Shown: one piece after another, positions 1 through 64,000 of the stretch
How the letters are laid out: each line of letters starts with the position of its first letter
Position numbering within the stretch: the first letter of the stretch is position 1
From: Streptomyces sp. CG 926
GTDB lineage: Bacteria; Actinomycetota; Actinomycetes; Streptomycetales; Streptomycetaceae
DNA: 64,000 nucleotides
Reading direction: 5' to 3'
Assembly: GCF_003148825.1 (NCBI RefSeq)
Contig: NZ_QGGZ01000005.1
Location: forward strand, 310,001-374,000
Notes under the pieces: generated by a model
Told to the model about the DNA's origin: nothing
The model's database searches: none
The model's input: the letters and a program-made list of their open reading frames with translations, nothing else
Made by a program: the position numbers and the translations under genes

Positions 1-1
1 C

Positions 2-1273
2 CACTGCGCCCTGCGCCGGCACGTGATGGGCGAGGACGCCGTCGGCGGCCAGCCCACCCCCGAGCAGCTCCAGGCCATGCTCGACCTCTTCCACGACGCC
101 ATGGACGCCGGCGCCTGGGGACTGTCCACCACCCAGTCCTCCACCCACTCCGACGGCTCGGGCGCCCCCGTCGCCTCCCGCCACGCCCGCCCCGCAGAGC
201 TGCTCGCCCTGTCGAAGGCGGTCGCCGAACACGAGGGCACCCAGCTGGAGGCGATCGTCGCCGGCTGCCTCGACCAGTTCTCCGACGACGAGATCGACCT
301 CTTCGTGGAGATGAGCGCCGCCGCCGGCCGGCCGCTGAACTGGAACGTCCTCACCATCGACGCCTCCGTCCCCGAACGGGTCCCGCGCCAGCTGATCCCC
401 AGCGAGCGCGCCCGCAAGGCCGGCGGCCGGATCGTCGCACTGACCATGCCGATCCTCACCCCCATGAACATGTCGCTCGGCACCTTCTGCGCGCTCAACC
501 TCATCCCCGGCTGGGGCGAGATCCTCGGCCTGCCCGTCCCCGAGCGGATCGCAAGGCTCCGCGACGCCGACGTACGCGCCGAGATGCTGCGCCGCGCCGA
601 CAGCAAGGAAGCCGGCGTCTTCCGGCGCCTCGCCCACTTCGGCCGGTACGTCATAGGCGACACGTACAGCAAGGAGAACGAGGGCCTCTCCGGCCGGGTC
701 GTGAACGACATCGCCGCCGAGCGCGGCCAGGACCCCTTCCACTGCCTGGTGGAGATCTGCGCCAACGACGACCTGCGCACGGTGCTCTGGCCGATGCCCA
801 CCGACAACGACCCGGCCAGCTGGGCCCTGCGCCAGGAGACCTGGCAGCACGAGGACGTCATGCTCGGCGGCTCCGACGCCGGCGCGCACCTGGACCGGAT
901 GTGCGGAGCCCCGTACACGACCCGCTTCCTCGGCGACTGCCTGCGCGGGCGCAAGCTCGTCCCGCTGGAGCAGGCCGTACAGATGCTCACCGACGACCCG
1001 GCCCGGCTGTTCGGACTGCGCGAGCGCGGCCGCCTCGCCGAGGGCTTCCACGCCGACCTGGTCCTCTTCGACCCGGAGCGGATCGAGGCCGGTCCCGCGA
1101 CCCTGGTCCACGACCTGCCCGGGGACAGCCCACGGCTGGACGCGCGGGCCATCGGCATCGTCTCGGTGCGCGTCAACGGGGTGGAGACCATCCGCGACGA
1201 CGAGGTGACGGGGGCCGTGCCGGGCATCGTGCTGCGGTCCGGCCGCGACACGAGGACGGTGAGCACCCGATGA
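2..1273 (+). CDS. N-acyl-D-amino-acid deacylase-type amidohydrolase (5' partial)
   Basis: The reading frame is already open at the window edge, so the N-terminus with the first metal-binding HxH motif is missing. About 423 C-terminal residues remain. They carry the D-aminoacylase signature GGSDAGAH about two thirds of the way along, followed by the usual TRFLGDCLR region and a composite C-terminal segment (LAEGFHADLVLFDP) typical of the amidohydrolase superfamily. Members of this family remove the acyl group from N-acyl-D-amino acids or act on related amides, in the cytoplasm. The stop codon overlaps the start of the aldehyde dehydrogenase gene (ATGA), so the two are translationally coupled and probably act in one catabolic route. 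The true substrate cannot be read from the sequence. Confidence 0.85.
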   Translation, partial: HCALRRHVMGEDAVGGQPTPEQLQAMLDLFHDAMDAGAWGLSTTQSSTHSDGSGAPVASRHARPAELLALSKAVAEHEGTQLEAIVAGCLDQFSDDEIDLFVEMSAAAGRPLNWNVLTIDASVPERVPRQLIPSERARKAGGRIVALTMPILTPMNMSLGTFCALNLIPGWGEILGLPVPERIARLRDADVRAEMLRRADSKEAGVFRRLAHFGRYVIGDTYSKENEGLSGRVVNDIAAERGQDPFHCLVEICANDDLRTVLWPMPTDNDPASWALRQETWQHEDVMLGGSDAGAHLDRMCGAPYTTRFLGDCLRGRKLVPLEQAVQMLTDDPARLFGLRERGRLAEGFHADLVLFDPERIEAGPATLVHDLPGDSPRLDARAIGIVSVRVNGVETIRDDEVTGAVPGIVLRSGRDTRTVSTR

Positions 1274-2739
1274 CCGACGCACAACAGCCGCTCTACATCG
1301 GCGGCGAACGGGTGGAGCCCGCGGGCGGCCACTACGAGGTGATCGACCCGGCGGACGAATCGGTGGTCGGGCTCGCGCCCGAGGCCTCGCGCGCCCAGGT
1401 CGAGGAGGCGACCCGCGCCGCGGCCGAGGCCTTCGAGAGCTGGTCCCGTACGACGCCCGAGGAGCGCGCGACGATCCTGGACCGGGCCGCGGACATCATG
1501 CGGCGCGAGTTCGACCCGTGGACGGCGCTGGCGCAGGCGGAGACGGGCGCGCCGACCGGCATCGCGCGCGGCATGCAGGTCGGGGTCGGTGTCACCCGCT
1601 TCCGGCGCTACGCCAAGGGGGCCCTGGAACCGGTCGAGAGGGGCCTGCCCCCGCAGGTCACCGAGGCCGGACCGATGGGGCGGGCGAGCATCCTGGGCGC
1701 GCTGGAGGTGCGCCAGCCGGTCGGGGTGGTCACCTGCATCACCTCCTACAACAACCCGTGGGCGAACCCGGCGGGCAAGGTGGCCCCCGCCCTGGCCATG
1801 GGCAACACGGTGGTGGTCAAACCGGCGCCGCAGGACCCGCTGTCGGTGTTCCGGATGGCGGACGCCCTGCACGAGGCCGGCGTACCGGCGGGCGTGGTGA
1901 ACGTCGTGAACGGGCGGTCGGTGGAGGTCGGCGAGGCCGCGGTGGACTCCCCGTACGTGGACATGGTGTCCTTCACCGGCTCCACGGCCGTCGGGCAGCG
2001 CATCGCCGAGGTCTGCGGCCGGTCCATGAAGCGGCAGCTGATGGAACTGGGCGGCAAGGGCGCGGCGATCGTCTTCGAGGACGCCGACCTGGACGCGGCG
2101 GTGATGGGGATCGGGACGACCTTCTCCTTCTACTCCGGGCAGATCTGCACCGCCCCGACCCGGGTGATCGTCCACCGGTCGGTCCACGACCGGCTGATCG
2201 AGAAGCTGACCGGCTATCTGGCCTTCATGAAGGTGGGCGACCCGGCGGCGGCCGGCACGGTGGTCGGCCCGGTGATCTCGGCGGCGCACCGCGACCGCGT
2301 GGAGTCCTACATCGAGCTGGGGAAGAAGGAGGGCGCGCGGATCGCGTACGGCGGCGAGCGTCCGGTGGTCGGCGACGGCCGCGGCTTCTACGTGGCTCCG
2401 ACGCTGCTGGTCGACTGCACGAACGACATGCGGGTGGTCCGCGAGGAGATCTTCGGCCCGGTGGTCGTGGTGGTCCCCTTCGACGGGGACGAGGACGAGG
2501 CCGTCGCCCTGGCCAACGACAGCGACTTCGGGCTGCTGAGCTACGTATGGTCCGGGGACTCGGCGCGCGCGTTCCGCGTGGCGCGCCGGCTGCGCTCGGG
2601 CGGGGTCGGGGTGAACACCATCGGCCGCAACATGGAGGCCCCGTTCGGTGGCTTCAAGCGCAGCGGGGTGGGCCGCGACGTCGGCTCGTACGCGCTGCAC
2701 GCCTACAGCGAGGTGCAGTCGATCGTCTGGACGGGCTAG
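1270..2739 (+). CDS. aldehyde dehydrogenase family protein
   Basis: A 489-residue protein of normal length for the NAD(P)-dependent aldehyde dehydrogenase superfamily, oxidising an aldehyde to the acid. Visible motifs are the cofactor-fold segment FTGSTAVGQ, the general-base region MELGGKGAAIVFEDADLD, the catalytic-cysteine segment GQICTAPTR, and the late EEIFGPVVVVVPF and PFGGFKRSG motifs. The ATG start overlaps the stop of the upstream amidohydrolase by four bases. A long hairpin follows the stop, so this is the last gene of the operon. Substrate unknown; the pairing suggests an aldehyde produced downstream of deacylation. Confidence 0.9.
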   Translation: MTDAQQPLYIGGERVEPAGGHYEVIDPADESVVGLAPEASRAQVEEATRAAAEAFESWSRTTPEERATILDRAADIMRREFDPWTALAQAETGAPTGIARGMQVGVGVTRFRRYAKGALEPVERGLPPQVTEAGPMGRASILGALEVRQPVGVVTCITSYNNPWANPAGKVAPALAMGNTVVVKPAPQDPLSVFRMADALHEAGVPAGVVNVVNGRSVEVGEAAVDSPYVDMVSFTGSTAVGQRIAEVCGRSMKRQLMELGGKGAAIVFEDADLDAAVMGIGTTFSFYSGQICTAPTRVIVHRSVHDRLIEKLTGYLAFMKVGDPAAAGTVVGPVISAAHRDRVESYIELGKKEGARIAYGGERPVVGDGRGFYVAPTLLVDCTNDMRVVREEIFGPVVVVVPFDGDEDEAVALANDSDFGLLSYVWSGDSARAFRVARRLRSGGVGVNTIGRNMEAPFGGFKRSGVGRDVGSYALHAYSEVQSIVWTG

Positions 2740-2768
2740 GCCGTCTCTTCCGGGTCTTGCCGTGGGGC

Positions 2769-2802
2769 GGGTCCGGCCGGGGCGGTGGCCCCGGCCGGAC
2801 CC
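2769..2802. terminator. bidirectional hairpin terminator
   Basis: Perfect inverted repeat with 15-bp arms and a GGTG loop between two convergent genes. There is no obvious T-run, as is usual for high-GC actinomycete terminators. Confidence 0.8.
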
Positions 2803-2805
2803 GTG

Positions 2806-4611
2806 TCATGCGCCCGCGGCGCGCGGGGGCGTGCGGTAGCCGAGGGCCGCGGCCAGTTCGCCGTTGCCGCCGCCGAAGGTGGCGAAGGCCTTCGGGTCGT
2901 CCGTCTCCAGCCGTTGCAGGGCGGCGGCCGCGCGGTCCTGGGGCGGCCCGTCGTCGCCGGGCAGCTGCCAGGTGAAGTAGAGCGACCCGCCGGTGCCGGG
3001 TGGCGGTGCGGACGGTTCGTGGCGGAGGTGGACGACCGCGGTGTCCGGGTCCCGCCAGTCGGTGCCGATCCAGTACGGCGCGAGCTCCCACCGGGCCGTC
3101 AGCTCGGGCCGGTCGCGCAGGCCCGCCCCGATGAGGCGGGCGGTGCTGCGGGCCGGCCAGCACCAGGAGTGGTCCCGTTCGGCGCGGGCGAGTTCGCCGT
3201 CGTAGGCGGCCGCGTCGAAGCGGTACGGGGGCGGCGTCGGGCCGACCGCTCCGCGCCAGCCGTCCCACACCACCTCGCCGCCCTCCCGGCGGATCGTCAC
3301 GTACAGGGCCCCGCAGCAGCCCTCGGTGCAGTACGCCTCGACGAGTTGCACCTCACGCGGCTCGGGTCCGGCGCGCAGCCGGCCGCTGTCGATCAGGTAC
3401 TCGGGCGGGTTGCCGCACCCCTTGCCGAAGAGCGCGGGGCACAGCGGGATCCCGTCGGCCAGGATCCGGGTCTCGACGGCGGAGGAGTCGGCGGACCTGT
3501 GGACGACGACCACCTCCCACCGCGGGCGGTCGCCGTCCTCGGCGCGGTCGAAGGGGAGGTGCCGGTTGCGCCGGAACCATTCCGCCCGCCGATCGCCGAG
3601 TACGGGCTCGGCCACGGGCGCGGGGGCCGGAACCGCCTCGGGCAGCAGCCGGTCCAGGGCGTGGAGCAGGGCCCGGCGTCGCCCGGGCCGCCAGTTCAGC
3701 AGGACGGGGGCGCCGCTGTGCAGGTCGAGGGCGATCGACAGCAGCAGCGACCGGTGCTCCTGGGTCGGGGGCAGCCGGTCGGCGTGCCGGACCAGGGCCT
3801 CGTACACGGCCCGAGCGGGACCGTAGTCGAGGATCTCGGGGCGGCTGTCCTGCTGGTCGGCCATGCGGTGCAGCAGCCGGCCGGTCAGCGCGAGCAGGTC
3901 GCCGTCCTGCGGCCGGGCCCGGAGCAGCCCGTGCAGGTCGGCGGCCTCGGCGATGCGCCGGCCGAGCCACAGGGCCCGGTCCTCGTCCGGCAGGGACAGC
4001 AGCGCGGAGCGGACGGCCTCCGCGTCGCCGGTGGCGATCGCGTCGATCAGCGAGGTCAGCTCCCCGGACCGGTCGCGGCTGCGGATGACCAGCAGGGCGG
4101 CCGCCTGCCGGTCGAGCGGGTCGAGGGCGGCGCTCGCGGTGTCCGCCAAGCCGCGCAGCATGCCGAGGGCCTTGAGGTAGGGCACGTCCTCGGCTTCGCC
4201 GAGGCGGATCAGCAGGGCCATGCCGACTCCGACGGCCGCGGCGTCGGTACCGGTGCGGGTCAGCTGCCGGGCGGTCCGCCGGGCGGTGTCCTCGTCGGTG
4301 AGGGTGAGCCGTGCGGTGTGTGCGCGCAGGGAGCGGCCGGTCGACGCCAGCTCGGCGACCCGCCGGTGGACGGCCCCGGCGGCCCGTACCGGGTCGGGGT
4401 CGCGGAGCAGGGGCGTGAGGGCGTCGGTGACTTCGGCCTGCCCCTGTCGCCAGGTCAGCTCCTCGCGGCGGGGCTCCGACGGTCCGTCGGGCAGCGGGAA
4501 GCCCTTGCGCGGGACGCGGCCGTCCGGCTCGATGCCGTGCCGGAAGAGGGCGTAGTCGTACAGGGACGTCGTCCGGGGGTCGAGCGGCTCGCGCTCGTCG
4601 CGGACGCTCAT
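2806..4611 (-). CDS. conserved hypothetical protein (601 aa)
   Basis: I do not recognise this family. The 601-residue soluble protein has a mostly helical N-terminal two thirds rich in Leu, Ala and Arg, which could be an alpha-solenoid. The C-terminal part has a cysteine cluster (CGNPPEYL, then CTEGCCGALYV) and ends in Trp/Tyr-rich beta-like sequence with several Pro-rich turns. There is no signal peptide or membrane segment. The clustered cysteines could bind a metal, but this is inference. Codon use matches the neighbouring genes. It lies downstream of an AlkC-like DNA repair gene on the same strand, 54 bp away, and could be cotranscribed with it. Confidence 0.7.
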   Translation of the reverse strand: MSVRDEREPLDPRTTSLYDYALFRHGIEPDGRVPRKGFPLPDGPSEPRREELTWRQGQAEVTDALTPLLRDPDPVRAAGAVHRRVAELASTGRSLRAHTARLTLTDEDTARRTARQLTRTGTDAAAVGVGMALLIRLGEAEDVPYLKALGMLRGLADTASAALDPLDRQAAALLVIRSRDRSGELTSLIDAIATGDAEAVRSALLSLPDEDRALWLGRRIAEAADLHGLLRARPQDGDLLALTGRLLHRMADQQDSRPEILDYGPARAVYEALVRHADRLPPTQEHRSLLLSIALDLHSGAPVLLNWRPGRRRALLHALDRLLPEAVPAPAPVAEPVLGDRRAEWFRRNRHLPFDRAEDGDRPRWEVVVVHRSADSSAVETRILADGIPLCPALFGKGCGNPPEYLIDSGRLRAGPEPREVQLVEAYCTEGCCGALYVTIRREGGEVVWDGWRGAVGPTPPPYRFDAAAYDGELARAERDHSWCWPARSTARLIGAGLRDRPELTARWELAPYWIGTDWRDPDTAVVHLRHEPSAPPPGTGGSLYFTWQLPGDDGPPQDRAAAALQRLETDDPKAFATFGGGNGELAAALGYRTPPRAAGA

Positions 4612-4665
4612 CGGGCGGGGTGGGACTCGATTCCGTAGGTCATGCGACGAGCGTGCCAGGAGTGA

Positions 4666-5754
4666 TCATCCGGCGTCCAGTGAGAAAACGGCCTCGCCGC
4701 GGACCCGGCCGTTGATCTGGAGCTGCACCAGGTGCTCGCCCGAGTGGTAGCGGCGGGTGGTGATCGGCTTGAAGGAGTGCCGCTTGGTGCCGCCGAGGGT
4801 TTCGCCGGGGGCCAGCGGGCGGGTGACGAGCTTGAAGACCTTCGGGGTGCGGGTGCCGTTCGCCTTGGTGTGGTGCACGACGTAGTCGATCACCAACTCG
4901 GCCGGGAGCTCGCCGGTGTTGGTGACCGCCCAGTCGAAGACGAGGTACTCCCCGACGGCGACCCGCGGGGTGGTCACCACCGGCCCGCGCACGGTGACCG
5001 GTACGTCCGGGGCGTGACCGAGCAGGGTCAGCGCCTCGGGCCGGCCGGCCTTGATCAGCGTGCGCAGTCCGTGGCGTACGACGCGGTCGGTCGTGGCCTC
5101 GGGCTCGGCCAGCCAGCGGGCCGCGGTCTCGACCGCGAGGTCGGGGTGGTCGCGGCCGATGTCGTTGAGGTGGTTGGAGACGGAGCGGCGCACGTACTCG
5201 GACCCGTCGCGGTACAGGGCGTCCAGCACCGGCAGCGCCGGCCGCGGGTCGGCGACGAAGGCGGGCAGCTGCGGCGCCCACGGCAGCCGCGGCCGGGTGC
5301 CCTCACTGGCGAGGCGCCGCACGTGCGGGTCCGGGTCGTCCGTCCACGTCCGTACGACGGCCAGGGCGCGGGCCGGGTCGGCGCGCAGGAAGGGCCGTAC
5401 GGCGGACTCGGCGGTGAGTCGGGAGGTGAGGTCGTGCAGCAGGTCCAGCCCGGGCTCGAAGACCTCCAACCCGCGGACGGCGACGGCCTCGTCGACGGGG
5501 AAGGTCATCCACCCCTGGAAGCCGGGGTCGGCGAGGGCGGTGCGGACGACGGCCTCGAAGGCGGGCCAGGTGTCGGGGAGGTCGTCGAGCACGGCGTCGC
5601 GGACGGCGGCGACGCGGCCGCTGAAGGTCAGCCCGTCGAGGGCGTCGGCGCGGGCGCGCAGGGCCGGTGAGGACCTGCGGCCGCCCGCGCGGGCGAGCAG
5701 TCGGGCCAGGGTGGTGACGGTATCCGCGCTGAGGAGCTCATCGGCCGTGGGCAT
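4666..5754 (-). CDS. AlkC-like DNA alkylation repair glycosylase with C-terminal Ig-like domain
   Basis: A 362-residue protein starting at the ATG that reads MPTADELLSAD; an upstream in-frame extension lacks protein-like sequence. Residues about 1-250 form HEAT-like repeats (for example VRRLASEGTRPRLPW and VRRSVSNHLNDIGRDHPDL), as in the AlkC/AlkD DNA glycosylases that remove alkylated bases without base flipping. Residues about 260-360 are beta-rich, with the pattern of the Ig-like domain found in some AlkC members (FDWAVTNTGELPAELVIDY, VFKL, GRVRGEAVFSL). The role is inferred as base excision repair of N3- or N7-alkyl purines. The gene is divergent from the APC permease. Confidence 0.85.
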   Translation of the reverse strand: MPTADELLSADTVTTLARLLARAGGRRSSPALRARADALDGLTFSGRVAAVRDAVLDDLPDTWPAFEAVVRTALADPGFQGWMTFPVDEAVAVRGLEVFEPGLDLLHDLTSRLTAESAVRPFLRADPARALAVVRTWTDDPDPHVRRLASEGTRPRLPWAPQLPAFVADPRPALPVLDALYRDGSEYVRRSVSNHLNDIGRDHPDLAVETAARWLAEPEATTDRVVRHGLRTLIKAGRPEALTLLGHAPDVPVTVRGPVVTTPRVAVGEYLVFDWAVTNTGELPAELVIDYVVHHTKANGTRTPKVFKLVTRPLAPGETLGGTKRHSFKPITTRRYHSGEHLVQLQINGRVRGEAVFSLDAG

Positions 5755-6076
5755 GGGCCCAGTCTCGCGGACGGCACCGACACCCCCGGCCGGTCCGGCG
5801 CCGCGTCGGGGTGGACGATGCCCACCCCTGTTACCGCTGGTCACCGCAAAGTCACGACGGAAACTTTGAAAAAGTGCAAAACGGACATGGCTGCGGTTTC
5901 CGCATGCCGAAAGAGTCTTGGTCGAGCCTTCCGAAACGCGGGCGCGTAGCAAGGTGAACCTTGTATTAAGTGCTCATGAACGGCCTTGAGGTCTGGATTC
6001 GAAGGCCCTCCGAGGCTCCGGGTTCCGGACTTCGATCATCCATATGTGGAAAACGCACCATCTAACGTCCTGACCC
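5755..6076. other. divergent intergenic region
   Basis: About 320 bp, noticeably more AT-rich than its surroundings, between the divergently transcribed alkylation-repair and permease genes. It must carry both promoters. The stretch nearest the permease start has no clear Shine-Dalgarno sequence. I see no gene in it and no strong inverted repeat. Confidence 0.5.
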
Positions 6077-7642
6077 ATGACTCAGCTGGACGTTCGGCCT
6101 CGGGCCGGAGACACGGTAAGCGGCGTCGTCGACGGCGACGTTCGCGGCAAGGGCCTCGGCAAGGGGTCCGTCGGACTCGTCGGAAGCGCCGTCATCGGCA
6201 TCTCCACCGTCGCCCCGGTCTACTGCCTGACCTCGACCCTCGGCTCCACCGCCGGTGAGGTCGGCATGCAGATGCCCGCGATCTTCCTCGCCGGTTTCCT
6301 CCCGATGCTCCTGGTCGCCTTCGCCTACCGCGAGCTCAACAAGGCCATGCCGGACTGCGGCACCTCCTTCACCTGGACCGTGAAGGCCTTCGGACCGCGG
6401 ATCGGCTGGATGTGCGGCTGGGGCCTGGTGATCGCCACGATCATCGTGCTCTCCAACCTCGCGGGCGTCGCCACCTCGTACTTCTGGCTGCTGGCCGGTG
6501 AGATCACGAACAACGCGTCGATCGCCGCCCTGGACGACGACAAGCTCGTCCACATCGCCACCTGCCTCACCCTGATCGCCGTCGCGACCGCCATCAGCTA
6601 TCGCGGCATGACCGCCACCAAGGGCGTCCAGTACGCCCTGGTCGGCCTCCAGCTCGTCGTGCTCGCGCTCTTCGTCGCCATGGCCTTCCAGAAGGCCTCC
6701 GCCGGCACCTTCGACACCGGCCTGGACTTCTCCTGGTCCTGGATGAACCCCTTCGCGGTCGAGTCCATGGCGGCCTTCACCGCCGGACTCTCGCTGTCGA
6801 TCTTCATGTACTGGGGCTGGGACGCGTGTCTGGCCACCAACGAGGAGACCACCGGGTCCACGAAGACCCCCGGTCGCGCCTCGCTCATCGCGATGGTCGT
6901 CCTGGTCGGCTCGTACCTGGCCACCGGCATCGCCGCCCAGATGGCCGTCGGCTCCGGCGGCGAGGGCCTCGGCCTCGCGAACGAGGAGACCTCGGGCAAC
7001 GTCTTCGCCGCGCTCGCCGGCCCCGTCATGGGCCCGGCCCTCGGCATCCTGCTCTTCGTGGCCGTCCTGGCCTCCGCCGCGGCCTCCCTGCAGACCACCT
7101 TCATCCCGGTGGCCCGCACGGTCCTGGCGATGTCCACGTACGAGGCCCTGCCGGCCTCCTACGCCAAGGTCCACCCGCGCTTCAAGACCCCGGGCCGCGC
7201 CACCGTCATGGCGGGCGTCGCGACCGGCGCCTTCTACACGGTGATGACCCTGGTCAGCGAGAACGTCCTCACCGACACGATCTTCGCGCTCGGCCTGATG
7301 ATCTGCTTCTACTACTCGCTGACGGCCTTCGCCTGCGTCTGGTACTTCCGCGGCGAGCTGCGCCGCTCCGCCCGCGACCTGTTCTTCAAGGGCGTCTTCC
7401 CGATCCTGGGCGGCGTGCTGCTGGCCGCGGTCTTCTTCAAGACCCTGTACGACGCCTGGGACCCGGCCTACGGCTCCGGCTCCACGCTCCCCGGCCTCGA
7501 CGTCGGCAACGTCTTCGTCATCGGCGTCGGCCTGTTGGCCCTCGGCCTGGTCATCATGTTCGTCACCGAGCGCCGCAGCCCGGCCTTCTTCCGCGGCGAG
7601 GTCCTGACGAAGTCCACCCCGTCCCTGGTGGTCGAGGACTGA
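6077..7642 (+). CDS. APC-family amino acid permease
   Basis: A 521-residue polytopic membrane protein with about twelve hydrophobic segments. It has a first-helix region GSVGLVGSAVIGISTVAPVY resembling the amino-acid/polyamine/organocation (APC) superfamily substrate site, and a middle segment MYWGWDACLATNEETTGSTKTPGRA typical of this branch. It is expected to carry amino acids or related amines across the cytoplasmic membrane with an ion. Length is normal. The C-terminus is short and charged. The gene stands alone, followed by a strong hairpin. The substrate is not predictable here. Confidence 0.88.
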   Translation: MTQLDVRPRAGDTVSGVVDGDVRGKGLGKGSVGLVGSAVIGISTVAPVYCLTSTLGSTAGEVGMQMPAIFLAGFLPMLLVAFAYRELNKAMPDCGTSFTWTVKAFGPRIGWMCGWGLVIATIIVLSNLAGVATSYFWLLAGEITNNASIAALDDDKLVHIATCLTLIAVATAISYRGMTATKGVQYALVGLQLVVLALFVAMAFQKASAGTFDTGLDFSWSWMNPFAVESMAAFTAGLSLSIFMYWGWDACLATNEETTGSTKTPGRASLIAMVVLVGSYLATGIAAQMAVGSGGEGLGLANEETSGNVFAALAGPVMGPALGILLFVAVLASAAASLQTTFIPVARTVLAMSTYEALPASYAKVHPRFKTPGRATVMAGVATGAFYTVMTLVSENVLTDTIFALGLMICFYYSLTAFACVWYFRGELRRSARDLFFKGVFPILGGVLLAAVFFKTLYDAWDPAYGSGSTLPGLDVGNVFVIGVGLLALGLVIMFVTERRSPAFFRGEVLTKSTPSLVVED

Positions 7643-7684
7643 CGCCCCCCGCGCCCCCGCGCCGCCCCAGCTGAGTCACGCCCA

Positions 7685-7717
7685 CGGCCCCGGATCGATT
7701 CCCCCGATCCGGGGCCG
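7685..7717. terminator. bidirectional hairpin terminator
   Basis: Inverted repeat with 13-bp perfect arms and a 7-nt loop, between the permease gene and the convergent antitoxin gene. Confidence 0.8.
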
Positions 7718-7737
7718 CGGGCGTACGCGTGGGCCGA

Positions 7738-8091
7738 TCACCCCAGCACGTACTGCTCGTCCCCGAATTCGGCCACGATCTTCAACTTGCCACCGAGGGC
7801 GCGGACGTACGCGGCGAGCGTCTCGACCTCGCTGCGCTCCAGCTCGCCGTTCTCGATCCGGGACACCCGAGCCTGGGTGACCCCCATGGCCTCGGCCACC
7901 TGCACCTGGGTCGTGTGCTGCCGCTTGCGGACCTCCGCCAGGCGGTGCGCGCGAACGACAGCGATCATCTCCTCGGCGCCGCGATCGATCTCGACCCGCT
8001 CCGTGGGGGAGAAGTCGAATTCCTCGACGAGGTCGTCCCAGCGGACGGCCTTGCCGCGACGGCCCGCTGCCGGGCTCTGGTGCTGGTTCAT
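7738..8091 (-). CDS. XRE-type antitoxin of a RelE/ParE-like toxin-antitoxin pair
   Basis: A 117-residue protein with a helix-turn-helix in the C-terminal half (QVQVAEAMGVTQARVSRIENGELERSEVETLAAYVRALGG), characteristic of HigA-like antitoxins encoded after their toxin. In such systems it would bind and neutralise the toxin and repress the operon. Its ATG overlaps the TGA of the upstream toxin reading frame (ATGA), the arrangement expected of an intact pair. However, the upstream frame retains only the C-terminal third of a toxin. It may therefore now act as an orphan antitoxin or plain repressor. Confidence 0.85.
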   Translation of the reverse strand: MNQHQSPAAGRRGKAVRWDDLVEEFDFSPTERVEIDRGAEEMIAVVRAHRLAEVRKRQHTTQVQVAEAMGVTQARVSRIENGELERSEVETLAAYVRALGGKLKIVAEFGDEQYVLG

Positions 8092-8219
8092 GGTGTGCCC
8101 TCCTCGCCCTCTGTCAGGTAGTCCGCGTACGCCTTCTCGGCGAGAGGGATCGCCGAGCGGTACCAACCCTGCCATTCGCCTGCCTTGTCACCGCCGACGA
8201 GGAACACCGCGCGCCTCAC
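8088..8219 (-). pseudogene. 5'-truncated RelE/ParE-like (Gp49-type) toxin remnant
   Basis: The minus-strand frame ending four bases into the antitoxin gene encodes RAVFLVGGDKAG, EWQGWYRSAIPLAEKAYADYL and a short acidic tail. This is the conserved C-terminal third of actinobacterial phage-derived Gp49/HigB-like toxins. Before position 8219 the frame continues into sequence unlike any toxin, with no plausible start or N-terminal two thirds. The gene for the secreted protein at 8295 lies there on the other strand. A deletion or rearrangement has removed the toxin's 5' end while leaving the coupled antitoxin intact. Toxin activity is not expected from about 44 residues. Confidence 0.7.
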
Positions 8220-8294
8220 CCGACATGCGCGGACATTCACTCCCGAGGGGCCTCGGGCGGTGACCCGGGGTGTGGCGGGGTCGTTGGGTCGGGC

Positions 8295-8582
8295 ATGAAC
8301 GCCATGAAGCGCACCCTCTCCGCCCTGGTCGTCTCCGGTGGCGCCGCCCTCGCCCTGATCCCCGTCGCCGCGCACGCCGACGAGCCCGCCGGGCAGGCGC
8401 CCCCGGTCGTCGGCCGCGTCGTCGACATCGTCGACCACCCGACCCAGGCCGTCCAGGACACCAAGACCGCGGTGGGCGTGACCGCCCAGGCCGCCGGGTC
8501 CGCCACCCAGGCCACCGACTCCTCCCTCAGGGGCACCGGCGCGGCCCTGGCCGGGCTCCCGGACGCCCCCAAGGTCGAGTGA
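8295..8582 (+). CDS. small secreted protein
   Basis: A 95-residue protein with a clear Sec signal peptide (basic MKR start, then a Leu/Ala/Val core, likely cleaved after AAHA near residue 31). The mature part is about 65 residues, low in complexity, rich in Ala, Thr, Gln and Asp, and resembles actinomycete exported proteins of unknown role. A second in-frame ATG three codons on is an equally plausible start. A strong terminator follows. No function can be assigned. Confidence 0.7.
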   Translation: MNAMKRTLSALVVSGGAALALIPVAAHADEPAGQAPPVVGRVVDIVDHPTQAVQDTKTAVGVTAQAAGSATQATDSSLRGTGAALAGLPDAPKVE

Positions 8583-8602
8583 CCCGAGCCGCCACCACGT
8601 AC

Positions 8603-8639
8603 TCCGCCACGGCTCCCACCCCGCAGGAGCCGTGGCGGA
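8603..8639 (+). terminator. hairpin terminator
   Basis: Inverted repeat with 14-bp perfect arms (8603-8616 and 8626-8639) and a 9-nt loop, just after the small secreted protein gene. Confidence 0.75.
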
Positions 8640-8677
8640 AACCGGGTTCTCCGGCGGCCCCGCTCGTTGGGCAGGGC

Positions 8678-9472
8678 ATGATCCTCTGGCTGCTCAACCA
8701 CCTCAGCACCTTCGTCATCGCCGTCCTCGTGGTCGGCGGCCTCACCGGCCTCGCCGTGGCCGGGAGCGTGGCCGCCCGCCGCCGGTTCCCGCACCTGGCC
8801 CGTGGCGAGCACAACGAGATGGTCGGGGTCGCGCTCGGCATGTTCGGCGCGATCTACGGCATCATCCTGGCCTTCGTCGTCGTCACCCTGTGGACGCAGC
8901 GGGAGAACACCGAGACCATCGTCGCCACCGAGGCCAGCGAACTCGCCGCCGTCGTGCGCAGCGCCGACGCCTTCCCCGCAGCCGACCGGGCACGCGTGCA
9001 TCAGGCGGTCGGCGCGTACACGCACGCCGTCGTCGAGGTGCAATGGCCGCTGATGCGCGAGGGCCGGCCGAGCTTCGAGGCGACCGGCGCACAGACCCAC
9101 GCCCTCTACGAGGCCCTCCTGGCGTACGAGCCGCAGGGCCCCCGCGCCGAGACCTTCTACGCCGAGGCGGTCACCCGCCTGAACGACGTCAACGCGCAGC
9201 GTCGGGCCCGCGTCACCATGGCCGAGACCTCACTGCCGGTCCTGCTCCAGGTGCTGGTGTACGGGGGCGCGTTCGTGATCGTCCCGCTCACCTTCCTCTT
9301 CGGGCTGCGCAGCCTGAAGATGCAGCTGCTCTTCGTATCGGCGGTGGCCGGGCTGATCGGCTTCAGCCTGTTGCTGGTGGTGGCTCTGGACCGCCCGTTC
9401 GCGGGGGACCTGAGCGTGACCCCGGCGCCTTACAAGGAGGCGGCCCTGGCGCAGTTCTGGGTCGCCGGCTGA
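8678..9472 (+). CDS. DUF4239-type (bestrophin-like) membrane protein
   Basis: A 264-residue protein with two N-terminal hydrophobic helices (about residues 5-28 and 48-68) and two near the C-terminus (about 195-245). These frame a soluble central region of about 120 residues rich in Ala, Arg and Glu. This topology and the start of the second helix (NEMVGVALGMFGAIYGIILAFVVVTLW) match the DUF4239/bestrophin-like family common in Streptomyces, whose members are suspected but not proven to form ion channels. The start is the ATG of MILWLLNHL, because the longer in-frame extension is not protein-like. Confidence 0.8.
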   Translation: MILWLLNHLSTFVIAVLVVGGLTGLAVAGSVAARRRFPHLARGEHNEMVGVALGMFGAIYGIILAFVVVTLWTQRENTETIVATEASELAAVVRSADAFPAADRARVHQAVGAYTHAVVEVQWPLMREGRPSFEATGAQTHALYEALLAYEPQGPRAETFYAEAVTRLNDVNAQRRARVTMAETSLPVLLQVLVYGGAFVIVPLTFLFGLRSLKMQLLFVSAVAGLIGFSLLLVVALDRPFAGDLSVTPAPYKEAALAQFWVAG

Positions 9473-9599
9473 GCGGGCCGCGGACTGTCAAGTCCCGAAC
9501 TCCAGCGACGTGACGCGATCCGGTCCCTCGGGCTGACTGGAGGCACGGGCTCACCACCCACCACCCACCACCCGGCTTCGCCCCCCGAGGAGCACTCCC

Positions 9600-10058
9600 A
9601 TGGCCGTCACCCGCACCCGTACCCACGCCCACGCCCGTGCCCGCAGCCGCCGTCTCGTCCTGTTCGTCGTCATGGCGGCTCTGGCCGCCCTGGCCGTCGT
9701 GGGTGCCTCCCTGATCCACGGGGCCCTCGCCGCCCCCGCGACGACGCGTGCCCCGCACTCCACCACCGCTCCGGACTCCCACGACGCCGCCGGCTCCGGC
9801 CGCCGCCTGTGGTCGGCGTTCAAGCACCTGTGGACGAACGTCGGCATGGCCGGGAGGTCCCCGCACGTGGGTCGGGTGGGCCCGCCACCGGACGTCCGTG
9901 CGGTGGCGGCGGCGGCCGGGAACGCCGACGGGCGGCGTACGCCGACCGTCGTGTCGGTGTACGCCGCCCAGGGGCGGGACGGCTTTGCGGGAGGAGGCCC
10001 GCGCGCTCATACCGCTTACTTCGGGTCGCGGTTGAACGAGGCCGCCGACCAGCGGTAG
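9600..10058 (+). CDS. hypothetical protein with N-terminal membrane anchor
   Basis: A 152-residue reading frame with a good Shine-Dalgarno (GAGGAG) before its ATG, an Arg/His-rich N-terminus and one hydrophobic segment (LVLFVVMAALAALAVVGASLIHGALA). The remainder is low in complexity and has no recognised domain. Its last 43 bases run antisense into the 3' end of the ABC permease gene, so the C-terminus may be an artefact of read-through. Real translation is plausible because of the ribosome site and hydrophobic helix, but not certain. Confidence 0.45.
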   Translation: MAVTRTRTHAHARARSRRLVLFVVMAALAALAVVGASLIHGALAAPATTRAPHSTTAPDSHDAAGSGRRLWSAFKHLWTNVGMAGRSPHVGRVGPPPDVRAVAAAAGNADGRRTPTVVSVYAAQGRDGFAGGGPRAHTAYFGSRLNEAADQR

Positions 10059-10810
10059 CCGAGCACCGCCAGAGCGATGGACCAGGCGACCGCGAGCCAT
10101 CCGTTGTAGCCGATCTCGGTGCCGAGGAGCAGACCGCGCAGGGTCTCGATGGCCGGCGTGAACGGCTGGTACTGGGCGATCGGCTGGAACCAGCCCGGCA
10201 TCGCCTCGACCGGGGTGAACGCGCTGGAGATGAGCGGCAGCAGGATCAGCGGCATCGCGCTGTTGCTGGCGGCCTCGGCGTTCGGGCTGGCCATGCCCAT
10301 CCCGACGGCGATCCAGGTCAGGGCCAGGGCGAAGAGCGCGATCAGCCCGAACGCGGCCAGCCATTCCAGGGCGGTGGCGTCCGTGGAGCGGAAGCCGATG
10401 GCGACGGCGACGGCGCCGACGAGGACCACACTGGCGAGTGACTGCAGGACGCTGCCGACGACATGCCCGACGAGCACGGAGCCGCGGTAGATCGCCATGG
10501 TGCGGAAGCGGGCGATGATGCCCTCGGACATGTCGGTGGAGACGGACACCGCGGCGCCGATCACGGTGCTGCCAATGGTCATCAGCAGGATGCCCGGGAC
10601 GACGTACGCGATGTAGTCGGAGCGGCCGGCGCCGCCACCACCACCCATACCGGCGCTCATCACGTCGCCGAAGATGTAGACGAAGAGCAGCAGCAGCATG
10701 ACCGGGGTGAGCAGCAGGTTCAGCGTCAGCGACGGGTAGCGGCGGGCGTGCAGGAGGTTGCGGCGCAGCATCGTGGAGCAGTCGCGCGCGGCGAGGGAGA
10801 GGGAGCTCAT
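10016..10810 (-). CDS. ABC-2 type transporter permease (DrrB-like)
   Basis: A 264-residue membrane protein with six hydrophobic segments and the ABC-2 family hallmarks: cytoplasmic start, LLLTPVMLLLLFVYIFGD, VVPGILLMTIGS and the late PLILLPLISSAFTPVEAMPGW motif. It resembles the DrrB/daunorubicin-resistance class of drug or lipid exporters. Its start codon overlaps the stop of the ATPase gene (ATGA), so the two subunits are coupled. A Gly-rich loop follows the second helix. The transported compound is unknown; the adjacent regulator suggests inducible export. Confidence 0.9.
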   Translation of the reverse strand: MSSLSLAARDCSTMLRRNLLHARRYPSLTLNLLLTPVMLLLLFVYIFGDVMSAGMGGGGGAGRSDYIAYVVPGILLMTIGSTVIGAAVSVSTDMSEGIIARFRTMAIYRGSVLVGHVVGSVLQSLASVVLVGAVAVAIGFRSTDATALEWLAAFGLIALFALALTWIAVGMGMASPNAEAASNSAMPLILLPLISSAFTPVEAMPGWFQPIAQYQPFTPAIETLRGLLLGTEIGYNGWLAVAWSIALAVLGYRWSAASFNRDPK

Positions 10811-11772
10811 CGGACGTTCTCCTCGGACTGGTGGGTGATGACGGCGGACGGCCCGGTGAGGGCGAAGAACACGTCGTCGAGGTCGGGGGTGTGCACGGTC
10901 AGCTCGTCCGCCTCGATGCCGGCGGCCTCCAACCGGTCCAGGACCGCGCGCAGTTCGCGCTGGCTGCCGTCGCTGGGGATCTGCAGTGCCAGTGCCTCGT
11001 CGTCCCGGGTGACCTCGTGCAGGGCGAGGGTCGCGGAGCGGTAGGCGGCCGGGTCGGTGAAGCGGAGCCGGACGTGTCCGCCGGGGATCAGCCGCTTCAG
11101 TTCGTCGGCGGTGCCCTGGGCGGCGATCCTGCCGTCGTTGAGCACGGCGATGCGGTCGGCGAGCTGGTCGGCCTCCTCCAGGTACTGGGTGGTGAGGAAG
11201 ACGGTGACGCCGCCCGTGACGAGTTCGCGGATGATCTGCCACATGTTGTGGCGGCTGCGCGGGTCGAGGCCGGTCGTGGGCTCGTCGAGGAAGATCACCC
11301 GCGGGTCGCCGACCAGCGTCATCGCGATGTCGAGGCGGCGCTTCATGCCGCCGGAGTAGCTCGCGGCGGGCTTCTTGGCGGCCTCGACCAGGTCGAAGCG
11401 TTCCAGCAACTCGCCGGCGACCCGCCGCCCCTCGCTGCGGGAGAGGTGGTGCAGGTCGGCCATCAGGAGCATGTTCTCCTCGCCGGTGATCAGGCCGTCG
11501 ACGGCGGAGAACTGGCCGGTGACACCGATCGAGGCGCGTACCGCCTGCGGGTCGGCGGCCAGGTCGTGGCCGTTGACGTGGATGGATCCGGTGCCCGGGT
11601 CGGCGCCCAGGAGGGTGGAGAGGATCTTGACGGCGGTGGTCTTGCCGGCGCCGTTCGGGCCGAGGAGGGAGAAGACCGTGCCGGCGGGGACCGCCAGGTC
11701 GATCCCGTCGAGAACGAGCTTGTCGCCGTAGGACTTTCGCAGCCCGTTCGCCGCGATGGCCAGGTCGGTCAT
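10807..11772 (-). CDS. ABC transporter ATP-binding protein (DrrA-like)
   Basis: A 321-residue nucleotide-binding subunit with Walker A (GPNGAGKTT), Q-loop region, signature YSGGMKRRLD and Walker B VIFLDEPTTGLD, followed by the H-loop region TTQYLEEAD. The C-terminal roughly 100 residues match the DrrA-type extension (DLDDVFFALTG). It energises export by the permease encoded by the overlapping next gene. It is preceded by a GGAG ribosome site and, 33 bp upstream, by the DUF4097 gene, giving a three-gene operon. Confidence 0.93.
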   Translation of the reverse strand: MTDLAIAANGLRKSYGDKLVLDGIDLAVPAGTVFSLLGPNGAGKTTAVKILSTLLGADPGTGSIHVNGHDLAADPQAVRASIGVTGQFSAVDGLITGEENMLLMADLHHLSRSEGRRVAGELLERFDLVEAAKKPAASYSGGMKRRLDIAMTLVGDPRVIFLDEPTTGLDPRSRHNMWQIIRELVTGGVTVFLTTQYLEEADQLADRIAVLNDGRIAAQGTADELKRLIPGGHVRLRFTDPAAYRSATLALHEVTRDDEALALQIPSDGSQRELRAVLDRLEAAGIEADELTVHTPDLDDVFFALTGPSAVITHQSEENVR

Positions 11773-11805
11773 GGGAAGTGCTCCTTCGGAAGCGGTGACT
11801 GCGGG

Positions 11806-12480
11806 TCAGTTGCTGCGGGCGGTGATGTCGCCGTAGGAGGTGGTGGCGCGGATGTTCAGGCCGGCGGCGGCGCCGTCGGTGTTGGCGAGGGCGTTGTGGA
11901 CGCGGCCGTAGGCGGTGCCGGCGTCGAGGGTGGCGGAGACACCGCGGGCGGCTCCGACGGTGATGTCGCCCGCCTGGGTGGTCAGTTCGACGGCGCCGCG
12001 CAGGGCCTCGGCGACCTGGAGGTCGCCCTTCTGGGTGGTGATCCGCGCGGGGCCGCCGAGGCGGCCGACGGTGACGTCGCCGGCCATGAGGGTGAGGTGG
12101 GCGCCCGCGGTCTCGTCGAGCTTGACGGTGGCCCGGGCGCTTTCGAGGGTGACGTCGCCCAGGCGTCCGACGCCGCGGAACTCGGCGTCGGCGGTCTTCG
12201 CCTCGACGCTGGAGCCGGCGGGCAGTTGGACGGTGATCTCGACGTAGCCCGGGTTGTTGCCCAGGAGCCGGTTCTTCGCGGGCGCGGCGGTGATCCGCAG
12301 GACGCCGTCCTCGTACTCGGCGGTGGTCTGCTCGGCGGCCTTCACGTCGCGGCCCTTGGAGGCGTCGGCGGGGAGGATCTCGACGGTGGTGTCGGCCCGG
12401 TCGGCGGCGATGAACCGGATGAGCCCGGCGGGGATGTCCAGGACGGCGGAGATCGGGGCGGTGGTGGCGAACTTCTGCAT
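11806..12480 (-). CDS. DUF4097 beta-strand repeat protein
   Basis: A 224-residue protein made of short alternating beta-type repeats (DVTLESARATVKLDE, DVTVGRLGG, DLQVAEALRGAVELTTQAGDITVGAARG, then SYGDITARS), as in the DUF4097 adhesin-like family. It has no signal peptide. In this family the protein is often encoded beside ABC exporters or two-component systems, with unproven function. It is the first gene of the exporter operon, with a strong AAGGAGAAGG ribosome site, and is divergent from the MarR-like regulator. Confidence 0.85.
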   Translation of the reverse strand: MQKFATTAPISAVLDIPAGLIRFIAADRADTTVEILPADASKGRDVKAAEQTTAEYEDGVLRITAAPAKNRLLGNNPGYVEITVQLPAGSSVEAKTADAEFRGVGRLGDVTLESARATVKLDETAGAHLTLMAGDVTVGRLGGPARITTQKGDLQVAEALRGAVELTTQAGDITVGAARGVSATLDAGTAYGRVHNALANTDGAAAGLNIRATTSYGDITARSN

Positions 12481-12547
12481 GGTTCCTTCTCCTTCATCAG
12501 CGGCTGCGCTCCGTGCGCCCCGCGGTTTCCGATGAACGAAAAGCTAC

Positions 12548-12670
12548 GTTGCATTCAATGAACTGGCAACAGGCTCGTTGCGTCGAATCCTTGTCACTGC
12601 AGGTCAAGGCCTAAATTTCATTGCAATGGTTTCCCGCTTAACGCAACACGGTGCAGTTGCATCGTTGCAA
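12548..12670. promoter_or_regulatory. candidate operator cluster for the MarR-like regulator
   Basis: The AT-richer divergent gap holds three related palindromes: GTTGC...GCAAC at 12548-12570, the perfect 10-mer CATTGCAATG at 12619-12628, and TTGCATCGTTGCAA at 12657-12670. All share the TTGCA/TGCAA half-site. Such repetition between a MarR-type gene and its probable target operon is typical of operator sites; binding itself is inferred. Confidence 0.6.
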
Positions 12671-12726
12671 TGGAATGGAAGTGAACGCTATAGTGGCCGA
12701 CACCACGGACCATGAAGGAGACCGCG

Positions 12727-13461
12727 ATGCCGGGTGGCAGGCTCAATCAGCAGGAACGCCAACAGATCGCGCTGGGATTGGCCGACGACCTCGCCTACGC
12801 CGAGATCGCCCGTCGCCTGGACCGCCCCACCTCGACGATCTCGCGCGAGGTCATGCGCAACGGCGGACCCAACGCCTACCGCGCCGACCTGGCCCACCGC
12901 GCCACCGAACGCCGCGCCCACCGGCGCAGCCAGGGCGCACCCCGCGGCCCGGAGGCGCCCCCGCAGGCGCACGGACGCGACCCCGAAGCGGTGCGCGAGT
13001 TCGAGGACGTGTTCACCGATGTCCTCGTCCAGGCCGGCACGCCCAAGATGATGGCCCGGGTGATGTCCTGCCTCTACATCACGGACACGGGCAGCCTCAC
13101 CGCGGCCGAACTCGTCCAGCGCCTCGCGGTCAGCCCGGCGTCCATCTCCAAGGCGATCACGTTCCTGGAAGGTCAGGGCCTCGTCCGCAGGGAACGCGAC
13201 GAACGCCGCCGCGAGCGCTACTTCGTCGACGACGACGTCTGGTACCAGGCCACCATCGCCAGCGCCCGCACCAACGCCCAGATCATAGAAACCGCACGTC
13301 AGGGCGTGAGCATCCTCGGCCCCGACACCCCGGCCGCCCATCGTCTGGAGAACATCGCCCGCTTCATGGACTTCGTCTCCGAGGGCATCACCCGCGCCGC
13401 GGAACAGGCGCGCGCGGTCCTCCACGCGAAGCCGGGAACACCCCCGGGCGACACTCCCTAA
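12727..13461 (+). CDS. MarR/GbsR-type transcriptional regulator with N-terminal IS30-like HTH
   Basis: A 244-residue regulator starting at the ATG seven bases after AAGGAG. Residues about 5-60 form an HTH_38 module (LNQQERQQIALGLADDLAYAEIARRLDRPTSTISREV), the type found at the front of IS30 transposases. Residues about 95-235 form a MarR/GbsR winged helix (LTAAELVQRLAVSPASISKAITFLEGQGLVRRERDERRRERYFV). The likely role is repression of the divergent DUF4097-ABC exporter operon and of itself through the TTGCA palindromes. A ligand is implied by the family but not identifiable. Confidence 0.85.
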   Translation: MPGGRLNQQERQQIALGLADDLAYAEIARRLDRPTSTISREVMRNGGPNAYRADLAHRATERRAHRRSQGAPRGPEAPPQAHGRDPEAVREFEDVFTDVLVQAGTPKMMARVMSCLYITDTGSLTAAELVQRLAVSPASISKAITFLEGQGLVRRERDERRRERYFVDDDVWYQATIASARTNAQIIETARQGVSILGPDTPAAHRLENIARFMDFVSEGITRAAEQARAVLHAKPGTPPGDTP

Positions 13462-13829
13462 GCGACGTTCGTGCGGCCCGACGCCGCCTCGATCACCTCG
13501 TCCAGCACCTCGCGGGAGCGGATCAGATCGCCGATCATCCGGTCGATCCGCTCCCGCTCCGTGGCCAGTTCGGCCACCAGGGCCGGGGTGGCGCGCACCG
13601 ACGGGCCGCCGTCCTCGTCGCGCATGCAGGGCAGGATCTGCGCGATCTTCGTGCTGTGCAGACCGGCCGCGTACAGCTCCTGGATCCGGATGACGCGGTC
13701 GACCGCCCGCTCGGGGAAGTCCCGGTGACCGCCGGGCGTCCGGTCCGAAGCGAGCAGGCCCTGCTGCTCGTAGTAGCGCAGCGAACGCTCACCGACCCCG
13801 GTGCGCGCAGCCAGTTCACCGATCCGCAT
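13458..13829 (-). CDS. MerR-family transcriptional regulator
   Basis: A 123-residue protein with the MerR DNA-binding head (MRIGELAARTGVGERSLRYYEQQGLL, then GHRDFPERAVDRVIRIQELYAAG) and a C-terminal coiled-coil dimerisation helix. There is no cysteine cluster in the tail, so a metal sensor is unlikely. The single Cys at ILPCMRDEDGG is typical of the class regulating oxidoreductases. Its 3' end overlaps the convergent MarR-like gene by four bases. It is divergent from the Old Yellow Enzyme gene, which carries a MerR-type promoter. Confidence 0.9.
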   Translation of the reverse strand: MRIGELAARTGVGERSLRYYEQQGLLASDRTPGGHRDFPERAVDRVIRIQELYAAGLHSTKIAQILPCMRDEDGGPSVRATPALVAELATERERIDRMIGDLIRSREVLDEVIEAASGRTNVA

Positions 13830-13879
13830 GCCCCACCCCGTCCACCCCGTCCGGCCGTCGATCCCGTCGACCCGGACCC

Positions 13880-13911
13880 TTGAACCTGACATCAATGTCA
13901 GCTTTTACGGT
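13880..13911 (+). promoter_or_regulatory. MerR-type promoter with operator in an overlong spacer
   Basis: A perfect inverted repeat CTGACAT-CA-ATGTCAG (13886-13901) lies between a -35-like TTGAAC (13880-13885) and a -10-like TACGGT (13906-13911). The spacer is 20 bp, the overlong spacing that MerR regulators correct by untwisting. The -10 box ends six bases before the ATG of the next gene, so its mRNA would be leaderless. Confidence 0.65.
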
Positions 13912-13917
13912 ACCGGC

Positions 13918-15024
13918 ATGACGCAGACACAGCACGGTCCCGCCGCCTCCCGCCTCTTCGCACCCGCCCGCCTCGGCGGTCTGGAACTGCCCAACCGCCT
14001 GGTGATGGCCCCGCTGACCCGCAACCGCGCCGGGGCCGACGGAGTACCCGGCGAACTCATGGCCACGTACTACGCCCAGCGGGCCTCGGCCGGGCTGATC
14101 ATCGCCGAGGCCAGCACCCCGAACGCCGTCGGGCAGACCTACCCGCACATCCCCGGCATCCACACCCCGGCGCAGATCGCCGGCTGGCGCAGGGTCACCG
14201 AAGCCGTACGGGCCGCCGGCGGCGGGGAGATGTTCCTCCAACTCCAGCACGGCGGCCGGGTCGGCCACCCCGAGACCAGCGGGTACCTGCCGCTCGCCCC
14301 GTCCGCGGTGCCGTTCCCCGAGCAGTTGCTCACCCCCGGCGGCCTGCGCGACGGCGTCGTACCGCGCGCGATGACGGCCGAGGACATCCGGACCACGGTG
14401 GCCGACTTCGCGAGCGCGGCCCGCAACGCCGTCGACGCGGGCTTCGCCGGGGTGGAGGTGCACTCCGCCAACGGCCACCTGCTGCACCAGTTCCTCGCCG
14501 CCAACACCAACCGCCGTACCGACGAGTGGGGCGGCTCCGTGGAGAACCGCGTCCGCTTCACCGTCGAGGTGGTCCGGGCCGTCACCGAGGCCGTCGGCCC
14601 GGAGCGGGCCGGCGTACGGGTCTCGCCCGGAATCGACGTCAACGGGATCGAGGAGGGCGACACCGAGGAGATCTACCCGGCCCTGGTCAAGGCCCTGGCC
14701 GACCTGGCGCCGGCCTACCTGCACCAGGTCCACGCCGACCCCGACCGGCCCACCTTCGCGCAGATCCGCCGCGACTGGCCCGGCACCCTGATCGCCAACC
14801 CGGCGCTCTCCCGCGAAGAGGTCGCGGCCGACGGCGGAAAGCGCCGGGCCGAACGCCTCCTGTCCGAAGGCGTCGACCTCGTCGCGCTGGGCCGGGGCTT
14901 CCTCGCCAACCCCGACTTCGTGGCACGGCTGCGCACGGACGCGCCGCTCAACGAGATCCGGCCGGAGTTCCTGATGCACGTACAGGGCGCGGAGGGCTAC
15001 ACGGACTACCCGACCCTCACCTGA
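13918..15024 (+). CDS. alkene reductase / Old Yellow Enzyme family oxidoreductase
   Basis: A 368-residue FMN-dependent ene-reductase of the NADH:flavin oxidoreductase/Old Yellow Enzyme family, with a TIM-barrel fold. Motifs include the start FAPARLGGLELPNRLVMAPLTRNRA, LQLQHGGRVGHP, the active-site segment VEVHSANGHLLHQFL and NRRTDEWGGSVENR, and the late phosphate-binding VALGRGFLANPDF. It would reduce activated C=C bonds such as enals, enones or nitroalkenes. It is probably controlled by the divergent MerR regulator in response to electrophiles. Confidence 0.92.
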   Translation: MTQTQHGPAASRLFAPARLGGLELPNRLVMAPLTRNRAGADGVPGELMATYYAQRASAGLIIAEASTPNAVGQTYPHIPGIHTPAQIAGWRRVTEAVRAAGGGEMFLQLQHGGRVGHPETSGYLPLAPSAVPFPEQLLTPGGLRDGVVPRAMTAEDIRTTVADFASAARNAVDAGFAGVEVHSANGHLLHQFLAANTNRRTDEWGGSVENRVRFTVEVVRAVTEAVGPERAGVRVSPGIDVNGIEEGDTEEIYPALVKALADLAPAYLHQVHADPDRPTFAQIRRDWPGTLIANPALSREEVAADGGKRRAERLLSEGVDLVALGRGFLANPDFVARLRTDAPLNEIRPEFLMHVQGAEGYTDYPTLT

Positions 15025-15030
15025 AGCGGC

Positions 15031-15579
15031 CTATCCCTCACGCCAGTGGACGAAGGACACCTCGTCCGGCAGCTCCACGCTGATCGTGTCCTCCCGGAAC
15101 GCCGCGTCGCTCAGGAGCTCCCTCAGGAAGGCGGTCATGCCGAGCGGGTGCAGCTGCATCTCGGGGTGCGTGTGCCGCCCGCAGACCAGGACCGGCCGGC
15201 GATCCGGGTCGGGGTCCGTGGTCACCCAGCAGTAGATGTCCGCTCCTGACGTCACGCCCCAGGCCACGATGGACTCGGGGTCGACGTCGAAGTCGGCGCC
15301 GTCGCGGCACATCTCCCACGTCTCGCGGGCGTTCTCCGTCTCGTCCCGCGGCCCCGGGCCGTCCCGGTACGGCCACCCCTCGGCCCGCAGCGCCGGCAGC
15401 AGGACGCTGATGCCGTCGCTGATCGCCCCCGACCCGTACACCTCCATGAAGCGGACGTAGTCGGAGGGGAACCGGGTCCTCCAGGCGGCCTCGACCTCGT
15501 CCCAGTCGACCCGCTCGTCGACCCCCTGGGCCACCGGTATCAGCTCGGCGAGCGCCGCCATAGCGTCCAGCCCGTGCAT
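15031..15579 (-). CDS. SMI1/KNR4 family protein
   Basis: A 182-residue protein with the SMI1/KNR4 pattern: WDEVEAAWRTRFPSDYVRFMEVYGSGAISDGISVLLP near the N-terminus, then FDVDPESIVAWGVTSGADIYCWVTTDP and RHTHPEMQLHPLGMTAFLRELL. In bacteria this superfamily includes many immunity proteins of polymorphic toxins, but also other scaffolds. No toxin gene adjoins it here. The ATG was chosen because AAGGGG lies six bases upstream; a TTG seven codons earlier is the alternative. Confidence 0.85.
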   Translation of the reverse strand: MHGLDAMAALAELIPVAQGVDERVDWDEVEAAWRTRFPSDYVRFMEVYGSGAISDGISVLLPALRAEGWPYRDGPGPRDETENARETWEMCRDGADFDVDPESIVAWGVTSGADIYCWVTTDPDPDRRPVLVCGRHTHPEMQLHPLGMTAFLRELLSDAAFREDTISVELPDEVSFVHWREG

Positions 15580-15611
15580 GTGCCACCCCTTGTCGCGCAA
15601 CCCGCGCCGTC

Positions 15612-15653
15612 CGCGCCACCCGCGCCACCCGCGCCACCCGCGCCACCCGCGCC
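15612..15653. repeat. 9-bp tandem repeat
   Basis: Four complete copies of CGCGCCACC (15612-15647) plus a partial fifth, in the gap between the SMI1/KNR4 and VOC genes. No array structure or spacer is present. Confidence 0.85.
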
Positions 15654-15681
15654 GGGCGGCGCGACGTATCCGCAGGTCAGC

Positions 15682-16098
15682 TTACGAGGACACGGCGGCC
15701 TGGCCCCAGGTGCGGGAGCAGAGCACGAGCCGGTAGCCGTCGGGGTCGACGACGGTGACTCCCCACTCGTCCCAGTACGGATTGTGGGAGGCGACACGAG
15801 TCCCGCCGTGCTCGACCAGCCGCTGGACGAGGGCCTCGTCGGGGGTCTCGCCGAGATAGACCACGAACAGGTCGTCGACGGTCGGAGCGGGCAGGATCGG
15901 GTTCGAGGCGTCCCGGGTGAGCTCGAAGTGCCAGCCGCCGCCGGCCGGGCCGACCATCAAAAGGTCGTGTTCCCCGGCCACGCTCTCGGCGCTCCGCCAC
16001 TGCACTTCCAGCCCGAGCCCGCCGACGTAGAACCGCTCGGCGGCCGCCAGGTCGAGGGAGGGCCGGGCGACGCGTACATGCGCATGTGAATCGATCAT
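15682..16098 (-). CDS. VOC family (glyoxalase/bleomycin-resistance fold) protein
   Basis: A 138-residue protein with one complete vicinal-oxygen-chelate unit: the N-terminal beta-alpha part LDLAAAERFYVGGLGLEVQW, the central beta hairpin, and the C-terminal VTVVDPDGYRLVLCSR. These proteins are dimers that act as metal-dependent lyases or dioxygenases, or bind drugs. The N-terminal HAH and the terminal Glu-equivalent position are not clearly conserved as metal ligands, so catalysis is uncertain. No partner gene suggests a substrate. Confidence 0.85.
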   Translation of the reverse strand: MIDSHAHVRVARPSLDLAAAERFYVGGLGLEVQWRSAESVAGEHDLLMVGPAGGGWHFELTRDASNPILPAPTVDDLFVVYLGETPDEALVQRLVEHGGTRVASHNPYWDEWGVTVVDPDGYRLVLCSRTWGQAAVSS

Positions 16099-16212
16099 GC
16101 GTGCCAGCGTACGAAACCCCTCCGGCTCAGGCCTGGTTGGGCCGACCGCAGCGCGGCCGACCCATCGGCCGGAGACCCTGGGTGACAGGCCCCGGCCGAC
16201 AGGTGCTGGTCG

Positions 16213-16455
16213 TCAGGCGCCCAGGTGGTAGGCCTTGGCCCACTCCTTCTCGCCCGCCTTCTCGCAGTTGTCGGCGTACAGGGGGCCGATCTTCGCCGGA
16301 ACGCCGGCGAACGAGGAGCAGTTGGACGCGAAGGCCTTGTGCCCGGCGGAGAAGCCTTCGATGTCGACACCGTCGTTGGCCAGGGCCGCGCCGGCGCCGC
16401 CCAGCAGGATGCCGGCAGCCAGGACAGACGCCGTCAGGGCAGAGCGAATACGCAT
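16213..16455 (-). CDS. small secreted protein with two cysteines
   Basis: An 80-residue protein with a textbook signal peptide (MRIRSALTASVLAAGILLGGAG, cleavage expected near ALA-ND at about residue 26). The mature part is about 54 residues, with two cysteines that could form a disulphide (SNCSSF and DNCEKA). It is preceded by a good ribosome site (GGAG). Similar exported miniproteins are common in Streptomyces, with no known function. Confidence 0.8.
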   Translation of the reverse strand: MRIRSALTASVLAAGILLGGAGAALANDGVDIEGFSAGHKAFASNCSSFAGVPAKIGPLYADNCEKAGEKEWAKAYHLGA

Positions 16456-16573
16456 GACACTCTCCTAAAGATCTCGATCGACGCGCCGGACAGACGGCAC
16501 GCGACCAGCTCAACATCACGGAGAGTTCACTGGAAACGGTGATTCACCCCAATGGCGGTCACCCACTGTCACC

Positions 16574-16822
16574 TCACGGGTGTGAGGTGACCTCCGCGAG
16601 GAAGACGGCCCAGCTCGCACCGGTCACGGCCACCTCGGGCCCGGCCGTCACCTTGGAGTCCCGGACGTGGACGAGGCCGGCGTGGGCGGCGACCTCGACA
16701 CAGTCGTCGCCGTCACCACTGCTGTACGTGGACTTGTGCCACGACAGGGCGACCTCGACGCAGCTGTCGCCGTCACCACTGCTGTAACTGCTCTTGAACC
16801 AACGCAGCTGGGAGCTGTTCAC
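16574..16822 (-). CDS. DUF397 protein with duplicated N-terminal motif
   Basis: An 82-residue protein whose start overlaps the stop of the HTH regulator gene. The DUF397 core normally has one copy of a W/F-x-K-S-S-Y-S-x-G-D-G-C-V-E-V-A motif followed by VHVRDSK. Here the motif occurs twice in succession (residues 9-25 and 28-44) before AAHAGLVHVRDSK and the C-terminal WAVFLAEV. DUF397 proteins partner the upstream Scr1-type regulator; in related cases they inhibit or co-act with it. The internal duplication may alter the regulator contact. Confidence 0.9.
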   Translation of the reverse strand: MNSSQLRWFKSSYSSGDGDSCVEVALSWHKSTYSSGDGDDCVEVAAHAGLVHVRDSKVTAGPEVAVTGASWAVFLAEVTSHP

Positions 16823-17655
16823 AGGGATCCTCGCATTCGCATCAACAGGGCCCTGCTGTCAGCAGGATTGAGGGCCTGGATGCGAAGTTTGGCATACCGC
16901 AGGTGAAGGAGACTCAGGTCTTTCGGGTCAGTCAGGACACGGCCCGATTGTTGTCCTTCGCTATAGCCCATCCACTCGTGGTCCTGAGTTTCGAGCAGTT
17001 GGAAGGCTCCTCCCAACCCCGCGTGTTCGGGGCTGACGAGCGGCATGATCTGCAGATCCACATTAGGTAGTTGCCCACATTCCAGCAGGTGGTCGATCAG
17101 CCCGCGGGTCACCTCCGGCCCACCGGTCTGCCGCAGGATCACGGCCTCGTCGATGATGAAGCTGAAGACCGTGTACGGGGTGCGGAGCAGCAGTTGCTGC
17201 CGCTTCAGCCGGGCCGCGATGCGCTCCTCCACCTCTTCGGGAGTAGGTGGCGGCAGGACGGCGTCGACCAGCGCGCGGGCGTAGGACTCCGGCTGCAGCA
17301 GCCCCGGGACGGACCGGCACTCGTAGGTGTTGAGGATGACGGCGCCCTCCTCCAGCTCCGCCCACCGGCGGAACCAGGCCGCCAGGCCGCGACGCCGCGA
17401 CAGCTGCCGGGCCGCGATGTCGATGACGCCGAAGGTGTCGAGGACCGATTCGGTCCTGGCGATGAACTTCTTCGACGGGTGCCGCCGGCCCTGTTCCACG
17501 GACCCGACGTACTGGACCGAGTACCCGATCAGTGGCGCCAGTTGCTCCTGGGTCAGACCGACGCGTTTGCGGGAGGCCTTGACGGTCTCGCCGAAGCTGC
17601 GCAGGTTGTCATCCGGTTCGACCTCGCCGTCACCGCTGTCGTCGGCACTCACCAT
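16819..17655 (-). CDS. Scr1-type helix-turn-helix regulator (DUF5753)
   Basis: A 278-residue regulator starting at an ATG eight bases after GGAGG. Residues about 20-80 hold an XRE helix-turn-helix (LRSFGETVKASRKRVGLTQEQLAPLIGYSVQYVGSVEQGRRHPSKKF). The remainder is a DUF5753 domain with VPGLLQPESYARAL and the C-terminal GAFQLLE and DPKDLSLLHLRYAKLRIQAL. This type is paired with DUF397 proteins in Streptomyces and often with a divergent ATPase, as here. The DNA target is unknown. Confidence 0.93.
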   Translation of the reverse strand: MVSADDSGDGEVEPDDNLRSFGETVKASRKRVGLTQEQLAPLIGYSVQYVGSVEQGRRHPSKKFIARTESVLDTFGVIDIAARQLSRRRGLAAWFRRWAELEEGAVILNTYECRSVPGLLQPESYARALVDAVLPPPTPEEVEERIAARLKRQQLLLRTPYTVFSFIIDEAVILRQTGGPEVTRGLIDHLLECGQLPNVDLQIMPLVSPEHAGLGGAFQLLETQDHEWMGYSEGQQSGRVLTDPKDLSLLHLRYAKLRIQALNPADSRALLMRMRGSL

Positions 17656-17784
17656 GGCGGTCACCTCCCCGACGGAAATGCTCACGCATCGTGACTTCCA
17701 CTGTCCAGGGAATGAACTCGTACAGTTGGTTTGTACGAGTCCGCTTGGTGTTGAACGACCCAGGCCAAGCGGGATGTTGGCGCC

Positions 17785-18225
17785 ATGACCGCACCTTCCG
17801 GCTCCGCCCGGACTCTCGTACGCGTGTTCACTCAGCGTTTCAGCTGCACCCGCCGTGGGGCGCGCCTCGCTCGACAGTTGGCCCTCGTCGAACTCCACGA
17901 CTGGGGCATCCCCGAAACCACCGCGCTCGCCGCCGACGCCGGACTCGTCGTGGCCGAGCTCGCGGCCAACGCCGTGCTCCACGGACGCGTTCCCGGGAGG
18001 GACTTCGAGCTGCGGATGACCCTGCTGGAGGGTGTGCTGCGCATCGAGGTCTCCGACGCCCGCGCGGACCGGCGCCCCGCCGTGCGGCCGCACGCCTACC
18101 AGGCGGAATCCGGCTACGGCCTGCGCATCGTGGACGCCGTCGCCGCCGGCTGGGGGGTACGGGACCGGCTGGTCGGCAAGACCGTCTGGGCCGAGCTGAC
18201 GCACCGGGAGGAGAGGCGTACGTAG
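17785..18225 (+). CDS. ATP-binding protein of the RsbW/anti-sigma type
   Basis: A 146-residue HATPase_c domain protein with the N-box ELAANAVLHG, a G1-type box IEVSDARADRRP and a G2 box SGYGLRIVDAVAAGWGV, but no receiver or dimerisation domain. Such small Streptomyces ATPases resemble serine-kinase anti-sigma factors and commonly sit next to HTH/DUF397 pairs, as this one does in divergent orientation. Whether it phosphorylates a partner is inference. Confidence 0.9.
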   Translation: MTAPSGSARTLVRVFTQRFSCTRRGARLARQLALVELHDWGIPETTALAADAGLVVAELAANAVLHGRVPGRDFELRMTLLEGVLRIEVSDARADRRPAVRPHAYQAESGYGLRIVDAVAAGWGVRDRLVGKTVWAELTHREERRT

Positions 18226-18306
18226 CCGCCCGCGCGCGGCGCTGTCAGTGGCAGCCGTTACCTTCCGATCAGGTGCGGGAACGGGTGCGAGCGGGCGGGG
18301 GCGCGG

Positions 18307-19593
18307 GTGCAGCGGGAATCGGGAACGTTCGTCGAGGTGAGGTACGCGGAGGGCTGGGACCTGGCGACTCGTACGCCGTGGCGGCCGATGTCCGCCGAGG
18401 CGGCGCGGGAGCGGGACGCGGCCGGGCTGCCGTACGTCGCCGAGCACCGGATACCGGGCAGGGAGGCTCCGCTCGAAGTCCGCCTCGTCTCCTGGCAGCA
18501 GCACCATGTGGGCCTCTGGATCTACGACGAGTGCGGCCGCCGCACCCATGAGGTGGACTACCGGCTCCTGGAGGAGGACCGGCTGCTCGACCGACAGACG
18601 CGCATATGGGCTTATGCCGGTCCGGAGGTCCCGGAGTTCGACGAGCGGGCCTCCCGGACCACCGTGACCCTGGGACCCGAGGGCCGGGCCCGGGTGAGAC
18701 GCGAACCGCAGGGCTCCAAGGGGGGCGCGACGATCACCACGGCGGAGGTCACCGACAAGCAGCGCTGGTTGAAGCGGCCGGACTTCGGGCGCTGGCCGGT
18801 GTTCTCGAGGGAGGTGCACGGGCTGACGGAACCGGTCACCGTCCGCGAGGCGGCCGGGGCGCACCAGGGTTCCGATGCCGAGCCGGCCGACCGGTGGCGG
18901 GCTCCGCGCCCGGGCGAACCCGGCCCGTTGGACGAGCTGTTCCGGCCGGGCACACGGATGACCACGTCGTACCAACCCGAGATGACGGTCGTCGAGCCGG
19001 TGCGGAGCGGCACCCTGAACGTGCCGAGCGGGCTGCTGGGCATCGACTGTCCGCTGGACGGCAGGGGGCCACGACTGACCGTGGCCGTTCCGCCGGGTGA
19101 GTACCCGTTGGAGGAGGCGCGGATCAGCTTCGGCTACGACTGCATGTACGACCAGCGCTGGGTGGACCGTACGGAGACCACGGCGGTCCGGCTGTGCGTG
19201 AGCGAGACGCCCGCGGCGTACTGGGAGATGGCCATGGCGCCGGAGGACGACCCCAGGCTGCTCGGCGAGGGTGAGGTGTACTGCTTCTCCACGGACGGCG
19301 CGACGGGGGCCTTCGCCGACGCCCGGGAGTGGGGGGCGCTCCAGCAGCTCTTCGACCGGGGGATGGAGGCCGGCGATCCCGACGCCGGGGATCCGGACCC
19401 GAGCGGGGCGGACGCCGATCCCCTCTCCATGTTCCTCATGCGGACCCGCGAACCCGCCTCCGGCGCCGAGCTCGCCGCCTTCGCGGTGTCCTCGGACGGA
19501 GGGCATCCCGTCTGGGTGGGTAGGTCGGCCGACGGGGACGTGGTCGGTGTGGTGGTCCTCGTGGACGGGATGCCCGCGCTCGTGGCGCCCTGA
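18307..19593 (+). CDS. DUF4241-containing protein
   Basis: A 428-residue protein with a GTG start. Residues about 1-220 are unassigned, with several Trp/Tyr residues and a beta-rich first 60. The C-terminal roughly 200 residues match DUF4241: LTVAVPPGEYPLEEARISFGYD, YDQRWVDRTETTAVRLCVSE, WEMAMAPED and the signature FSTDGATGAFADAREW. The family has no established biochemical role and appears in actinomycetes and Bacillus. An acidic low-complexity loop (GDPDAGDPDPSGADADP) interrupts it. The stop lies 16 bp from the next gene's stop on the opposite strand. Confidence 0.75.
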   Translation: MQRESGTFVEVRYAEGWDLATRTPWRPMSAEAARERDAAGLPYVAEHRIPGREAPLEVRLVSWQQHHVGLWIYDECGRRTHEVDYRLLEEDRLLDRQTRIWAYAGPEVPEFDERASRTTVTLGPEGRARVRREPQGSKGGATITTAEVTDKQRWLKRPDFGRWPVFSREVHGLTEPVTVREAAGAHQGSDAEPADRWRAPRPGEPGPLDELFRPGTRMTTSYQPEMTVVEPVRSGTLNVPSGLLGIDCPLDGRGPRLTVAVPPGEYPLEEARISFGYDCMYDQRWVDRTETTAVRLCVSETPAAYWEMAMAPEDDPRLLGEGEVYCFSTDGATGAFADAREWGALQQLFDRGMEAGDPDAGDPDPSGADADPLSMFLMRTREPASGAELAAFAVSSDGGHPVWVGRSADGDVVGVVVLVDGMPALVAP

Positions 19594-19609
19594 GCCGCCC
19601 GGCCGCCGT

Positions 19610-20176
19610 TCAGGGCCGCAGGCGCGGGGCCTCGTCGTCCGGGGTGTCGGGGCTCGCGAAGTGGAAGGGGACGCCCAGGTACTCGGCGAGGGCGGTGCCC
19701 GCGCGGGTGGCGGCGGCCGCCGAGGGGTGGAGGCCGCCGGTGTCGGCGTCGCCGAGGGCGCGTTGCGCCGCGCCCCAGTAGATCGTGGCGAGGCACTTCT
19801 CCCCGACCGGCTCCTCCGCGAGGGCCATCAGCTTCACGAACCAGTCGTGCACCGTGTCCCCGTCCCAGATCGCCTCGATCGCCACCACCCGGCCCGGGAC
19901 GCCGTGGGCGAGGGCGGCGAGCGAGTCGAAGTCGATCGGGGAGTCGGGCGTACGGGCCACCCGGTCGCCGTGGTGCTCGTAGCGCAGGGACACGATGTGC
20001 TGGGCCTCGCGCAGGCCGACGCCCCAGGCGCGGCCGGCGTCCCACACCAGCTTGATCGCCGGCAGGAGGCTGTCCTGGAGGACGTATCCGTCGACCTGTG
20101 TGCGGATGCCCTCCGGGAGTGCCGCCCACTGGTTCTCGATGGTCCGGTCCACGCCGTCCGCCGCTCGGTTCGTCAT
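19610..20176 (-). CDS. conserved hypothetical protein (188 aa)
   Basis: I do not recognise this family. The 188-residue acidic protein starts MTNRAADGVDRT and is predicted mostly helical, without signal peptide or membrane helix. It has conserved-looking aromatic segments (AIKLVWDAGRAWGVGLREAQHIVSLRYEHHGDRV and AIEAIWDGDTVHDWFVKLMAL). The longer open frame upstream is Arg/Pro-rich shadow sequence and was rejected. The codon bias supports the chosen region. Confidence 0.65.
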   Translation of the reverse strand: MTNRAADGVDRTIENQWAALPEGIRTQVDGYVLQDSLLPAIKLVWDAGRAWGVGLREAQHIVSLRYEHHGDRVARTPDSPIDFDSLAALAHGVPGRVVAIEAIWDGDTVHDWFVKLMALAEEPVGEKCLATIYWGAAQRALGDADTGGLHPSAAAATRAGTALAEYLGVPFHFASPDTPDDEAPRLRP

Positions 20177-20238
20177 GGCCTCATGATCGGCGGGCGGCCT
20201 TCCCCCGTCGAGGGGATTTCGCCGGGCGGGGCGGCCGG

Positions 20239-21099
20239 TCAGAGGTACTGGGCGAACTCGTCGAGGGTGCGCAGGACTTCCGGCTTCGACGCCGACGGGA
20301 GCTGGAGGACGACCTCCTCGATGCCGAGGTCGGCGTAGTGGCTCATCTTGCCGGGGGTGGGCCGGACGGCGTACGGGACCACCCGGAGGGACTTCGGGTC
20401 GCGGCCGGCGGTCTCCCAGATCTGCCGCAGCACCGGGAGGGACTCGCCGAGGCCGCCGCCCCCGATGGGGAGCCAGCCGTCGGCGTGGTCGGCGACGGCC
20501 GCGAACAGTTTGGGGCCGGCCGCGCCGCCGATCAGGGTGCGCGGGCCGTACAGGGGGGCGCCGGGGCCGAGTTGGCGCGGGGGTTGGACCGGCTTCGGGT
20601 AGGCGGTGCTGGCCTGGACGGAGCAGTACTGGCCGACGTACGCGGTGGGCTCGGGGGACCACAGGGCGCGCATCAGCGCCATCCGGTCCCGGACCAGGTC
20701 GCGGCGGGTGCGCCACTCGACGCCGTGGTCGGCGGCCTCCTCGACGTTCCAGCCGTAGCCGATGCCGAGGGTGAGTCGGCCGTGGGAGAGGTGGTCCAAG
20801 GTGGCGACCTGCTTCGCGAGGTCGATCGGGTCGTGCTGGGCGACCAGCGTGATGCCGGTGCCGAGGTGCAGCCGCTCGGTGACGGCGGCGGCCTGGCCGA
20901 GGGCGACGAAGGGGTCGAGGGTGCGCCCGTACATCTCGGGGAGCTCGCCGCCCATGGGAGCGGCGGTGTCGCGGCTGACCGGGATGTGGGTGTGCTCCGG
21001 GAGGTAGAGCCCGGAGAAGCCGCGCTCTTCGAGGCTGTGGGCCAGCCGGACGGGGGAGATGGTGCGGTCGGTGAGGAAGATGGTCGTGGCGATCCGCAT
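20239..21099 (-). CDS. LLM-class F420-dependent oxidoreductase
   Basis: A 286-residue luciferase-like monooxygenase-fold protein. Characteristic elements are the start IATTIFLTDRTISPVRLAHSLEERGFSGLYLPEHTHIPVSR, then GTGITLVAQHDPIDLAKQVATLDHLSHGRLTLGIGYGW and, later, IGGAAGPKLFAAVADHADGWLPIGG. This subgroup in actinomycetes generally uses coenzyme F420 rather than FMN. The ATG was preferred because GGAGG precedes it; a GTG four codons upstream overlaps that site. The substrate is unknown. The F420 link fits the FO synthase gene at 24.5 kb. Confidence 0.88.
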   Translation of the reverse strand: MRIATTIFLTDRTISPVRLAHSLEERGFSGLYLPEHTHIPVSRDTAAPMGGELPEMYGRTLDPFVALGQAAAVTERLHLGTGITLVAQHDPIDLAKQVATLDHLSHGRLTLGIGYGWNVEEAADHGVEWRTRRDLVRDRMALMRALWSPEPTAYVGQYCSVQASTAYPKPVQPPRQLGPGAPLYGPRTLIGGAAGPKLFAAVADHADGWLPIGGGGLGESLPVLRQIWETAGRDPKSLRVVPYAVRPTPGKMSHYADLGIEEVVLQLPSASKPEVLRTLDEFAQYL

Positions 21100-21188
21100 G
21101 TGTTCTGGCACCTCCGAGACGTGGGACCCGCCACGGTACGGGCTGGGCCCTCGAATGTTGAGGGGGCGTCAGGTGCCGGGGGCGTGGT

Positions 21189-23051
21189 TCAGCCGCGCGG
21201 GTAGCGGGCCAGCCAGCCGGGGGAGGCGGCCGTCGGGCTGTGCAGGCTCGGGCCCTGGGTCATCTCCAGGGCGAAGTCGTCGGCGAGTTCCAGGAGGGCG
21301 GAGCGGCCTTCGAGCTCGGCGAGCCAGGCGGCAGGGAGGGCCGTCTCGCCGTGCAGGGCGCCGAGCAGGGCCCCGCACAGGGCGCCGGCGGCGATGGAGT
21401 CGCCGCCGTGGTTGACGGCGAGGCGCAGGCCCTGGGGGACGTCCTCGGCGACCAGGGCGCAGTAGACGGCGGCGGCGAGGGCGTCGGCGGCGTCGGATCC
21501 GTCCGCCTCGTCGGGGGCGAGGGCCTCGACGGCCTCGGGGCCGGGCGAGCCCTGGGTGACGGCGGCCAGGGCGCGCTGGAGGGCGTCCGTGACGGGCCGA
21601 TGGCCGGGGCGGGCGCCCAGCAGACCCAGGGCGCGCTGGACGGCGGAGTCGAGGGAATCGCCGCGGACCAGGCCGTGCACGATGACGGCGACGGCCCCGG
21701 CCGACAGGTGGGCGGTGGGATGGCCGTGGCTCTGGGCGGCGCATTCGACGGACAGTTGGAGGACGAGGGTGGGCTCCCAGCCGACCAGCAGGCCGAAGGG
21801 GGCCGAGCGGGTGGCGGCGGCCGCGTCCTGGGCGGTGGGGTTCTTCGGCTGGTCGAGGGTGCCGAGGACGTCGTCGGCGAAGCCGGTCAGGCAGGCGCGG
21901 TGCGGGGCGCGGCGGGCGTAGAGCCATTCCTCCCGCGCGAGCCAACCGTTGTCCTTGCGGCGCTCGTCGGGGCCCCAGTCGTGCTGGGTGGCGGCCCAGC
22001 GCAGGTACGCGCGGTGCAGGTCGGTGGGCGGGTGCCAGGCGCCGGTGTCGCGGCGCACGTGGGCCCGTATCAGCCCGTCCACGGTGAACAGGGTGAGCTG
22101 GGTGGCGGCGGTGACCCGGCCGCGGCGGCCGAGGGCGGGGGCCGGACCGGTCAGGCCGTCCGGGCCGTGGGCCTCGCGCAGGGCGGCGAGGGAGAGGCCG
22201 GCGGCGGGTGCGCCGAGGGCGTCGCCGAGGGCCGAGCCTAGGAGGGTGCCGCGGACCCGGCTACGGAAGTCCTGCTGCTCGACGCGGCCCCACAGACCGG
22301 TGGCGACGCCGCGGCCGAGCGTGCGGTTCGCCCCGGCGGGGGCGGGGGTCCGGCTGCCGGTGCCGGTGCCGTCCCCGGCGGCGGCCGCCCGCCCCGGCCC
22401 ACCGGCCACCGGGCCGTGCCCGACCGCGCCGGTCGCCTGCCCGTGGCCACCCGTGGGTCCGGTGGCACCCGCAGGGCCTTGGCCGCCTGCAGGGCTGCGG
22501 CCGACCGCGCCGGTGGCCCCGGCAGGTCCGAGGCCGCCTGCGGGAGTGGGGGTGCCTGCGAGGCCAAGGCCGCCTGCGGGAGTGGGGGTGCCTGCGAGGC
22601 CAAGGCCGCCTGCGGGGCCGTGGCCGACCGCGGCGCTGGCCAACGGGCTGTGGCCGAGCGGGCCGGTCGCCTGACCGTGGCCACCCGAGGGGCCGGTGGC
22701 ACCCGCAGGGCCTTGGCCGCCTGCAGGGCTGCGGCCGACCGCGCCGGTGGCCCCGGCAGGGCCTAGGCCGGCCAACGGGCCCTGGCCGAGCGGGCCGGTC
22801 GGGTGGCCGTGGCCACCCGTGGGGCCCGTGGCAGGCGCAGGGCCTTGGCCGCCTGCTGGGGCTTGGTTGCCTGGCGGGTCCGTGGGGGCGGGGAAGTGGA
22901 GGGAGAGGGCCGGGTTCTCGCCCGGGCCGGGGGTGGTCGACGCATCGGCAGCGCCGGCGGAGGTCGCGGGGCCGTGCCCGACCGGGGTGCCCGCCGGGCC
23001 GGGGCCCGCGCCGCCGCCGCTCGTGTCGTTCGTCGCGTTCATTGCGTCCAT
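21189..23051 (-). CDS. ADP-ribosylglycohydrolase-fold protein with collagen-like N-terminal tail, probable pseudoenzyme
   Basis: A 620-residue protein. Residues about 20-255 are a low-complexity Gly/Pro/Ala tail with internal repeats (GLAGTPTPAGG twice; GAVGRSPAGGQGPAGATGP twice). Residues about 258-610 have the ADP-ribosylglycohydrolase fold, beginning RVRGTLLGSALGDALG. The two metal-ligand motifs expected in active enzymes are altered: TDDTQ is TAATQ at 314-318, and the late GDSD reads GDSI at 550-553. Hydrolysis of ADP-ribose from proteins is therefore doubtful, and a binding role is more likely. An ATG three codons downstream (23042) is an alternative start. No transport signal is seen. 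Confidence 0.8.
   Translation of the reverse strand: MDAMNATNDTSGGGAGPGPAGTPVGHGPATSAGAADASTTPGPGENPALSLHFPAPTDPPGNQAPAGGQGPAPATGPTGGHGHPTGPLGQGPLAGLGPAGATGAVGRSPAGGQGPAGATGPSGGHGQATGPLGHSPLASAAVGHGPAGGLGLAGTPTPAGGLGLAGTPTPAGGLGPAGATGAVGRSPAGGQGPAGATGPTGGHGQATGAVGHGPVAGGPGRAAAAGDGTGTGSRTPAPAGANRTLGRGVATGLWGRVEQQDFRSRVRGTLLGSALGDALGAPAAGLSLAALREAHGPDGLTGPAPALGRRGRVTAATQLTLFTVDGLIRAHVRRDTGAWHPPTDLHRAYLRWAATQHDWGPDERRKDNGWLAREEWLYARRAPHRACLTGFADDVLGTLDQPKNPTAQDAAAATRSAPFGLLVGWEPTLVLQLSVECAAQSHGHPTAHLSAGAVAVIVHGLVRGDSLDSAVQRALGLLGARPGHRPVTDALQRALAAVTQGSPGPEAVEALAPDEADGSDAADALAAAVYCALVAEDVPQGLRLAVNHGGDSIAAGALCGALLGALHGETALPAAWLAELEGRSALLELADDFALEMTQGPSLHSPTAASPGWLARYPRG
22461..22760. repeat. direct repeats inside the Gly/Pro/Ala tail
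   Basis: A 66-bp segment is repeated exactly at 22461-22526 and 22695-22760. Between them, two copies of a 36-bp unit lie in tandem, starting near 22529 and 22565. All are in frame and encode the collagen-like tail, so they probably expand and contract by slippage or recombination. Confidence 0.85.
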
Positions 23052-23327
23052 CCCCGGCACCGCGCCCCCCGCTGACCAGTCCACTCGATGCCCGGCGTCC
23101 CTACCCGTACCCGCCGCGCACGCGAACCCGCACTGTAGTGGACAGGATCGGTCGAAACCGGAAGTGGTCGGCCACGGGACGCATAAGTGAGCGTAGATCG
23201 GCCAGAATCCGAACACTTCCAGCCGTGACCTGGAGCATGGCACGTTTTGCCAGTCGCCTTCGAGCCGGTCGTTTTCGGTCACGCCTCGTTCATCGGACGT
23301 TCTCCGTGGCCGCCCAGCCTCGGAGCC

Positions 23328-24392
23328 ATGAAGAAGGCTCTCCTCGCCGCGACCGTCGTCGCCTCCGCAGTCGCCGCCTCCGTGGTCGCGGCCCCGCTCG
23401 CCTCCGCCACCGGCTGGGACCGGCACGACCGGTCCGCCGTCCCGTTCACCGAAGCCACCGTCACCGCCGGAGCCGACGGCTCCTTCACCCTCCGGTGGAA
23501 GGCCCGCGGCACCGACCGGGTCGAGATCAAGGCGAACGGCAAGGTCGTCGCGAAGGGCGGCTCCCACGGCAGCGCCGTGGTCAAGGGCCTGCCCGCCGCC
23601 GACCGCCAGTGGTTCGACTTCAAGCCCGGGCGCGGCCAGGGCCTGCGCCTCGCCGACCGCCTGATCGAGCTGGACGGCACCGCCAACTTCCGCGACGCCG
23701 GCGGCTACCGCACCAGCACCGGCCAGTGGGTCAAGATGGGCGAGATCTACCGCTCGGACGCCCTGAACAAGCTGACCGAGAACGACCTCGCCAAGCTCCA
23801 GCGCCTGCGCGTCAGGACGGTCTTCGACCTCCGCATGGAGGACGAGCGCACCAAGGACGCCGACAAGGTCCCCGCCGGCACCACCTACGTCGTCGCCGAC
23901 GTCTTCGCCGGCTCCGGCTCCTTCCAGACCATGCCCCGCACCCCCGACGAGGCCGTCAAGGCCATGGTCGACGCAGAGCGGGCGATGGTCTCCGGCGCCG
24001 GCGGCAAGAAGGCGTACACCCAGGTCTTCGAAGGCATCGAGCAGGACCGTGCCCGCTCCGTCCTCTTCCACTGCACCGCGGGCAAGGACCGCACCGGCTG
24101 GGCGGGCGCCGCGCTGCTGACGGCCCTGGGCGTGCCCCGCGGGACCGTCGAGGCCGACTACCTGGCCAGCAACGACTACCGCAAGGCCGCCAACGACGCG
24201 ATCCTCTCCCACCTGCCCGCCCAGCAGGCAGCCGTCTACAAGCCGCTGCTCGACGTGCGCCCCGAGTACCTGAACGCGGGCTACGACGAGGTCGAGGTGA
24301 AGTACGGCTCCTTCGACCGCTACCTCAAGGACGGGCTCGGCATCGACGCCCGCGAGCTGAAGGAGCTGAAGAAGGACCTCCTGGTCGGCTGA
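23328..24392 (+). CDS. secreted tyrosine-protein phosphatase
   Basis: A 354-residue protein with an N-terminal signal peptide (MKKALLAATVVASAVAASVVAAPLASA). A short beta-rich domain of about 85 residues follows, then a phosphatase domain starting FRDAGGYR. The P-loop reads HCTAGKDRTG (C-x5-R), the signature of this dual-specificity/tyrosine phosphatase group (Y_phosphatase3). The general acid region DVFAGSG and a Lys in the P-loop are consistent with the lipid/tyrosine-phosphatase branch (MptpB-like). It is exported, so it acts outside the membrane. A strong bidirectional terminator follows. Confidence 0.9.
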   Translation: MKKALLAATVVASAVAASVVAAPLASATGWDRHDRSAVPFTEATVTAGADGSFTLRWKARGTDRVEIKANGKVVAKGGSHGSAVVKGLPAADRQWFDFKPGRGQGLRLADRLIELDGTANFRDAGGYRTSTGQWVKMGEIYRSDALNKLTENDLAKLQRLRVRTVFDLRMEDERTKDADKVPAGTTYVVADVFAGSGSFQTMPRTPDEAVKAMVDAERAMVSGAGGKKAYTQVFEGIEQDRARSVLFHCTAGKDRTGWAGAALLTALGVPRGTVEADYLASNDYRKAANDAILSHLPAQQAAVYKPLLDVRPEYLNAGYDEVEVKYGSFDRYLKDGLGIDARELKELKKDLLVG

Positions 24393-24412
24393 CCCGGGGT
24401 CCGCGGTAGCGA

Positions 24413-24453
24413 CGGAAGGGGAGCCCGGCCGGGTGGCGGGGCTCCCCCTTCCG
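24413..24453. terminator. bidirectional hairpin terminator
   Basis: Near-perfect inverted repeat (left arm 24413-24426, right arm about 24438-24453, one bulge) between the phosphatase gene and the convergent fbiC. Confidence 0.75.
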
Positions 24454-24460
24454 TGCGCGT

Positions 24461-27037
24461 TCAGTCCAGTACGGGCAACAGCTCCGGCAGGTGCCCGTCC
24501 GAGGCGCGGGCCGCCTCCTGCCGCTCCCGCGGCACCTCCCCGTACAGCGTCGTACGGGCCTTCGCGGGGCGCCCGGCCGCCTCGGCCACGGCGATGAGGT
24601 CCTGGACCGACTTGTACGAGCCGTAACTCGACCCGGCCATCCGCGAGATGGTCTCCTCCATCAGCGTCCCGCCCAGGTCGTTCGCCCCCGACCGGAGCAT
24701 CTCGGCCGCGCCCTCCGCCCCCAGCTTCACCCAACTCGTCTGGATGTTGGGGATGTGCGGGTGCAGCAGGATCCGGGCCATCGCCGTCACCGCGCGGTTG
24801 TCGCGGACCGTCGGGCCCGGCCGCGCGATGCCCGCCAGGTACACGGGCGCGTTGGTGTGGATGAAGGGGAGCGTGACGAACTCCGTGAAGCCGCCCGTCT
24901 GCTGCTGGATCCGGGACAGCGTGCGGAAGTGGCCGAGCCAGTGCCGCGGCTGGTCCACGTGGCCGTACATCATCGTGGACGAGGAGCGGATCCCGAGCTC
25001 GTGCGCGGTGGTGACGACGTCGATCCAGTCCGCCGTCGGCAGCTTGCCCTTGGTCAGCACCCAGCGGACCTCGTCGTCCAGGATCTCCGCCGCCGTGCCC
25101 GGGATCGAGTCCAGGCCGGCCTCCTTGGCCGCCGTCAGCCAGTCCCGTACGGACATCCCCGTGCGCGTCGCCCCGTTGACCACCTCCATCGGGGAGAAGG
25201 CGTGCACGTGCATGCCGGGGACCCGCTGCTTCACCGCGCGCGCGATGTCGAAGTAGGCCGTCCCGGGCAGGTCCGGGTGGATGCCGCCCTGCATGCACAC
25301 CTCGACCGCGCCCACGTCCCAGGCCTGCGCGGCCCGGTCGGCGACCTGGTCGAGGGAGAGGGTGTAGGCGTCGGCGTCCGTGCGGCGCTGCGCGAAGGCG
25401 CAGAAGCGGCAGCCGGTGTAACAGACGTTGGTGAAGTTGATGTTCCGCGTGACGATGTAGGTGACCTCGTCGCCGACCATGGACCTGCGCAGGTCGTCGG
25501 CGATGCGGCACAGGGCGTCGAGCGCCGGCCCGTCCGCGTGCAACAGGGCCAGCGCCTGCGCGTCCGTCAGCTTCGTCGGATCGTCGGCGGCCTGCGCGAG
25601 GGCGCCCCGCACGTCGGTGTCGATGCGCTCGGCGACCATCCCGGGCGCGGCCGCCTCCCGTAGCGCCTCCCAGTCGCCGTACACCTCGTCGAAGTCGTCG
25701 CGGCGGTCGCCGGTGCGGCCCTCGGTGTCGATGGTGGTGTGCAGGTCCGTCCGACCGTACGCGGTGAAGCCCTCGTCCGGCTCCTGCCACGGCCTGCCCT
25801 CGACCACGGCGCTCTCGTCGGCCAGCCCGGTCCCGGCGTCGGCCAGCGCCCGTACGTGCGGCAGCAGTCGCGGGTCCAGCCAGGGCTCGCCGCGCTGCAG
25901 GAACTCCGGGTAGATGGTCAGCCGTTCGCGCAGCTCGAAGCCGGCGGCGGCGGTCCGCTCGGCCAGCTCCTCGATGTGCGGCCAGGGCCGCTCCGGATTG
26001 ACGTGGTCCGGGGTCAGCGGGGAGACGCCGCCCCAGTCGTCGATGCCCGCGCCGATGAGGAGCGCGTACTCGGCGTCCACCAGGTTCGGCGGGGCCTGGA
26101 TGCGGGCGCTCGGGCCCAGGATGTGCCGGGCGACGGCGATGGCGGCGGCCAGCTCCTCCAGCTCCGCGTCCGGCATGCCGCGCATGGCGGTGTCCGGCTT
26201 GGCGCGGAAGTTCTGGACGATGACCTCCTGGATGCCGTGGTAGCTGCGCTGGATCCGGCGGAGCTCGAAGAAGGCGTCGGCGCGCTCCTCGTAGGACTCG
26301 CCGATGCCGATGAGGACGCCGGTGGTGAAGGGGACGTTGGAGCGCCCCGCGTCCTCCAGCACCCGCAGGCGCACGGCCGGATCCTTGTCGGGGGAGCCGT
26401 GGTGGGGGCCGCCCGGCTCGGACCACAGACGGGTGGCGGTGGTCTCCAGCATCATGCCCATGGACGGTGCGACGGGCTTGAGGCGCTGGAGGTCGGACCA
26501 GGACAGGACGCCGGGGTTGAGGTGCGGCAGCAGGCCGGTCTCCTCCAGGACCCGGATCGCCATGGCGCGCACGTAGGCGAGGGTGTCGTCGTAGCCGTGC
26601 GCGTCGAGCCACTCGCGGGCCTCGGGCCAGCGGTCCTCGGGGCGGTCGCCCAGGGTGAACAGGGCTTCCTTGCAGCCCATCGCCGCACCCTGGCGGGCGA
26701 TGTCGAGGACCTCGTCGGGGGAGAGGTACATCCCGTGCCCGCTCTTGCGGAGCTTTCCGGGGACGGTGACGAAGGTGCAGTAGTGGCACCGGTCGCGGCA
26801 GAGCCGGGTGAGGGGGATGAAGACCTTGCGGGAGTACGTGATGACACCGGGGCGCCCGGCGGCGGCGAGCCCGGCGTCCCTTACCCGTGCGGCGGAAGCG
26901 GCGAGGTCCGTCAGGGCCTCGCCGCGCGCCTGGAGGAGTACGGCCGCCTCGGTCGCGTCGAGCGCGACGCCGTCGCGGGCCCGCCGGAGCGCGCGGCGCA
27001 TCGCGTTGTCGGTCGGTGCGTCACTCGGAGTGGTCAT
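24461..27037 (-). CDS. fbiC: bifunctional FO biosynthesis protein CofGH (FO synthase)
   Basis: An 858-residue fusion of the CofG and CofH radical-SAM enzymes that together make 7,8-didemethyl-8-hydroxy-5-deazariboflavin (FO) from tyrosine and a flavin precursor, the chromophore of coenzyme F420. Both radical-SAM CxxxCxxC clusters are visible: CRDRCHYC (Cys80, 84, 87) in the CofG half and CYTGCRFC at about residue 540 in the CofH half. Length and order match actinobacterial FbiC. The gene stands apart from other F420 genes; its neighbours are a phosphatase and an SDR. It would support the F420-type enzymes at 20.2 and 43.3 kb. Confidence 0.96.
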
Positions 27038-27077
27038 GGGCCGAGCATACGATCCGGTGATCCGGGGGTGGAGTGGG

Positions 27078-27860
27078 TCACCGCATCAGCTCACCGGCGT
27101 TGACCAGCAGAGACTGGCCGGTTACCGCCCGGGCCCGGTCGGAGGCGAGGAAGGCGACGGAGTCGGCGACGTCCCCGTCGGTGGCCAGATCGGGCAGTGC
27201 CATCCGCTGGGTGAGGCGGGCGTGCACCTCGGCCTCGGGGACACCCTCGGTGTGGGCGGTGAAGGTGACGAAGGCCTGCACGGGCGGGCCCCACATCCAG
27301 CCGGGCAGCACGGTGTTGACGCGGATCCGGTGCGGGCCGAGCTCGCGGGCCATGGAGTACATGGCCGAGGTCAGGGCCCCCTTGGAGGCGGCGTAGGCGG
27401 CCTGCTGCACCTCGTTGGGCGCGGCGACCGCCGACTGCGTTCCGATGATCACCACGGAGCCGCCGCGCTCCTTGAGCGCGGGCACGCAGGCGCGGGTCAT
27501 CTTCAGCGTGCCGAGCAGGTTGACGTCGATGATCTGTTGCCAGGTCCCGAAGTCGGCGTCCTCCAGGCCCCCGAAGTAGGAGTCCCAGGCGGCGACGTGC
27601 ACGACGGCGTCGATCCGGCCGAAACGCGTGAGCGCGAGCTCGGCGAGGGCCGCGCACTGCGCCTCGTCGGTGATGTCGGTGGCCCGGTAGGCGGTGTGGA
27701 TCCCGTCGGGGTCGATCTCGGCGGCGGATTTGGCGAGATTCGCCTCGGTCCGCGCCCCGAGCACGGCGTTACCGCCGTCGCGCACGACGGTGGCGGCCAC
27801 CTGATGCCCGAGCCCGGCCCCGACCCCGGAGACGATGACGGTCTTCCCTTGCAGCAGCAT
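27078..27860 (-). CDS. SDR family oxidoreductase
   Basis: A 260-residue short-chain dehydrogenase/reductase with a Rossmann start ([23 protein letters not shown]), a cofactor-related ARTEANL turn, an NxxG-like region, a catalytic serine near IIGTQSAV and the YAASK active-site motif. The glycine motif GVGAGLG is slightly unlike the usual TGxxxGxG. The substrate is unknown; steroid or polyketide alcohols are typical. It lies 40 bp upstream of fbiC on the same strand and may be cotranscribed with it. Confidence 0.9.
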
Positions 27861-27902
27861 GACGGACCTCCGGGCGCACGGGGTATCTGACGGTGCGTCA
27901 GG

Positions 27903-28299
27903 CTACGGCGCGGGCGCGCCGGTGTGAAGGGGTGCGGATCCGAAGAGTGGCGGGGGCGGAGGCCGCCGAAGGTCCCCGGCCGCGCCGATCCGTGCGAGCG
28001 TCCGGTCGACGACGTCGAGGAGTTCCGGCTGCCGGCCGGTTCCCGAACCGGCGGGGACCTCCGCGGCGGTCCTCCACCGCCTCCGGCGTACGGGCGGCCG
28101 GGCATCGGGGTCTCCGCCCCTGTACGAGGCCGCGCAGGGAATCGAGGAGCAGGACGATGGAGAGATGGATCATCGTCCCCTGATCGGGCACGTGCCCCAC
28201 CGAGGACGCCGCCCCCAACTGTCCGCTCCAGAGCATGTCTCCGAGATCGAAACCGTAGGGATCCTCCTGGTCGGGCCGGAGGGTGAACTTCACGATCAT
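27903..28299 (-). pseudogene. small gene broken by a probable frameshift
   Basis: The start MIVKFTLRPDQEDPYGF overlaps the stop of the upstream gene (ATGA). About 62 residues are protein-like and well biased (GTMIHLSIVLLLDSLRGLVQG). After a G-run at 28115-28120 the original frame becomes Arg/Pro-rich with weak third-position GC bias. The +1-shifted frame then reads sensibly (RQPELLDVVDRTLARIGAAGDL) with better bias and ends at a TAG at 27903. The joined product would be about 130 residues. This is a real one-base frameshift or a sequencing error in the G-run. I do not recognise the family. Confidence 0.6.
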
Positions 28300-28607
28300 G
28301 ACTCGCGGTTCGCCTCCCGAGAGGGGGCGGTCGGGGAGGTGTGGTCGCGCAGTACGCGGGCGCGCAGTACGCGGGCGATGTCGGCGTCCGTCGTGAGTGC
28401 GCTCAACCGGGGCGGGGTCCGCGAGTCGTCCAGCACGACGACGTGGAGGCGGTCTCCGACCTGCGGAGGGGGCACGTCCGACGACCACCAGGACGGATGC
28501 TTGGCCTGGTCGACGAACCCGGTGATGCCCTCGGCATCGACCTGCGATCCGTACGGGGCGACGGCGGTGACGACGACGTCGATCTCCTGGTGATTCACCA
28601 GCGTCAT
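28296..28607 (-). CDS. S1/OB-like small protein
   Basis: A 103-residue protein whose start overlaps the preceding gene (ATGA), with GGAGGAG upstream. The sequence MTLVNHQEIDVVVTAVAPYGSQV, GFVDQAKHPSWW and VGDRLHVVVLDDSR follows the five-strand pattern of an S1/OB fold (VxxVxxYGxxV, GFVxxxxxxW, VGDxxxVxVLDxxR), as found in RNA-binding translation proteins. The adjacent gene encodes a related protein. Together they suggest an operon for nucleic-acid or ligand-binding mini-proteins, possibly immunity-like. Function unknown. Confidence 0.75.
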   Translation of the reverse strand: MTLVNHQEIDVVVTAVAPYGSQVDAEGITGFVDQAKHPSWWSSDVPPPQVGDRLHVVVLDDSRTPPRLSALTTDADIARVLRARVLRDHTSPTAPSREANRES

Positions 28608-28888
28608 TCGGAGCTCCTCCACGGTGGACCCACCCGCACTCTCAACTGCCGATCGCGATCGACGCGGTCCGCGACGACCCCTGTGACGAGCTCACCGACC
28701 CCCGGAAGCCCGCCACCCGCCGAGGTGCCGCCCGGGTTGTACGAGAGGAGGTCGACGAAGACCCGCGCCTCGGGATCTCCGTCGACTTCCAGGAAGACGC
28801 CGTGCTGGAACGCCACTTTCACCCTCCCGGTGACGCGGGCTCCCACGGGATACCGGCTCTTGAGTCGTTCCCAGTGCCCCTCGTTCAC
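28604..28888 (-). CDS. S1-like small protein
   Basis: A 94-residue protein with a GTG start after GGGGGAGG. It reads VNEGHWERLKSRYPVGARVTGRVKVAFQHGVFLEVDGDPEARVFVDLLSY, then VGELVTGVVADRVDRDRQLRVRVG. This is a clear S1-type OB-fold pattern, as in ribosomal protein S1 and translation initiation factors, but single-domain. Its stop overlaps the next gene's start. Role unknown; RNA binding is inferred from the fold. Confidence 0.78.
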   Translation of the reverse strand: MNEGHWERLKSRYPVGARVTGRVKVAFQHGVFLEVDGDPEARVFVDLLSYNPGGTSAGGGLPGVGELVTGVVADRVDRDRQLRVRVGPPWRSSE

Positions 28889-28961
28889 GCGGCAACCTCC
28901 CCCTGTGCGCACTCGAATCGAACCTACCTCGTGCGAATCGCGGACCTCGGCGGGCGGGAGC

Positions 28962-29387
28962 TCAGCCTGGGAGGTCGTCGTTGAACGGCACCATGCCGGG
29001 GCCCCAGTCGAAGCGGAACTGCCGGTGCGACCGGTCGAAGCTGACCGAGATGCCGCAGGGAGGCGTGTTCAGGCTTTGGTGCACCCACCCGTCGATCGCC
29101 AGGGCCGCCACCTCCGACCGGTAGTCGGCACCGGGGTAGGTGAAGGAATCGACGACGACGAGGAGATGTCCTTCGTCAACGGGTGAAAGCTCTGTGGCGT
29201 GGAGTGAAAGTCCGTACGACAGCCATGCGGCGTCCTTCCAGTAGATGTGGCCTGTGGGAAGGCGCACGTGCAGGCGCTGGTAGATCTGGACGGCCGTCGA
29301 CGGCGTGGATTCGGATTCTTCCGTGTGTGCCGAAAGATCGGCGGCGAGGCCGACTCCGCCCTTCATGAACCTGTACTTGTACTGCAC
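28962..29387 (-). CDS. hypothetical protein (141 aa) heading the small-protein operon
   Basis: A 141-residue protein starting at a GTG preceded by GAGGAG (first residues VQYKYRFMKGG). It has Trp/Tyr-rich beta-type sequence (IYWKDAAWLSYGLSLHA, LLVVVDSFTYPGADYRSEVAALAIDGWVHQSL, QFRFDWGPGMVPFNDDL). I do not recognise the family. It is followed 73 bp downstream by the coupled S1-like genes, so it probably opens a four-gene operon. Its size and acidity would fit an immunity protein, but there is no toxin nearby. Confidence 0.65.
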   Translation of the reverse strand: MQYKYRFMKGGVGLAADLSAHTEESESTPSTAVQIYQRLHVRLPTGHIYWKDAAWLSYGLSLHATELSPVDEGHLLVVVDSFTYPGADYRSEVAALAIDGWVHQSLNTPPCGISVSFDRSHRQFRFDWGPGMVPFNDDLPG

Positions 29388-29565
29388 CGCACTCCTCGTC
29401 CCACTCCTCGGAACCCGCCGAACCGTCCTCGGCGCCCTGCACCGTACGGAATTCATGATCCGGCCAACCGTCCGGCGCGGACCCGTTCGCGTTCGCGTCG
29501 ACGGTCGATCCGCTTCGGGAGATGATCGGAGGTGACCCCGCGGCACGAGGCGAGGACGTGAGGGC

Positions 29566-30903
29566 ATGGCACTCCCGCATACTTCCGACCCGCCCCGGCG
29601 GGCTCGGCCGTGGGCCCTGCTGGCCGTGGTCTGTGCGGTGCTCGCGGCGCTGACCCTGTTGGCGGACGGGGTCGTCGGAGGGCTGTTCGTCCTCGTCGTC
29701 GGGATCGCCGGCGCGGCGCTCACTGCCATGGGGACCTGGTGGGTGGTGTCCCATCGTGGGGCCGTCCGGCTGGTCGGCGCCCTGCTGATGCTGGGCGCGC
29801 CCGTGGCCATACTGCTCATCTTCGCCCGGGCGGACCTGTGGCCCACCGCGCTGCTCGCCATCGCGCTGTGGGCGGCCGCCGTGGCCTGCGCGCGGACCGC
29901 GCTGCGCGCCGCGCGCCGGCCCGACGGGATGCGCGCCGCCGTACGGGCCGACGCCCCGCGGAGCCCGGTGCTGATCATGAATCCGAAGTCCGGCGGCGGG
30001 AAGGTCGGCCGCTTCGGCCTCGTCGAGAAGAGCGAGGCGCTCGGCGCCCGGGTGCTGCTGCTGGACCCGGAAGTCGTCACGGACGTCGCCGCCCTCGCCC
30101 GGCAGGCGGTGGCCGACGGAGCGGATCTGCTCGGGGTGGCCGGCGGCGACGGCACCCAGGCCCGGGTGGCCGAGGTGGCCGCCGAGTACGACCTGCCGTT
30201 CCTCGTGATCTCGGCCGGCACCCGGAACCACTTCGCCATGGACCTCGGGCTGGACCGCGAGGACCCGGCCCGCTGCCTGGACGCGCTGGTCGACGGGGAG
30301 GAGCTCAGGGTCGACCTGGGAGTCGTGGGCGGCCAGTGCTTCGTCAACACGGCCTCGTTCGGCGTCTACGCGGAGATCGTGCAGCGACCGGAGTACCGGG
30401 ACGCCAAGGCCGACTCGGCCCTCGCCGCACTGCCCGACCTCCTCATGGGTTACGCCGGCACCACCCTCGACGCGGCCACCGACGAGAACCGGCTGGAGGC
30501 CCAGCAGGCGCTGCTGGTCAGCAACAATCCGTACTCGTCCCCCGAACCGATGGGCGCCCGCAGGTCCCGGCTCGACCTCGGGGTGCTCGGCGTCGTCGGG
30601 ATCCGGGTGAACAACGCCGCCCAGGCGGCCGACGTCGCGCTGCGCGGGGCGAAGGCGGCCGGCCTGCACCTGCTCACCTCCCGCCAGGTCGTCGTCGGAT
30701 CGGCCGCGGAACGCGTCGCCGTCGCCGTGGACGGCGAGGCGCTGACCATGCCCACCCCCGTGACCTGCTCCATCCGCCCCGGCGCACTGCGCGTACTGGT
30801 GCCCAGGGGGCGCCCCGGAGCCCCACCGGCCGCCCCGCCCATGCAGTGGAGCGAGGTCCTCGCCCTCGCCTTCGACCGGCCGACGCGCCGGAACACCCCC
30901 TAG
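29566..30903 (+). CDS. diacylglycerol kinase-like lipid kinase with N-terminal membrane domain
   Basis: A 445-residue protein. Residues about 15-110 contain four hydrophobic helices. A DAGK catalytic domain follows, with NPKSGGGKVGRF and GGDGTQA (the GGDGT motif) and SAGTRNHFAMDLGLD. The C-terminal NAD-kinase-like beta half follows (VAVDGEA, VTCSIRPGALRVLVP). The family phosphorylates diacylglycerol, sphingosine or related lipids using ATP. The added membrane domain anchors it to the lipid substrate. It is divergent from the small-protein operon; its own downstream gap contains a 14-bp direct repeat near 30970-31000. Confidence 0.9.
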   Translation: MALPHTSDPPRRARPWALLAVVCAVLAALTLLADGVVGGLFVLVVGIAGAALTAMGTWWVVSHRGAVRLVGALLMLGAPVAILLIFARADLWPTALLAIALWAAAVACARTALRAARRPDGMRAAVRADAPRSPVLIMNPKSGGGKVGRFGLVEKSEALGARVLLLDPEVVTDVAALARQAVADGADLLGVAGGDGTQARVAEVAAEYDLPFLVISAGTRNHFAMDLGLDREDPARCLDALVDGEELRVDLGVVGGQCFVNTASFGVYAEIVQRPEYRDAKADSALAALPDLLMGYAGTTLDAATDENRLEAQQALLVSNNPYSSPEPMGARRSRLDLGVLGVVGIRVNNAAQAADVALRGAKAAGLHLLTSRQVVVGSAAERVAVAVDGEALTMPTPVTCSIRPGALRVLVPRGRPGAPPAAPPMQWSEVLALAFDRPTRRNTP

Positions 30904-31017
30904 CACCCGAGAACCCCGGAATGCCCGGGATGCCCGACCTCCGGGGCGGCCTCACAATGGGCCTTACCCGGTGCCCGGTGCTCGGTGCCCGGTGCTCGTA
31001 GCGGATTGGAGACATCC

Positions 31018-31260
31018 GTGAAGGACCTCAAGTTCGAGCAGAAGAGTTCCCTTTCCCGCCTCGAGGCCGCCGATCAGCTCGCCGCCCTCGCCGAGGCTCT
31101 GCGCCACGGCGGCAACGCCGAACTGGAACTCGGCCCCGGGAAGATGAGCCTGCGCGTTCCCGACGAGCTCCGCACCGAGATCGAGGTCGAGGTCGGCGAC
31201 GGCGAGATCGAGATGGAGATCGAGCTCAAGTGGCCCACCAGGCAGGCCGGGGCCGCGTGA
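31018..31260 (+). CDS. amphi-Trp domain protein
   Basis: An 80-residue protein with a GTG start after GGAG. It matches the amphi-Trp family: MKDLKFEQKSSLSRLEAADQLAALAEALRHGGNAELELG, MSLRVPDELRTEIEVEVGDGEIEMEIELKW. The terminal EIELKWP motif is the conserved edge strand after which the family is named. Role unknown; the family occurs in haloarchaea and actinomycetes. Its stop overlaps the start of the next gene (GTGA), so they are coupled. Confidence 0.82.
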   Translation: MKDLKFEQKSSLSRLEAADQLAALAEALRHGGNAELELGPGKMSLRVPDELRTEIEVEVGDGEIEMEIELKWPTRQAGAA

Positions 31261-31799
31261 CAGCGCCCCCCGACGGCCCGGAGCCGGCCCCGGAAGGCCC
31301 GGCGGCGGTCCCCGGGCGTCCCGAGCGGGAGGTCGGGCGCGGCGACTACAGCGGCGCCGTCTACGGCTCGCTGCTCGCCGCCTCCGTGGTGGTGGGCGCC
31401 GGGACGCTCGGCAACTTCCCGCGGCTCGAACTCGTCGCGCTGCTGCTGGGGACCGGTGTGGTGTTCTGGGCGGCGCACGTCTTCGCCCGCCTCTTCGGGG
31501 TGCGGATGGTGCACCACCTGAGCTGGAGCGCGGTGCGCAGCACGGCCAGGGAGGAGCGCCCGATCATCAAGGCGGCCGTCCCACCGGCCGTCGCCGCGGC
31601 CATCGCCCCCCTGTTCGGGCTCGGGCACCAGGGCATCGTGTGGCTGGCGCTCGTGGTCGCCCTGGTCGGTCAGGTCGGCTGGGCCACCTTGGCCGCCGCC
31701 CGCGCCGGGGCCTCGCGCCGGATGATGATGCTGGCCGGCGCGATCAACCTCTTCCTCGGGGTACTCATCGTGCTGCTCAAGGTCGCCCTCCAGCACTGA
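31257..31799 (+). CDS. integral membrane protein
   Basis: A 180-residue protein with a GTG start overlapping the amphi-Trp gene. A 30-residue Pro/Ala-rich cytoplasmic head precedes four hydrophobic helices (at about residues 38-60, 66-85, 110-128, 132-152) and a final one at about 160-178. A short amphipathic loop has HHLSWSAVRSTAREERPIIKAAV between helices. No family name comes to mind. The pair with the amphi-Trp protein may form a membrane-associated complex. Confidence 0.75.
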   Translation: MTAPPDGPEPAPEGPAAVPGRPEREVGRGDYSGAVYGSLLAASVVVGAGTLGNFPRLELVALLLGTGVVFWAAHVFARLFGVRMVHHLSWSAVRSTAREERPIIKAAVPPAVAAAIAPLFGLGHQGIVWLALVVALVGQVGWATLAAARAGASRRMMMLAGAINLFLGVLIVLLKVALQH

Positions 31800-31813
31800 A
31801 GGGCGACCGCGAG

Positions 31814-33109
31814 CTACTTCCCTCCGTGCCCTCCGTGCCCTCCGTGCCCTCCGTACTCCGCCAGCGCCGCGCGCAGCCGGCCGACACCCTCGGTGATCTC
31901 GGCGGGCGTGTGCGTCGTGAAGGAGAGGCGCAGGGTGCGGGGATCCGGGGCGGTGGCGTAGAAGGGGGCGCCCGGGACGAAGGCGACGCCGTGCGTGACG
32001 GCCGTCCTGAGCAGGTCCGTCGCGTCGTGGTCCGCCGGCAGACGGGCCCACAGGAACATGCCGCCCGCGGGCAGGTTCCACGCGCAGTCGGCCGGCAGGC
32101 TCCGCCCCAGGGCGGCGTGCAGGGCGTCGCGGCGCTCCCGGTAGGCCGTCCGGACCGCGGCTATGTGGGCATCGAGGTCCACGGCCGCGAGGTAGTGCGC
32201 CGCGGCCAGCTGGTCGACGGTGGAGGTGTGCAGGTCCGCCGCCTGCTTCGCGACCACCGCGGCCCGCCGCAGCGCCGCCGGGGCCCGGAGCCAGCCCAGG
32301 CGCAGCCCGGGGGCCATGACCTTGGAGAAGCTGCCGAGCAGGGCCGTACGGTCCTCCGCCCCCGGGTGCGCGGCCAGCCACGGGACGTCGGGGCCCTCGT
32401 AGCGGAGTTCGCCGTACGGGTCGTCCTCCACCAGCCACAGCCCGAGCCGGGCCGCGGTCCGCGCGACCGCCGCGCGGCGGTCGGCCGGGAGGGTGCGTCC
32501 GGTCGGGTTCTGGAAGGTGGGGACGGTGTAGAGCAGCTTCGGCCGCTCGCGCGCGACGACGTCCGCCAGCGCGTCCGGGAGGATGCCCTCCGCGTCGCAG
32601 GGCACGGCCACGACCCGAGCCCCCGCCAGGCGGAAGCACTGGAGGGCGGCGAGGTAGGTGGGGTTCTCGACCAGCACCACGTCGCCGGGTTCGACGAGGG
32701 TGGCGGTGATGAGGGTCAGGGCCTGCTGGGAGCCCGAGGTGATGAGTACGTCGTCCGGGCCGGTCGGCAGCCCGCGCGCGGTCGCCCGGGCGGCGACGGC
32801 CTCGCGGAGCTCGGGGGCGCCCTCGGTGGTCGAGTACTGGAGCGCGCGCCGCGCGGACACCGCGAAGGCGGCGTCGTACGCGGCCCGCAGGCCCTCGGTG
32901 TCGAAGAGTTCGGGTGCGGGGAGGCCGCCGGCGAGGGAGATGATCCCGGGGCGTTCGGTGAGCGCGAGGATCTCGCGTACGGGGGACCCCTCGACGGAGC
33001 CGGCGCGGGCGGCGAACGCGGGCGGCGGCGCGGTGGTGGGCGCGGTGGTGGGGGCGGGGGCGGGGGCGGACAGGGTGGCGGCGGCGGTGGCGGGCACGGC
33101 GGCGGGCAC
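31814..33109 (-). CDS. PLP-dependent aminotransferase (class I/II, LysN/MocR-like)
   Basis: A 431-residue fold-type I aminotransferase. Visible elements: ISLAGGLPAPELF near the start, NPTYLAAL (aromatic stack), TVPTFQNPTGRTLP (Asp/Tyr region), a PLP-lysine segment LLGSFSKVMAPGLRLGW, and an Arg carboxylate-binding RLSF near the end. It transaminates aromatic or branched amino acids or 2-aminoadipate. The GTG at 33109 is preferred because AAGGAG sits six bases upstream; a longer frame adds Pro/Ala-rich sequence. The C-terminus has an odd GGHGGHGGHGGK tail encoded by 9-bp tandem repeats (31821-31856). Confidence 0.86.
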   Translation of the reverse strand: MPAAVPATAAATLSAPAPAPTTAPTTAPPPAFAARAGSVEGSPVREILALTERPGIISLAGGLPAPELFDTEGLRAAYDAAFAVSARRALQYSTTEGAPELREAVAARATARGLPTGPDDVLITSGSQQALTLITATLVEPGDVVLVENPTYLAALQCFRLAGARVVAVPCDAEGILPDALADVVARERPKLLYTVPTFQNPTGRTLPADRRAAVARTAARLGLWLVEDDPYGELRYEGPDVPWLAAHPGAEDRTALLGSFSKVMAPGLRLGWLRAPAALRRAAVVAKQAADLHTSTVDQLAAAHYLAAVDLDAHIAAVRTAYRERRDALHAALGRSLPADCAWNLPAGGMFLWARLPADHDATDLLRTAVTHGVAFVPGAPFYATAPDPRTLRLSFTTHTPAEITEGVGRLRAALAEYGGHGGHGGHGGK

Positions 33110-33248
33110 GGGCAGCTCCTTCAGGAGGCGGGTGCGCGCATCGTAACGAGGGAAAGTTGTAGATGGCACGTATGTATCAGGGGGTGGACCGGTCACCCGG
33201 CAGCCCCGACCCCTCCCCATCTGACGTCGCATCAGCTAGACCGTTTCC

Positions 33249-34106
33249 ATGACGACAGGAGAGCAGGACCCGCAGCAGGACACCCGAGTCGAGGACTACG
33301 CCGAGCTCGCGGCCGTCGGCCCCTACGGCGTCCACCCCGGCCATGCGCTGATCACCATGGTGGAACCGCACCCGGGCCACGAGTACGCGTACAACCGCTG
33401 GTACGAGGACGACCACTACTACGCCGGCGCCATGGCCATGCCCTGGATGTACGCGGGCCGCCGCTGGGTGGCCACCCGCGAGCTGCAGGAGCTGCGCTAC
33501 CCCGAGAAGTCCGCCGTCGCCCAGCCCGTCACCGCGGGCTGCTACATATCGACGTACTGGGTCACCCAGGGCCGCTACGACGAGCACATGAAGTGGACCG
33601 TCGGCATCAACAAGCGCCTCAACCGCGACGGGCGGGTCTACCAGGACCGCACCCACGTCTTCACGTCCTTCCAGGACCACGCCGCCACCGTCTACCGCGA
33701 CGGCGCCGCCGGCCCTCGGGACTTCCACGCCCTGGACCACCCGTACGAGGGTCTCGTCGTCCAGGTCGTCGACGCCGACGGCCCCGAGCAGCGGGCCGAG
33801 TTGCTGGAGTGGCTGCGCTCGCGCGCCCTGCCGAAGCGGCTGCACGGCGGTCCGGCCGCGATGGTGACGGTCTTCCGTCCCACTCCGCTGCCGGGTGACC
33901 GGATGACGTACGTCAAGCAGGTGGAGGGCGTCGACACCCGCCTCACACTGCTGTGGTTCCTCCAGCAGGACCCCCGTACCTGCTGGGACCGCTTCCAGGG
34001 GCTGGACACGGAGGTCGCGGAGGCCGGGCTGGGGCGGGTGGAACTGGTGGCGCCGTTCATCCCGACGGTGCCGGGAACCGACCGTTACGTCGACCGACTG
34101 CGCTGA
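33249..34106 (+). CDS. EthD/dimeric alpha-beta barrel-like protein
   Basis: A 285-residue protein. The N-terminal portion has the dabb-like pattern HALITMVEPHPGHEYAYNRWYEDDHYYAGAMAMPWMYAGRRWVAT, similar to EthD and DUF4286-type ferredoxin-fold domains. A second such unit may occupy the C-terminal third (AMVTVFRPTPLPGDRMTYVKQV). Such proteins are often partners of oxidative catabolism. A short hairpin terminator follows. Function unassigned; confident as a gene, modest as a family call. Confidence 0.7.
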   Translation: MTTGEQDPQQDTRVEDYAELAAVGPYGVHPGHALITMVEPHPGHEYAYNRWYEDDHYYAGAMAMPWMYAGRRWVATRELQELRYPEKSAVAQPVTAGCYISTYWVTQGRYDEHMKWTVGINKRLNRDGRVYQDRTHVFTSFQDHAATVYRDGAAGPRDFHALDHPYEGLVVQVVDADGPEQRAELLEWLRSRALPKRLHGGPAAMVTVFRPTPLPGDRMTYVKQVEGVDTRLTLLWFLQQDPRTCWDRFQGLDTEVAEAGLGRVELVAPFIPTVPGTDRYVDRLR

Positions 34107-34130
34107 GGGAGCCGTCGGCGCCCCGGGCAT

Positions 34131-34148
34131 GGCCGAGCCCCCTCGGCC
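34131..34148. terminator. hairpin terminator
   Basis: GGCCGAG-CCCC-CTCGGCC perfect 7-bp hairpin 25 bases after the EthD-like gene. The following 34190-34255 stretch is a degenerate GGTGCNG-type tandem repeat with no gene. Confidence 0.55.
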
Positions 34149-34329
34149 AAGACGGCGGGTCGGTCGAGAGGGCTCCAGTCAGTGACGCGGGTGCTGCGGG
34201 TGGTGCGAGTACTGCGGGTGGTGCAGGTGCTGCGAGTGGTGCAGGTGGTGCGACAGCCGGGCCCGCTGGTGCCGACCGCGGGGACCGAACGGTAGCGACG
34301 GCGAGGGCGGTTGGGACGCGCCGTGATGT

Positions 34330-34539
34330 TCAGGCGAGGCGTCCCAGCCGGCCCTCGGTGACGCCGGCGACGAACGAGGTCCAGGAGTCGGGCGCGAAGG
34401 TGAGGGACGGGCCGTCCTGCGCCTTCGAGTCGCGGACGGCGATGGCCTCCATGACAGGGGACTTGACCTCGACGCAGGCGCCGTTGGCGGAGTAGGAGGA
34501 CTTGATCCAGTTGGCCGTGGCGCCCTGGCGAATAGCCAT
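34330..34539 (-). CDS. DUF397 protein
   Basis: A 69-residue DUF397 protein: WIKSSYSANGACVEVKSP, AIAVRDSKAQDGPSLTFAPDSWTSFVAGV. It has the normal single motif, unlike the duplicated paralogue at 16.6 kb. It follows the HTH regulator gene at 34.8-35.6 kb after a 219-bp gap with its own likely promoter, and partners that regulator by the family's usual pairing. Confidence 0.9.
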   Translation of the reverse strand: MAIRQGATANWIKSSYSANGACVEVKSPVMEAIAVRDSKAQDGPSLTFAPDSWTSFVAGVTEGRLGRLA

Positions 34540-34758
34540 GTTTCTCTCCGGTGAGCAGTAGTTCCGGTAGTTCCGGTGTCCTGTCGGCCACTTTTCCGGC
34601 TGACCTGATCGACGCTACCGGCAGCTCCTGACGGGTGAAGGGACCATTCACCCGACCGGGTGGCATATTCCATTCAAGCCTTCTGTGGCTGGGGAGTGAC
34701 GGTGTACGGTACCGACCCGCTTGCCACATGCACGGTGGATCTCGGTCGTAACCGTCCC

Positions 34759-35643
34759 CTATTCGCCCTTGTCGGCATATTGGTTGATGATCCCCGAGAT
34801 GAAGTCCCGGGTCTGGTCGACATTGAGCGCCTGTGCGCGCAGGTGCTCGTACATCACGCTGTACTTCTGGACGTCGTTGGCCTTCTCCAGGTACAGGTCG
34901 CTGGTCACGCCCTCGATGTAGACGACGGTCGAGTCGGACGCGTCCGGGAACTCCAAGATCGCGTACTGGCCGTTCACGCCGGGGTGCGCGCCCAGCTCGA
35001 AGGGCATCACCTGCACCGTGACGTGCGGCTGCTCCGATTGCTCTATCAAGTATTCGAGCTGCCGGATCATCAACTGGGCGTCGCCCACGCGCCGGCGCAG
35101 CGCCGCCTCGTCGATCACCGCCCACAGCCGCAGCGGGCCGAGGTCCGGGTTGTTGTTCTCCGTCTCGGAGAGCCGCTTCTGGCGGTGCATCCGGACCTGG
35201 ACGCGCTTGTCGACGTCGGCCGGGGCGGTCTCGGGCCACGCGCCGCGGACGAGCGACTGGGCGTACTCCGTCGTCTGGAGCAGCCCCGGGATCACCAGGG
35301 GCTCGTACGTGCGCAGGCTGGCGGCGTCCGTCTCCAGGCCGATGTAGACGCTGTACGGGATGTCACCGAAGGCGTGCCACCAGCCCTGCTGACGGGAGTC
35401 CTTGGCCATCTGCATGAGCGAGTCGATGAGGCGGCGGTCCTCGACCTCGTAGACGTCGCACAGGTCGCGGACATCGCGCTGGCTGATGGAACGGCGACCG
35501 TTCTCCAGTCGGCTGATCTTCGACTGGGAGACGAGGAGGCGCTCGGCGACCTGTTCGGCCGTCATGCCCTTGTCCTCGCGGAGCTTGCGCAACTCCATGC
35601 CCAGTCGGCGGCGTCGGACGGTGGGATTGACATTGGACGCCAC
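34759..35643 (-). CDS. Scr1-type helix-turn-helix regulator (DUF5753)
   Basis: A 294-residue regulator with a GTG start after GGAGG. N-terminal XRE HTH: RRRRLGMELRKLREDKGMTAEQVAERLLVSQSKISRLENGRRSISQRDVRDLCDVY. The C-terminal DUF5753 has YEPLVIPGLLQTTEYAQSLVRG and VQVMPFELGAHPGVNGQYAILEFPD. Close relatives in Streptomyces influence development and antibiotic production, but no specific target is visible here. It is paired with the DUF397 gene downstream and lies near the GPP34 gene upstream. Confidence 0.93.
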   Translation of the reverse strand: MASNVNPTVRRRRLGMELRKLREDKGMTAEQVAERLLVSQSKISRLENGRRSISQRDVRDLCDVYEVEDRRLIDSLMQMAKDSRQQGWWHAFGDIPYSVYIGLETDAASLRTYEPLVIPGLLQTTEYAQSLVRGAWPETAPADVDKRVQVRMHRQKRLSETENNNPDLGPLRLWAVIDEAALRRRVGDAQLMIRQLEYLIEQSEQPHVTVQVMPFELGAHPGVNGQYAILEFPDASDSTVVYIEGVTSDLYLEKANDVQKYSVMYEHLRAQALNVDQTRDFISGIINQYADKGE

Positions 35644-35937
35644 GTGAACGGCACCTCCGCCTTCTTCTGTCGTTTGCAGCTGTCTCTCTGCGTATCTGCT
35701 GTTGAGCAGACTGCCACCGAAGCGGGCGGCGGCGCTGGGGAACGCCGGGAAACACAGACGCGCGGGGTGGCGGGGTCGGCGAACCGGCCCCGCCACCCCG
35801 CGCGCTGGCGGCTCCCGAACCGACCGGGTCCTCGCGGACGTCGGCCTGGGCGGTGGCGTTGCGATGGTGACGATGGTGATGCGATCAAGCGGGTGGAACG
35901 AGGTGGAACGAGGTCGTACGAGGCGGAACGGGGTGGA

Positions 35938-36672
35938 TCAGTGCGCGGCCGCGCGGGCCATCGCGCCCGTCCGGCGCGGCTGCAGCGGAACGCTGCTCGC
36001 CGTGGCCCGGGCCGGCGGTGCGGGTGCGCGGTCGCGGCGTGGCTGTGCGGCCACACCGTTCTGGACGTCCATCACGGCATGCGCCACGAGTCCGCCCATC
36101 GGGTCGTGCCGGATCAGGTCCCGCAGTCGGGATCTGGACGACCGCCCCTCGTTGCCGGGGTACAGGTGCTTGCCGAGTCCGACCGCGTGGGCCAGTGCGG
36201 CGAGCGCCGCGGTCCGCGGGTCCGGCGGTACGCCGGTGCGGATCGCACTGTCGAGCCGGGCTCGGATCTCCCGGCTGATCTCCGTGTCCGTCGCCTGGTA
36301 GCGAGTCGTCGGAAGCACTCCGCACATCTGTCCCGCGACGGCATGCACCATGCCGCAACGCTCCAGATGAGCGAGGTAAATCTGGCGGAGCCCCAGTCGG
36401 GGTCCGCCGATCCAGTGGACGGCCCGTACCGGGCTGCCGCGCCTGCGCAGCAGTTCCAGTGCGGAGTCCAGAGTCGGATCTCCTGTCGGCCGTGGCATCA
36501 CCACGGCGATACGATCCCCATCAGGGGCTATCCGTCCTGCCAGAGCCAGCTCCACTAGCTGTGCCCCGGCCAGGCCGAGGTCGAGCGACTGCGGCTGCGC
36601 CGTGGTACCCGTGGCCGGGTCCAAGGCGAGCAGCAGAAGCTCCTCCGGAATTGTTCTGCGGCTCCTGCCCAT
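35938..36672 (-). CDS. GPP34 (Golgi phosphoprotein 3-like) family protein
   Basis: A 244-residue protein starting MGRSRRTIPEELLLLALDPATG, with LDLGLAGAQLVELALAGRI, the actinobacterial GPP34/GOLPH3 signature. The helical C-terminal half contains DTEISREIRARLDSAIRTGVPPDPRTAALAALAHAVGLGKHLYPG. In Streptomyces these proteins are abundant near conservons and regulators; in eukaryotes the homologue binds phosphoinositides. The role here is unknown. The C-terminal 40 residues are Ala/Arg-rich, and the downstream 35891-35937 DNA is a GGAACGAGG-type tandem repeat. Confidence 0.85.
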   Translation of the reverse strand: MGRSRRTIPEELLLLALDPATGTTAQPQSLDLGLAGAQLVELALAGRIAPDGDRIAVVMPRPTGDPTLDSALELLRRRGSPVRAVHWIGGPRLGLRQIYLAHLERCGMVHAVAGQMCGVLPTTRYQATDTEISREIRARLDSAIRTGVPPDPRTAALAALAHAVGLGKHLYPGNEGRSSRSRLRDLIRHDPMGGLVAHAVMDVQNGVAAQPRRDRAPAPPARATASSVPLQPRRTGAMARAAAH

Positions 36673-36858
36673 CCATGCCTCCCCGCGTGGATGAGTGACA
36701 GGGTGACGCCTCTCACATTCATCTGTCGAGAGCGCGTGGCCGCTTTGTGGGGGAACCCGCAGCTATGTCGTTCTCGTCTCGCACGGGGGCGATGCCCCCG
36801 AGACGGGACACTGTTAGACATTCGGACAGCCGGACGTGGCGGCGATGGAGGAGGAACG

Positions 36859-39411
36859 GTGGCGGGCGAGTCCCCCGACAAGTCGGTAGATGCAGGAGCG
36901 CCGGGGGCGGCGGAGTCGTCCGCGGAGCGTGATCCGAGGCTGTCGGTGTTCCGGCCGCGGGATCCCGAGAGCGGCGCGGCCGCGGCTGCCGGTGCCGGTG
37001 CCGGTGCCGGTGTCGGCGTCGACGTTGACGTCGATGCCGATGTGAAGGCCGAAGCCGAAGTCGAAGCCGAAGGCGCAGCGGAGTCCGAGGTCGAAACGGA
37101 AGCCGCAGCGGAGTCCGAGGCCGGAGCCGGCGAGCGGGACCCGCTGCGGGACGCGGTGGCGGCGTGGGTCGCCTCCGCGGACGCCGACGACGCTGCGGAC
37201 GCCGACGCCGACGCCGACGCCGACGACAACGCCGCGGCGGGCGAAGTCGAGGATTCCGATTCGGTGGTCGACGAGGCGGACGCGGTCGAACCCGAGGTCG
37301 ACGGGTCCGGCGCGCCGGCTGCCCGTACCGAAGCGGCAGACGCCGACGCCGACTCCGACTCGGATTCCGCTTCGAGTTCCTCCGACGCTCCGACTCCTGC
37401 CGTCGAGGCGAAGCCGGCGGCCGATGAGCCGAAGGTCGAGGGGCCCGCGGACAGCGAGCGCACCGCCGTGTTCAGGGCGTTCACGCCCGCCAAGGCGAAG
37501 CCCGCGACCGAGGAACCGAAGGCCGAGGAGCCTGCGGACAGTGAGCGCACCGCCGTGTTCCGTGCCGTGAAGTCTGATTCCGCTTCGGCTCCCGCCGTGA
37601 AGCGACCCGAGCCCGCGGTCGAGAAGCCGAAGGTGGACGAGTCCCCGGACAGTGAGCGCACCGCGGTCTTCCGCGCCGTGAAGCCCGCTGCCGCTTCGGC
37701 CTCCGACGCAGAGGCGAAGCCGGCCGCCGCGGCCGACAAGCCCGTGGACAGCGAGCGCACCGCGGTCTTCCGCGTCCCCAAGGCGGACGCCGCCGAGGCG
37801 GACGCCCCGAAGCAGGCTCCGGCCAAGCCGCTGACCCTGGCCAAGCCGAACGAGGCCCGGATCGCCGCCAAGCCGGCCGAGCCGAAGCCCGCCGACCCGA
37901 AGCCCGCCGAGCCGAAGCCCGCCGAGTCGAAGCCCGCCGGGGCTGCGCCCGCGGCCAAGCCGACCGCCGCCGAGCCGCCCAAGGGCAGCACCTTCGTCCC
38001 GCTGCGCCCGGAGGGCACCGCGCCCGCGCCCACGGCCGGGCAGCGGCCGAAGGCTGCGGTTCCGGCTCCGCCCGCCACCGCGCGGTTCGACCACTCCGAG
38101 CGGACCACGCAGCAGCCGCTGCCGCCCAAGCCGCCGCTCGACATGCTGGCGGACCTCACGAACAACCCGCCCCCGCCGCCGAGCCCGATGCGCACCGCCG
38201 TCCGGCGGATCAAGATCTACGCGCCGCTCGTCGTGCTCCTGGCGGTCATCCTGGCCGTGGTGCAGCTCGTGCGTCCGCTGCCCGAGCCGACGCTCGTCAT
38301 GACCGCGAAGTCCTCGTACACCTTCGAGGGCGCCCAGCCCCAGCTGCCGTGGCCCACCGAGGGTCAGGCGTACATGGCGGCCGCCGGCCTCGGCACGCTC
38401 GGCCAGTCCGGCGAGCAGAAGCCCGTGCCGATCGCGAGCGTCACCAAGTCGATGACGGCGTACATCATCCTGCGCGACCACCCCGTCAAGAAGGGTGAGC
38501 AGGGCGCGATGATCGACGTCGACAAGACGGCCGAGACCGAGGGCAAGAAGAACAACTCGACCGACAACGAGTCCACCCTCGACACGGTCAAGGAGGGCGA
38601 CAAGATCTCGGAGTACGACGCGATCGCCGCCCTCATGATCCCGTCGGCCAACAACATCGCGCGGCTGCTCGCGCGCTGGGATTCCGGTTCCCAGGAGGCG
38701 TTCGTCAAGAAGATGAACGACACCGCCAAGGAACTGGGCATGAAGAACACCACGTACACGGACCCCTCGGGGCTGGACGCGACGACGGTGAGCACCGCCG
38801 AGGACCAGGTGAAGCTGGGGCTGAAGCTCGTCGAGATCGAGACGCTGCTCGACATCACGAAGAAGCCCAGCTGGATCGACCCGTCCGGCAAGAAGTGGGA
38901 CAACTGGAACCGGCTGGTTCCGTACAACGACTCGCTCGGCATCAAGACCGGTACGACGACCAAGGCCGGCGGAAACCTCCTCTTCGCCGCGCAGAAGAAG
39001 ATCGGCAACACCAACCAGCTGATCGTCGGAGCGGTCCTCGGCCAGCACAAGCCGGCGATCATCGACACCGTCATCGCCGCCAGCAAGCAGCTCATGCTCG
39101 CCACCCAGAAGTCCCTCGACGGCGCGACCGTCGTCAAGAAGGGCGATGTCGTGGGCTACGTCGACGACGGGCTCGGCGGCCGCACGCCGGTCGTCGCCAC
39201 CGCCGACGTGCAGGCGATCGGCTGGGGCTCGCTGACCGTGTCCATCAAGCTCGCGGACGGCGGCGGCAAGCTGCCGCAGACCGCGACGGCCGGTACCGAG
39301 GTCGGCCTGCTGACCGTCGGCGAGGGTGCCAGCCAGGTCAAGGTGCCGGTGGCGCTGAAGACCGACCTGGCCGCGCCGGGTATCGGCAGCAAGCTGACGC
39401 GCGTCGGCTGA
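36859..39411 (+). CDS. D-alanyl-D-alanine carboxypeptidase with repetitive cytoplasmic tail
   Basis: An 850-residue protein with a GTG start after GGAGGAGG. Residues 1-450 are cytoplasmic, Ala/Glu/Asp/Pro/Lys-rich, with the motif DSERTAVFR at 198, 227, 264 and 297 and a related SERTT at 413. A membrane anchor lies at 452-471. The extracellular part carries the penicillin-binding-protein triad SVTK (527-530), SAN in MIPSANNIARLL and KTG in GIKTGTTT, so it is a class C-type DacA that trims D-Ala from peptidoglycan. The repeats suggest threonine phosphorylation or FHA binding by a PknB-type system; that is inference. Confidence 0.9.
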   Translation: MAGESPDKSVDAGAPGAAESSAERDPRLSVFRPRDPESGAAAAAGAGAGAGVGVDVDVDADVKAEAEVEAEGAAESEVETEAAAESEAGAGERDPLRDAVAAWVASADADDAADADADADADDNAAAGEVEDSDSVVDEADAVEPEVDGSGAPAARTEAADADADSDSDSASSSSDAPTPAVEAKPAADEPKVEGPADSERTAVFRAFTPAKAKPATEEPKAEEPADSERTAVFRAVKSDSASAPAVKRPEPAVEKPKVDESPDSERTAVFRAVKPAAASASDAEAKPAAAADKPVDSERTAVFRVPKADAAEADAPKQAPAKPLTLAKPNEARIAAKPAEPKPADPKPAEPKPAESKPAGAAPAAKPTAAEPPKGSTFVPLRPEGTAPAPTAGQRPKAAVPAPPATARFDHSERTTQQPLPPKPPLDMLADLTNNPPPPPSPMRTAVRRIKIYAPLVVLLAVILAVVQLVRPLPEPTLVMTAKSSYTFEGAQPQLPWPTEGQAYMAAAGLGTLGQSGEQKPVPIASVTKSMTAYIILRDHPVKKGEQGAMIDVDKTAETEGKKNNSTDNESTLDTVKEGDKISEYDAIAALMIPSANNIARLLARWDSGSQEAFVKKMNDTAKELGMKNTTYTDPSGLDATTVSTAEDQVKLGLKLVEIETLLDITKKPSWIDPSGKKWDNWNRLVPYNDSLGIKTGTTTKAGGNLLFAAQKKIGNTNQLIVGAVLGQHKPAIIDTVIAASKQLMLATQKSLDGATVVKKGDVVGYVDDGLGGRTPVVATADVQAIGWGSLTVSIKLADGGGKLPQTATAGTEVGLLTVGEGASQVKVPVALKTDLAAPGIGSKLTRVG

Positions 39412-39431
39412 CATCCGGTGAGAGCGTGGAT

Positions 39432-39461
39432 CCGGCGCCCCGGGCAACCCCGGGGCGCCGG
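39432..39461 (+). terminator. hairpin terminator
   Basis: 13-bp perfect inverted repeat (39432-39444 and 39449-39461, CAAC loop) between the carboxypeptidase gene and the membrane protein gene. Confidence 0.75.
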
Positions 39462-39514
39462 GTCGCGTCTTGGCCCCCGGGAAGTTCGTGACTCATGGGT
39501 TGGGGAGTGCGGCA

Positions 39515-41545
39515 GTGACCACCGCTGAGCAGCAGGGCCGGCGCCCGGAGGCCATCCCGACGGCCGACGCGCCCGGGGCGCCCGCCGCGGGCGCCGGGTC
39601 GGCGGCCGGCGCAGGGTCCGCCGTGGTCGCCCGGTCGGCAGGGTCCGCCGTACGCTCCGCGCCCGCGGAGGCATCGGCGCCCGCTCCCGCCCCCGCTCCC
39701 GCGCCCTCTGCCGGACCCGGACCCGGACGTGGACCCGGGCCCGAAGGCATACGGCCGCCCCGCGGCCCGCTCGGGGCCGTCCTCGACCCGGCCCGGCGCC
39801 ACCCGGTGGTCGTCGCCACCGTCCTGGCCGGGCTGCTGCACGTCGTCTGGTTCTTCTGCTTCGCCAACAGCGGCGGCGACCTGGCCGCGCAGGACGCCTG
39901 GGCCGAGTTCGTCGGCCGCCATCCCGACTCGGCGTACAACCTCGCCTGGTACGGCGGCATGCACCCCGTCTCGTACAGCGTGATCTCGCCGTACCTCATG
40001 CACATGCTCGGCGTCCGGACCACGATGATGATCGCCGGCACCGTCTCGGCCGGGCTGCTCGCGCTGATCCTCACCCGCTGCCGCGGGGCCGTGCGCGAGC
40101 CCCTGTGGCCCGCGCTCGCCGGCGTCTACGGGCTGTTCTGCAACGCCCTCTCGGGCCGCGTCACCTTCGGCCTCGGCGTGGTGTTCGCGCTCGGCGCCGT
40201 CGCCGCCGTCTTCTGCTGGCCCCGCAAATGGGCGGAGCGGCGCTGGGCCAAGGCCGCGGTGGCGGCTCCGCTGGCCGGCCTCGCGACGGCCGCCAGCCCC
40301 GTCGCCGGGCTCTTCCTCGGGGTGATCGCGGCCGCGCTGTTCCTGAGCGGGCGGCGCCCGGGCGCGTACGCGCTGGGGCTGGCCCCGGTCGCCGTGGTGG
40401 GGCTGTCGGCGTGGCTGTTCCCGTTCTCCGGGACACAGCCGATGAAGATCGGCTCGGCCGGGCTGCCGTTCGTGTTCGGGCTGCTGATCGTGTTCCTCGT
40501 ACCGCGGCGGTGGAAGACCGTCCGGATCGCCGCGGCCGTCTACGCCCTCGGGGTCTTCCTCACCTGGGTGATCGACTCGCAGGTCGGCTCGAACGTCACC
40601 CGCATGGTGATGCTGTTCGGCGGGGTCGCGCTGCTCGCGGCCCTCCCGTACGAGCTGCCGCGCTCGCGGCGCTGGTACGCGGTGCTGCTGGCCTTCGTCG
40701 GGCTCAACGCCTGGATCACCACCAACAGCGTCACCGACATCGTCCGCACCACCCCGCTGGCCTCCTGGAGCCGGGAGCTGGCCCCGCTCGTCGACCAGCT
40801 GCAGAAGGCGTCGGCCGACCGGGGCCGGGTCGAGGTCGTCCCGGCCAGCAGCCACCGCGAGTCCTCCGCCTTCCCCTCGTACGTGAACCTGGCCCGCGGC
40901 TGGAACCGGCAGGCCGACCTGGAGCGCAACCCGCTCTTCTACGACGACACCCTCAGCGCGGAGAGCTACCGGGCCTGGCTGGAGCGCTGGGCCGTGCACT
41001 ACGTGGTGCTGCCCGCCGACGAACCCGACTCGGGCGGGGAGGACGAGGCGAAGCTGGTGCGCGGCGGGCTGCCGTACCTCCAGCAGGTGTGGGGCGACGC
41101 GAACTGGCAGCTCTTCAAGGTCGACGGGCCCACCGACCTGGTGGCCGGTCCGGCGACCGTGGTGCGGGCGAGCGCCGACCAGCTGGTCGTCGACGTGAAG
41201 CAGCCCGGACGGGTGCTCGTGCGGATCCCGCACTCGCCGTGGCTGGGGCTGGTGGACGCGGCGGGCAAGCCCGTACCGCCGCCGCAGGAGACCTTCGCCT
41301 CCAAGGCGCGGGGCGGGAGCGGGGACGGCGGCGCGCTGAGCAAGCAGTACGCGAACACGGGGGGCTGCCTCTTCAAGGCCGCTCCGGACGACACCGGGGA
41401 CGTGTGGACGGAGCTGCTGGCGCCGGCGCCGGGGGAGTACCGGGTGGCGGCGAAGTACCAGCTGCCGCGGGGGACGCCCTGCCCGGAGGACCTGGTGCAC
41501 CAGACGCTGGGCCGACCGAAGAGTCCGGCCCCGCCGCGTCCTTGA
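39515..41545 (+). CDS. polytopic membrane protein (GT-C glycosyltransferase-like)
   Basis: A 676-residue protein with a GTG start after GGGGAG. A 75-residue Pro/Ala/Gly-rich cytoplasmic head is followed by about ten hydrophobic helices (residues about 95-420). A C-terminal soluble domain of about 240 residues follows (YVNLARGWNRQADLERNPLFYDD, YVVLPADEP, LPYLQQVWGDANWQLF). The topology and the acidic NSGGDLAAQDAWAEFV after helix 1 resemble GT-C or dolichyl-phosphate mannose-type enzymes, but no catalytic motif is certain. It is often annotated as a membrane protein or MFS transporter. It may act on cell-wall or polysaccharide precursors. Confidence 0.8.
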   Translation: MTTAEQQGRRPEAIPTADAPGAPAAGAGSAAGAGSAVVARSAGSAVRSAPAEASAPAPAPAPAPSAGPGPGRGPGPEGIRPPRGPLGAVLDPARRHPVVVATVLAGLLHVVWFFCFANSGGDLAAQDAWAEFVGRHPDSAYNLAWYGGMHPVSYSVISPYLMHMLGVRTTMMIAGTVSAGLLALILTRCRGAVREPLWPALAGVYGLFCNALSGRVTFGLGVVFALGAVAAVFCWPRKWAERRWAKAAVAAPLAGLATAASPVAGLFLGVIAAALFLSGRRPGAYALGLAPVAVVGLSAWLFPFSGTQPMKIGSAGLPFVFGLLIVFLVPRRWKTVRIAAAVYALGVFLTWVIDSQVGSNVTRMVMLFGGVALLAALPYELPRSRRWYAVLLAFVGLNAWITTNSVTDIVRTTPLASWSRELAPLVDQLQKASADRGRVEVVPASSHRESSAFPSYVNLARGWNRQADLERNPLFYDDTLSAESYRAWLERWAVHYVVLPADEPDSGGEDEAKLVRGGLPYLQQVWGDANWQLFKVDGPTDLVAGPATVVRASADQLVVDVKQPGRVLVRIPHSPWLGLVDAAGKPVPPPQETFASKARGGSGDGGALSKQYANTGGCLFKAAPDDTGDVWTELLAPAPGEYRVAAKYQLPRGTPCPEDLVHQTLGRPKSPAPPRP

Positions 41546-41570
41546 TCGACTCGATCGACTCGATCGACTC
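41544..41570. repeat. 9-bp tandem repeat GATCGACTC
   Basis: Three exact tandem copies starting at the stop codon of the membrane protein gene, continuing degenerately to about 41595. Each unit contains the palindrome TCGA/GATC. Confidence 0.85.
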
Positions 41571-41689
41571 GATCGGTTTGATCTGCTTGATCGGAATTCT
41601 TTGCACATCGGTCCGGGTGCGTTGGTCCGTATATGTGCATACGATCCCAGTAGTCCGATTGGGTGCTTCCCGAAGGAGTTGACGACGGG

Positions 41690-41893
41690 ATGAACAAAGA
41701 GCAGAAGCGGGATGTCCGGGCGGCCATCGCGAAGGCGCAGGAATCGGCGCAACCGCCGCGCGTTCCGGGACACGGCTTCAGCGGTCCGGTACGGAGCAAG
41801 GTCAAGGGCGGCCCGCACACGAAGGCCGCGCTCAAGCGAGCCGGCACTCCGCAGGGCGACCGTATCGGCGAACGCAGCAGTGGCCTGAGCTGA
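41690..41893 (+). CDS. small basic hypothetical protein
   Basis: A 67-residue basic protein (MNKEQKRDVRAAIAKAQESAQPPRVPG, then KGGPHTKAALKRAG) preceded by GAAGGAG at the usual spacing. A well-formed hairpin lies right after the stop, so the unit looks like an independent small gene. Lys/Arg/Gly-rich, no helix-turn-helix, no signal. I do not recognise it; nucleic-acid binding would fit its charge but is unproven. Confidence 0.7.
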   Translation: MNKEQKRDVRAAIAKAQESAQPPRVPGHGFSGPVRSKVKGGPHTKAALKRAGTPQGDRIGERSSGLS

Positions 41894-41905
41894 CCGTGAT
41901 GGCAC

Positions 41906-41933
41906 AGCCCTTCCGGCCCGCGCCGGAAGGGCT
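41906..41933 (+). terminator. hairpin terminator
   Basis: 12-bp perfect inverted repeat AGCCCTTCCGGC/GCCGGAAGGGCT with a CCGC loop just after the small basic gene. Confidence 0.8.
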
Positions 41934-42072
41934 TCGTGCGCTCCGTGCGCTCTGTGCCCTTCATGCCCTCCGTGCCCTTCGCGGACTCCGTCGATATCCG
42001 GCCTGAGCCGCCGCGATCCGGCCGGATCCCGCCGCTCACCCGCCGGGGCTCGCGCATTACCGTGACGTGACC

Positions 42073-43419
42073 ATGAACGACACGCAGCGCGACGAGCGGC
42101 TGCGGCCGCGCCCGCGGCTGCCTGCCTGGACCTCCACCCTGACCTGGAAGGCCACGGTCTTCATCACCCTCATGTGCTGCGGCCTCGCGGCACTGCTGGG
42201 CTGCCTCGTGCACGGCGCCATGACCCACCAGACCGTGGGCGCGGCCCGGGAGAAGGCGCTGACCCGGCTGGAACGGACCATCGAGGCCTACGAGACCGGC
42301 GCGCGCATGCCGCGTGGCGAGGGCATCGACCCGGCCGGTCTGCCCCCTGAACTGCGCGCCCTGGCCGTCGGCGGCCGGCGCGGCACGGCCGTCGGCACGT
42401 ACCGCAGCCGGCCCGTGATGTGGGCGGCCGCGCCCGCCGCCCAGGGCAGCGCGATCGCCGTCTTCGTGGACTTCCGGGCGAGCGAGCGGACCATCGTCGA
42501 ACTGGACCGGGCCATCCTCGGCTCCTCCGGGCTCGCCATCGGCGGCACCCTCCTCATCGGCGCGTTCGTCGTCACCCGGATCACCCGGCGGCTGCACCTG
42601 ACCGCACAGGTAGCCCGCCGGATCAGCGCCGGCGACCTGGACGCGCGCGTCGACGACAGCACGCGCAGCAAGGACGAGGTGGCGGCGGTCTCCCGGGCCC
42701 TGGACACCATGGCCTCGTCGCTGCAGGGCAAGCTCGAAGCGGAACAGCGGTTCACGGCCGACGTCGCCCATGAGCTCCGTACCCCGCTGACCGGCCTGAA
42801 CGCGGCCGCCGAGCTCCTGCCGCCGGGCCGCCCGGCCGAACTCGTACGGGACCGGGTGCGGGCGATGCGCTCGCTGACCGAGGACCTGCTGGAGATCTCC
42901 CGGCTGGAGACGCGCAGCGAACGTCTGGAACTGGACTCGCACGACCTGGTCGACCTGGCGGCGCGCACCATCCGCGCCTCGGGCACCGACACGGCCCTGG
43001 AGGTGCGGGGCGCGCACGGGTTCCTACGGGTCGACACCGACCGGCGGCGCCTGGAGCGGATCCTGGGCAACCTCGTGGCCAACGCGCACCGCCACGGAGC
43101 GGCCCCGGTCACGCTCACGGTCGACGGCCGGAGCCTGACCGTCACGGACTCGGGTCCGGGCTATCCGGAGTACCTGCTCACCACCGGCCCGCAGCGGTTC
43201 CGTACGGAGGGCACGAACAAGGGCCACGGGCTGGGTCTGACCATCGCCGCCGGTCAGGCCCGGGTCCTCGGCGCCACCCTCACCTTCCGCAACCGGGAGG
43301 CGGGCGGCGCCGAGGCCCGCGTCACGCTTCCAGGGCCCGCAGGACCGGGAGCAACTGCGCCTCTTCGACGTCGAGATGAGCTTCCAGTTCCCGGCTCATC
43401 CGCTCCACCCGCTCGCTGA
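42073..43419 (+). CDS. HAMP-domain sensor histidine kinase (orphan)
   Basis: A 448-residue histidine kinase: two membrane helices (about residues 28-50 and 155-175) around a short extracellular sensor, then a HAMP linker. The HisKA box is ADVAHELRTPLTGLNA (phospho-His) and the N-box LVANAHRHG. HATPase boxes DSGPGYP and GTNKGHGLGLTIA follow. The C-terminus beyond ARVTLP (43320 onward) is antisense to the nitroreductase-hemerythrin gene, with 98 bp overlapping it. No response regulator adjoins it. A GTG six bases upstream (42067) is an alternative start. Confidence 0.88.
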   Translation: MNDTQRDERLRPRPRLPAWTSTLTWKATVFITLMCCGLAALLGCLVHGAMTHQTVGAAREKALTRLERTIEAYETGARMPRGEGIDPAGLPPELRALAVGGRRGTAVGTYRSRPVMWAAAPAAQGSAIAVFVDFRASERTIVELDRAILGSSGLAIGGTLLIGAFVVTRITRRLHLTAQVARRISAGDLDARVDDSTRSKDEVAAVSRALDTMASSLQGKLEAEQRFTADVAHELRTPLTGLNAAAELLPPGRPAELVRDRVRAMRSLTEDLLEISRLETRSERLELDSHDLVDLAARTIRASGTDTALEVRGAHGFLRVDTDRRRLERILGNLVANAHRHGAAPVTLTVDGRSLTVTDSGPGYPEYLLTTGPQRFRTEGTNKGHGLGLTIAAGQARVLGATLTFRNREAGGAEARVTLPGPAGPGATAPLRRRDELPVPGSSAPPAR

Positions 43420-44182
43420 ACCCGGCGCCGGGCGCGTCCAGGGCGCGTACCAACTCCTCTTGGATCTCGGCGATGACACGGTGCTCGTCGCCCACGCGGC
43501 GGAAGAACTCCACCATGTGCGGATGCTGTTGCTCCAGATACGGGAAGAGGCCGGCGTCCTCGCTCCGGTGATGGAACTCCAGCGCGTGGCAGAACGCGAG
43601 GCAGTGCTGTCGCAGTTGCAGCCCGAGCGAGGCCGCCCCGGCGCCGCGGGGCTCCTCGCGCGCGAGTTCCCGTACGAGAGCCAGCTGCCTCCGCAGCCAA
43701 GCGTGCACGTCGAGCAGCTTCCCGGCGATCCCGCCCTCCTGGGCCGGGGCCTCGTGCGTGCGCTGGAGCGCGACGACGGGGAGCACCCGCCGGGTGCGCG
43801 CCTGGTACTCCCCGTACCCGGGCTCCGCGCGGACGATCCACGCGAACAACTCGTCGCGCCGCGCCCCTTGGGCGGGTACGGCAACGGCCTCGTACCGCTC
43901 GGACCCGGTCTCGACCTCCACGAGGGGCCGCGCGAGCAGATTGTGATACCAGGCGGGATGCCGGTCGGCCCCGGCGGCGGACGCGACGACGAACAGCTCC
44001 CCGGCGCCGCCCTCACGGGCGAGGCCGAGCGGAACGGTGTGCGGCTTTCCGGACCTGGCGCCGGTGGTGGTGAGCAGGATCAGCTCGGAACCTTCGAAGG
44101 GCCCGCCGACCTGGCCGGCGTTCGCCCTGAACTCTTCGATGACGGTGTGATTGAACGATGACACGGAGTGTTGATTCCTCAC
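43322..44182 (-). CDS. F420-type nitroreductase fused to hemerythrin HHE domain
   Basis: A 286-residue two-domain protein. Residues about 8-140 match the deazaflavin-dependent (Ddn) nitroreductase family: FEGSELILLTTTGARSGKPHTVPLG and AGADRHPAWYHNLLARPLVEVETG. Residues about 150-286 match a hemerythrin-like HHE domain (QHCLAFCHALEFHHRSEDAGLFPYLEQQHP, EAHLDVEEAQLLPVL), which normally binds a di-iron centre. The start is GTG; 18 bp downstream a second GTG (VSSFNHTVIEEFRANAG) is also possible. The join suggests linked F420 and iron/oxygen chemistry, perhaps reactive oxygen or NO sensing. Its 3' end overlaps the convergent histidine kinase gene. Confidence 0.87.
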   Translation of the reverse strand: MRNQHSVSSFNHTVIEEFRANAGQVGGPFEGSELILLTTTGARSGKPHTVPLGLAREGGAGELFVVASAAGADRHPAWYHNLLARPLVEVETGSERYEAVAVPAQGARRDELFAWIVRAEPGYGEYQARTRRVLPVVALQRTHEAPAQEGGIAGKLLDVHAWLRRQLALVRELAREEPRGAGAASLGLQLRQHCLAFCHALEFHHRSEDAGLFPYLEQQHPHMVEFFRRVGDEHRVIAEIQEELVRALDAPGAGFSERVERMSRELEAHLDVEEAQLLPVLRALEA

Positions 44183-44355
44183 GGTGTGTGTGCGTGCGAG
44201 AGCAGCGGAGCACCCGAGGGAGATCACCCGTAGCCGGTGGCGTACACGCCCATGGGCCCGGTCCTTCACGAACAGGTGCCTGCCCGACCACCGCCCGGCC
44301 CACATCTCAGTAGGCGGCGTCACGCGACACGTGCGCCATGTAACCACAACGCGAA

Positions 44356-44389
44356 GAGGCCCCGCGATCGATATCGACCGCGGGACCTC
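44356..44389 (-). terminator. terminator of the tRNA gene
   Basis: Long hairpin GAGGTCCCGCG...CGCGGGGCCTC on the minus strand, starting six bases after the tRNA 3' end and followed by TTCG. Confidence 0.7.
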
Positions 44390-44394
44390 GTCCG

Positions 44395-44467
44395 TGCCCT
44401 CGGCAGGATTCGAACCTGCGACACCGGCTTTAGGAGAGCCGTGCTCTATCCCCTGAGCTACGAAGGC
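44395..44467 (-). tRNA. tRNA-Arg (anticodon CCU)
   Basis: A 73-nt cloverleaf on the minus strand. The 7-bp acceptor stem pairs GCCTTCG with CGAGGGC, the anticodon loop is CTCCTAA (anticodon CCT, decoding AGG), and the T arm has GGTTCGAATCC. The discriminator base is A and CCA is not encoded. D-arm bases (AGCTCAGGGGATAGAGC) fit. Codon AGG is rare in high-GC genomes. Confidence 0.93.
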
Positions 44468-44985
44468 GGGGATCTGTGGGAAAACGTGTAGGAAATCGGG
44501 GTGAACCCTGCGATGCCAGACACGTCGTCCCAGGATCTTGCGCGGTGCACAGCCAGGGCTGTGCACCGGCGCCAGTGTAGCGGGTGGGGGCTGTAGGTTG
44601 CTGTCGGATTGGGGGCATGTGATCTTGCGGTGGGGCCTGGGGCCCGCAGCGAGCTCCGCTGGCGGGACCGCGTCGGCCGCAGCGCGGTCAGGCGGATGGG
44701 CCCGCAGCCGTGGCGAGGGAGATGGAGTTGATCATCCAGGCGAAGCCGAGGTAGACGAGGAGGGCTGCCTGTGCTCCGTACGCGGGGACACGCAGGCTAG
44801 GGGCTCGGCCAAGGATGTGTCGGGCGAGTTTGACGAAGGCGGTGCCTTCGTCGTCGCGGTGGGGGTCGCGCTTGGCCGACCTGTGGCGGACGGTGTTTCT
44901 CGGCGCATGGTCGCGGGTTTGCGAAACCACCGGCCCGCCTCCTCCGCGGTTGCGGTAAGGCGGGCCGGCAGGTTGGGCTCGGCGG
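44468..44985. other. non-coding or eroded stretch upstream of tRNA-Arg
   Basis: 518 bp between the tRNA and the lectin gene. It includes a palindrome of 10-bp perfect arms with a 2-nt spacer (44545-44566). A minus-strand frame of 80 codons (44688-44930) ends with a hydrophobic stretch (ALLVYLGFAWMINSISLATA). I cannot tell whether this frame is a real small membrane protein or a relic; it lacks a clear ribosome site. Confidence 0.5.
44545..44566. repeat. 10-bp perfect inverted repeat
   Basis: GTGCACAGCC-AG-GGCTGTGCAC. Its position about 80 bp upstream of the tRNA 5' end makes it a candidate operator, or a terminator for transcription entering from the right. Confidence 0.7.
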
Positions 44986-47900
44986 TCAGGCGGCTAGGGG
45001 TGTTTCAAGGCCGGGTGCGTACCAGCGTTGGTTGTTGCCACTGTTGCAGTCCCAGATGTGGAGTTGTGTTCCGTTGTCGAGTCGTCCGTATGGCAGGTCG
45101 AGGCAGCGGTTGGAGGCCGGGTTGGAAAAACTGCCGGTTGCCGTTGGGAGCCACTGCTGGTTGTAGGCGCCAGTGGCGCACGTCCACAGCAGGACCGGGG
45201 TGCCGTTGTCGGTGGCACCTCCTGAGATGTCCACGCACTTTTCGCCGACACGGAGTTCACCGGCCGCAGTGACCTCAAACTTCTGCGCGGTGTCGTCGTC
45301 GGTGTCGCTGCAGTCCCAAATCTGGATGCGATTGCCATCGGCGTTGCTGCCGGCGTTGTTGTCCGCGCACTTGGCAGAGTTCAACCCCGAGACGAGTTTG
45401 GTACCGGTGCCTGCGGTGGTGGGCACGGTGGAGTGAGGGTAGACCGCGACGTTGCTGATCTTGCCTTCGAAGTATGAGCTGGGCAGTCCCTGGTACTTGT
45501 AGCGGCCCAGGACAAGGGGGCCGGTGGTGTTCCAGGTATTGGCCTTGGGGTGATGTCCGGTGCCGGCCAGAGTGCTGTTCACGTAGAGGGCGATCAAGCC
45601 GGTGGTGGCGTCGTAGGTCGCGGTCAGCTGGGTCCATACGCCGACCTGCACCTTGGCCGCGTCGTTCATGGTGGCGGTCTGGTCGTAGGCCCAGTTGTCG
45701 TCGTCCTTGACCGACATTGCGAAGCGCCAGGTGCCGTCGCCGTCGTGCCAGACCATGAAGCCGCTGGAGCGCTGGCCGTCCTGGCTGAGGAGGACCGACG
45801 GCTTGTCCGACTTGGCCCAGGCCGACACCGTGAAGCTGCGGGTGGTGTCGACGCCGGGGCCAGCAGCGGTGACGCTGCCCGACTTGCCGTCAAGGGTGAC
45901 CACCTTGGTGGCGGTGCCGGCGACGGTGTCGTCGGCCCGGGTGGCGCCGGTGGCACTGAGCGTGGCGGTGTTGCGGCCCCGTAGGTCGATGGCGGTGGTG
46001 CCGACTTCGTCGTTCAGCTTCCACTGGGAGGTGGAGATGCGGGCGTCGCCCATGGTGTGAGCGGCGCGGAAGCCGGTGACCTTCCCGGCAGTGGCGGTGC
46101 CGTCCCAGGTGCTGAGCCGGTGGAGGCTGTCGAGGGCCCATAGGTCGGGAACACCGTCGGCGCTGGTGTCCCCGGAGGAACCGACGACTGGGTGGGTGGC
46201 CGCCGTGACGCCTGATCCGATCTTGGTGCGTTTGGTGTGGTCTCCAAGGGCCGCGGGGTTCCCGGCGGCATTGGCGTACTGGTAGAGGTCACCGGTGGTG
46301 TTGTCCCGGGCCCACAGGTCTGGGAGGCCGTCTCCGGTTGCATCACCGGGTGCGATGAGGGTGAGGTTGTCCCAGCCCGTGGGGCTGAGCACGAGCACGA
46401 GCGGATCACGCAGCTCACCGGTCGCGCCGGTGCCTTGGAACAGCACCAGTGAGCTGTTCGTGCCGTCGTTCTCCACGGTGAGGAGGTCGTTGCGCGGCGT
46501 GGCACCTGCTTCCGGCAGAGCGTCGCCGACGGCGAGGATCTGTTTGACGCGGGTCCAGTTCTCGACGTACTCGATGCCACACTGCTGACCGGTGGCGGCC
46601 ACCTTGCAGTCCTCCGCGTAGGGCCGCTGCACGGACACGGCCTTGGCCGCGTGGTAATAGAGGCCGCCGTTGGCGGCGAGTCCGCCCTGGGTGAGGGAAT
46701 TCCGGTAGAGCTTGAGTTGTCCGTCGCGATGGACCCATAGGTCGTCGATGCGGATGCCGTTGCCCCCGCGGTGGGTGGTCAGAGTGCCGGGGCCCCAGCC
46801 CTTGCCTCCGGGGCTGTTGGCCACGTTCGAGGCGATGATGCCACCGGCGGCCGGGTCGACGGCCGTCGGGTAGACGATGAGATCGCCGTTGGCCGCGGGT
46901 GCGATGAAGTCGACGCGCTCGTCGCCGGTGATGTCGCCGAGAGTGGTCTTGGCGTTCGGGTTGTCGGGGACGTAGAAGGTGTAGGTCTGCTGCTGGGAGC
47001 GGTTTCCGGCACGGTCCACCGCCTGGACGCGCAGGACGTTGGTGCCCCACGTCGTCGGAGTCAGCGGGATGGCGGCGCTGCCGTCGGCGGCCGCGTCGAC
47101 GCGGTTGGCGCCGCCCACAGGGATGGCCGAGTTGAAGGCCCACTCGTAGTACAGGACACCGCTGGTGGCGTCGGTGGACTTCACGGTGAAGGTGCCGGGC
47201 TGGCCGATGTGCTTGGTGGAGCCGGGCAGGGTGCCGGACGGCGGGTACTCGGCCGAGGTGACGACTGGGATGGACGGCGGCTGGGTGTCCATGCTGAACA
47301 TGCAGCCGTTGACCCAGTTGGATGTCATGTCGCCGTCACCGCCCTGGACCTGCCACCAGTAGGTGTGGCCGTCGGAGAGGTTGTTCGGGTAAACGGCGGC
47401 CCAGTGGGTGCCGTTGGCCAGGTTCCCCCACCCGCTGTCGTAGGCCACGGCGCCGTTGACGTCGTGGACCAGGAAGCGGGCATCGTTGGGCTGTCCGTCC
47501 GGATCACCGATCCACGCGTCGATGCGCAGCCCGGCATAGCCCGTAGCGCCGATCCAGCCGCAGCCGTTGCCGTTCGGGTTCTGTGGTGCGGGGAAGGTGC
47601 CGAGCGCCCACGGGTCGTAGGGCGGCCGGTTGTACTCGACGTACAGGAACGGCAGGTCGTTCTTGTTGCGGGTGAACCGCTTGAAGGAGTTGTTGCTGCC
47701 GCTCTTGGACTCGTTGGAGGCGAAGAGTCCGTAGGTGAGGTTGCCGCGCCAGTAGTTGGCGGCGAGGTGGTCGCGCACGTCCCACTCGCCGCGTGTCGTG
47801 GAGTCGGGGCAGCCGGGGCCGCCCGCGCTGTTGATCGCGGTGGTACGCAGGACCTCCCAGTCGCGGGGCTGGGTGTTCCAGGTGATGTTGGAGAGCAGCT

Positions 47901-49230
47901 CGGTGGTGGAGTGCAGGTCCACGTCGTAGGTCCGGCTGCACGTCGCGTCCGCCGCGTACGACTGGGTCGCGAAGAAGGAAGCCTTCTTGATGCTCTTGTC
48001 GCCCAGGTCGCTGGTGTCGACCTGTACGTAGTAGCGCTCGAGCCCGGTTCTGGCCCGCCAGCGCTGGTATCCGACGCCCGGGTCGTAGGTGTTGCCGGAG
48101 TCGTCGTAGTTGACGGCGCCGGGGTAGGCCTCCTGGACCCAGGCCCAGTGCTGCGTGCCGCGGCTGGTGGGCTGCCATGCCGGATCGATGTACACCGGGT
48201 AGGCGGTCGCGGGGTCGGTGAGGAAGGTCTGGTCGGGTGTCAGGACGAGGGAGTCCTTGCCCAGGTCGGTCCGGAGCGGGGCGACCTTGGCGAAGTCGCC
48301 CGGGCCGTCGGTGTCGGAGACGGGCCGGGCAGGTTCTTCGCCCGCGCTGGTCGGCGCGGACCCTCGGCCCTTGGCCGCTTGGGAGAACGCGGTGGAGCCG
48401 GAGGGTTTGGCGAGCGGAGCCTGGATCGGGGCGGTGGAGTCCCACATCGTCGGGGTCGGGGCGCGGAAGACCGTACGGCCCGAGGCGTCGGCCGCCTTGA
48501 GGTTGCCGTGGCTGTCGGCGGAGACAGTCACGCCTTCGCCCTTGAGGCCCGTGGTCAGCCTGGCGAGCTTCGGGTGCTTGGCGGCCTCGGCGGACTTGAC
48601 GACGAGGGTCTGGGAGATTCCGCCGGCCTTGTCGGCCGTCACCTTCAGGTCGGTGCCCGGCACCACTTCGCGGTAGAGGGCGCTGTCGCCCTCCAGCACG
48701 GGTGCGGGAAGTGGCTCCGGCCAGCTGAGCACGAGCTGCTTGCCGTCCTGCTCCAGAGCGGCGAGTGGCACGGTGCCGCCGCCGGACAGGGTCAGGCCGT
48801 TGACGGTCGCCTTCGGGCGGAGCGTGCCGTCGGCCGCCTTGACGAGGGTGGCGTCGAGGTCGACCCACGTGCCGTCGCGCCGGGTGCGCAAGGGGGCGAC
48901 GCTGCGGGTCAGGCTGAGGTAGCCGTTCGGGTTGGCCACCACGGTGTCGGTCTCGGTCGTCGATGCCGCCACGGGCACCGGCTTCCCAGTGCGCTTGGCC
49001 TCCGCGAGCGCTGCGTCCTCCGCGGCCTCCCGTTCGGTCGTCGGCCGCTTCGGTGGCGCCTGAGCTGCGGGTGCTCCTGGTGCTCCTGGTGCGGCCGGTT
49101 TGCTCACCGCCGGTGCCGCTGAAGCGGCCGGTGCTGCGCCGACGGACGTGATGGGCAGGGCCAGTGTGACCAGCCCCGCAATGGCGATCGACCAGCTGGC
49201 TGGTCGCCTCTTTCTCAGTGTGCCCCCCAC
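44986..49230 (-). CDS. secreted multidomain protein (DNRLRE, FG-GAP, LamG, ricin-type lectin)
   Basis: A 1414-residue protein with a GTG start after GGGGAG and a signal peptide (about residues 10-36). A Pro/Ala linker and an N-terminal beta region lead to a DNRLRE-type cell-wall domain (about 345-540, YPVYIDPAWQPT). An Ig-like segment and FG-GAP-like repeats follow (GDITGDERVDFIAPAANGDLIVY, GDATGDGLPDLWARDN). A LamG/Concanavalin-like domain comes near 1090-1275. A C-terminal ricin-type trefoil with QIWDCSD, LLWTCAT and LHIWDCN closes it. The protein is exported and likely binds carbohydrate. It is divergent from the RHS gene; the pair recurs in Streptomyces. Confidence 0.9.
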   Translation of the reverse strand: MGGTLRKRRPASWSIAIAGLVTLALPITSVGAAPAASAAPAVSKPAAPGAPGAPAAQAPPKRPTTEREAAEDAALAEAKRTGKPVPVAASTTETDTVVANPNGYLSLTRSVAPLRTRRDGTWVDLDATLVKAADGTLRPKATVNGLTLSGGGTVPLAALEQDGKQLVLSWPEPLPAPVLEGDSALYREVVPGTDLKVTADKAGGISQTLVVKSAEAAKHPKLARLTTGLKGEGVTVSADSHGNLKAADASGRTVFRAPTPTMWDSTAPIQAPLAKPSGSTAFSQAAKGRGSAPTSAGEEPARPVSDTDGPGDFAKVAPLRTDLGKDSLVLTPDQTFLTDPATAYPVYIDPAWQPTSRGTQHWAWVQEAYPGAVNYDDSGNTYDPGVGYQRWRARTGLERYYVQVDTSDLGDKSIKKASFFATQSYAADATCSRTYDVDLHSTTELLSNITWNTQPRDWEVLRTTAINSAGGPGCPDSTTRGEWDVRDHLAANYWRGNLTYGLFASNESKSGSNNSFKRFTRNKNDLPFLYVEYNRPPYDPWALGTFPAPQNPNGNGCGWIGATGYAGLRIDAWIGDPDGQPNDARFLVHDVNGAVAYDSGWGNLANGTHWAAVYPNNLSDGHTYWWQVQGGDGDMTSNWVNGCMFSMDTQPPSIPVVTSAEYPPSGTLPGSTKHIGQPGTFTVKSTDATSGVLYYEWAFNSAIPVGGANRVDAAADGSAAIPLTPTTWGTNVLRVQAVDRAGNRSQQQTYTFYVPDNPNAKTTLGDITGDERVDFIAPAANGDLIVYPTAVDPAAGGIIASNVANSPGGKGWGPGTLTTHRGGNGIRIDDLWVHRDGQLKLYRNSLTQGGLAANGGLYYHAAKAVSVQRPYAEDCKVAATGQQCGIEYVENWTRVKQILAVGDALPEAGATPRNDLLTVENDGTNSSLVLFQGTGATGELRDPLVLVLSPTGWDNLTLIAPGDATGDGLPDLWARDNTTGDLYQYANAAGNPAALGDHTKRTKIGSGVTAATHPVVGSSGDTSADGVPDLWALDSLHRLSTWDGTATAGKVTGFRAAHTMGDARISTSQWKLNDEVGTTAIDLRGRNTATLSATGATRADDTVAGTATKVVTLDGKSGSVTAAGPGVDTTRSFTVSAWAKSDKPSVLLSQDGQRSSGFMVWHDGDGTWRFAMSVKDDDNWAYDQTATMNDAAKVQVGVWTQLTATYDATTGLIALYVNSTLAGTGHHPKANTWNTTGPLVLGRYKYQGLPSSYFEGKISNVAVYPHSTVPTTAGTGTKLVSGLNSAKCADNNAGSNADGNRIQIWDCSDTDDDTAQKFEVTAAGELRVGEKCVDISGGATDNGTPVLLWTCATGAYNQQWLPTATGSFSNPASNRCLDLPYGRLDNGTQLHIWDCNSGNNQRWYAPGLETPLAA

Positions 49231-49534
49231 GGCAAACTCCCCGGTTTTGATTGCTGCCTGTCAACTGGGCGTGAACGCTAACAGCCCCTTTGCCGTATCC
49301 CTCGTGGGCGCGAATATGGAATGGTGTATTCCTTGGAATTTATTCCCATAATCGTGATCAATTGACTGATGCAAATGAGTCAACCTCTGGGCTTGCGGGC
49401 TCTTTTCGGACATATTGTCGAGGTGGGTGTGTCGGTGGGTCACGCCTTGTCTGAATTGCTCTGAATTTTGCGATTTGCTAACGCGCTAGGCTCCCAGGCC
49501 AATTGATCCACTCGGCGACCGTGGGGGGAATGCC
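49231..49534. promoter_or_regulatory. divergent promoter region between lectin and RHS genes
   Basis: 304 bp, the most AT-rich stretch of the region, between two large secreted-protein genes. Both starts follow similar leaders: GGGGAG before the lectin GTG and GGGGGGA before the RHS GTG. An 8-mer GCTAACGC-like element occurs in both arms (near 49275 and 49480), hinting at common regulation. No gene. Confidence 0.5.
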
Positions 49535-52500
49535 GTGTCGGTACCAGCGGCTTGGTTTCGGCCAGTAAGAAGAAACGCGAAGATCGAACAGCGCATCGCA
49601 GTCTCCGTATTGTTGGCGCTCTCGCTGGTCGTGGGCTCGGGCACCGCCCAGGCCGCGCAGTGGCAGCCCAAAGAGAAAAGCCGCTGGTCGCCAGGGGTAT
49701 TAAAGAAAACGGAATCGGTCCCCGGAAAGAGCGCACCGAAATCGGACCCAAAGGCTCCGAAAGGGGACGGGGCGAGGGCCTGGAGCCCGAAGGACGTGTA
49801 TTGGCCACCCGCCTCGCAGGCCGAGGTGGATCTGGGCGCCGCGCGCCCCGTCCCTCCCCGTGGTTCGCTCCTCAGGGCGCCCGCACCCTCCGACGTTCCG
49901 GCGGCTCCCGCTGCTGACCCGAGTCGAGCGGGCGCTGCTCCCGTCTGGGTGAGTCCCGCCCCCGCCAAGGGCGCGCCGCGCTCCGGCAAGGCCGCCGTGC
50001 AGCTCACGGACCGGTCGGCCGCGGAGAAGGCCGGCGTCCAGGGCCTGCTGCTCGCGGTCCGGCCGGCCGGGGAAACGGTGCAGGGCGGCCCGGTCAAGGT
50101 TTCGGTGGACGTCTCGTTCATCGCTGGGGCCTTCGGCGGCGACTGGCTCTCCCGGGCCCGCCTCGTCGCCCTCCCCGAATGTGCGCTGACCACTCCCGAG
50201 CGCGCCGAGTGCCGTACGCAGACGCCCCTGCAGACCGCCAGGGACGGTGACCGTGCTGGGCTGCTCAGCGCGGAGGTGGCCTTCGGCGGAGCCTCCGCAC
50301 AGGGCGGTGCACGTGCGAGCGGCGCCTCGGGCGGCCCGGGCGGGGCGACCGTGATCGCCGCGTCGGCGGCACCGGGCGGCCCCGCGGGTACGTACGCGGC
50401 CACCAGCCTGGCACCTTCGGGCAAGTGGGCCAGCGGTGGGAGCGCGGGAGGGTTCTCCTGGTCGTACCCGATCGCGGTGCCCGACGGACTGGGTGGCGCC
50501 AAGCCCACCGTCTCCCTCGCCTACAACTCCCAGTCCGTTGACGGCCGTACCGCTGCCACCAACAACCAGGCCTCGTGGATCGGTGAGGGCTGGGACTACT
50601 CGCCCGGCTTCGTCGAACGGGCCTTCAAGCCGTGCGCCAAGGACGGTCAGGCCGAATCGAGCGAGCAGTGCCTGGCGGGCCACAACGCCGTCCTCTCCTT
50701 GAACGGCAAGTCCTCGGCCCTGGTACGGAACGACGCGACCGGCGACTGGCGACTTGAGGACGACGACGCGTCGAAGGTCGAACGGCTCACCGGCGCGGCC
50801 AACGGTGACAACAACGGCGAGTACTGGAAGGTAATCACTGCGGACGGCACCCAGTACTACTTCGGCGCCGGCCGCAAGCCGGGCAGCACCACCGCCCCGC
50901 CGACCAACTCCGCCTGGACTACACCGGTCTACGGCAACAATGCCGGCGAGGAGTGCCACCAGTCCACCTTCGCCGCGTCCTGGTGCCAGCAGGCCTGGCG
51001 CTGGAACCTCGACTTCGTTGTTGACCCGCGCGGTGGGGTGATCACCCACTGGTACGACACGGAAACCAATCACTACAAGCGCGGAGCGTCGGAGGCGACG
51101 CCCAAGGGCGATCTCACCCCGTACATCCGTGGCGGCAACCTCGCCAAGATCACCTATGGTTCGAAGCTGACCGACGCGGACACCGTCAAGCCGACCGCCC
51201 AGGTGGTCTTCGGTACGTCCGAGCGCTGCCTTCCGGAAAAGGACGTCTTCGACTGCGCCCCGGCCAAACTGACCAAGGCCAACGCCACGAAGTGGCCCGA
51301 TGTCCCCTTCGACCAGAACTGCGCGAGCTCCGGCACCTGTGAGAACTATTCCGCCACGTTCTGGACCACCAAACGCCTCACCAAGATCACGACGCAGGTT
51401 CTGAACACCAGCGGCGGTTACGTCGACGTCGACCTCTACGAGCTCAAGCACGAGTTCCCCAACCCGGAAGACCACACGGCGCCCGCCTTGTGGCTCGCCT
51501 CGCTGAACCGCACCGGTTTCGACGGCGAGGAAAAGTTCGAGACCAAGCCCGTCACCTTCACCGGCGCATTGAAGAACAACCGCGTCGATTCCAGTTCCGA
51601 CAACAGGCCCGCGATGAACCGACGCCGCATCGTCGCCATCACGTCCGAAACGGGCCAGGTCATCGACGTCGGATACGCGGACCCGGACTGCGCGCCGGGC
51701 GCTGGCCTGCCGTCCTCGAAGGACGCCAACACCACCCGCTGTTACCCGGTCTACTGGAACCCGGACGACAAGAGCCCAAACGATCCGACCCTGGACTGGT
51801 TCCACAAGTACGTCGTCACCCGCGTCACCGAACTCGACCCCTTCGGCGGCTCCCGCCCTCAGGAGACGCGGTACGAGTACGTCGGCGGCGCCGCGTGGCA
51901 CCGGGACGACGAGGAACTGACCGAGGACAAGCGCCGCACCTGGAACCAGTTCCGCGGCTACGAGCAGGTCATCACCCGCGCCGGTACCGCCCCCGACGCC
52001 GTCTCCAAGACCGCGACGTTCTACCTGCGCGGCATGGACGGTGACGTCAAGGCCGACGGCACCAAGCGCACCGCCACCTTCACCGGCCTCACGGGGAACG
52101 CGGTCAAGGACAGCAACCCGTTCGTCGGCACCGTCCGCGAAACCCAAACCTACGCATCCGACGGCGGCGAACTCGTCACCGTGTCCAAGAAGGAGCCGTG
52201 GCTCTCCGCCACTACCGCAACGCACAGCCGCGGTTCGAAACTTCCCGCGCTCACCGCACAGATGCAGCGGGAGGGCTCTTCCCAGGAGAAGAAGCTGCGC
52301 GCCGACAAGACATGGCAGACCACCTCGGAGACCGCGAAGTACGACGACACCTACGGCATGGAGCTCTGGAACCTGGACCGGGTGGACGACCTCCCGGACA
52401 CCTGCACCATGACGTCCTACGCCCGGAACACCGCAGCCTGGATGCTCGATCGCGTGTCCGAAACCGTCGAATGGCGGGGCAGTGACTGCACGGCCACCGC

Positions 52501-55500
52501 GACCGAGGCGAACACCCTCAGCCGCAAGCGCACGTACTACGACGGCCAGCCCCACGGCACCCTCACCGGCGCCGGCCAGGTCACCAGCACTGAGGAACTG
52601 GACCGTTTCGAGGCCGGCCAGCCGAAGTACAGTCTGAAGGGCACCACCGCCTACGACGCCTACGGCCGTGTCACCAGTGCCACGGACGCCGTCGGCGCCA
52701 AGACCACGACCGTGTACGAGCCGGCCGCACCGGCACCCGCCACCACGGTCAAGGTCACCAATGCCAAGAACTGGACCACCACGACCACCCTGCACCCGCT
52801 GCGCGCGGTGCCGGTCAAGACCGTGGACCAGAACGACCGCACCACGGAGCTGACCTACGACCCGCTCGGCAGGACCACGGCCGTCTGGCTACCCGGCCGC
52901 GCACGCGGCGCGAGCGCCAGCAAGACCTTCACGTACGACCTCACCAACACCGCCACCAGTTCTGTCACCACCCAGACGCTGCGCTCGGACGAGTCGTACG
53001 CGACGTCCATCGCCATCCTCGACGCGTTCGGACAGCAGGTCCAGGTCCAGTCGACCCCGCGGAACGGAGCGGCAAGAAGCCGCTTGATCACCGATACCTA
53101 CTACGACAGCCACGGCCGTGCCTTCAAGACCAACGACTCCTACTACAACTCCACCTCCGATCCCGTGAAGACCCGCTTCATTGCCAACGAGAACATGGTT
53201 CCGGCCCAGAGTGGGACGTTCTACGACGGGCTAGGCCGTCCGGTCGCCAAGACTTTCTCCTCCAAGGCGATCGAGCAGTGGCGCACCACCACCGCCTACC
53301 CCGGCGCCGACCGCATCGACACCACCCCGCCGACCGGGGAAACGGCCAGCAGCGTCCTCACCGATGCCCTCGGGCACACGGTCGAACGGCGCAAGTACAA
53401 GGGAACCAAGCCCGAGGGTGACTTCGACGCCACCCGGTACGCGTACAACACCGACGGGAAGCTGACTCGGATCACAGACCCGGCTGGCAATGTCTGGATC
53501 TACGAATACGATCTCCGAGGTCGCCAGATCCGCTCGGTGGACCCCGACAAGGGTGCGTCGACCCTCACGTACGACGACGCCGACCGTCCCGTGTCCACCG
53601 AGGACGCCCGGGGCACCAGGATCTTCACCAGCTACGACATCCTCGGCCGCCCCACCTCCCGCAACCTGAACACCGCCGACGGCACCAAACTGGCCACCTA
53701 CGAATACGACACCCTGCTACCCGGCCAGCCCACGGCCTCCACCAGTTGGGTGGACGGCAAGCCCTGGCGGCAGGAGACCACCGCCTATGACATCAGCTAC
53801 CGGCCCACAGGCGCCAAACTGACGGTCCCTGCTGGCGAAGGCGAACTCACCGGCACTTACACCTCTGCCACCACCTACGACCCCATCACGGGGCTGGAGC
53901 GCCGTACCACCCTCCCCGCCATGGGCGGTCTGCCCCAGGAGCGCCTCTACACCGGCCGCAATGCCAACGGTCTGCCCACCTCCTACGGATCGGACAACGT
54001 CAACTACGTCAACTTCACCGACTATGACGAGTTCGGATCGGTGCAGCGCACTACCTTTGGTGACGACCCACGTCAGGTCAGCTTCACGCAGACCCGTGAC
54101 CCCGCCACCGGACGTCTCCTGAACACCCAGCTCAAGAAGCAGGACTCGGGGACCCCTGTCGACATCACCGACTACACCTACAACCCGGTCGGCGACGTCA
54201 CCTCGGTCACCAGCACGCAGGGCGCCGGACGCGAGACCCAGTGCTTCACGCACGACTACCTGCGCCGCCTGACCCAGGCCTGGACCGACACCGGCACGAC
54301 CACGACCCAGCCTGGGCCGTCCGTCCCCGGAATCGGCGGCTGCACCAACGCTGCACCCCAGCCGGGCAAGATCGGCGGCTTTGCGCCGTACCACCAGTCC
54401 TTCACCTACGACGTGACCGGCAACCGCACCTCGTCCACCGACCACGACCCCGCCGGCAACACGGCCAAGACCGTCACCACCACCCACACCTACCCGGCGC
54501 CCGGCTCCCCGCGCCCGCACGCCCCGACCTCCACCACCAGGACCACGGGCGCGGGCCCGTCCGTCACCAAGCCCACCACCTACGACGCGGCGGGCAACAC
54601 GCTCACGCGTCCCGACGCCACGGACACCGGTCAGAAGCTGACCTGGACGCCCGAGGGCAAACTCGCTTCGGCCACCACTGCTGCCGGCGCGTCCACCTAC
54701 CTCTACGACGCTGATGGCAACAGGCTGCTGCGCAAGGACCCGGGGAAGACCACTCTTTACCTCGGCTCGAACGAACTCACCCTCAACACCGCCACGAACA
54801 CAGTTTCCGGCACGCGCTACTACGCCGCCCCAGGCGGCACCACCATCGTCCGCACGTCCGACGGCAAGATCTCCTATGTTGCCGCCGACCACCACAACAC
54901 CGGCACCACCGCCATCGACGCCGGGACCCTGCAGGTCCAGCGCCGCGCGACCAAGCCGTTCGGCGAGGACCGTGGCGAGGGATCGGCGGCATGGCCCGGA
55001 GAACGCGGCTTCGTCGGAGGCACGCAAGATAAGAGCACCGGGCTTATCCATCTGAAGGCCCGCGAATACGACCCAGTTCTGGGGCGGTTCCTCTCCGTGG
55101 ACCCGCTGATGCTCGCGGACGACCCGCGCCAGCACAACGCCTACCAGTACGGCAACAACAGTCCGTTCACCGAATGGGACCCGACGGGCGAAGCCCTTCC
55201 GGAGTGCCAGAGCGCCATGTACAAGTGCACGAATGGTAGTAACCCGTATGACTACGGCTACAGCTACGAGAAAGAAGTCGCCATCGCCGGCGGCACGCTC
55301 GATGCCAAGTACGTAGCCCGCAAGCAGAGCTATCAGAGGGCATGTCGCTACGAATCCAGCTGTAAGTCGGCATTCGGCTACAACGCCCCCACTGCTAAGA
55401 GGGTGGTGAAGGCTCCGCCGAAGCAGAGCTGGTGGGACAAGAACAAGGGCCGCATTGTCCATCGAGCCATCAGTATCGGCGTTGGTTTCGGCGCAGGCAT

Positions 55501-55867
55501 CGCTGCTGTTGCGATCTGTGCGGGAACGGCCGGTATAGGCTGCGCCATTATCGCAGGGGCGGCAGTGGCAATGTTGGTTGGGACTCCTGCTCACTTGATT
55601 GCCGACAAGGCAATGGGTCATGAGACAACTGGTGGCGAAGCAGCCAAGTACCTTGTTGGGTCAGCCGCAGGCGGAGGCTTCCAGGGAGGATTTCGTCATC
55701 AGATGGGAGCGGGACCGCTCGGGGTCGGAGTCCAGGGTGTCCGGCAGGCGGCGCCAGTTGTGGGACGAGGGCTGGTCCAAGGAGGGAGAGCTGTGGGCCA
55801 CGCCGTGTACAAGGCTCTGGAGGCAACCGGTCGAGCACAGACGCGAGGATATGGCACGTGGAACTGA
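49535..55867 (+). CDS. RHS/YD-repeat polymorphic toxin
   Basis: A 2110-residue exported protein with a GTG start. Signal peptide about 15-40; SpvB/TcC-like N-terminal domain (residues about 300-520, FSWSYPIAVPDGLGG, SQSVDGRTAATNNQASWIGEGWDYSPG). Dozens of YD repeats run through about 1040-1760, building the RHS shell. The core motif GRFLSVDPL near 1850 and WDPTG near 1880 mark the end of the shell. The remaining roughly 225 residues are the variable C-terminal tip: hydrophobic helices (GVGFGAGIAAVAICAGTAGIGCAIIAG) and a Gly/Gln-rich end, lower in GC. No catalytic domain is recognised in the tip. Confidence 0.9.
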   Translation: MSVPAAWFRPVRRNAKIEQRIAVSVLLALSLVVGSGTAQAAQWQPKEKSRWSPGVLKKTESVPGKSAPKSDPKAPKGDGARAWSPKDVYWPPASQAEVDLGAARPVPPRGSLLRAPAPSDVPAAPAADPSRAGAAPVWVSPAPAKGAPRSGKAAVQLTDRSAAEKAGVQGLLLAVRPAGETVQGGPVKVSVDVSFIAGAFGGDWLSRARLVALPECALTTPERAECRTQTPLQTARDGDRAGLLSAEVAFGGASAQGGARASGASGGPGGATVIAASAAPGGPAGTYAATSLAPSGKWASGGSAGGFSWSYPIAVPDGLGGAKPTVSLAYNSQSVDGRTAATNNQASWIGEGWDYSPGFVERAFKPCAKDGQAESSEQCLAGHNAVLSLNGKSSALVRNDATGDWRLEDDDASKVERLTGAANGDNNGEYWKVITADGTQYYFGAGRKPGSTTAPPTNSAWTTPVYGNNAGEECHQSTFAASWCQQAWRWNLDFVVDPRGGVITHWYDTETNHYKRGASEATPKGDLTPYIRGGNLAKITYGSKLTDADTVKPTAQVVFGTSERCLPEKDVFDCAPAKLTKANATKWPDVPFDQNCASSGTCENYSATFWTTKRLTKITTQVLNTSGGYVDVDLYELKHEFPNPEDHTAPALWLASLNRTGFDGEEKFETKPVTFTGALKNNRVDSSSDNRPAMNRRRIVAITSETGQVIDVGYADPDCAPGAGLPSSKDANTTRCYPVYWNPDDKSPNDPTLDWFHKYVVTRVTELDPFGGSRPQETRYEYVGGAAWHRDDEELTEDKRRTWNQFRGYEQVITRAGTAPDAVSKTATFYLRGMDGDVKADGTKRTATFTGLTGNAVKDSNPFVGTVRETQTYASDGGELVTVSKKEPWLSATTATHSRGSKLPALTAQMQREGSSQEKKLRADKTWQTTSETAKYDDTYGMELWNLDRVDDLPDTCTMTSYARNTAAWMLDRVSETVEWRGSDCTATATEANTLSRKRTYYDGQPHGTLTGAGQVTSTEELDRFEAGQPKYSLKGTTAYDAYGRVTSATDAVGAKTTTVYEPAAPAPATTVKVTNAKNWTTTTTLHPLRAVPVKTVDQNDRTTELTYDPLGRTTAVWLPGRARGASASKTFTYDLTNTATSSVTTQTLRSDESYATSIAILDAFGQQVQVQSTPRNGAARSRLITDTYYDSHGRAFKTNDSYYNSTSDPVKTRFIANENMVPAQSGTFYDGLGRPVAKTFSSKAIEQWRTTTAYPGADRIDTTPPTGETASSVLTDALGHTVERRKYKGTKPEGDFDATRYAYNTDGKLTRITDPAGNVWIYEYDLRGRQIRSVDPDKGASTLTYDDADRPVSTEDARGTRIFTSYDILGRPTSRNLNTADGTKLATYEYDTLLPGQPTASTSWVDGKPWRQETTAYDISYRPTGAKLTVPAGEGELTGTYTSATTYDPITGLERRTTLPAMGGLPQERLYTGRNANGLPTSYGSDNVNYVNFTDYDEFGSVQRTTFGDDPRQVSFTQTRDPATGRLLNTQLKKQDSGTPVDITDYTYNPVGDVTSVTSTQGAGRETQCFTHDYLRRLTQAWTDTGTTTTQPGPSVPGIGGCTNAAPQPGKIGGFAPYHQSFTYDVTGNRTSSTDHDPAGNTAKTVTTTHTYPAPGSPRPHAPTSTTRTTGAGPSVTKPTTYDAAGNTLTRPDATDTGQKLTWTPEGKLASATTAAGASTYLYDADGNRLLRKDPGKTTLYLGSNELTLNTATNTVSGTRYYAAPGGTTIVRTSDGKISYVAADHHNTGTTAIDAGTLQVQRRATKPFGEDRGEGSAAWPGERGFVGGTQDKSTGLIHLKAREYDPVLGRFLSVDPLMLADDPRQHNAYQYGNNSPFTEWDPTGEALPECQSAMYKCTNGSNPYDYGYSYEKEVAIAGGTLDAKYVARKQSYQRACRYESSCKSAFGYNAPTAKRVVKAPPKQSWWDKNKGRIVHRAISIGVGFGAGIAAVAICAGTAGIGCAIIAGAAVAMLVGTPAHLIADKAMGHETTGGEAAKYLVGSAAGGGFQGGFRHQMGAGPLGVGVQGVRQAAPVVGRGLVQGGRAVGHAVYKALEATGRAQTRGYGTWN

Positions 55868-56388
55868 AGAGAGATGTCTCCCTCACTGCCTGGCGGACGC
55901 CTGCATGCCGGGAGGCTGTGTATGCGAGCGGTAATACGCCCATGGGGTCTGTCATTCTGACCAGGTGGCCTGGGGACCGCGGGAGCGCCGAATCGGCCGC
56001 AGAGGCGTGGGAAGATTGGGCCGTGACCCTTCAGAGTGGGCAGCGCCTGGAAGTCCATGGGCTGGCAGCTCCGGGATTCTTGATCCGCAAGCGGCTTCGG
56101 GGGGGTATTGCGGGCAGTTTGGACGGTCAGGCTTGTCGAGTTGTAGTCTCGTCCGCATACTTCTGGCCGAAGCGTTCGGTCTGCCTGCAGGGGGACTCCG
56201 TCGAACTGGCATTCACGACGAGGGGCCTCGCCATGAGTCTGATGGAGGATGGTGAAATGCGGGGCGTGAGAAGGGATGGCGGCTGGGAGTTCTCCGCGCC
56301 GACGGCTCCTGCAATTCTGGCTGCATGTCTATTCGAATGGGCTGAAATGGCCTACTTCCTTCGCACGCCCGGTCTTCGGCTGCTTTAG
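55858..56388 (+). CDS. candidate immunity protein for the RHS toxin
   Basis: A 176-residue protein starting at a GTG that overlaps the toxin stop by ten bases, with GAGGA upstream. Tight coupling to the RHS tip is the usual sign of an immunity gene. Sequence: WPGDRGSAESAAEAWEDWAVTLQSGQRLEVHGLAAPGFLI, then ACRVVVSSAYFWPKRSVCLQGD and WAEMAYFLRTPG. I do not recognise the family. Base composition is lower in GC than the flanks. A strong terminator follows 15 bp later. Confidence 0.7.
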   Translation: MELKRDVSLTAWRTPACREAVYASGNTPMGSVILTRWPGDRGSAESAAEAWEDWAVTLQSGQRLEVHGLAAPGFLIRKRLRGGIAGSLDGQACRVVVSSAYFWPKRSVCLQGDSVELAFTTRGLAMSLMEDGEMRGVRRDGGWEFSAPTAPAILAACLFEWAEMAYFLRTPGLRLL

Positions 56389-56402
56389 TCTAGATTGATC
56401 AC

Positions 56403-56435
56403 GGGCCCTCGTCGGGGTGATGCCGACGAGGGCCC
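56403..56435. terminator. bidirectional hairpin terminator
   Basis: 13-bp perfect inverted repeat GGGCCCTCGTCGG/CCGACGAGGGCCC with a 7-nt loop, ending the RHS unit. Confidence 0.85.
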
Positions 56436-56811
56436 ACGTGTGCGCAAGGTGTGGAATCCTGATTTTGGGCTGGAAAGTTATGCCCAGTTGATGCCGGGCA
56501 TGTGGCGAACTTGCCCCCCTTGATCGCTGTTGCTGGATTCGCTGCCTGGAGCCGCTGCGTCAACTCGCCCAAGGCGCTACCGATGAGATCGTGGCGAGAA
56601 GCCCGATCTCGGCCTGCGCACCGCCCGCCGCATGATGTCGGAGAGATGGCCCACCTCGGCGCCCGCAGCCGCCTTGAGGTCGGCATCCTGGCGACGAAGG
56701 CCGACTGACTCTCCTGCGCCTCTCGGGGCGCGACCGGGTTGACGCGTGCTTGCAACGCTGCTGTCTCCTTGCACGGCTGCGCTTCAGACCACACCGCGGC
56801 TTTTGCGGGCG
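56436..56811. other. gap without an identifiable gene
   Basis: 376 bp between the terminator and the lipoprotein gene. Minus-strand frames here contain fragments reminiscent of an eroded coding sequence (for example GELTQRLQAANPATAIK and GLRRQDADLKAAAGAEVGHLSDIMRR) in different frames, but no intact gene or known family. Possibly decayed. Confidence 0.4.
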
Positions 56812-57345
56812 TCAGTCGACCCCTCGCAGGTAGACGCGGCTGCTCCGTACGTCGATCTGTGCCACTGCGATCTTGAGCCAGTTCAGGTCGCCCTTGCAGG
56901 GAGCGCACACCTGCCCCTCCCGGACCTTGGGAAGCGAATCCGGTTCCGGCAGCCCCAGGCGTGCGAACGGTGTGGCCGGTGTTGCCTCGGCGGCAAAGGG
57001 CTGCGCGCGCAGTCTGAGGGGCTGCTCCGGCTTCAGCTGGGTGAGGAAGGGCTCCACGGCTTCCGCAGGCAGGACGAAGGACAGGATCAATCCGTCGTCC
57101 TGCAACCCCTTGCGGTGCGCTGCCGCGGTGTGAGTCGCTGTCGAGGGGACCTCCACGTGCAGGGTCCGGGCGATGGACTCGGCGGTGGCTCCCTCGACCC
57201 ACTCGGACGTCCCCGGGTCTGGGGAGCGGCCGCCTTCCCTGCCGCTACTGCCGGACGTCCCGGAGCATCCGGCGGCGAGCGCGCCGAGCAGCACTGTTGT
57301 CACTGTGAGCGCCACGGCGGGGCCCGGGCGTCGTGCGCGGATCAT
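56812..57345 (-). CDS. lipoprotein of the WXG100-linked operon
   Basis: A 177-residue protein with a lipoprotein signal peptide: VALTVTTVLLGALAAGCSG, lipobox LAAGC near residue 28. After a Ser/Gly linker the mature part reads EWVEGATAESIARTLHVEVPSTATHTAAAHRKG, DGLILSFVLPAEAVEPFLTQL, and a C-terminal CAPCKGDLNWLKIAVAQIDVRSSRVYLRGVD. Its start overlaps the stop of the larger WXG100-like gene (ATGA), so it is coupled. A membrane-anchored partner or immunity factor for the secreted protein is likely but not shown. A CxxC pair is present. Confidence 0.8.
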   Translation of the reverse strand: MIRARRPGPAVALTVTTVLLGALAAGCSGTSGSSGREGGRSPDPGTSEWVEGATAESIARTLHVEVPSTATHTAAAHRKGLQDDGLILSFVLPAEAVEPFLTQLKPEQPLRLRAQPFAAEATPATPFARLGLPEPDSLPKVREGQVCAPCKGDLNWLKIAVAQIDVRSSRVYLRGVD

Positions 57346-58781
57346 CGGGCGGCCGAATTGCGGCCGATGTCCGTGCGGGTGCCGCTCCGCCCGGTGTCCT
57401 CGGGCGCGGGCCAGGACCCTCCTGCCGACAGGTCGTGTCGCTGTACCGAGCTGCTTCCTCGCATGTCGAACTCCCTGGCCAGTCCTGTCGTGTGCATGCG
57501 GGCCATGTCGGCATCGGTGACGGTGGTCGGTCCGATCGGCGTGGCCTTGATTCCGTCCCAGTTGTAGCGGTCCCACACATTGACCTGGTAGTCGATGCTG
57601 ACCTGCGGCTTCCCATCGGGTCCGGGGGCGGCGGTGACCACCCCGGTCGTGTTGGTCATGCCGCTGCCTACGGCCAGGTACCAGTTGTTCGTACCGTCCG
57701 GGCCCTTTTCGTGTTCGTATCCGCTACTGCCGGATTCCACGGGGATGGCGACAGGCTTGCCGCCTGACTTCTCGAAGGCATCCAGTGCCTGCTGCCGCCA
57801 CTCGTCCTGCTCTGTGGCCCGGATCCGTGCCACCTCGTCGCGGAGCGCCGGGTCGTCGGCCAGCATGCGGTCGACGTCCAGATCGAGCGTCTTGCCGCTG
57901 CCGTTCAGGTAGTGGTCCATGTGTCGGGCCGCGTCGGTCTTGCCCATGAAGTCGCCGGAGTTCGAGATGCCATTGGCCTGGATCTCTTTCCAGTAGTCCG
58001 ATATTCCTGGCGATTCGACGTCGTACGGTCCAGCGCCGTCGTCCGCGGCGACCTGCTTGACCTGAGGCCGGAGCAGGCCGGCAGCAAGAAGGTCGTCCCG
58101 GTGCTGGGTCCACAGCTGGGCCCGGGCCTCGGGCCCGAGTGACTGCCAGAGCCGCTGCAGTTCCTTCCGCTGTTTGGTGTCGGCCTCGTCGCCGAGCCCG
58201 GCCAGTTTCAGTGCTCGCGGGAGCATCTCCTGATCGAGGGAGGTATACGTCGCATGGCCGGCGTTGTGCGGATCCGCGCCGTGGCTGCCGCGCAAAGCGC
58301 GTACGGCAGCGGCATCGACCTCGGCCGCATGGCTCACCGCTCCGCTCAGGGTGTCGGCGTACCAGCGCATGAGGTCCTGCTTGCGCTGGCCGGGACCGTC
58401 CACCTCGCAGACCAGGGCATCCTCGATCGTCACCGCTCCGCCTTGCCCCACACGGACGTTGAAGCCTGCCTCCTTGGCATCGGCGGTCACGTTCTTCGCC
58501 TGCTGCTGGATGGCCACCAGTTCGGAGTGGGCGTCCTGGAGGACGCTGAAGATGCTCTTGGCCTCGGTGTGGAGGTCCTCTATCTCCTTGACCGTCTTGC
58601 CGACGAAGGCGCGGGTCACATCGGCGTTCACGCCTTCCCAGCGGGCCTTCTCGGCCTTGGCCTTTGCCCCGTCGCGCGCCTGTCCCCCCAGGCTCTGCAG
58701 AGCGTCGGCCGTACGCTTCCAGTCCTGAATGGCGGATCCCAGCTTCGTGAGGTCCAGTTCCATGAGGTCCGAGTAGTCCAT
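57342..58781 (-). CDS. WXG100-like secreted protein with unknown C-terminal domain
   Basis: A 479-residue protein with an ATG start after GGGAG. The N-terminal roughly 130 residues are helical and WXG100/LXG-like (MELDLTKLGSAIQDWKRTADALQSLGGQARDGAK, KARWEGVNADVTRAFVGKTVKEIEDLHTEAKS). The C-terminal roughly 350 residues are unassigned, with conserved-looking blocks (LDLDVDRMLADDPALRDEVARIRATEQDEW, GTNNWYLAVGSG, VNVWDRYNWDGIKATPIGP, AREFDMRGSSSV). This architecture is common in Streptomyces next to a lipoprotein and a small WXG100-like protein and suggests type VII (ESX-like) secretion. A toxic function is possible but unproven. Confidence 0.82.
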   Translation of the reverse strand: MDYSDLMELDLTKLGSAIQDWKRTADALQSLGGQARDGAKAKAEKARWEGVNADVTRAFVGKTVKEIEDLHTEAKSIFSVLQDAHSELVAIQQQAKNVTADAKEAGFNVRVGQGGAVTIEDALVCEVDGPGQRKQDLMRWYADTLSGAVSHAAEVDAAAVRALRGSHGADPHNAGHATYTSLDQEMLPRALKLAGLGDEADTKQRKELQRLWQSLGPEARAQLWTQHRDDLLAAGLLRPQVKQVAADDGAGPYDVESPGISDYWKEIQANGISNSGDFMGKTDAARHMDHYLNGSGKTLDLDVDRMLADDPALRDEVARIRATEQDEWRQQALDAFEKSGGKPVAIPVESGSSGYEHEKGPDGTNNWYLAVGSGMTNTTGVVTAAPGPDGKPQVSIDYQVNVWDRYNWDGIKATPIGPTTVTDADMARMHTTGLAREFDMRGSSSVQRHDLSAGGSWPAPEDTGRSGTRTDIGRNSAAR

Positions 58782-58791
58782 GCCGTGCTCC

Positions 58792-59262
58792 CTACTTGAG
58801 GTACTCGTCGATGCGGGAGACGGACACGGCCGAGCCGTCGCGGTTGCGGAGCGAGGCCGCGATGGCCTCGTCGTCCGCGGCGTGCGCCTTCTTGGAGTAG
58901 TCCAGGTGGTTCGAGATGTGGGCGCACGCCTGCAGGACTGTCTTTACCTGTGAGGTCCACACGGACACCGTGGTCTCCAGCTCGCCGCCGAGTGAGAAGC
59001 CGGCCGTCTTCAAGGATGCTGCGGCCTGCATCGTGGAGCCGCTTCCTGAGCCGTCGGCACCGGCGCCGGCGATGTCGGCCTGCTTCTGCAGTTGGCCATG
59101 CAGCAGGAAGGCCTCATGACCCACTTCGCCCAGGTCATCCTGGTGTACAACCAGGTCGGCTTGACCGCCACCAGGTCCGCTGGTCAGCTGGTTGAGGCGC
59201 ATCGACACCTGGCGCTCGCCAGCCACATCCACCTTTGCCTTTTCCCATTCGTCCCACACCAT
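58792..59262 (-). CDS. small WXG100-like secretion partner
   Basis: A 156-residue helical protein beginning MVWDEWEKAKVDVAG. It has a Gly/Gln-rich turn region and the helix GELETTVSVWTSQVKTVLQACAHISNHLDYSKKAH, and a Ser/Val-rich C-terminus. It resembles the small WXG100-type partners that heterodimerise with larger effectors for export. It lies 10 bp upstream of the larger gene. No clear ribosome site precedes the ATG. Confidence 0.7.
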   Translation of the reverse strand: MVWDEWEKAKVDVAGERQVSMRLNQLTSGPGGGQADLVVHQDDLGEVGHEAFLLHGQLQKQADIAGAGADGSGSGSTMQAAASLKTAGFSLGGELETTVSVWTSQVKTVLQACAHISNHLDYSKKAHAADDEAIAASLRNRDGSAVSVSRIDEYLK

Positions 59263-59377
59263 GGCGTCATTTGATCATGTTTGGACAGGCGAGGCAGGAG
59301 CAATGCGAGCCAGCTTTCACACATGAACAAGATGCTCTTCGGCCTGACCATGACCATGGTTGACGGCGACGGCGACG

Positions 59378-59399
59378 GCCAGCGGCCCGCATCGGAACC
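59378..59399. repeat. 22-bp direct repeat, copy 1
   Basis: An exact copy of the 22-bp segment at 60399-60420, which lies inside the transposase-like relic. The copies are 1021 bp apart. The surrounding 59276-59930 gap holds no intact gene, though a 73-codon plus-strand frame (59281-59499) exists. Confidence 0.75.
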
Positions 59400-59587
59400 T
59401 CGACGCGCTCTGTCCCTGGTGCCCCTGAATGGCGGATGCTCGGGCCGTCTCGGCCATGCGGTGAGCTGGGTGTCGACCGTGTCGGCGGTGGGGCTCTGAG
59501 CTGCAGCGATGGGCTGAGCGTTCCGAGAAGGGGAGCGGAGCGTTTTCGGCAGCTTCCGCGGTAAGCCTCTGACCTGGTCTTCTAGGG

Positions 59588-59628
59588 TTTCCGTCAAGCC
59601 CCACGAAGGCGGGGGCTTGTCGGAAACG
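59588..59628. repeat. long hairpin with 16-bp arms
   Basis: Left arm 59588-59603 and right arm about 59612-59628 pair with one mismatch around a short loop. It could be a terminator, or the end of a decayed mobile element. Confidence 0.6.
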
Positions 59629-59935
59629 TTGCCGGAAACCCCAGAGGGATCGCCCGAGCCGCTTCGGCAAGCGTGCTGGTCAGATGACGTGCGCCCGCCC
59701 GGGTGGAGCTGCCCTCGCGGACACTTTCCCCGGCACACGCCTGGTAGTCGTCTGACCGCTGACAGCCTAGCGGATCGTGCTGGGAGTGGTCGCATGGATT
59801 GCCGCAGGCGAGGGTCCGGGGCGAGGACATGGTCGTGACCTGGGGGTTCTGAAGGTCGAAGGACCTGGGCGCGGAGGCTGGGTGCGGGGGGACGGCTGCG
59901 GCGTCCGTTCTGTCTGCTTGCCCCCTGTGGCGGGC

Positions 59936-60420
59936 TCAACTGGGCCGACGGTCGCACCCTGGGGTGGGTGCGGCCTCGTCGGGTTGAGGGGTGTGTCGGG
60001 AAGCGAGGACCTGTTGGGCGCTGCTGCGGGCCTCGAGGTGGATCCGGTGGCTGGTGGCGTTCTGCGAGACGGCGAAGCCGAGGACGAAGATCTTCTGACG
60101 CTCGACGCCGTAGGCGATCATGCGGCGGTTCCAGAGGCTGAGGTCGAACTGGCTGTGCACGGACTCGGAGTCGGCGCGTTAGGGGTAGAGGAGTTGGTGG
60201 GTGAGGCCGGCCTGAGGGCTGCTGGAGGTATCCGTCTCGGTGGAAGCCGCGTTCGCTGTCGCTCTTGAGGCGCTGGCCGGTTTCGGTGGAGCGCAGTGAT
60301 CGGTCGGCGTGTGTGGTGGTGATGCCTAGGGGTACGCGGTAGTCGTGAGTCCCGTGCCGACACGGGATCTTGAGCAGGTGGTGCCAGCGGCTCTTGGTGC
60401 CAGCGGCCCGCATCGGAACC
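59936..60420 (-). pseudogene. decayed transposase-like gene
   Basis: Minus-strand sequence reads, in fragments: MRAAGTKSRWHHLLK, CRHGTHDYRVPLGITTTHADRSL, then YLQQ, and after a frame change RADSESVHSQFDLSLWNRRMIAYGVERQKIFVLGFAVSQNATSHRI. The order and the RADSES, LWNRRM and GFAxxQNATSHR blocks look like a DDE-type transposase C-terminal half. A stop (TAA) lies just before RADSES. Frameshift plus stop mark it as dead. Copy 2 of the 22-bp repeat (60399-60420) lies at its 5' end. Confidence 0.55.
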
Positions 60421-60564
60421 GAGCCGCTGGACCGCCTGACGCAGTCCCCCGAACCTCCCTGACAAAAACAACTTGATCTTTGCTTGTTCTTTGAGTTGCC
60501 CGCACTTGCGAACGTTCGGCCGCGGTTAGGGTCGTATGGCTCGAGCGCAATGGGAGGGGACGCG

Positions 60565-60930
60565 GTGGGCGACGAAGGCAAAATCCTTGACATCAAGACG
60601 GCGGATCTGAAGGCGACAGCGCCGGTGTTCCACGATCAGAGCGAGGCGCTCGGCACCGCCCTGGGCACGCTTGCCGCCTCGCTGGCGAAAGCCGGAGCGG
60701 CTTGGGGAGACGATGAACCGGGCAAGGAGTTTTACGCCAAGTACGGGCCGATCGTCGCCCAGATCGAGAAGTCCGCAGGCATCCTCAAGGATGGCCTGGC
60801 CAGCATCCACACGGCGATGACGGACATGGCGGACGGCCACATAGAGAACGACGCCCTGGTCGGGGCCATCTTCCGCAAGGTCACGTCCGGGTCCCAGAGC
60901 GAGCCCGACATGGCGGGCCACCAGCAGTGA
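60565..60930 (+). CDS. WXG100 family secretion partner
   Basis: A 121-residue helical protein with a GTG start five bases after GGGAGGGG: VGDEGKILDIKTADLKATAPVFHDQSEALGTALGTLAASLAKAGAAWGDDEPGKEFYAKYGPI, with the WGDDEPGKEF turn typical of actinobacterial ESX-like partners. Its stop overlaps the next gene's GTG (GTGA), so it is made together with the toxin. It likely chaperones or co-exports the toxin through a type VII-like system. Confidence 0.82.
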   Translation: MGDEGKILDIKTADLKATAPVFHDQSEALGTALGTLAASLAKAGAAWGDDEPGKEFYAKYGPIVAQIEKSAGILKDGLASIHTAMTDMADGHIENDALVGAIFRKVTSGSQSEPDMAGHQQ

Positions 60931-62189
60931 GTACCGGTGACAAGGTCCGGGAGATCGTCACCGACGTCACCGGAATCGAGTGGCCCGCCGCCGACGTCGG
61001 CAAACTCCGTGCCATCGCGAACGGTTGGCGTACATTCGCCGACGACATGGAAGACGTCGCGGCAGCCGCCAACAAGGCGGCTCAGACGCTGATTCACAAC
61101 AACACGGGCGAAGCCATCTCGGCGTTTGCCGACCCCTTCTGGGCCCGCTACTACCGGGACAAGAAGGGGTGGCTCCAGGACCTCGTCGACGGCCCCCGTT
61201 CCCTCGCGGCCGGGATCGACCAGTACGCCGATGCCGTAGCAGATGCGAAGAAGAAACTCGACCGCGAACTGGAGATCGCCGGCGCCGTCATAGTCGCAGG
61301 CACGGCTCTCGCGTTCTTCACCCTCGGCGCCACCGAAGTTGCCGCGGCGGCGGCCACCGCCACCATCGTCGAGCTGGCGGCAACTGTGGGCGTGGCACTC
61401 ACGACCGAAGTGGCCGCGATCGCCGGCACTGTCTTCGCGACCGCTGCCATCGCGGGCATCGAATCCGTCACCGTCGACCTCGCCGTCGCACAACCGCTCA
61501 AGATAGCCGCGGGGCTGCAGACCGGCTTCAACCTTGACGAGGCACAGGACGCCGGAGTCTACGGGGGCCTCACCGGCGGAGCCTTCGGCGGAGCCGGGAG
61601 GGCGTTCCAGCTCGCGAGGGAGGGCGGTGGATGGACCGGTCTCCTGGGAGGTGTCCGCCTGCCGGGCTACACCCCGGAGTTCGCGCTGCCCAGCGGGCTC
61701 GCGGTCGAGGCGGGCGATCTCGGCATGCTCCTCCGCGACGGAGAGCCGAACGCATGGCCTCGCAGCAAGCGTAAGGGGCCCGTCAATCCCAAGTACCGTG
61801 CGGATATCGCGGGGGACGAAGGAATCAACGGCTCGCATACCATCGAGCGGCACGTGGCGATGACGACACGCGACCTGCGTGCGCGTCTGCGGAGCAACCC
61901 CAAAATGCCTGCGGCATCCAGATACATAGACGAGGCTTCGGCTCAGAGATTCACTGATGCAGCGATGCTGAAAAACCAGAAAAAAATCGGCGAATGGCTT
62001 GCCAGCCCCAAGGGGCAGAAGATGGACTTCACTGAGGAATTCGATGAGGCAACCGGCCTGAGTTTGACCCGGGAGAACTTCAAACGCGGAACTGCCGCGC
62101 AATGGGTGAACGGAGTGCAAGTGGTTCTTAAGCGCGACCCGTCCGCTGCGAACGGCTACCGAATCCTCACTTCATATCCCATTCCATAG
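60927..62189 (+). CDS. type VII-style polymorphic toxin with CdiA-CT RNase A-like domain
   Basis: A 420-residue protein with a GTG start coupled to the WXG100 gene. Residues about 1-115 are a helical secretion head (WPAADVGKLRAIANGWRTFADDMEDVA). Residues about 117-180 are a hydrophobic double helix, probably for crossing the target membrane. Residues about 300-420 match the bacterial CdiA C-terminal RNase A fold: HTIERHVAMTTRDLRARLR (His309, Arg320), ASRYIDEASAQRFTDAAM, IGEWLAS, and the final ILTSYPIP, where Thr415-x-Tyr417 fits the catalytic Thr-x-Tyr. It would cleave RNA in competitors. Secretion via ESX is inferred. Confidence 0.86.
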   Translation: MSTGDKVREIVTDVTGIEWPAADVGKLRAIANGWRTFADDMEDVAAAANKAAQTLIHNNTGEAISAFADPFWARYYRDKKGWLQDLVDGPRSLAAGIDQYADAVADAKKKLDRELEIAGAVIVAGTALAFFTLGATEVAAAAATATIVELAATVGVALTTEVAAIAGTVFATAAIAGIESVTVDLAVAQPLKIAAGLQTGFNLDEAQDAGVYGGLTGGAFGGAGRAFQLAREGGGWTGLLGGVRLPGYTPEFALPSGLAVEAGDLGMLLRDGEPNAWPRSKRKGPVNPKYRADIAGDEGINGSHTIERHVAMTTRDLRARLRSNPKMPAASRYIDEASAQRFTDAAMLKNQKKIGEWLASPKGQKMDFTEEFDEATGLSLTRENFKRGTAAQWVNGVQVVLKRDPSAANGYRILTSYPIP

Positions 62190-62211
62190 CTCGAGAGTAA
62201 GGCGCGAACAG

Positions 62212-62868
62212 GTGACACCGTCGAACGATCGTTTTCGTGAGCTGCGCGACCTCCTGCGCTCTTATACAGTGACTGGCTACGCCTTCGATGACACAGAGGA
62301 CCGTCGCGGAGTTGCGCTCAGTGCCTACCTCAGGCAAGCGGCGATCGAGCCCGCGCGCGCAGCCGAGGCGGCAGCCGAAATCGACGATCTCCTCGAGACC
62401 GGCCTGTTCAATGATGAGATCGCGGATGATGTCGACCTCTTGCCTCACATCCACCCTCCCCACGGGAAGACGGTGGAAAGCTGTCTTGCCGTCATCGGCG
62501 GGCACCTCCGGCAGTTCCTCGCAGAGCCGGAAACTCCCTCCCAGTCGCCCCCTCAAACCTCATGGGAATGGAGAGAGCGTTTTCCGGGACTCCGACACCT
62601 GTTGGCGGCATACTTCCATCAAGATTTCTCGCTGGAGTACTCCTCGCACAGGGAGGCTCTGGACGACTACCTTTCAGATGCTTCGGAGAGTGACCTCCGA
62701 CAGTTGGCGGGCGAGATCCGTGAATTCATGATCCTCAACGAATCGGATAAAATGCTCGAGGAGTCGGCGGCGACGTTGGGGCTTGGTGTTTTCCCGCCCA
62801 AGGGTGTGCGGCTGCGTCAATGGTTGGCGGATGTGCGGGAGATCGTGCTCCATCGAACGGCGGGATGA
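62212..62868 (+). CDS. immunity protein with two tandem CdiI-like domains
   Basis: A 218-residue protein with a GTG start 22 bp after the toxin. It looks like two tandem copies of a CdiI-type contact-dependent-inhibition immunity domain: residues 7-104 (FRELRDLLRSYT, ending PPHGKTVESCLAVIGGHLRQFL) and 123-213 (FPGLRHLLAAYFHQDF, ending PPKGVRLRQWLADVREIV). Both share the start LRxLLxxY, a central helical pair and the late PPxG. The position next to the RNase A-like toxin supports an immunity role. The GC content is lower than the flanks. Confidence 0.82.
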   Translation: MTPSNDRFRELRDLLRSYTVTGYAFDDTEDRRGVALSAYLRQAAIEPARAAEAAAEIDDLLETGLFNDEIADDVDLLPHIHPPHGKTVESCLAVIGGHLRQFLAEPETPSQSPPQTSWEWRERFPGLRHLLAAYFHQDFSLEYSSHREALDDYLSDASESDLRQLAGEIREFMILNESDKMLEESAATLGLGVFPPKGVRLRQWLADVREIVLHRTAG

Positions 62869-63406
62869 ACAGTTGGTAGTCGGCACGGCTTGGCATTCGG
62901 TATCCCGGCCCAGCCCTGCCTTGCGGTAACGCCCGCGGTCCGGTGTGTGAGGATTTCGCGTACCGGGTCTGCCTTTGACTGCGGAGACGCGAATCAGGGA
63001 TCGGCCGCAGCAGCCACCCTCCGGCTGGAGAGGCTGGATCGAGGCCGGTCGCACGGATTGCCGGAGGATCGCGGCCGAGCCGAAGGCGTGGCCGTGACCT
63101 GTGGATTCCGGGCGTCCGGGGCGGTAGGGGCGAAGGACTCGGCGGGCGAGGCCGCCCTCGGGATCTGCCGAAGGTGGCCGGCTCGATGGAACCCACGCTC
63201 TCCCACCCGTCGCCGGCCCGATCGCGCAGGCCATCGGAGACGGGCCGCATGTTCGACCAGATGTGGGCCCGGTGGGCCGAGATCGGCGGCCTCGTCCTGG
63301 AACTGATCAACTGACCGTTCGTCACGGGCGGTTTCTGATAGTTGTTTCAGCGGGGTACGGGCGCATGCCCGTAGCGGTGTTCCCCGACACCGCGGGGAGG
63401 ACGCAC
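62869..63406. other. gap without an intact gene
   Basis: 538 bp downstream of the immunity gene. Near 63040-63110 a segment resembles the sequence near 59785-59850 (shared GGATTGCCG...CGTGACCT pattern), so the two may be decayed copies of one element. A 21-codon frame at 63249-63314 (MFDQMWARWAEIGG) is too short to call. The last part should hold the promoter of the helicase gene. Confidence 0.45.
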
Positions 63407-64000
63407 ATGAGCACCACCACTCGGGACGAGATCCTCGCCGGTGAGCAGCGGGCGGTGGACCACGCGTACGACTGCTACACCACGAAACTGGCCGAGCTGA
63501 GCGGCCCCTCGGCGGCCACCGCCTCCGCGAGCGGCAAGGACGGGATCGCCAACCGGGCCGAGGCGGAGGCTCGTGCGGAGGCCTACGGAGGGCTCGGGGA
63601 CGAAGCCCTGGTCTTCTCCCGTGTCGACGCGCCGGAGGACCCGGGTGGGGAGCCCCGGCCGTGGTACATCGGGCGACGCGTCGTCCACGACGCCTCGCGC
63701 GAGCCGGTGGTCCTGCTGTGGACCAGCCCCCTGGCGAAGAGGTGGATCGAGACCCGGCCCGAGAACCCGGGCGAGGTGGTCCTGCGTCGACAGCTCCGTT
63801 GCGTACGGCGGATCGTCAACAGCTACTTCGACGAGATCTCACCGCCGACGCCCGCTCCCGTGCCCGTGCCCGCCGCCGTGCCCGAGCCCCGTCCCACCGC
63901 CGACGACGGCGCGGCGGACGCGAAGGACGCGTCCCCCGCCCCGGAGCGGGTGCCGGCCCCCACCCCCGGCGATGTCGTACGACACCAGCGGCGGAAGTCG
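63407..64000 (+). CDS. HelD/HelR-type UvrD-like helicase (3' partial)
   Basis: The frame opens at the ATG of MSTTTRDEILAGEQRAVDHAYDCY and runs, without stop, to the window edge (198 codons). It is preceded by GGGGAGG. The sequence (EEIL-like start, SGPSAATASASGKDGIANRAEAEARAEAYGGLGDEALVF, WYIGRRVVHDASREPVVLLWTSPLAKRW) matches the N-terminal domain of HelD/HelR-family helicases, which remodel or recycle RNA polymerase and are linked to rifampicin tolerance in actinomycetes. The helicase motifs lie beyond the window. Confidence 0.85.
   Translation, partial: MSTTTRDEILAGEQRAVDHAYDCYTTKLAELSGPSAATASASGKDGIANRAEAEARAEAYGGLGDEALVFSRVDAPEDPGGEPRPWYIGRRVVHDASREPVVLLWTSPLAKRWIETRPENPGEVVLRRQLRCVRRIVNSYFDEISPPTPAPVPVPAAVPEPRPTADDGAADAKDASPAPERVPAPTPGDVVRHQRRKS

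Follow-up and report, generated by a model that had tools for sequence, protein, structure and literature searches.

Introduction

The window, as we call the whole 64,000-nt stretch analysed here (Streptomyces sp. CG 926, contig NZ_QGGZ01000005.1, positions 310,001 to 374,000), carries on its minus strand a gene whose product looks like an ADP-ribosylhydrolase (ARH) in its domain and departs from one at the motifs that should bind the metals. Is this protein still an enzyme and, if it is not, what has kept it in the genome? A first-pass annotation, made from the sequence alone, had described an ARH-fold pseudoenzyme with a collagen-like tail that may sense ADP-ribose. Here, we compare the protein with its orthologues and paralogues and ask what has been lost and what has been kept.

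Results

The ARH fold is predicted to be retained

Coordinates throughout are those of the window.

21189..23051, minus strand: whole gene, 620 amino acids plus stop, from an ATG at 23051, although which codon is the start is uncertain
21192..22280, minus strand: ARH-fold domain, residues 258-620, from the profile match and an AlphaFold2 model (pLDDT 84.5, pTM 0.90)
23130..23144, minus strand: conserved block TGTCCACTACAGTGC preceding the tail start, promoter-like and presumably a promoter

The ADP_ribosyl_GH profile (PF03747) matches residues 268-574 (E 7.7e-55, 187 bits against a cut-off of 26.2), and the AlphaFold2 model, built on an alignment of 59 rows with 70-93% identity, is predicted to keep the all-alpha ARH fold, in agreement with the first assignment. 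The model matched 1t5j with Z 36.9 (292 residues, rmsd 2.2) and DraG (2woc) with Z 34.6 over 280 residues. The window protein reached neither the DraG equivalog TIGR02662 (58.6 against a cut-off of 337.05 bits) nor the Tri1 immunity-protein model NF041672 (20.5 against 490 bits).

The metal site is lost in most Streptomyces orthologues

22098..22112, minus strand: TAATQ, residues 314-318, once the TDDTQ metal site (sequence and alignments)
21393..21404, minus strand: GDSI, residues 550-553, once the GDSD metal site (sequence and alignments)

Both motifs stand exactly where they had been placed before. The alignment with ARH members that had been proposed as a check used four paralogues of the same genome and a second Streptomyces ARH family as references; residues 315, 316 and 553 are Asp in the paralogues and A, A and I in the window protein, leaving D551 as the sole remaining aspartate of the four that make up the dinuclear site of an active ADP-ribosylhydrolase. 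Asp occupies all four places in 4/4 of the paralogues, and the second family reads DDDD in 20/20. Human ADPRH uses aspartates 55, 56, 302 and 304 for Mg2+ coordination and catalysis (PMC7390403), and ARH1 is inactivated by D56N (PMC7050489).

The loss is not local to the window. Among 206 distinct orthologue domains, all four metal aspartates are kept in 39, two or three in 4, one in 50 and none in 113, so that three or four ligands are changed in 163 (at most one of the four Asp left). An even draw of 121 Streptomyces genomes gave a family match in 119, one of them weak only (G051, E 3.2e-5); 110 genomes could be classed, as 90 lost, 17 intact and 3 partial, and the other 11 comprise two without a match, the one with the weak match and eight whose orthologue matches were unretrieved or split between contigs or frames.

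In a protein tree built with the metal columns left out, 115 of 116 lost representatives fall into one clade (SH-aLRT 100) and the intact orthologues lie outside it. The exception in this quick tree, L040 (AHHA), is placed apart on a long branch; a careful 64-row protein tree includes it in the lost clade (bootstrap/SH-aLRT 100/99). Further partial losses occur outside the main lost clade (L218, L236, L042/L043). A weakly supported species check with FbiC disagrees with a single, clean lost clade: the tree of 58 full-length rows implies 3 changes, at least 2 of them forced, and that of 92 partly fragmentary rows implies 6. In the conservation, dN/dS and invariant-residue counts given below, L040 is left out of the lost set and the four partial forms are in neither set.

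Gene neighbours vary, and the closest active paralogue family is similarly frequent with intact and with lost forms

A luciferase-like monooxygenase gene (LLM, 20239-21111) follows on the same strand after a gap of 77 bp, a tyrosine phosphatase gene lies upstream, and in a Pfam scan of eight neighbouring frames seven matched non-toxin families and one matched none. A same-strand LLM no more than 3 kb downstream was found at 0/38 intact, 31/160 lost and 0/4 partial loci with enough flank, and the phosphatase at 0/17 intact, 13/67 lost and 0/2 partial loci. As neither is kept across the family, we rejected an operon or partner drawn from the gene neighbourhood. Among loci with 3.5 kb or more of upstream sequence, FbiC was nearby at 14/17 intact, 44/67 lost and 0/2 partial ones. 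A crude clustering of neighbours covered 84 loci that span at least 9.5 kb, and the ARH gene itself was called at 72 of them; it gave an HTH-type regulator (56/84) and FbiC (54/84) as the most frequent neighbours and no constant partner gene. LLM-like genes are also present elsewhere in three intact loci.

The window genome holds eight PF03747 matches, four of them with Asp at all four places, and the dead protein could act as a regulatory subunit that pairs with and controls an active-looking ARH paralogue of the same cell, much as trypanosome AdoMetDC is reported to be activated by a dead paralogue (PMC5201418). However, the closest active paralogue family is similarly frequent with intact and with lost orthologues (4/17 against 19/90 genomes, Fisher p 0.76), so the site loss is not tied to it and an active paralogue is not supported as its cause. 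ARH enzymes, moreover, act mostly as monomers, and we consider control of a paralogue an unlikely role.

The substrate cleft has eroded together with the metal site

22197..22202, minus strand: former Glu flap, residues 284-285, A-G here and E-F in 39/39 intact orthologues
21810..21833, minus strand: former phosphate/ribose loop, residues 407-414, AQDAAAAT here (by motif position), SKGCG[TA]VM in intact orthologues
21483..21500, minus strand: residues 518-523, with G518 kept, W519 changed to S and E523 to D relative to intact orthologues

The glutamate of the flap, a mark of the active enzyme, is thus A284 in the window protein. Across the family, 36 positions that are fixed (at least 90%) in the 39 intact forms fall below 50% in the 162 lost forms; the released set includes 284, 285, 315, 316, 407-411, 413, 414, 518, 519, 523, 551, 553 and 554, where cleft positions are matched to ligand contacts by motif. 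Since 16 of the 36 fall outside the motifs that we term pocket, the release is not confined to the pocket. T487 has become V in 162/162 lost forms, which we read as an example of cleft repacking, and near the old loop R415 (162/162) and P418 (160/162) are still fixed in the lost forms.

These observations bear on the earlier suggestion of a sensor for ADP-ribose or another nucleotide, in which ligand binding would have been kept and catalysis lost. The predicted fold, the fixed R415 and P418 and the presence of G518 in the window protein would suit it, and catalytically inactive macrodomains serve as readers (PMC10789625). But the residues expected to hold the substrate are those that a sensor ought to retain, and it is these that drift: release and variation in the lost set affect the Glu flap, the SKGCGxVM loop (407-411 and 413-414), the G518/W519/E523 group and also the metal ligands, which position the distal ribose, and both metals are needed for correct substrate positioning in active ARHs (PMC7050489). 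Judged from these residues, ADP-ribose binding appears to be absent, and a sensor seems improbable.

The protein might still be an enzyme if metal ligands came from elsewhere or if its chemistry were new; USP53 and USP54, annotated as pseudoenzymes, proved active (PMC12037411), and D551 is retained in 44/162 lost forms, the window's included. Against this, no acidic or His/Cys residue was found to be newly conserved across the lost set, where the largest acidic gains are D409 (62%), D382 (56%) and E588 (86%, with 41% acidic already in intact forms), and the old pocket positions vary among the lost forms. We regard a surviving catalyst as very improbable and hydrolase activity as probably absent. 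Loss in 90 of the 110 classed genomes, a single protein-tree clade and the lack of newly conserved replacement ligands together support the pseudoenzyme reading of the first-pass annotation.

Purifying selection acts outside the pocket

21909..21989, minus strand: residues 355-381, candidate binding surface, proposed from conservation and pLDDT

At 114 positions, intact and lost orthologues are both at least 95% the same. Without 20 chosen pocket positions, the median dN/dS was 0.10 for 26 intact pairs and 0.16 for 150 sampled lost pairs, a comparison that is circular as far as those 20 are concerned, as they were picked among positions varying in lost forms; the somewhat higher value of the lost forms also fits mild relaxation. 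Because so many positions are fixed in both classes and dN/dS is about 0.16 outside the pocket, we read the protein, whose ligand loss is common to its orthologues, as a maintained pseudoenzyme. A pseudogene-like relic on its way out and kept by recency only, to which the cleft loss, the repetitive tail, the slightly raised dN/dS and the extra partial losses outside the main clade might point, is hardly credible against that selection, the 114 fixed positions and a match in 119/121 Streptomyces genomes.

The residues W359, G360, P361, D362 and R364, G369, W370 and L371, E375, W376, L377 and Y378, and R381 are 97-100% kept in intact and lost forms alike, and the invariant loop at 357-367 has a pLDDT below 50 in the AlphaFold2 model, which could reflect a weakness of modelling. 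There are 32 residues that are invariant across intact and lost orthologues yet not in the paralogue, and their densest run (339-378, 11 in 40 amino acids) corresponds to 0.0125 of 2000 random placements. We infer that loop 357-367 is the best candidate for a binding surface outside the old cleft.

The long tail belongs to one sub-clade and is repeat-driven

22287..23051, minus strand: N-terminal extension, residues 1-255, Gly/Ala/Pro/Thr-rich and repetitive, long in the window's sub-clade and variable in length
22459..22526, minus strand: second copy of a 68-nt exact direct repeat (first copy 22693-22760)
22531..22616, minus strand: 36-bp tandem array, 2.4 copies, 100% identical (repeat scan)

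The description of residues 1-255 as GP-rich and repetitive agrees with our count of 76 Gly, 48 Ala, 37 Pro and 26 Thr. The DNA repeats, given previously as 66 bp and 36 bp, are real and the 36-bp array stands, whereas the long copy measures 68 nt; exact copies 68 nt long recur at a spacing of 234 and others of 50 nt at a spacing of 36, whereas no exact repeat in 200 codon shuffles exceeded 19 nt. The collagen label we reject, because the longest unbroken G-X-Y run in the tail is 6 triplets and 97 of 1000 residue shuffles reach 6.

Candidate starts before D261 are GTG, ATG and ATG at 263, 260 and 257 residues, with in-frame TTG at -168 and -124 and GTG at -46, so fewer than 255 residues of tail may be translated. 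GC by codon position is 0.82, 0.80 and 0.84 in the tail and 0.82, 0.57 and 0.95 in the domain; the weak periodicity of the tail makes its translation uncertain, and we presume that it is translated in full and disordered. Outside the window's sub-clade, an upstream stop was available for 162 orthologues. It lies no more than 60 residues from the domain anchor in 102 of them, and 37 of the 162, with more than 100 open residues upstream, were not judged for a tail; inside the sub-clade, 0/35 have a stop within 60 residues, with a minimum of 71. The long tail is a hypervariable extension of the window's sub-clade and not a feature of the family, since at least 102 of the 162 others cannot carry one.

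Discussion

As the sites for metal and tag have decayed and the rest is tightly kept, the protein probably now works by binding something else. We favor, with a probability of about 0.6, the view that this DraG/ARH-fold protein is a bacterial pseudoenzyme maintained for a non-catalytic role, in binding or as a scaffold, that lies outside the old cleft. A single-domain ancestor in the Streptomycetaceae, presumably an active ADP-ribosylhydrolase, would have had a second, non-catalytic job, most likely the binding of a protein partner via surfaces outside the catalytic cleft. Three features would then have disappeared together in one branch that arose early within Streptomyces: the dinuclear metal site, the Glu flap and the ADP-ribose loop. 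The cleft would afterwards have drifted and repacked, while selection preserved the fold along with the surface away from the cleft, to which the invariant stretch WGPDER...GW...EWLY..R (359-381) belongs. In the window's sub-clade, repeats would also have driven the gain of an N-terminal extension that differs greatly in length, is probably disordered and may serve as a passive linker or tether. We tentatively propose, at a little under even odds, that in a pseudo-ARH family spanning most of the genus the essential job was already a non-catalytic contact outside the cleft and that, for this reason, catalysis and substrate binding were given up; the old site would now be free to drift, and one sub-clade would have made its N-terminus into a fast-evolving repeat tether.

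The family profile names these proteins ADP-ribosylglycohydrolases, which, to judge by their sequences, is hardly possible in most of the classed Streptomyces genomes, and one candidate would drop from the enzymes that reverse ADP-ribosylation in antibiotic producers. As intact-site and dead-site orthologues coexist in one bacterial family, what pseudoenzymes keep after catalysis becomes directly testable.

Comparison with known systems

Judged by its place near fbiC, SCO4435 of S. coelicolor is probably the orthologue. It figures among putative hydrolases in two papers, as an uncharacterised DraG-like/ARH homologue (PMC5087735, PMC9411070). Among the matches listed, the titles and abstracts of open-licence PMC papers named no bacterial pseudo-ARH family, only vertebrate ADPRHL1 and SCO4435.

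ADPRHL1 (ARH2), the cardiac pseudo-ARH of vertebrates, is likewise an ARH family member with three of four metal aspartates changed and an altered substrate cleft. It is reported to be kept in vertebrates, to have shown no comparable activity in biochemical assays and to need its own altered cleft loop, conserved from frog to man (PMC7390403), whereas the cleft of the Streptomyces lost set varies; the Streptomyces protein is also bacterial and its loss a separate one. DraG of Rhodospirillum and Azospirillum and the DraG-like hydrolases share the fold and PF03747, and orthologues with an intact site exist in the Streptomyces family, but the window protein has a changed metal site and ADP-ribose loop and falls below the TIGR02662 cut-off.

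The Tri1-type ARH immunity protein (6dre, 6drh) matches the fold with Z 36.3 over 292 residues. Tri1, an ARH extended at its N-terminus, also binds its toxin and thereby blocks it, a known case of an ARH doing non-catalytic work. In contrast to Tri1, the window protein has a changed active site, stays below the NF041672 cut-off and has no toxin-family match among its eight neighbouring frames. The ARH fold also sits inside assemblies, namely the Ycf2-FtsHi motor (8xks_Q, 8xqw_G) and the trypanosome mt-SSU assemblosome (6sga_FP), with Z 33.5, 31.6 and 24.4; these assemblies belong to eukaryotic organelles.

Loss of the metal site and how far the loss extends

The gene under study is annotated in the window as follows.

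23051 to 21189, minus strand: ARH-fold gene, 620 aa

A profile search with its protein matched ADP_ribosyl_GH (PF03747) over residues 268-574 (E 7.7e-55), and the domain, modeled from a 59-row alignment, was predicted to take the ARH fold (pLDDT 84.5, pTM 0.90), with 1t5j as the closest structure (Z 36.9, rmsd 2.2 over 292 residues) and DraG (2woc) also matching the fold at Z 34.6. D55, D56, D302, and D304 of human ADPRH are presented in PMC7390403 as the residues of Mg2+ coordination and catalysis; judged by motif, their counterparts are residues 315, 316, 551, and 553. The first-pass annotation had read TAATQ at 314-318 and GDSI at 550-553, which is exact in the translated sequence, and D551 is the one metal aspartate left of the four. 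The genome has eight PF03747 hits, at least four of them other proteins with Asp at all four places; normal-looking ARH proteins are thus not lacking in the cell. Four PF03747 genes lie in a row on contig C11 of this genome (122010-127000; loci L002, L005, L006, and L007), and one frame at L007, an 833-aa ORF with SDDAEW present but VADSAPAL at the expected GDxD place, may be a second, separate pseudo-ARH.

Of the 121 genomes in an even draw across the genus, 119 gave a match, which was weak in a single case. Across the family the figure was 199 of 200 genomes; in one genus (g3) and some others no match was stronger than E 1e-57, and these hits are probably paralogues. In the order's other families, 12 of 15 genomes matched, and the matches listed were weak, one at 155 bits and the rest below 42. 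From 248 loci we obtained 220 open frames above 400 bits and 206 distinct domains, with all four aspartates in 39 domains, three in 2, two in 2, one in 50, and none in 113. S. coelicolor SCO4435 is, we presume from its position near fbiC, the orthologue of the window gene. Whether Streptomyces orthologues share the substitutions had been proposed as a check, and the loss proved common to most, with at most one aspartate left in 163 of the 206 domains. Classed as lost (none or one), partial (two or three), or intact (four), the 110 classable genomes of the even draw comprised 90 lost, 3 partial, and 17 intact, and a second family, ~50% identical, kept all four in 20 of 20 fetched members.

The first protein tree, built without the metal columns from 152 representatives plus 6 outgroup rows, grouped 115 of the 116 lost rows as a single clade (SH-aLRT 100); all 32 intact representatives, some of them from other genera of the family, fell outside it. 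A more careful tree, with 64 rows (32 intact, a one-in-five sample of 23 lost, 5 partial or odd, and 4 outgroup), recovered the lost clade at 100/99 support, with the long-branch lost form L040 within it, and needed 4 changes in all, which we read as the main loss plus three partial ones (L218, L236, and L042/L043). The protein trees, then, show one main loss. The four partial forms L042, L043, L218, and L236, with the patterns DDAD, DGAD, DAAD, and DGDD, lie outside the main lost clade and probably represent later, independent erosion. Trees of the neighboring FbiC did not confirm a single lost clade: the one from 58 full-length rows required 3 changes, of which at least 2 were forced, and the one from 92 partly fragmentary rows required 6, so the loss may not have been inherited by vertical descent alone. 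In the 58-row FbiC tree, the members of the window's ARH sub-clade fell into two groups, a pattern suggestive of exchange or of two fbiC versions in these species.

What eroded and what was kept

Column comparison of 39 intact and 162 lost domains found 36 positions fixed in the former and released in the latter, among them the Glu flap (E284/F285), TDD (315/316), the SKGCGxVM loop (407-411/413/414), G518, W519, E523, and GDSDS (551/553/554); 16 of the 36 fall outside the 20 positions counted as pocket. The ARH architecture given by Rack et al. 2020 (PMC7050489) identifies the metal and Glu-flap positions; 407-414 and 518-523, from their place in the motifs, would contact ligand. The first-pass suggestion of an ADP-ribose sensor is thus unlikely, as the Glu flap, the SKGCGxVM loop, and G518/W519/E523 were released along with the metal positions. 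Across the lost set, no acidic or His/Cys residue was newly conserved as a substitute metal ligand; the biggest acidic gains were D409 (62%), D382 (56%), and E588 (86%, acidic in 41% of intact domains already), and His at 307 was partly gained. Several replacements reached fixation in lost forms (T487 to V in 162 of 162, M319 to L in 152, L at position 286 in 152, and E486 to P in 141) and may reflect repacking of a closed cleft.

The rest of the domain has been kept, with 114 positions at which the two classes share one residue at 95% or more, and a mean column entropy of 0.60 bits in intact and 0.71 bits in lost domains. Outside the 20 pocket positions, median dN/dS was 0.10 (26 intact pairs) and 0.16 (150 sampled lost pairs), and selection on lost forms is still purifying, if a little relaxed. 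At the pocket positions, which were picked for varying in lost forms, nonsynonymous to synonymous codon differences were 9:117 in intact and 605:518 in lost pairs. This is a real, maintained pseudoenzyme family; our strongest claims are that the metal site was lost, that the loss is widespread, and that selection has preserved the remaining protein.

The N-terminal tail

In the tail-free examples L020, L057, L150, and L230, a Shine-Dalgarno-like sequence precedes the likely start, which lies 11-17 residues ahead of the DFRxRVRG anchor. An upstream stop could be placed for 162 orthologues outside the window's sub-clade. In 102 of these it falls no more than 60 residues from the anchor, which leaves no room for a long tail; in another 37 the frame stays open for more than 100 residues, and a tail may or may not be present there. 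Within the sub-clade, a stop this close was found in 0 of 35 (minimum 71, median 152). By chosen start, the extension measures 48 residues in L012, 121 in L010, about 232 in L011, and 260 in the window gene. A block is conserved ahead of the gene in the sub-clade.

23130-23144, minus strand: conserved upstream block TGTCCACTACAGTGC

Two intact orthologues also have CTACAGTGC nearby (L227 and L231). The exact CTACAGT block is present in 34 of 205 rows, upstream of the anchor by 89-102 nt in the 5 that fall outside the sub-clade and by 97-867 nt in the 29 that belong to it, so extra DNA sits between the promoter-like element and the domain; if the block acts as its sequence suggests, the tail would fall within the transcript.

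GC at the three codon positions is 0.82, 0.80, and 0.84 for the tail and, for the domain, 0.82, 0.57, and 0.95; third-position preference is present in the tail and codon periodicity is weak. An exact repeat of 68 nt, where codon shuffles reach at most 19 nt, marks its copies as recent. The label "collagen-like" was not borne out by a G-X-Y run test against shuffles. We take the tail as a translated, disordered, fast-changing extension, of which fewer than 255 residues may be translated, as later in-frame starts exist.

Genomic neighborhood

Genomic context names no partner among the orthologue loci: the window's LLM monooxygenase and tyrosine phosphatase neighbors are not kept across the family, and in the classed genomes the presence of the close active paralogue does not track with loss of the metal site. 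In 21 loci of some Streptomyces (L053, L122, and L155, for example), a same-strand gene absent beside the window gene lies directly upstream, and its start reads, by eye, like a P-loop ATPase. One further feature was noted in the window.

44394-44467, minus strand: tRNA-Arg (anticodon CCT)

Function and comparison with known pseudo-ARHs

The best fit, to which we give a probability of roughly 0.6, is a binding or scaffold role that would be served by a surface outside the old cleft. There are 32 residues invariant in intact and lost orthologues and not in the paralogue, densest at 339-378 (11 in 40 residues, matched by random placement in 0.0125 of 2000 draws). WGPDER (359-364), inside this stretch, is retained in 96-100% of lost forms, and the predicted model falls below pLDDT 50 at 357-367. 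An invariant loop that the fold does not hold has the appearance expected of a partner-binding site, making 357-367 a candidate, although the low model confidence could also come from the shallowness of the alignment. Intact orthologues keep the loop just as well, so a non-catalytic job would predate the loss.

Among the literature matches listed, no title or abstract deals with a bacterial pseudo-ARH family. SCO4435 is counted in PMC5087735 and PMC9411070 among uncharacterised DraG-like hydrolases, and vertebrate ARH2/ADPRHL1 is treated as a (suspected) pseudo-ARH in PMC7050489 and PMC7390403. ADPRHL1 has an altered cleft loop that is conserved and needed, whereas the former cleft positions vary in the Streptomyces lost forms, an instructive contrast.
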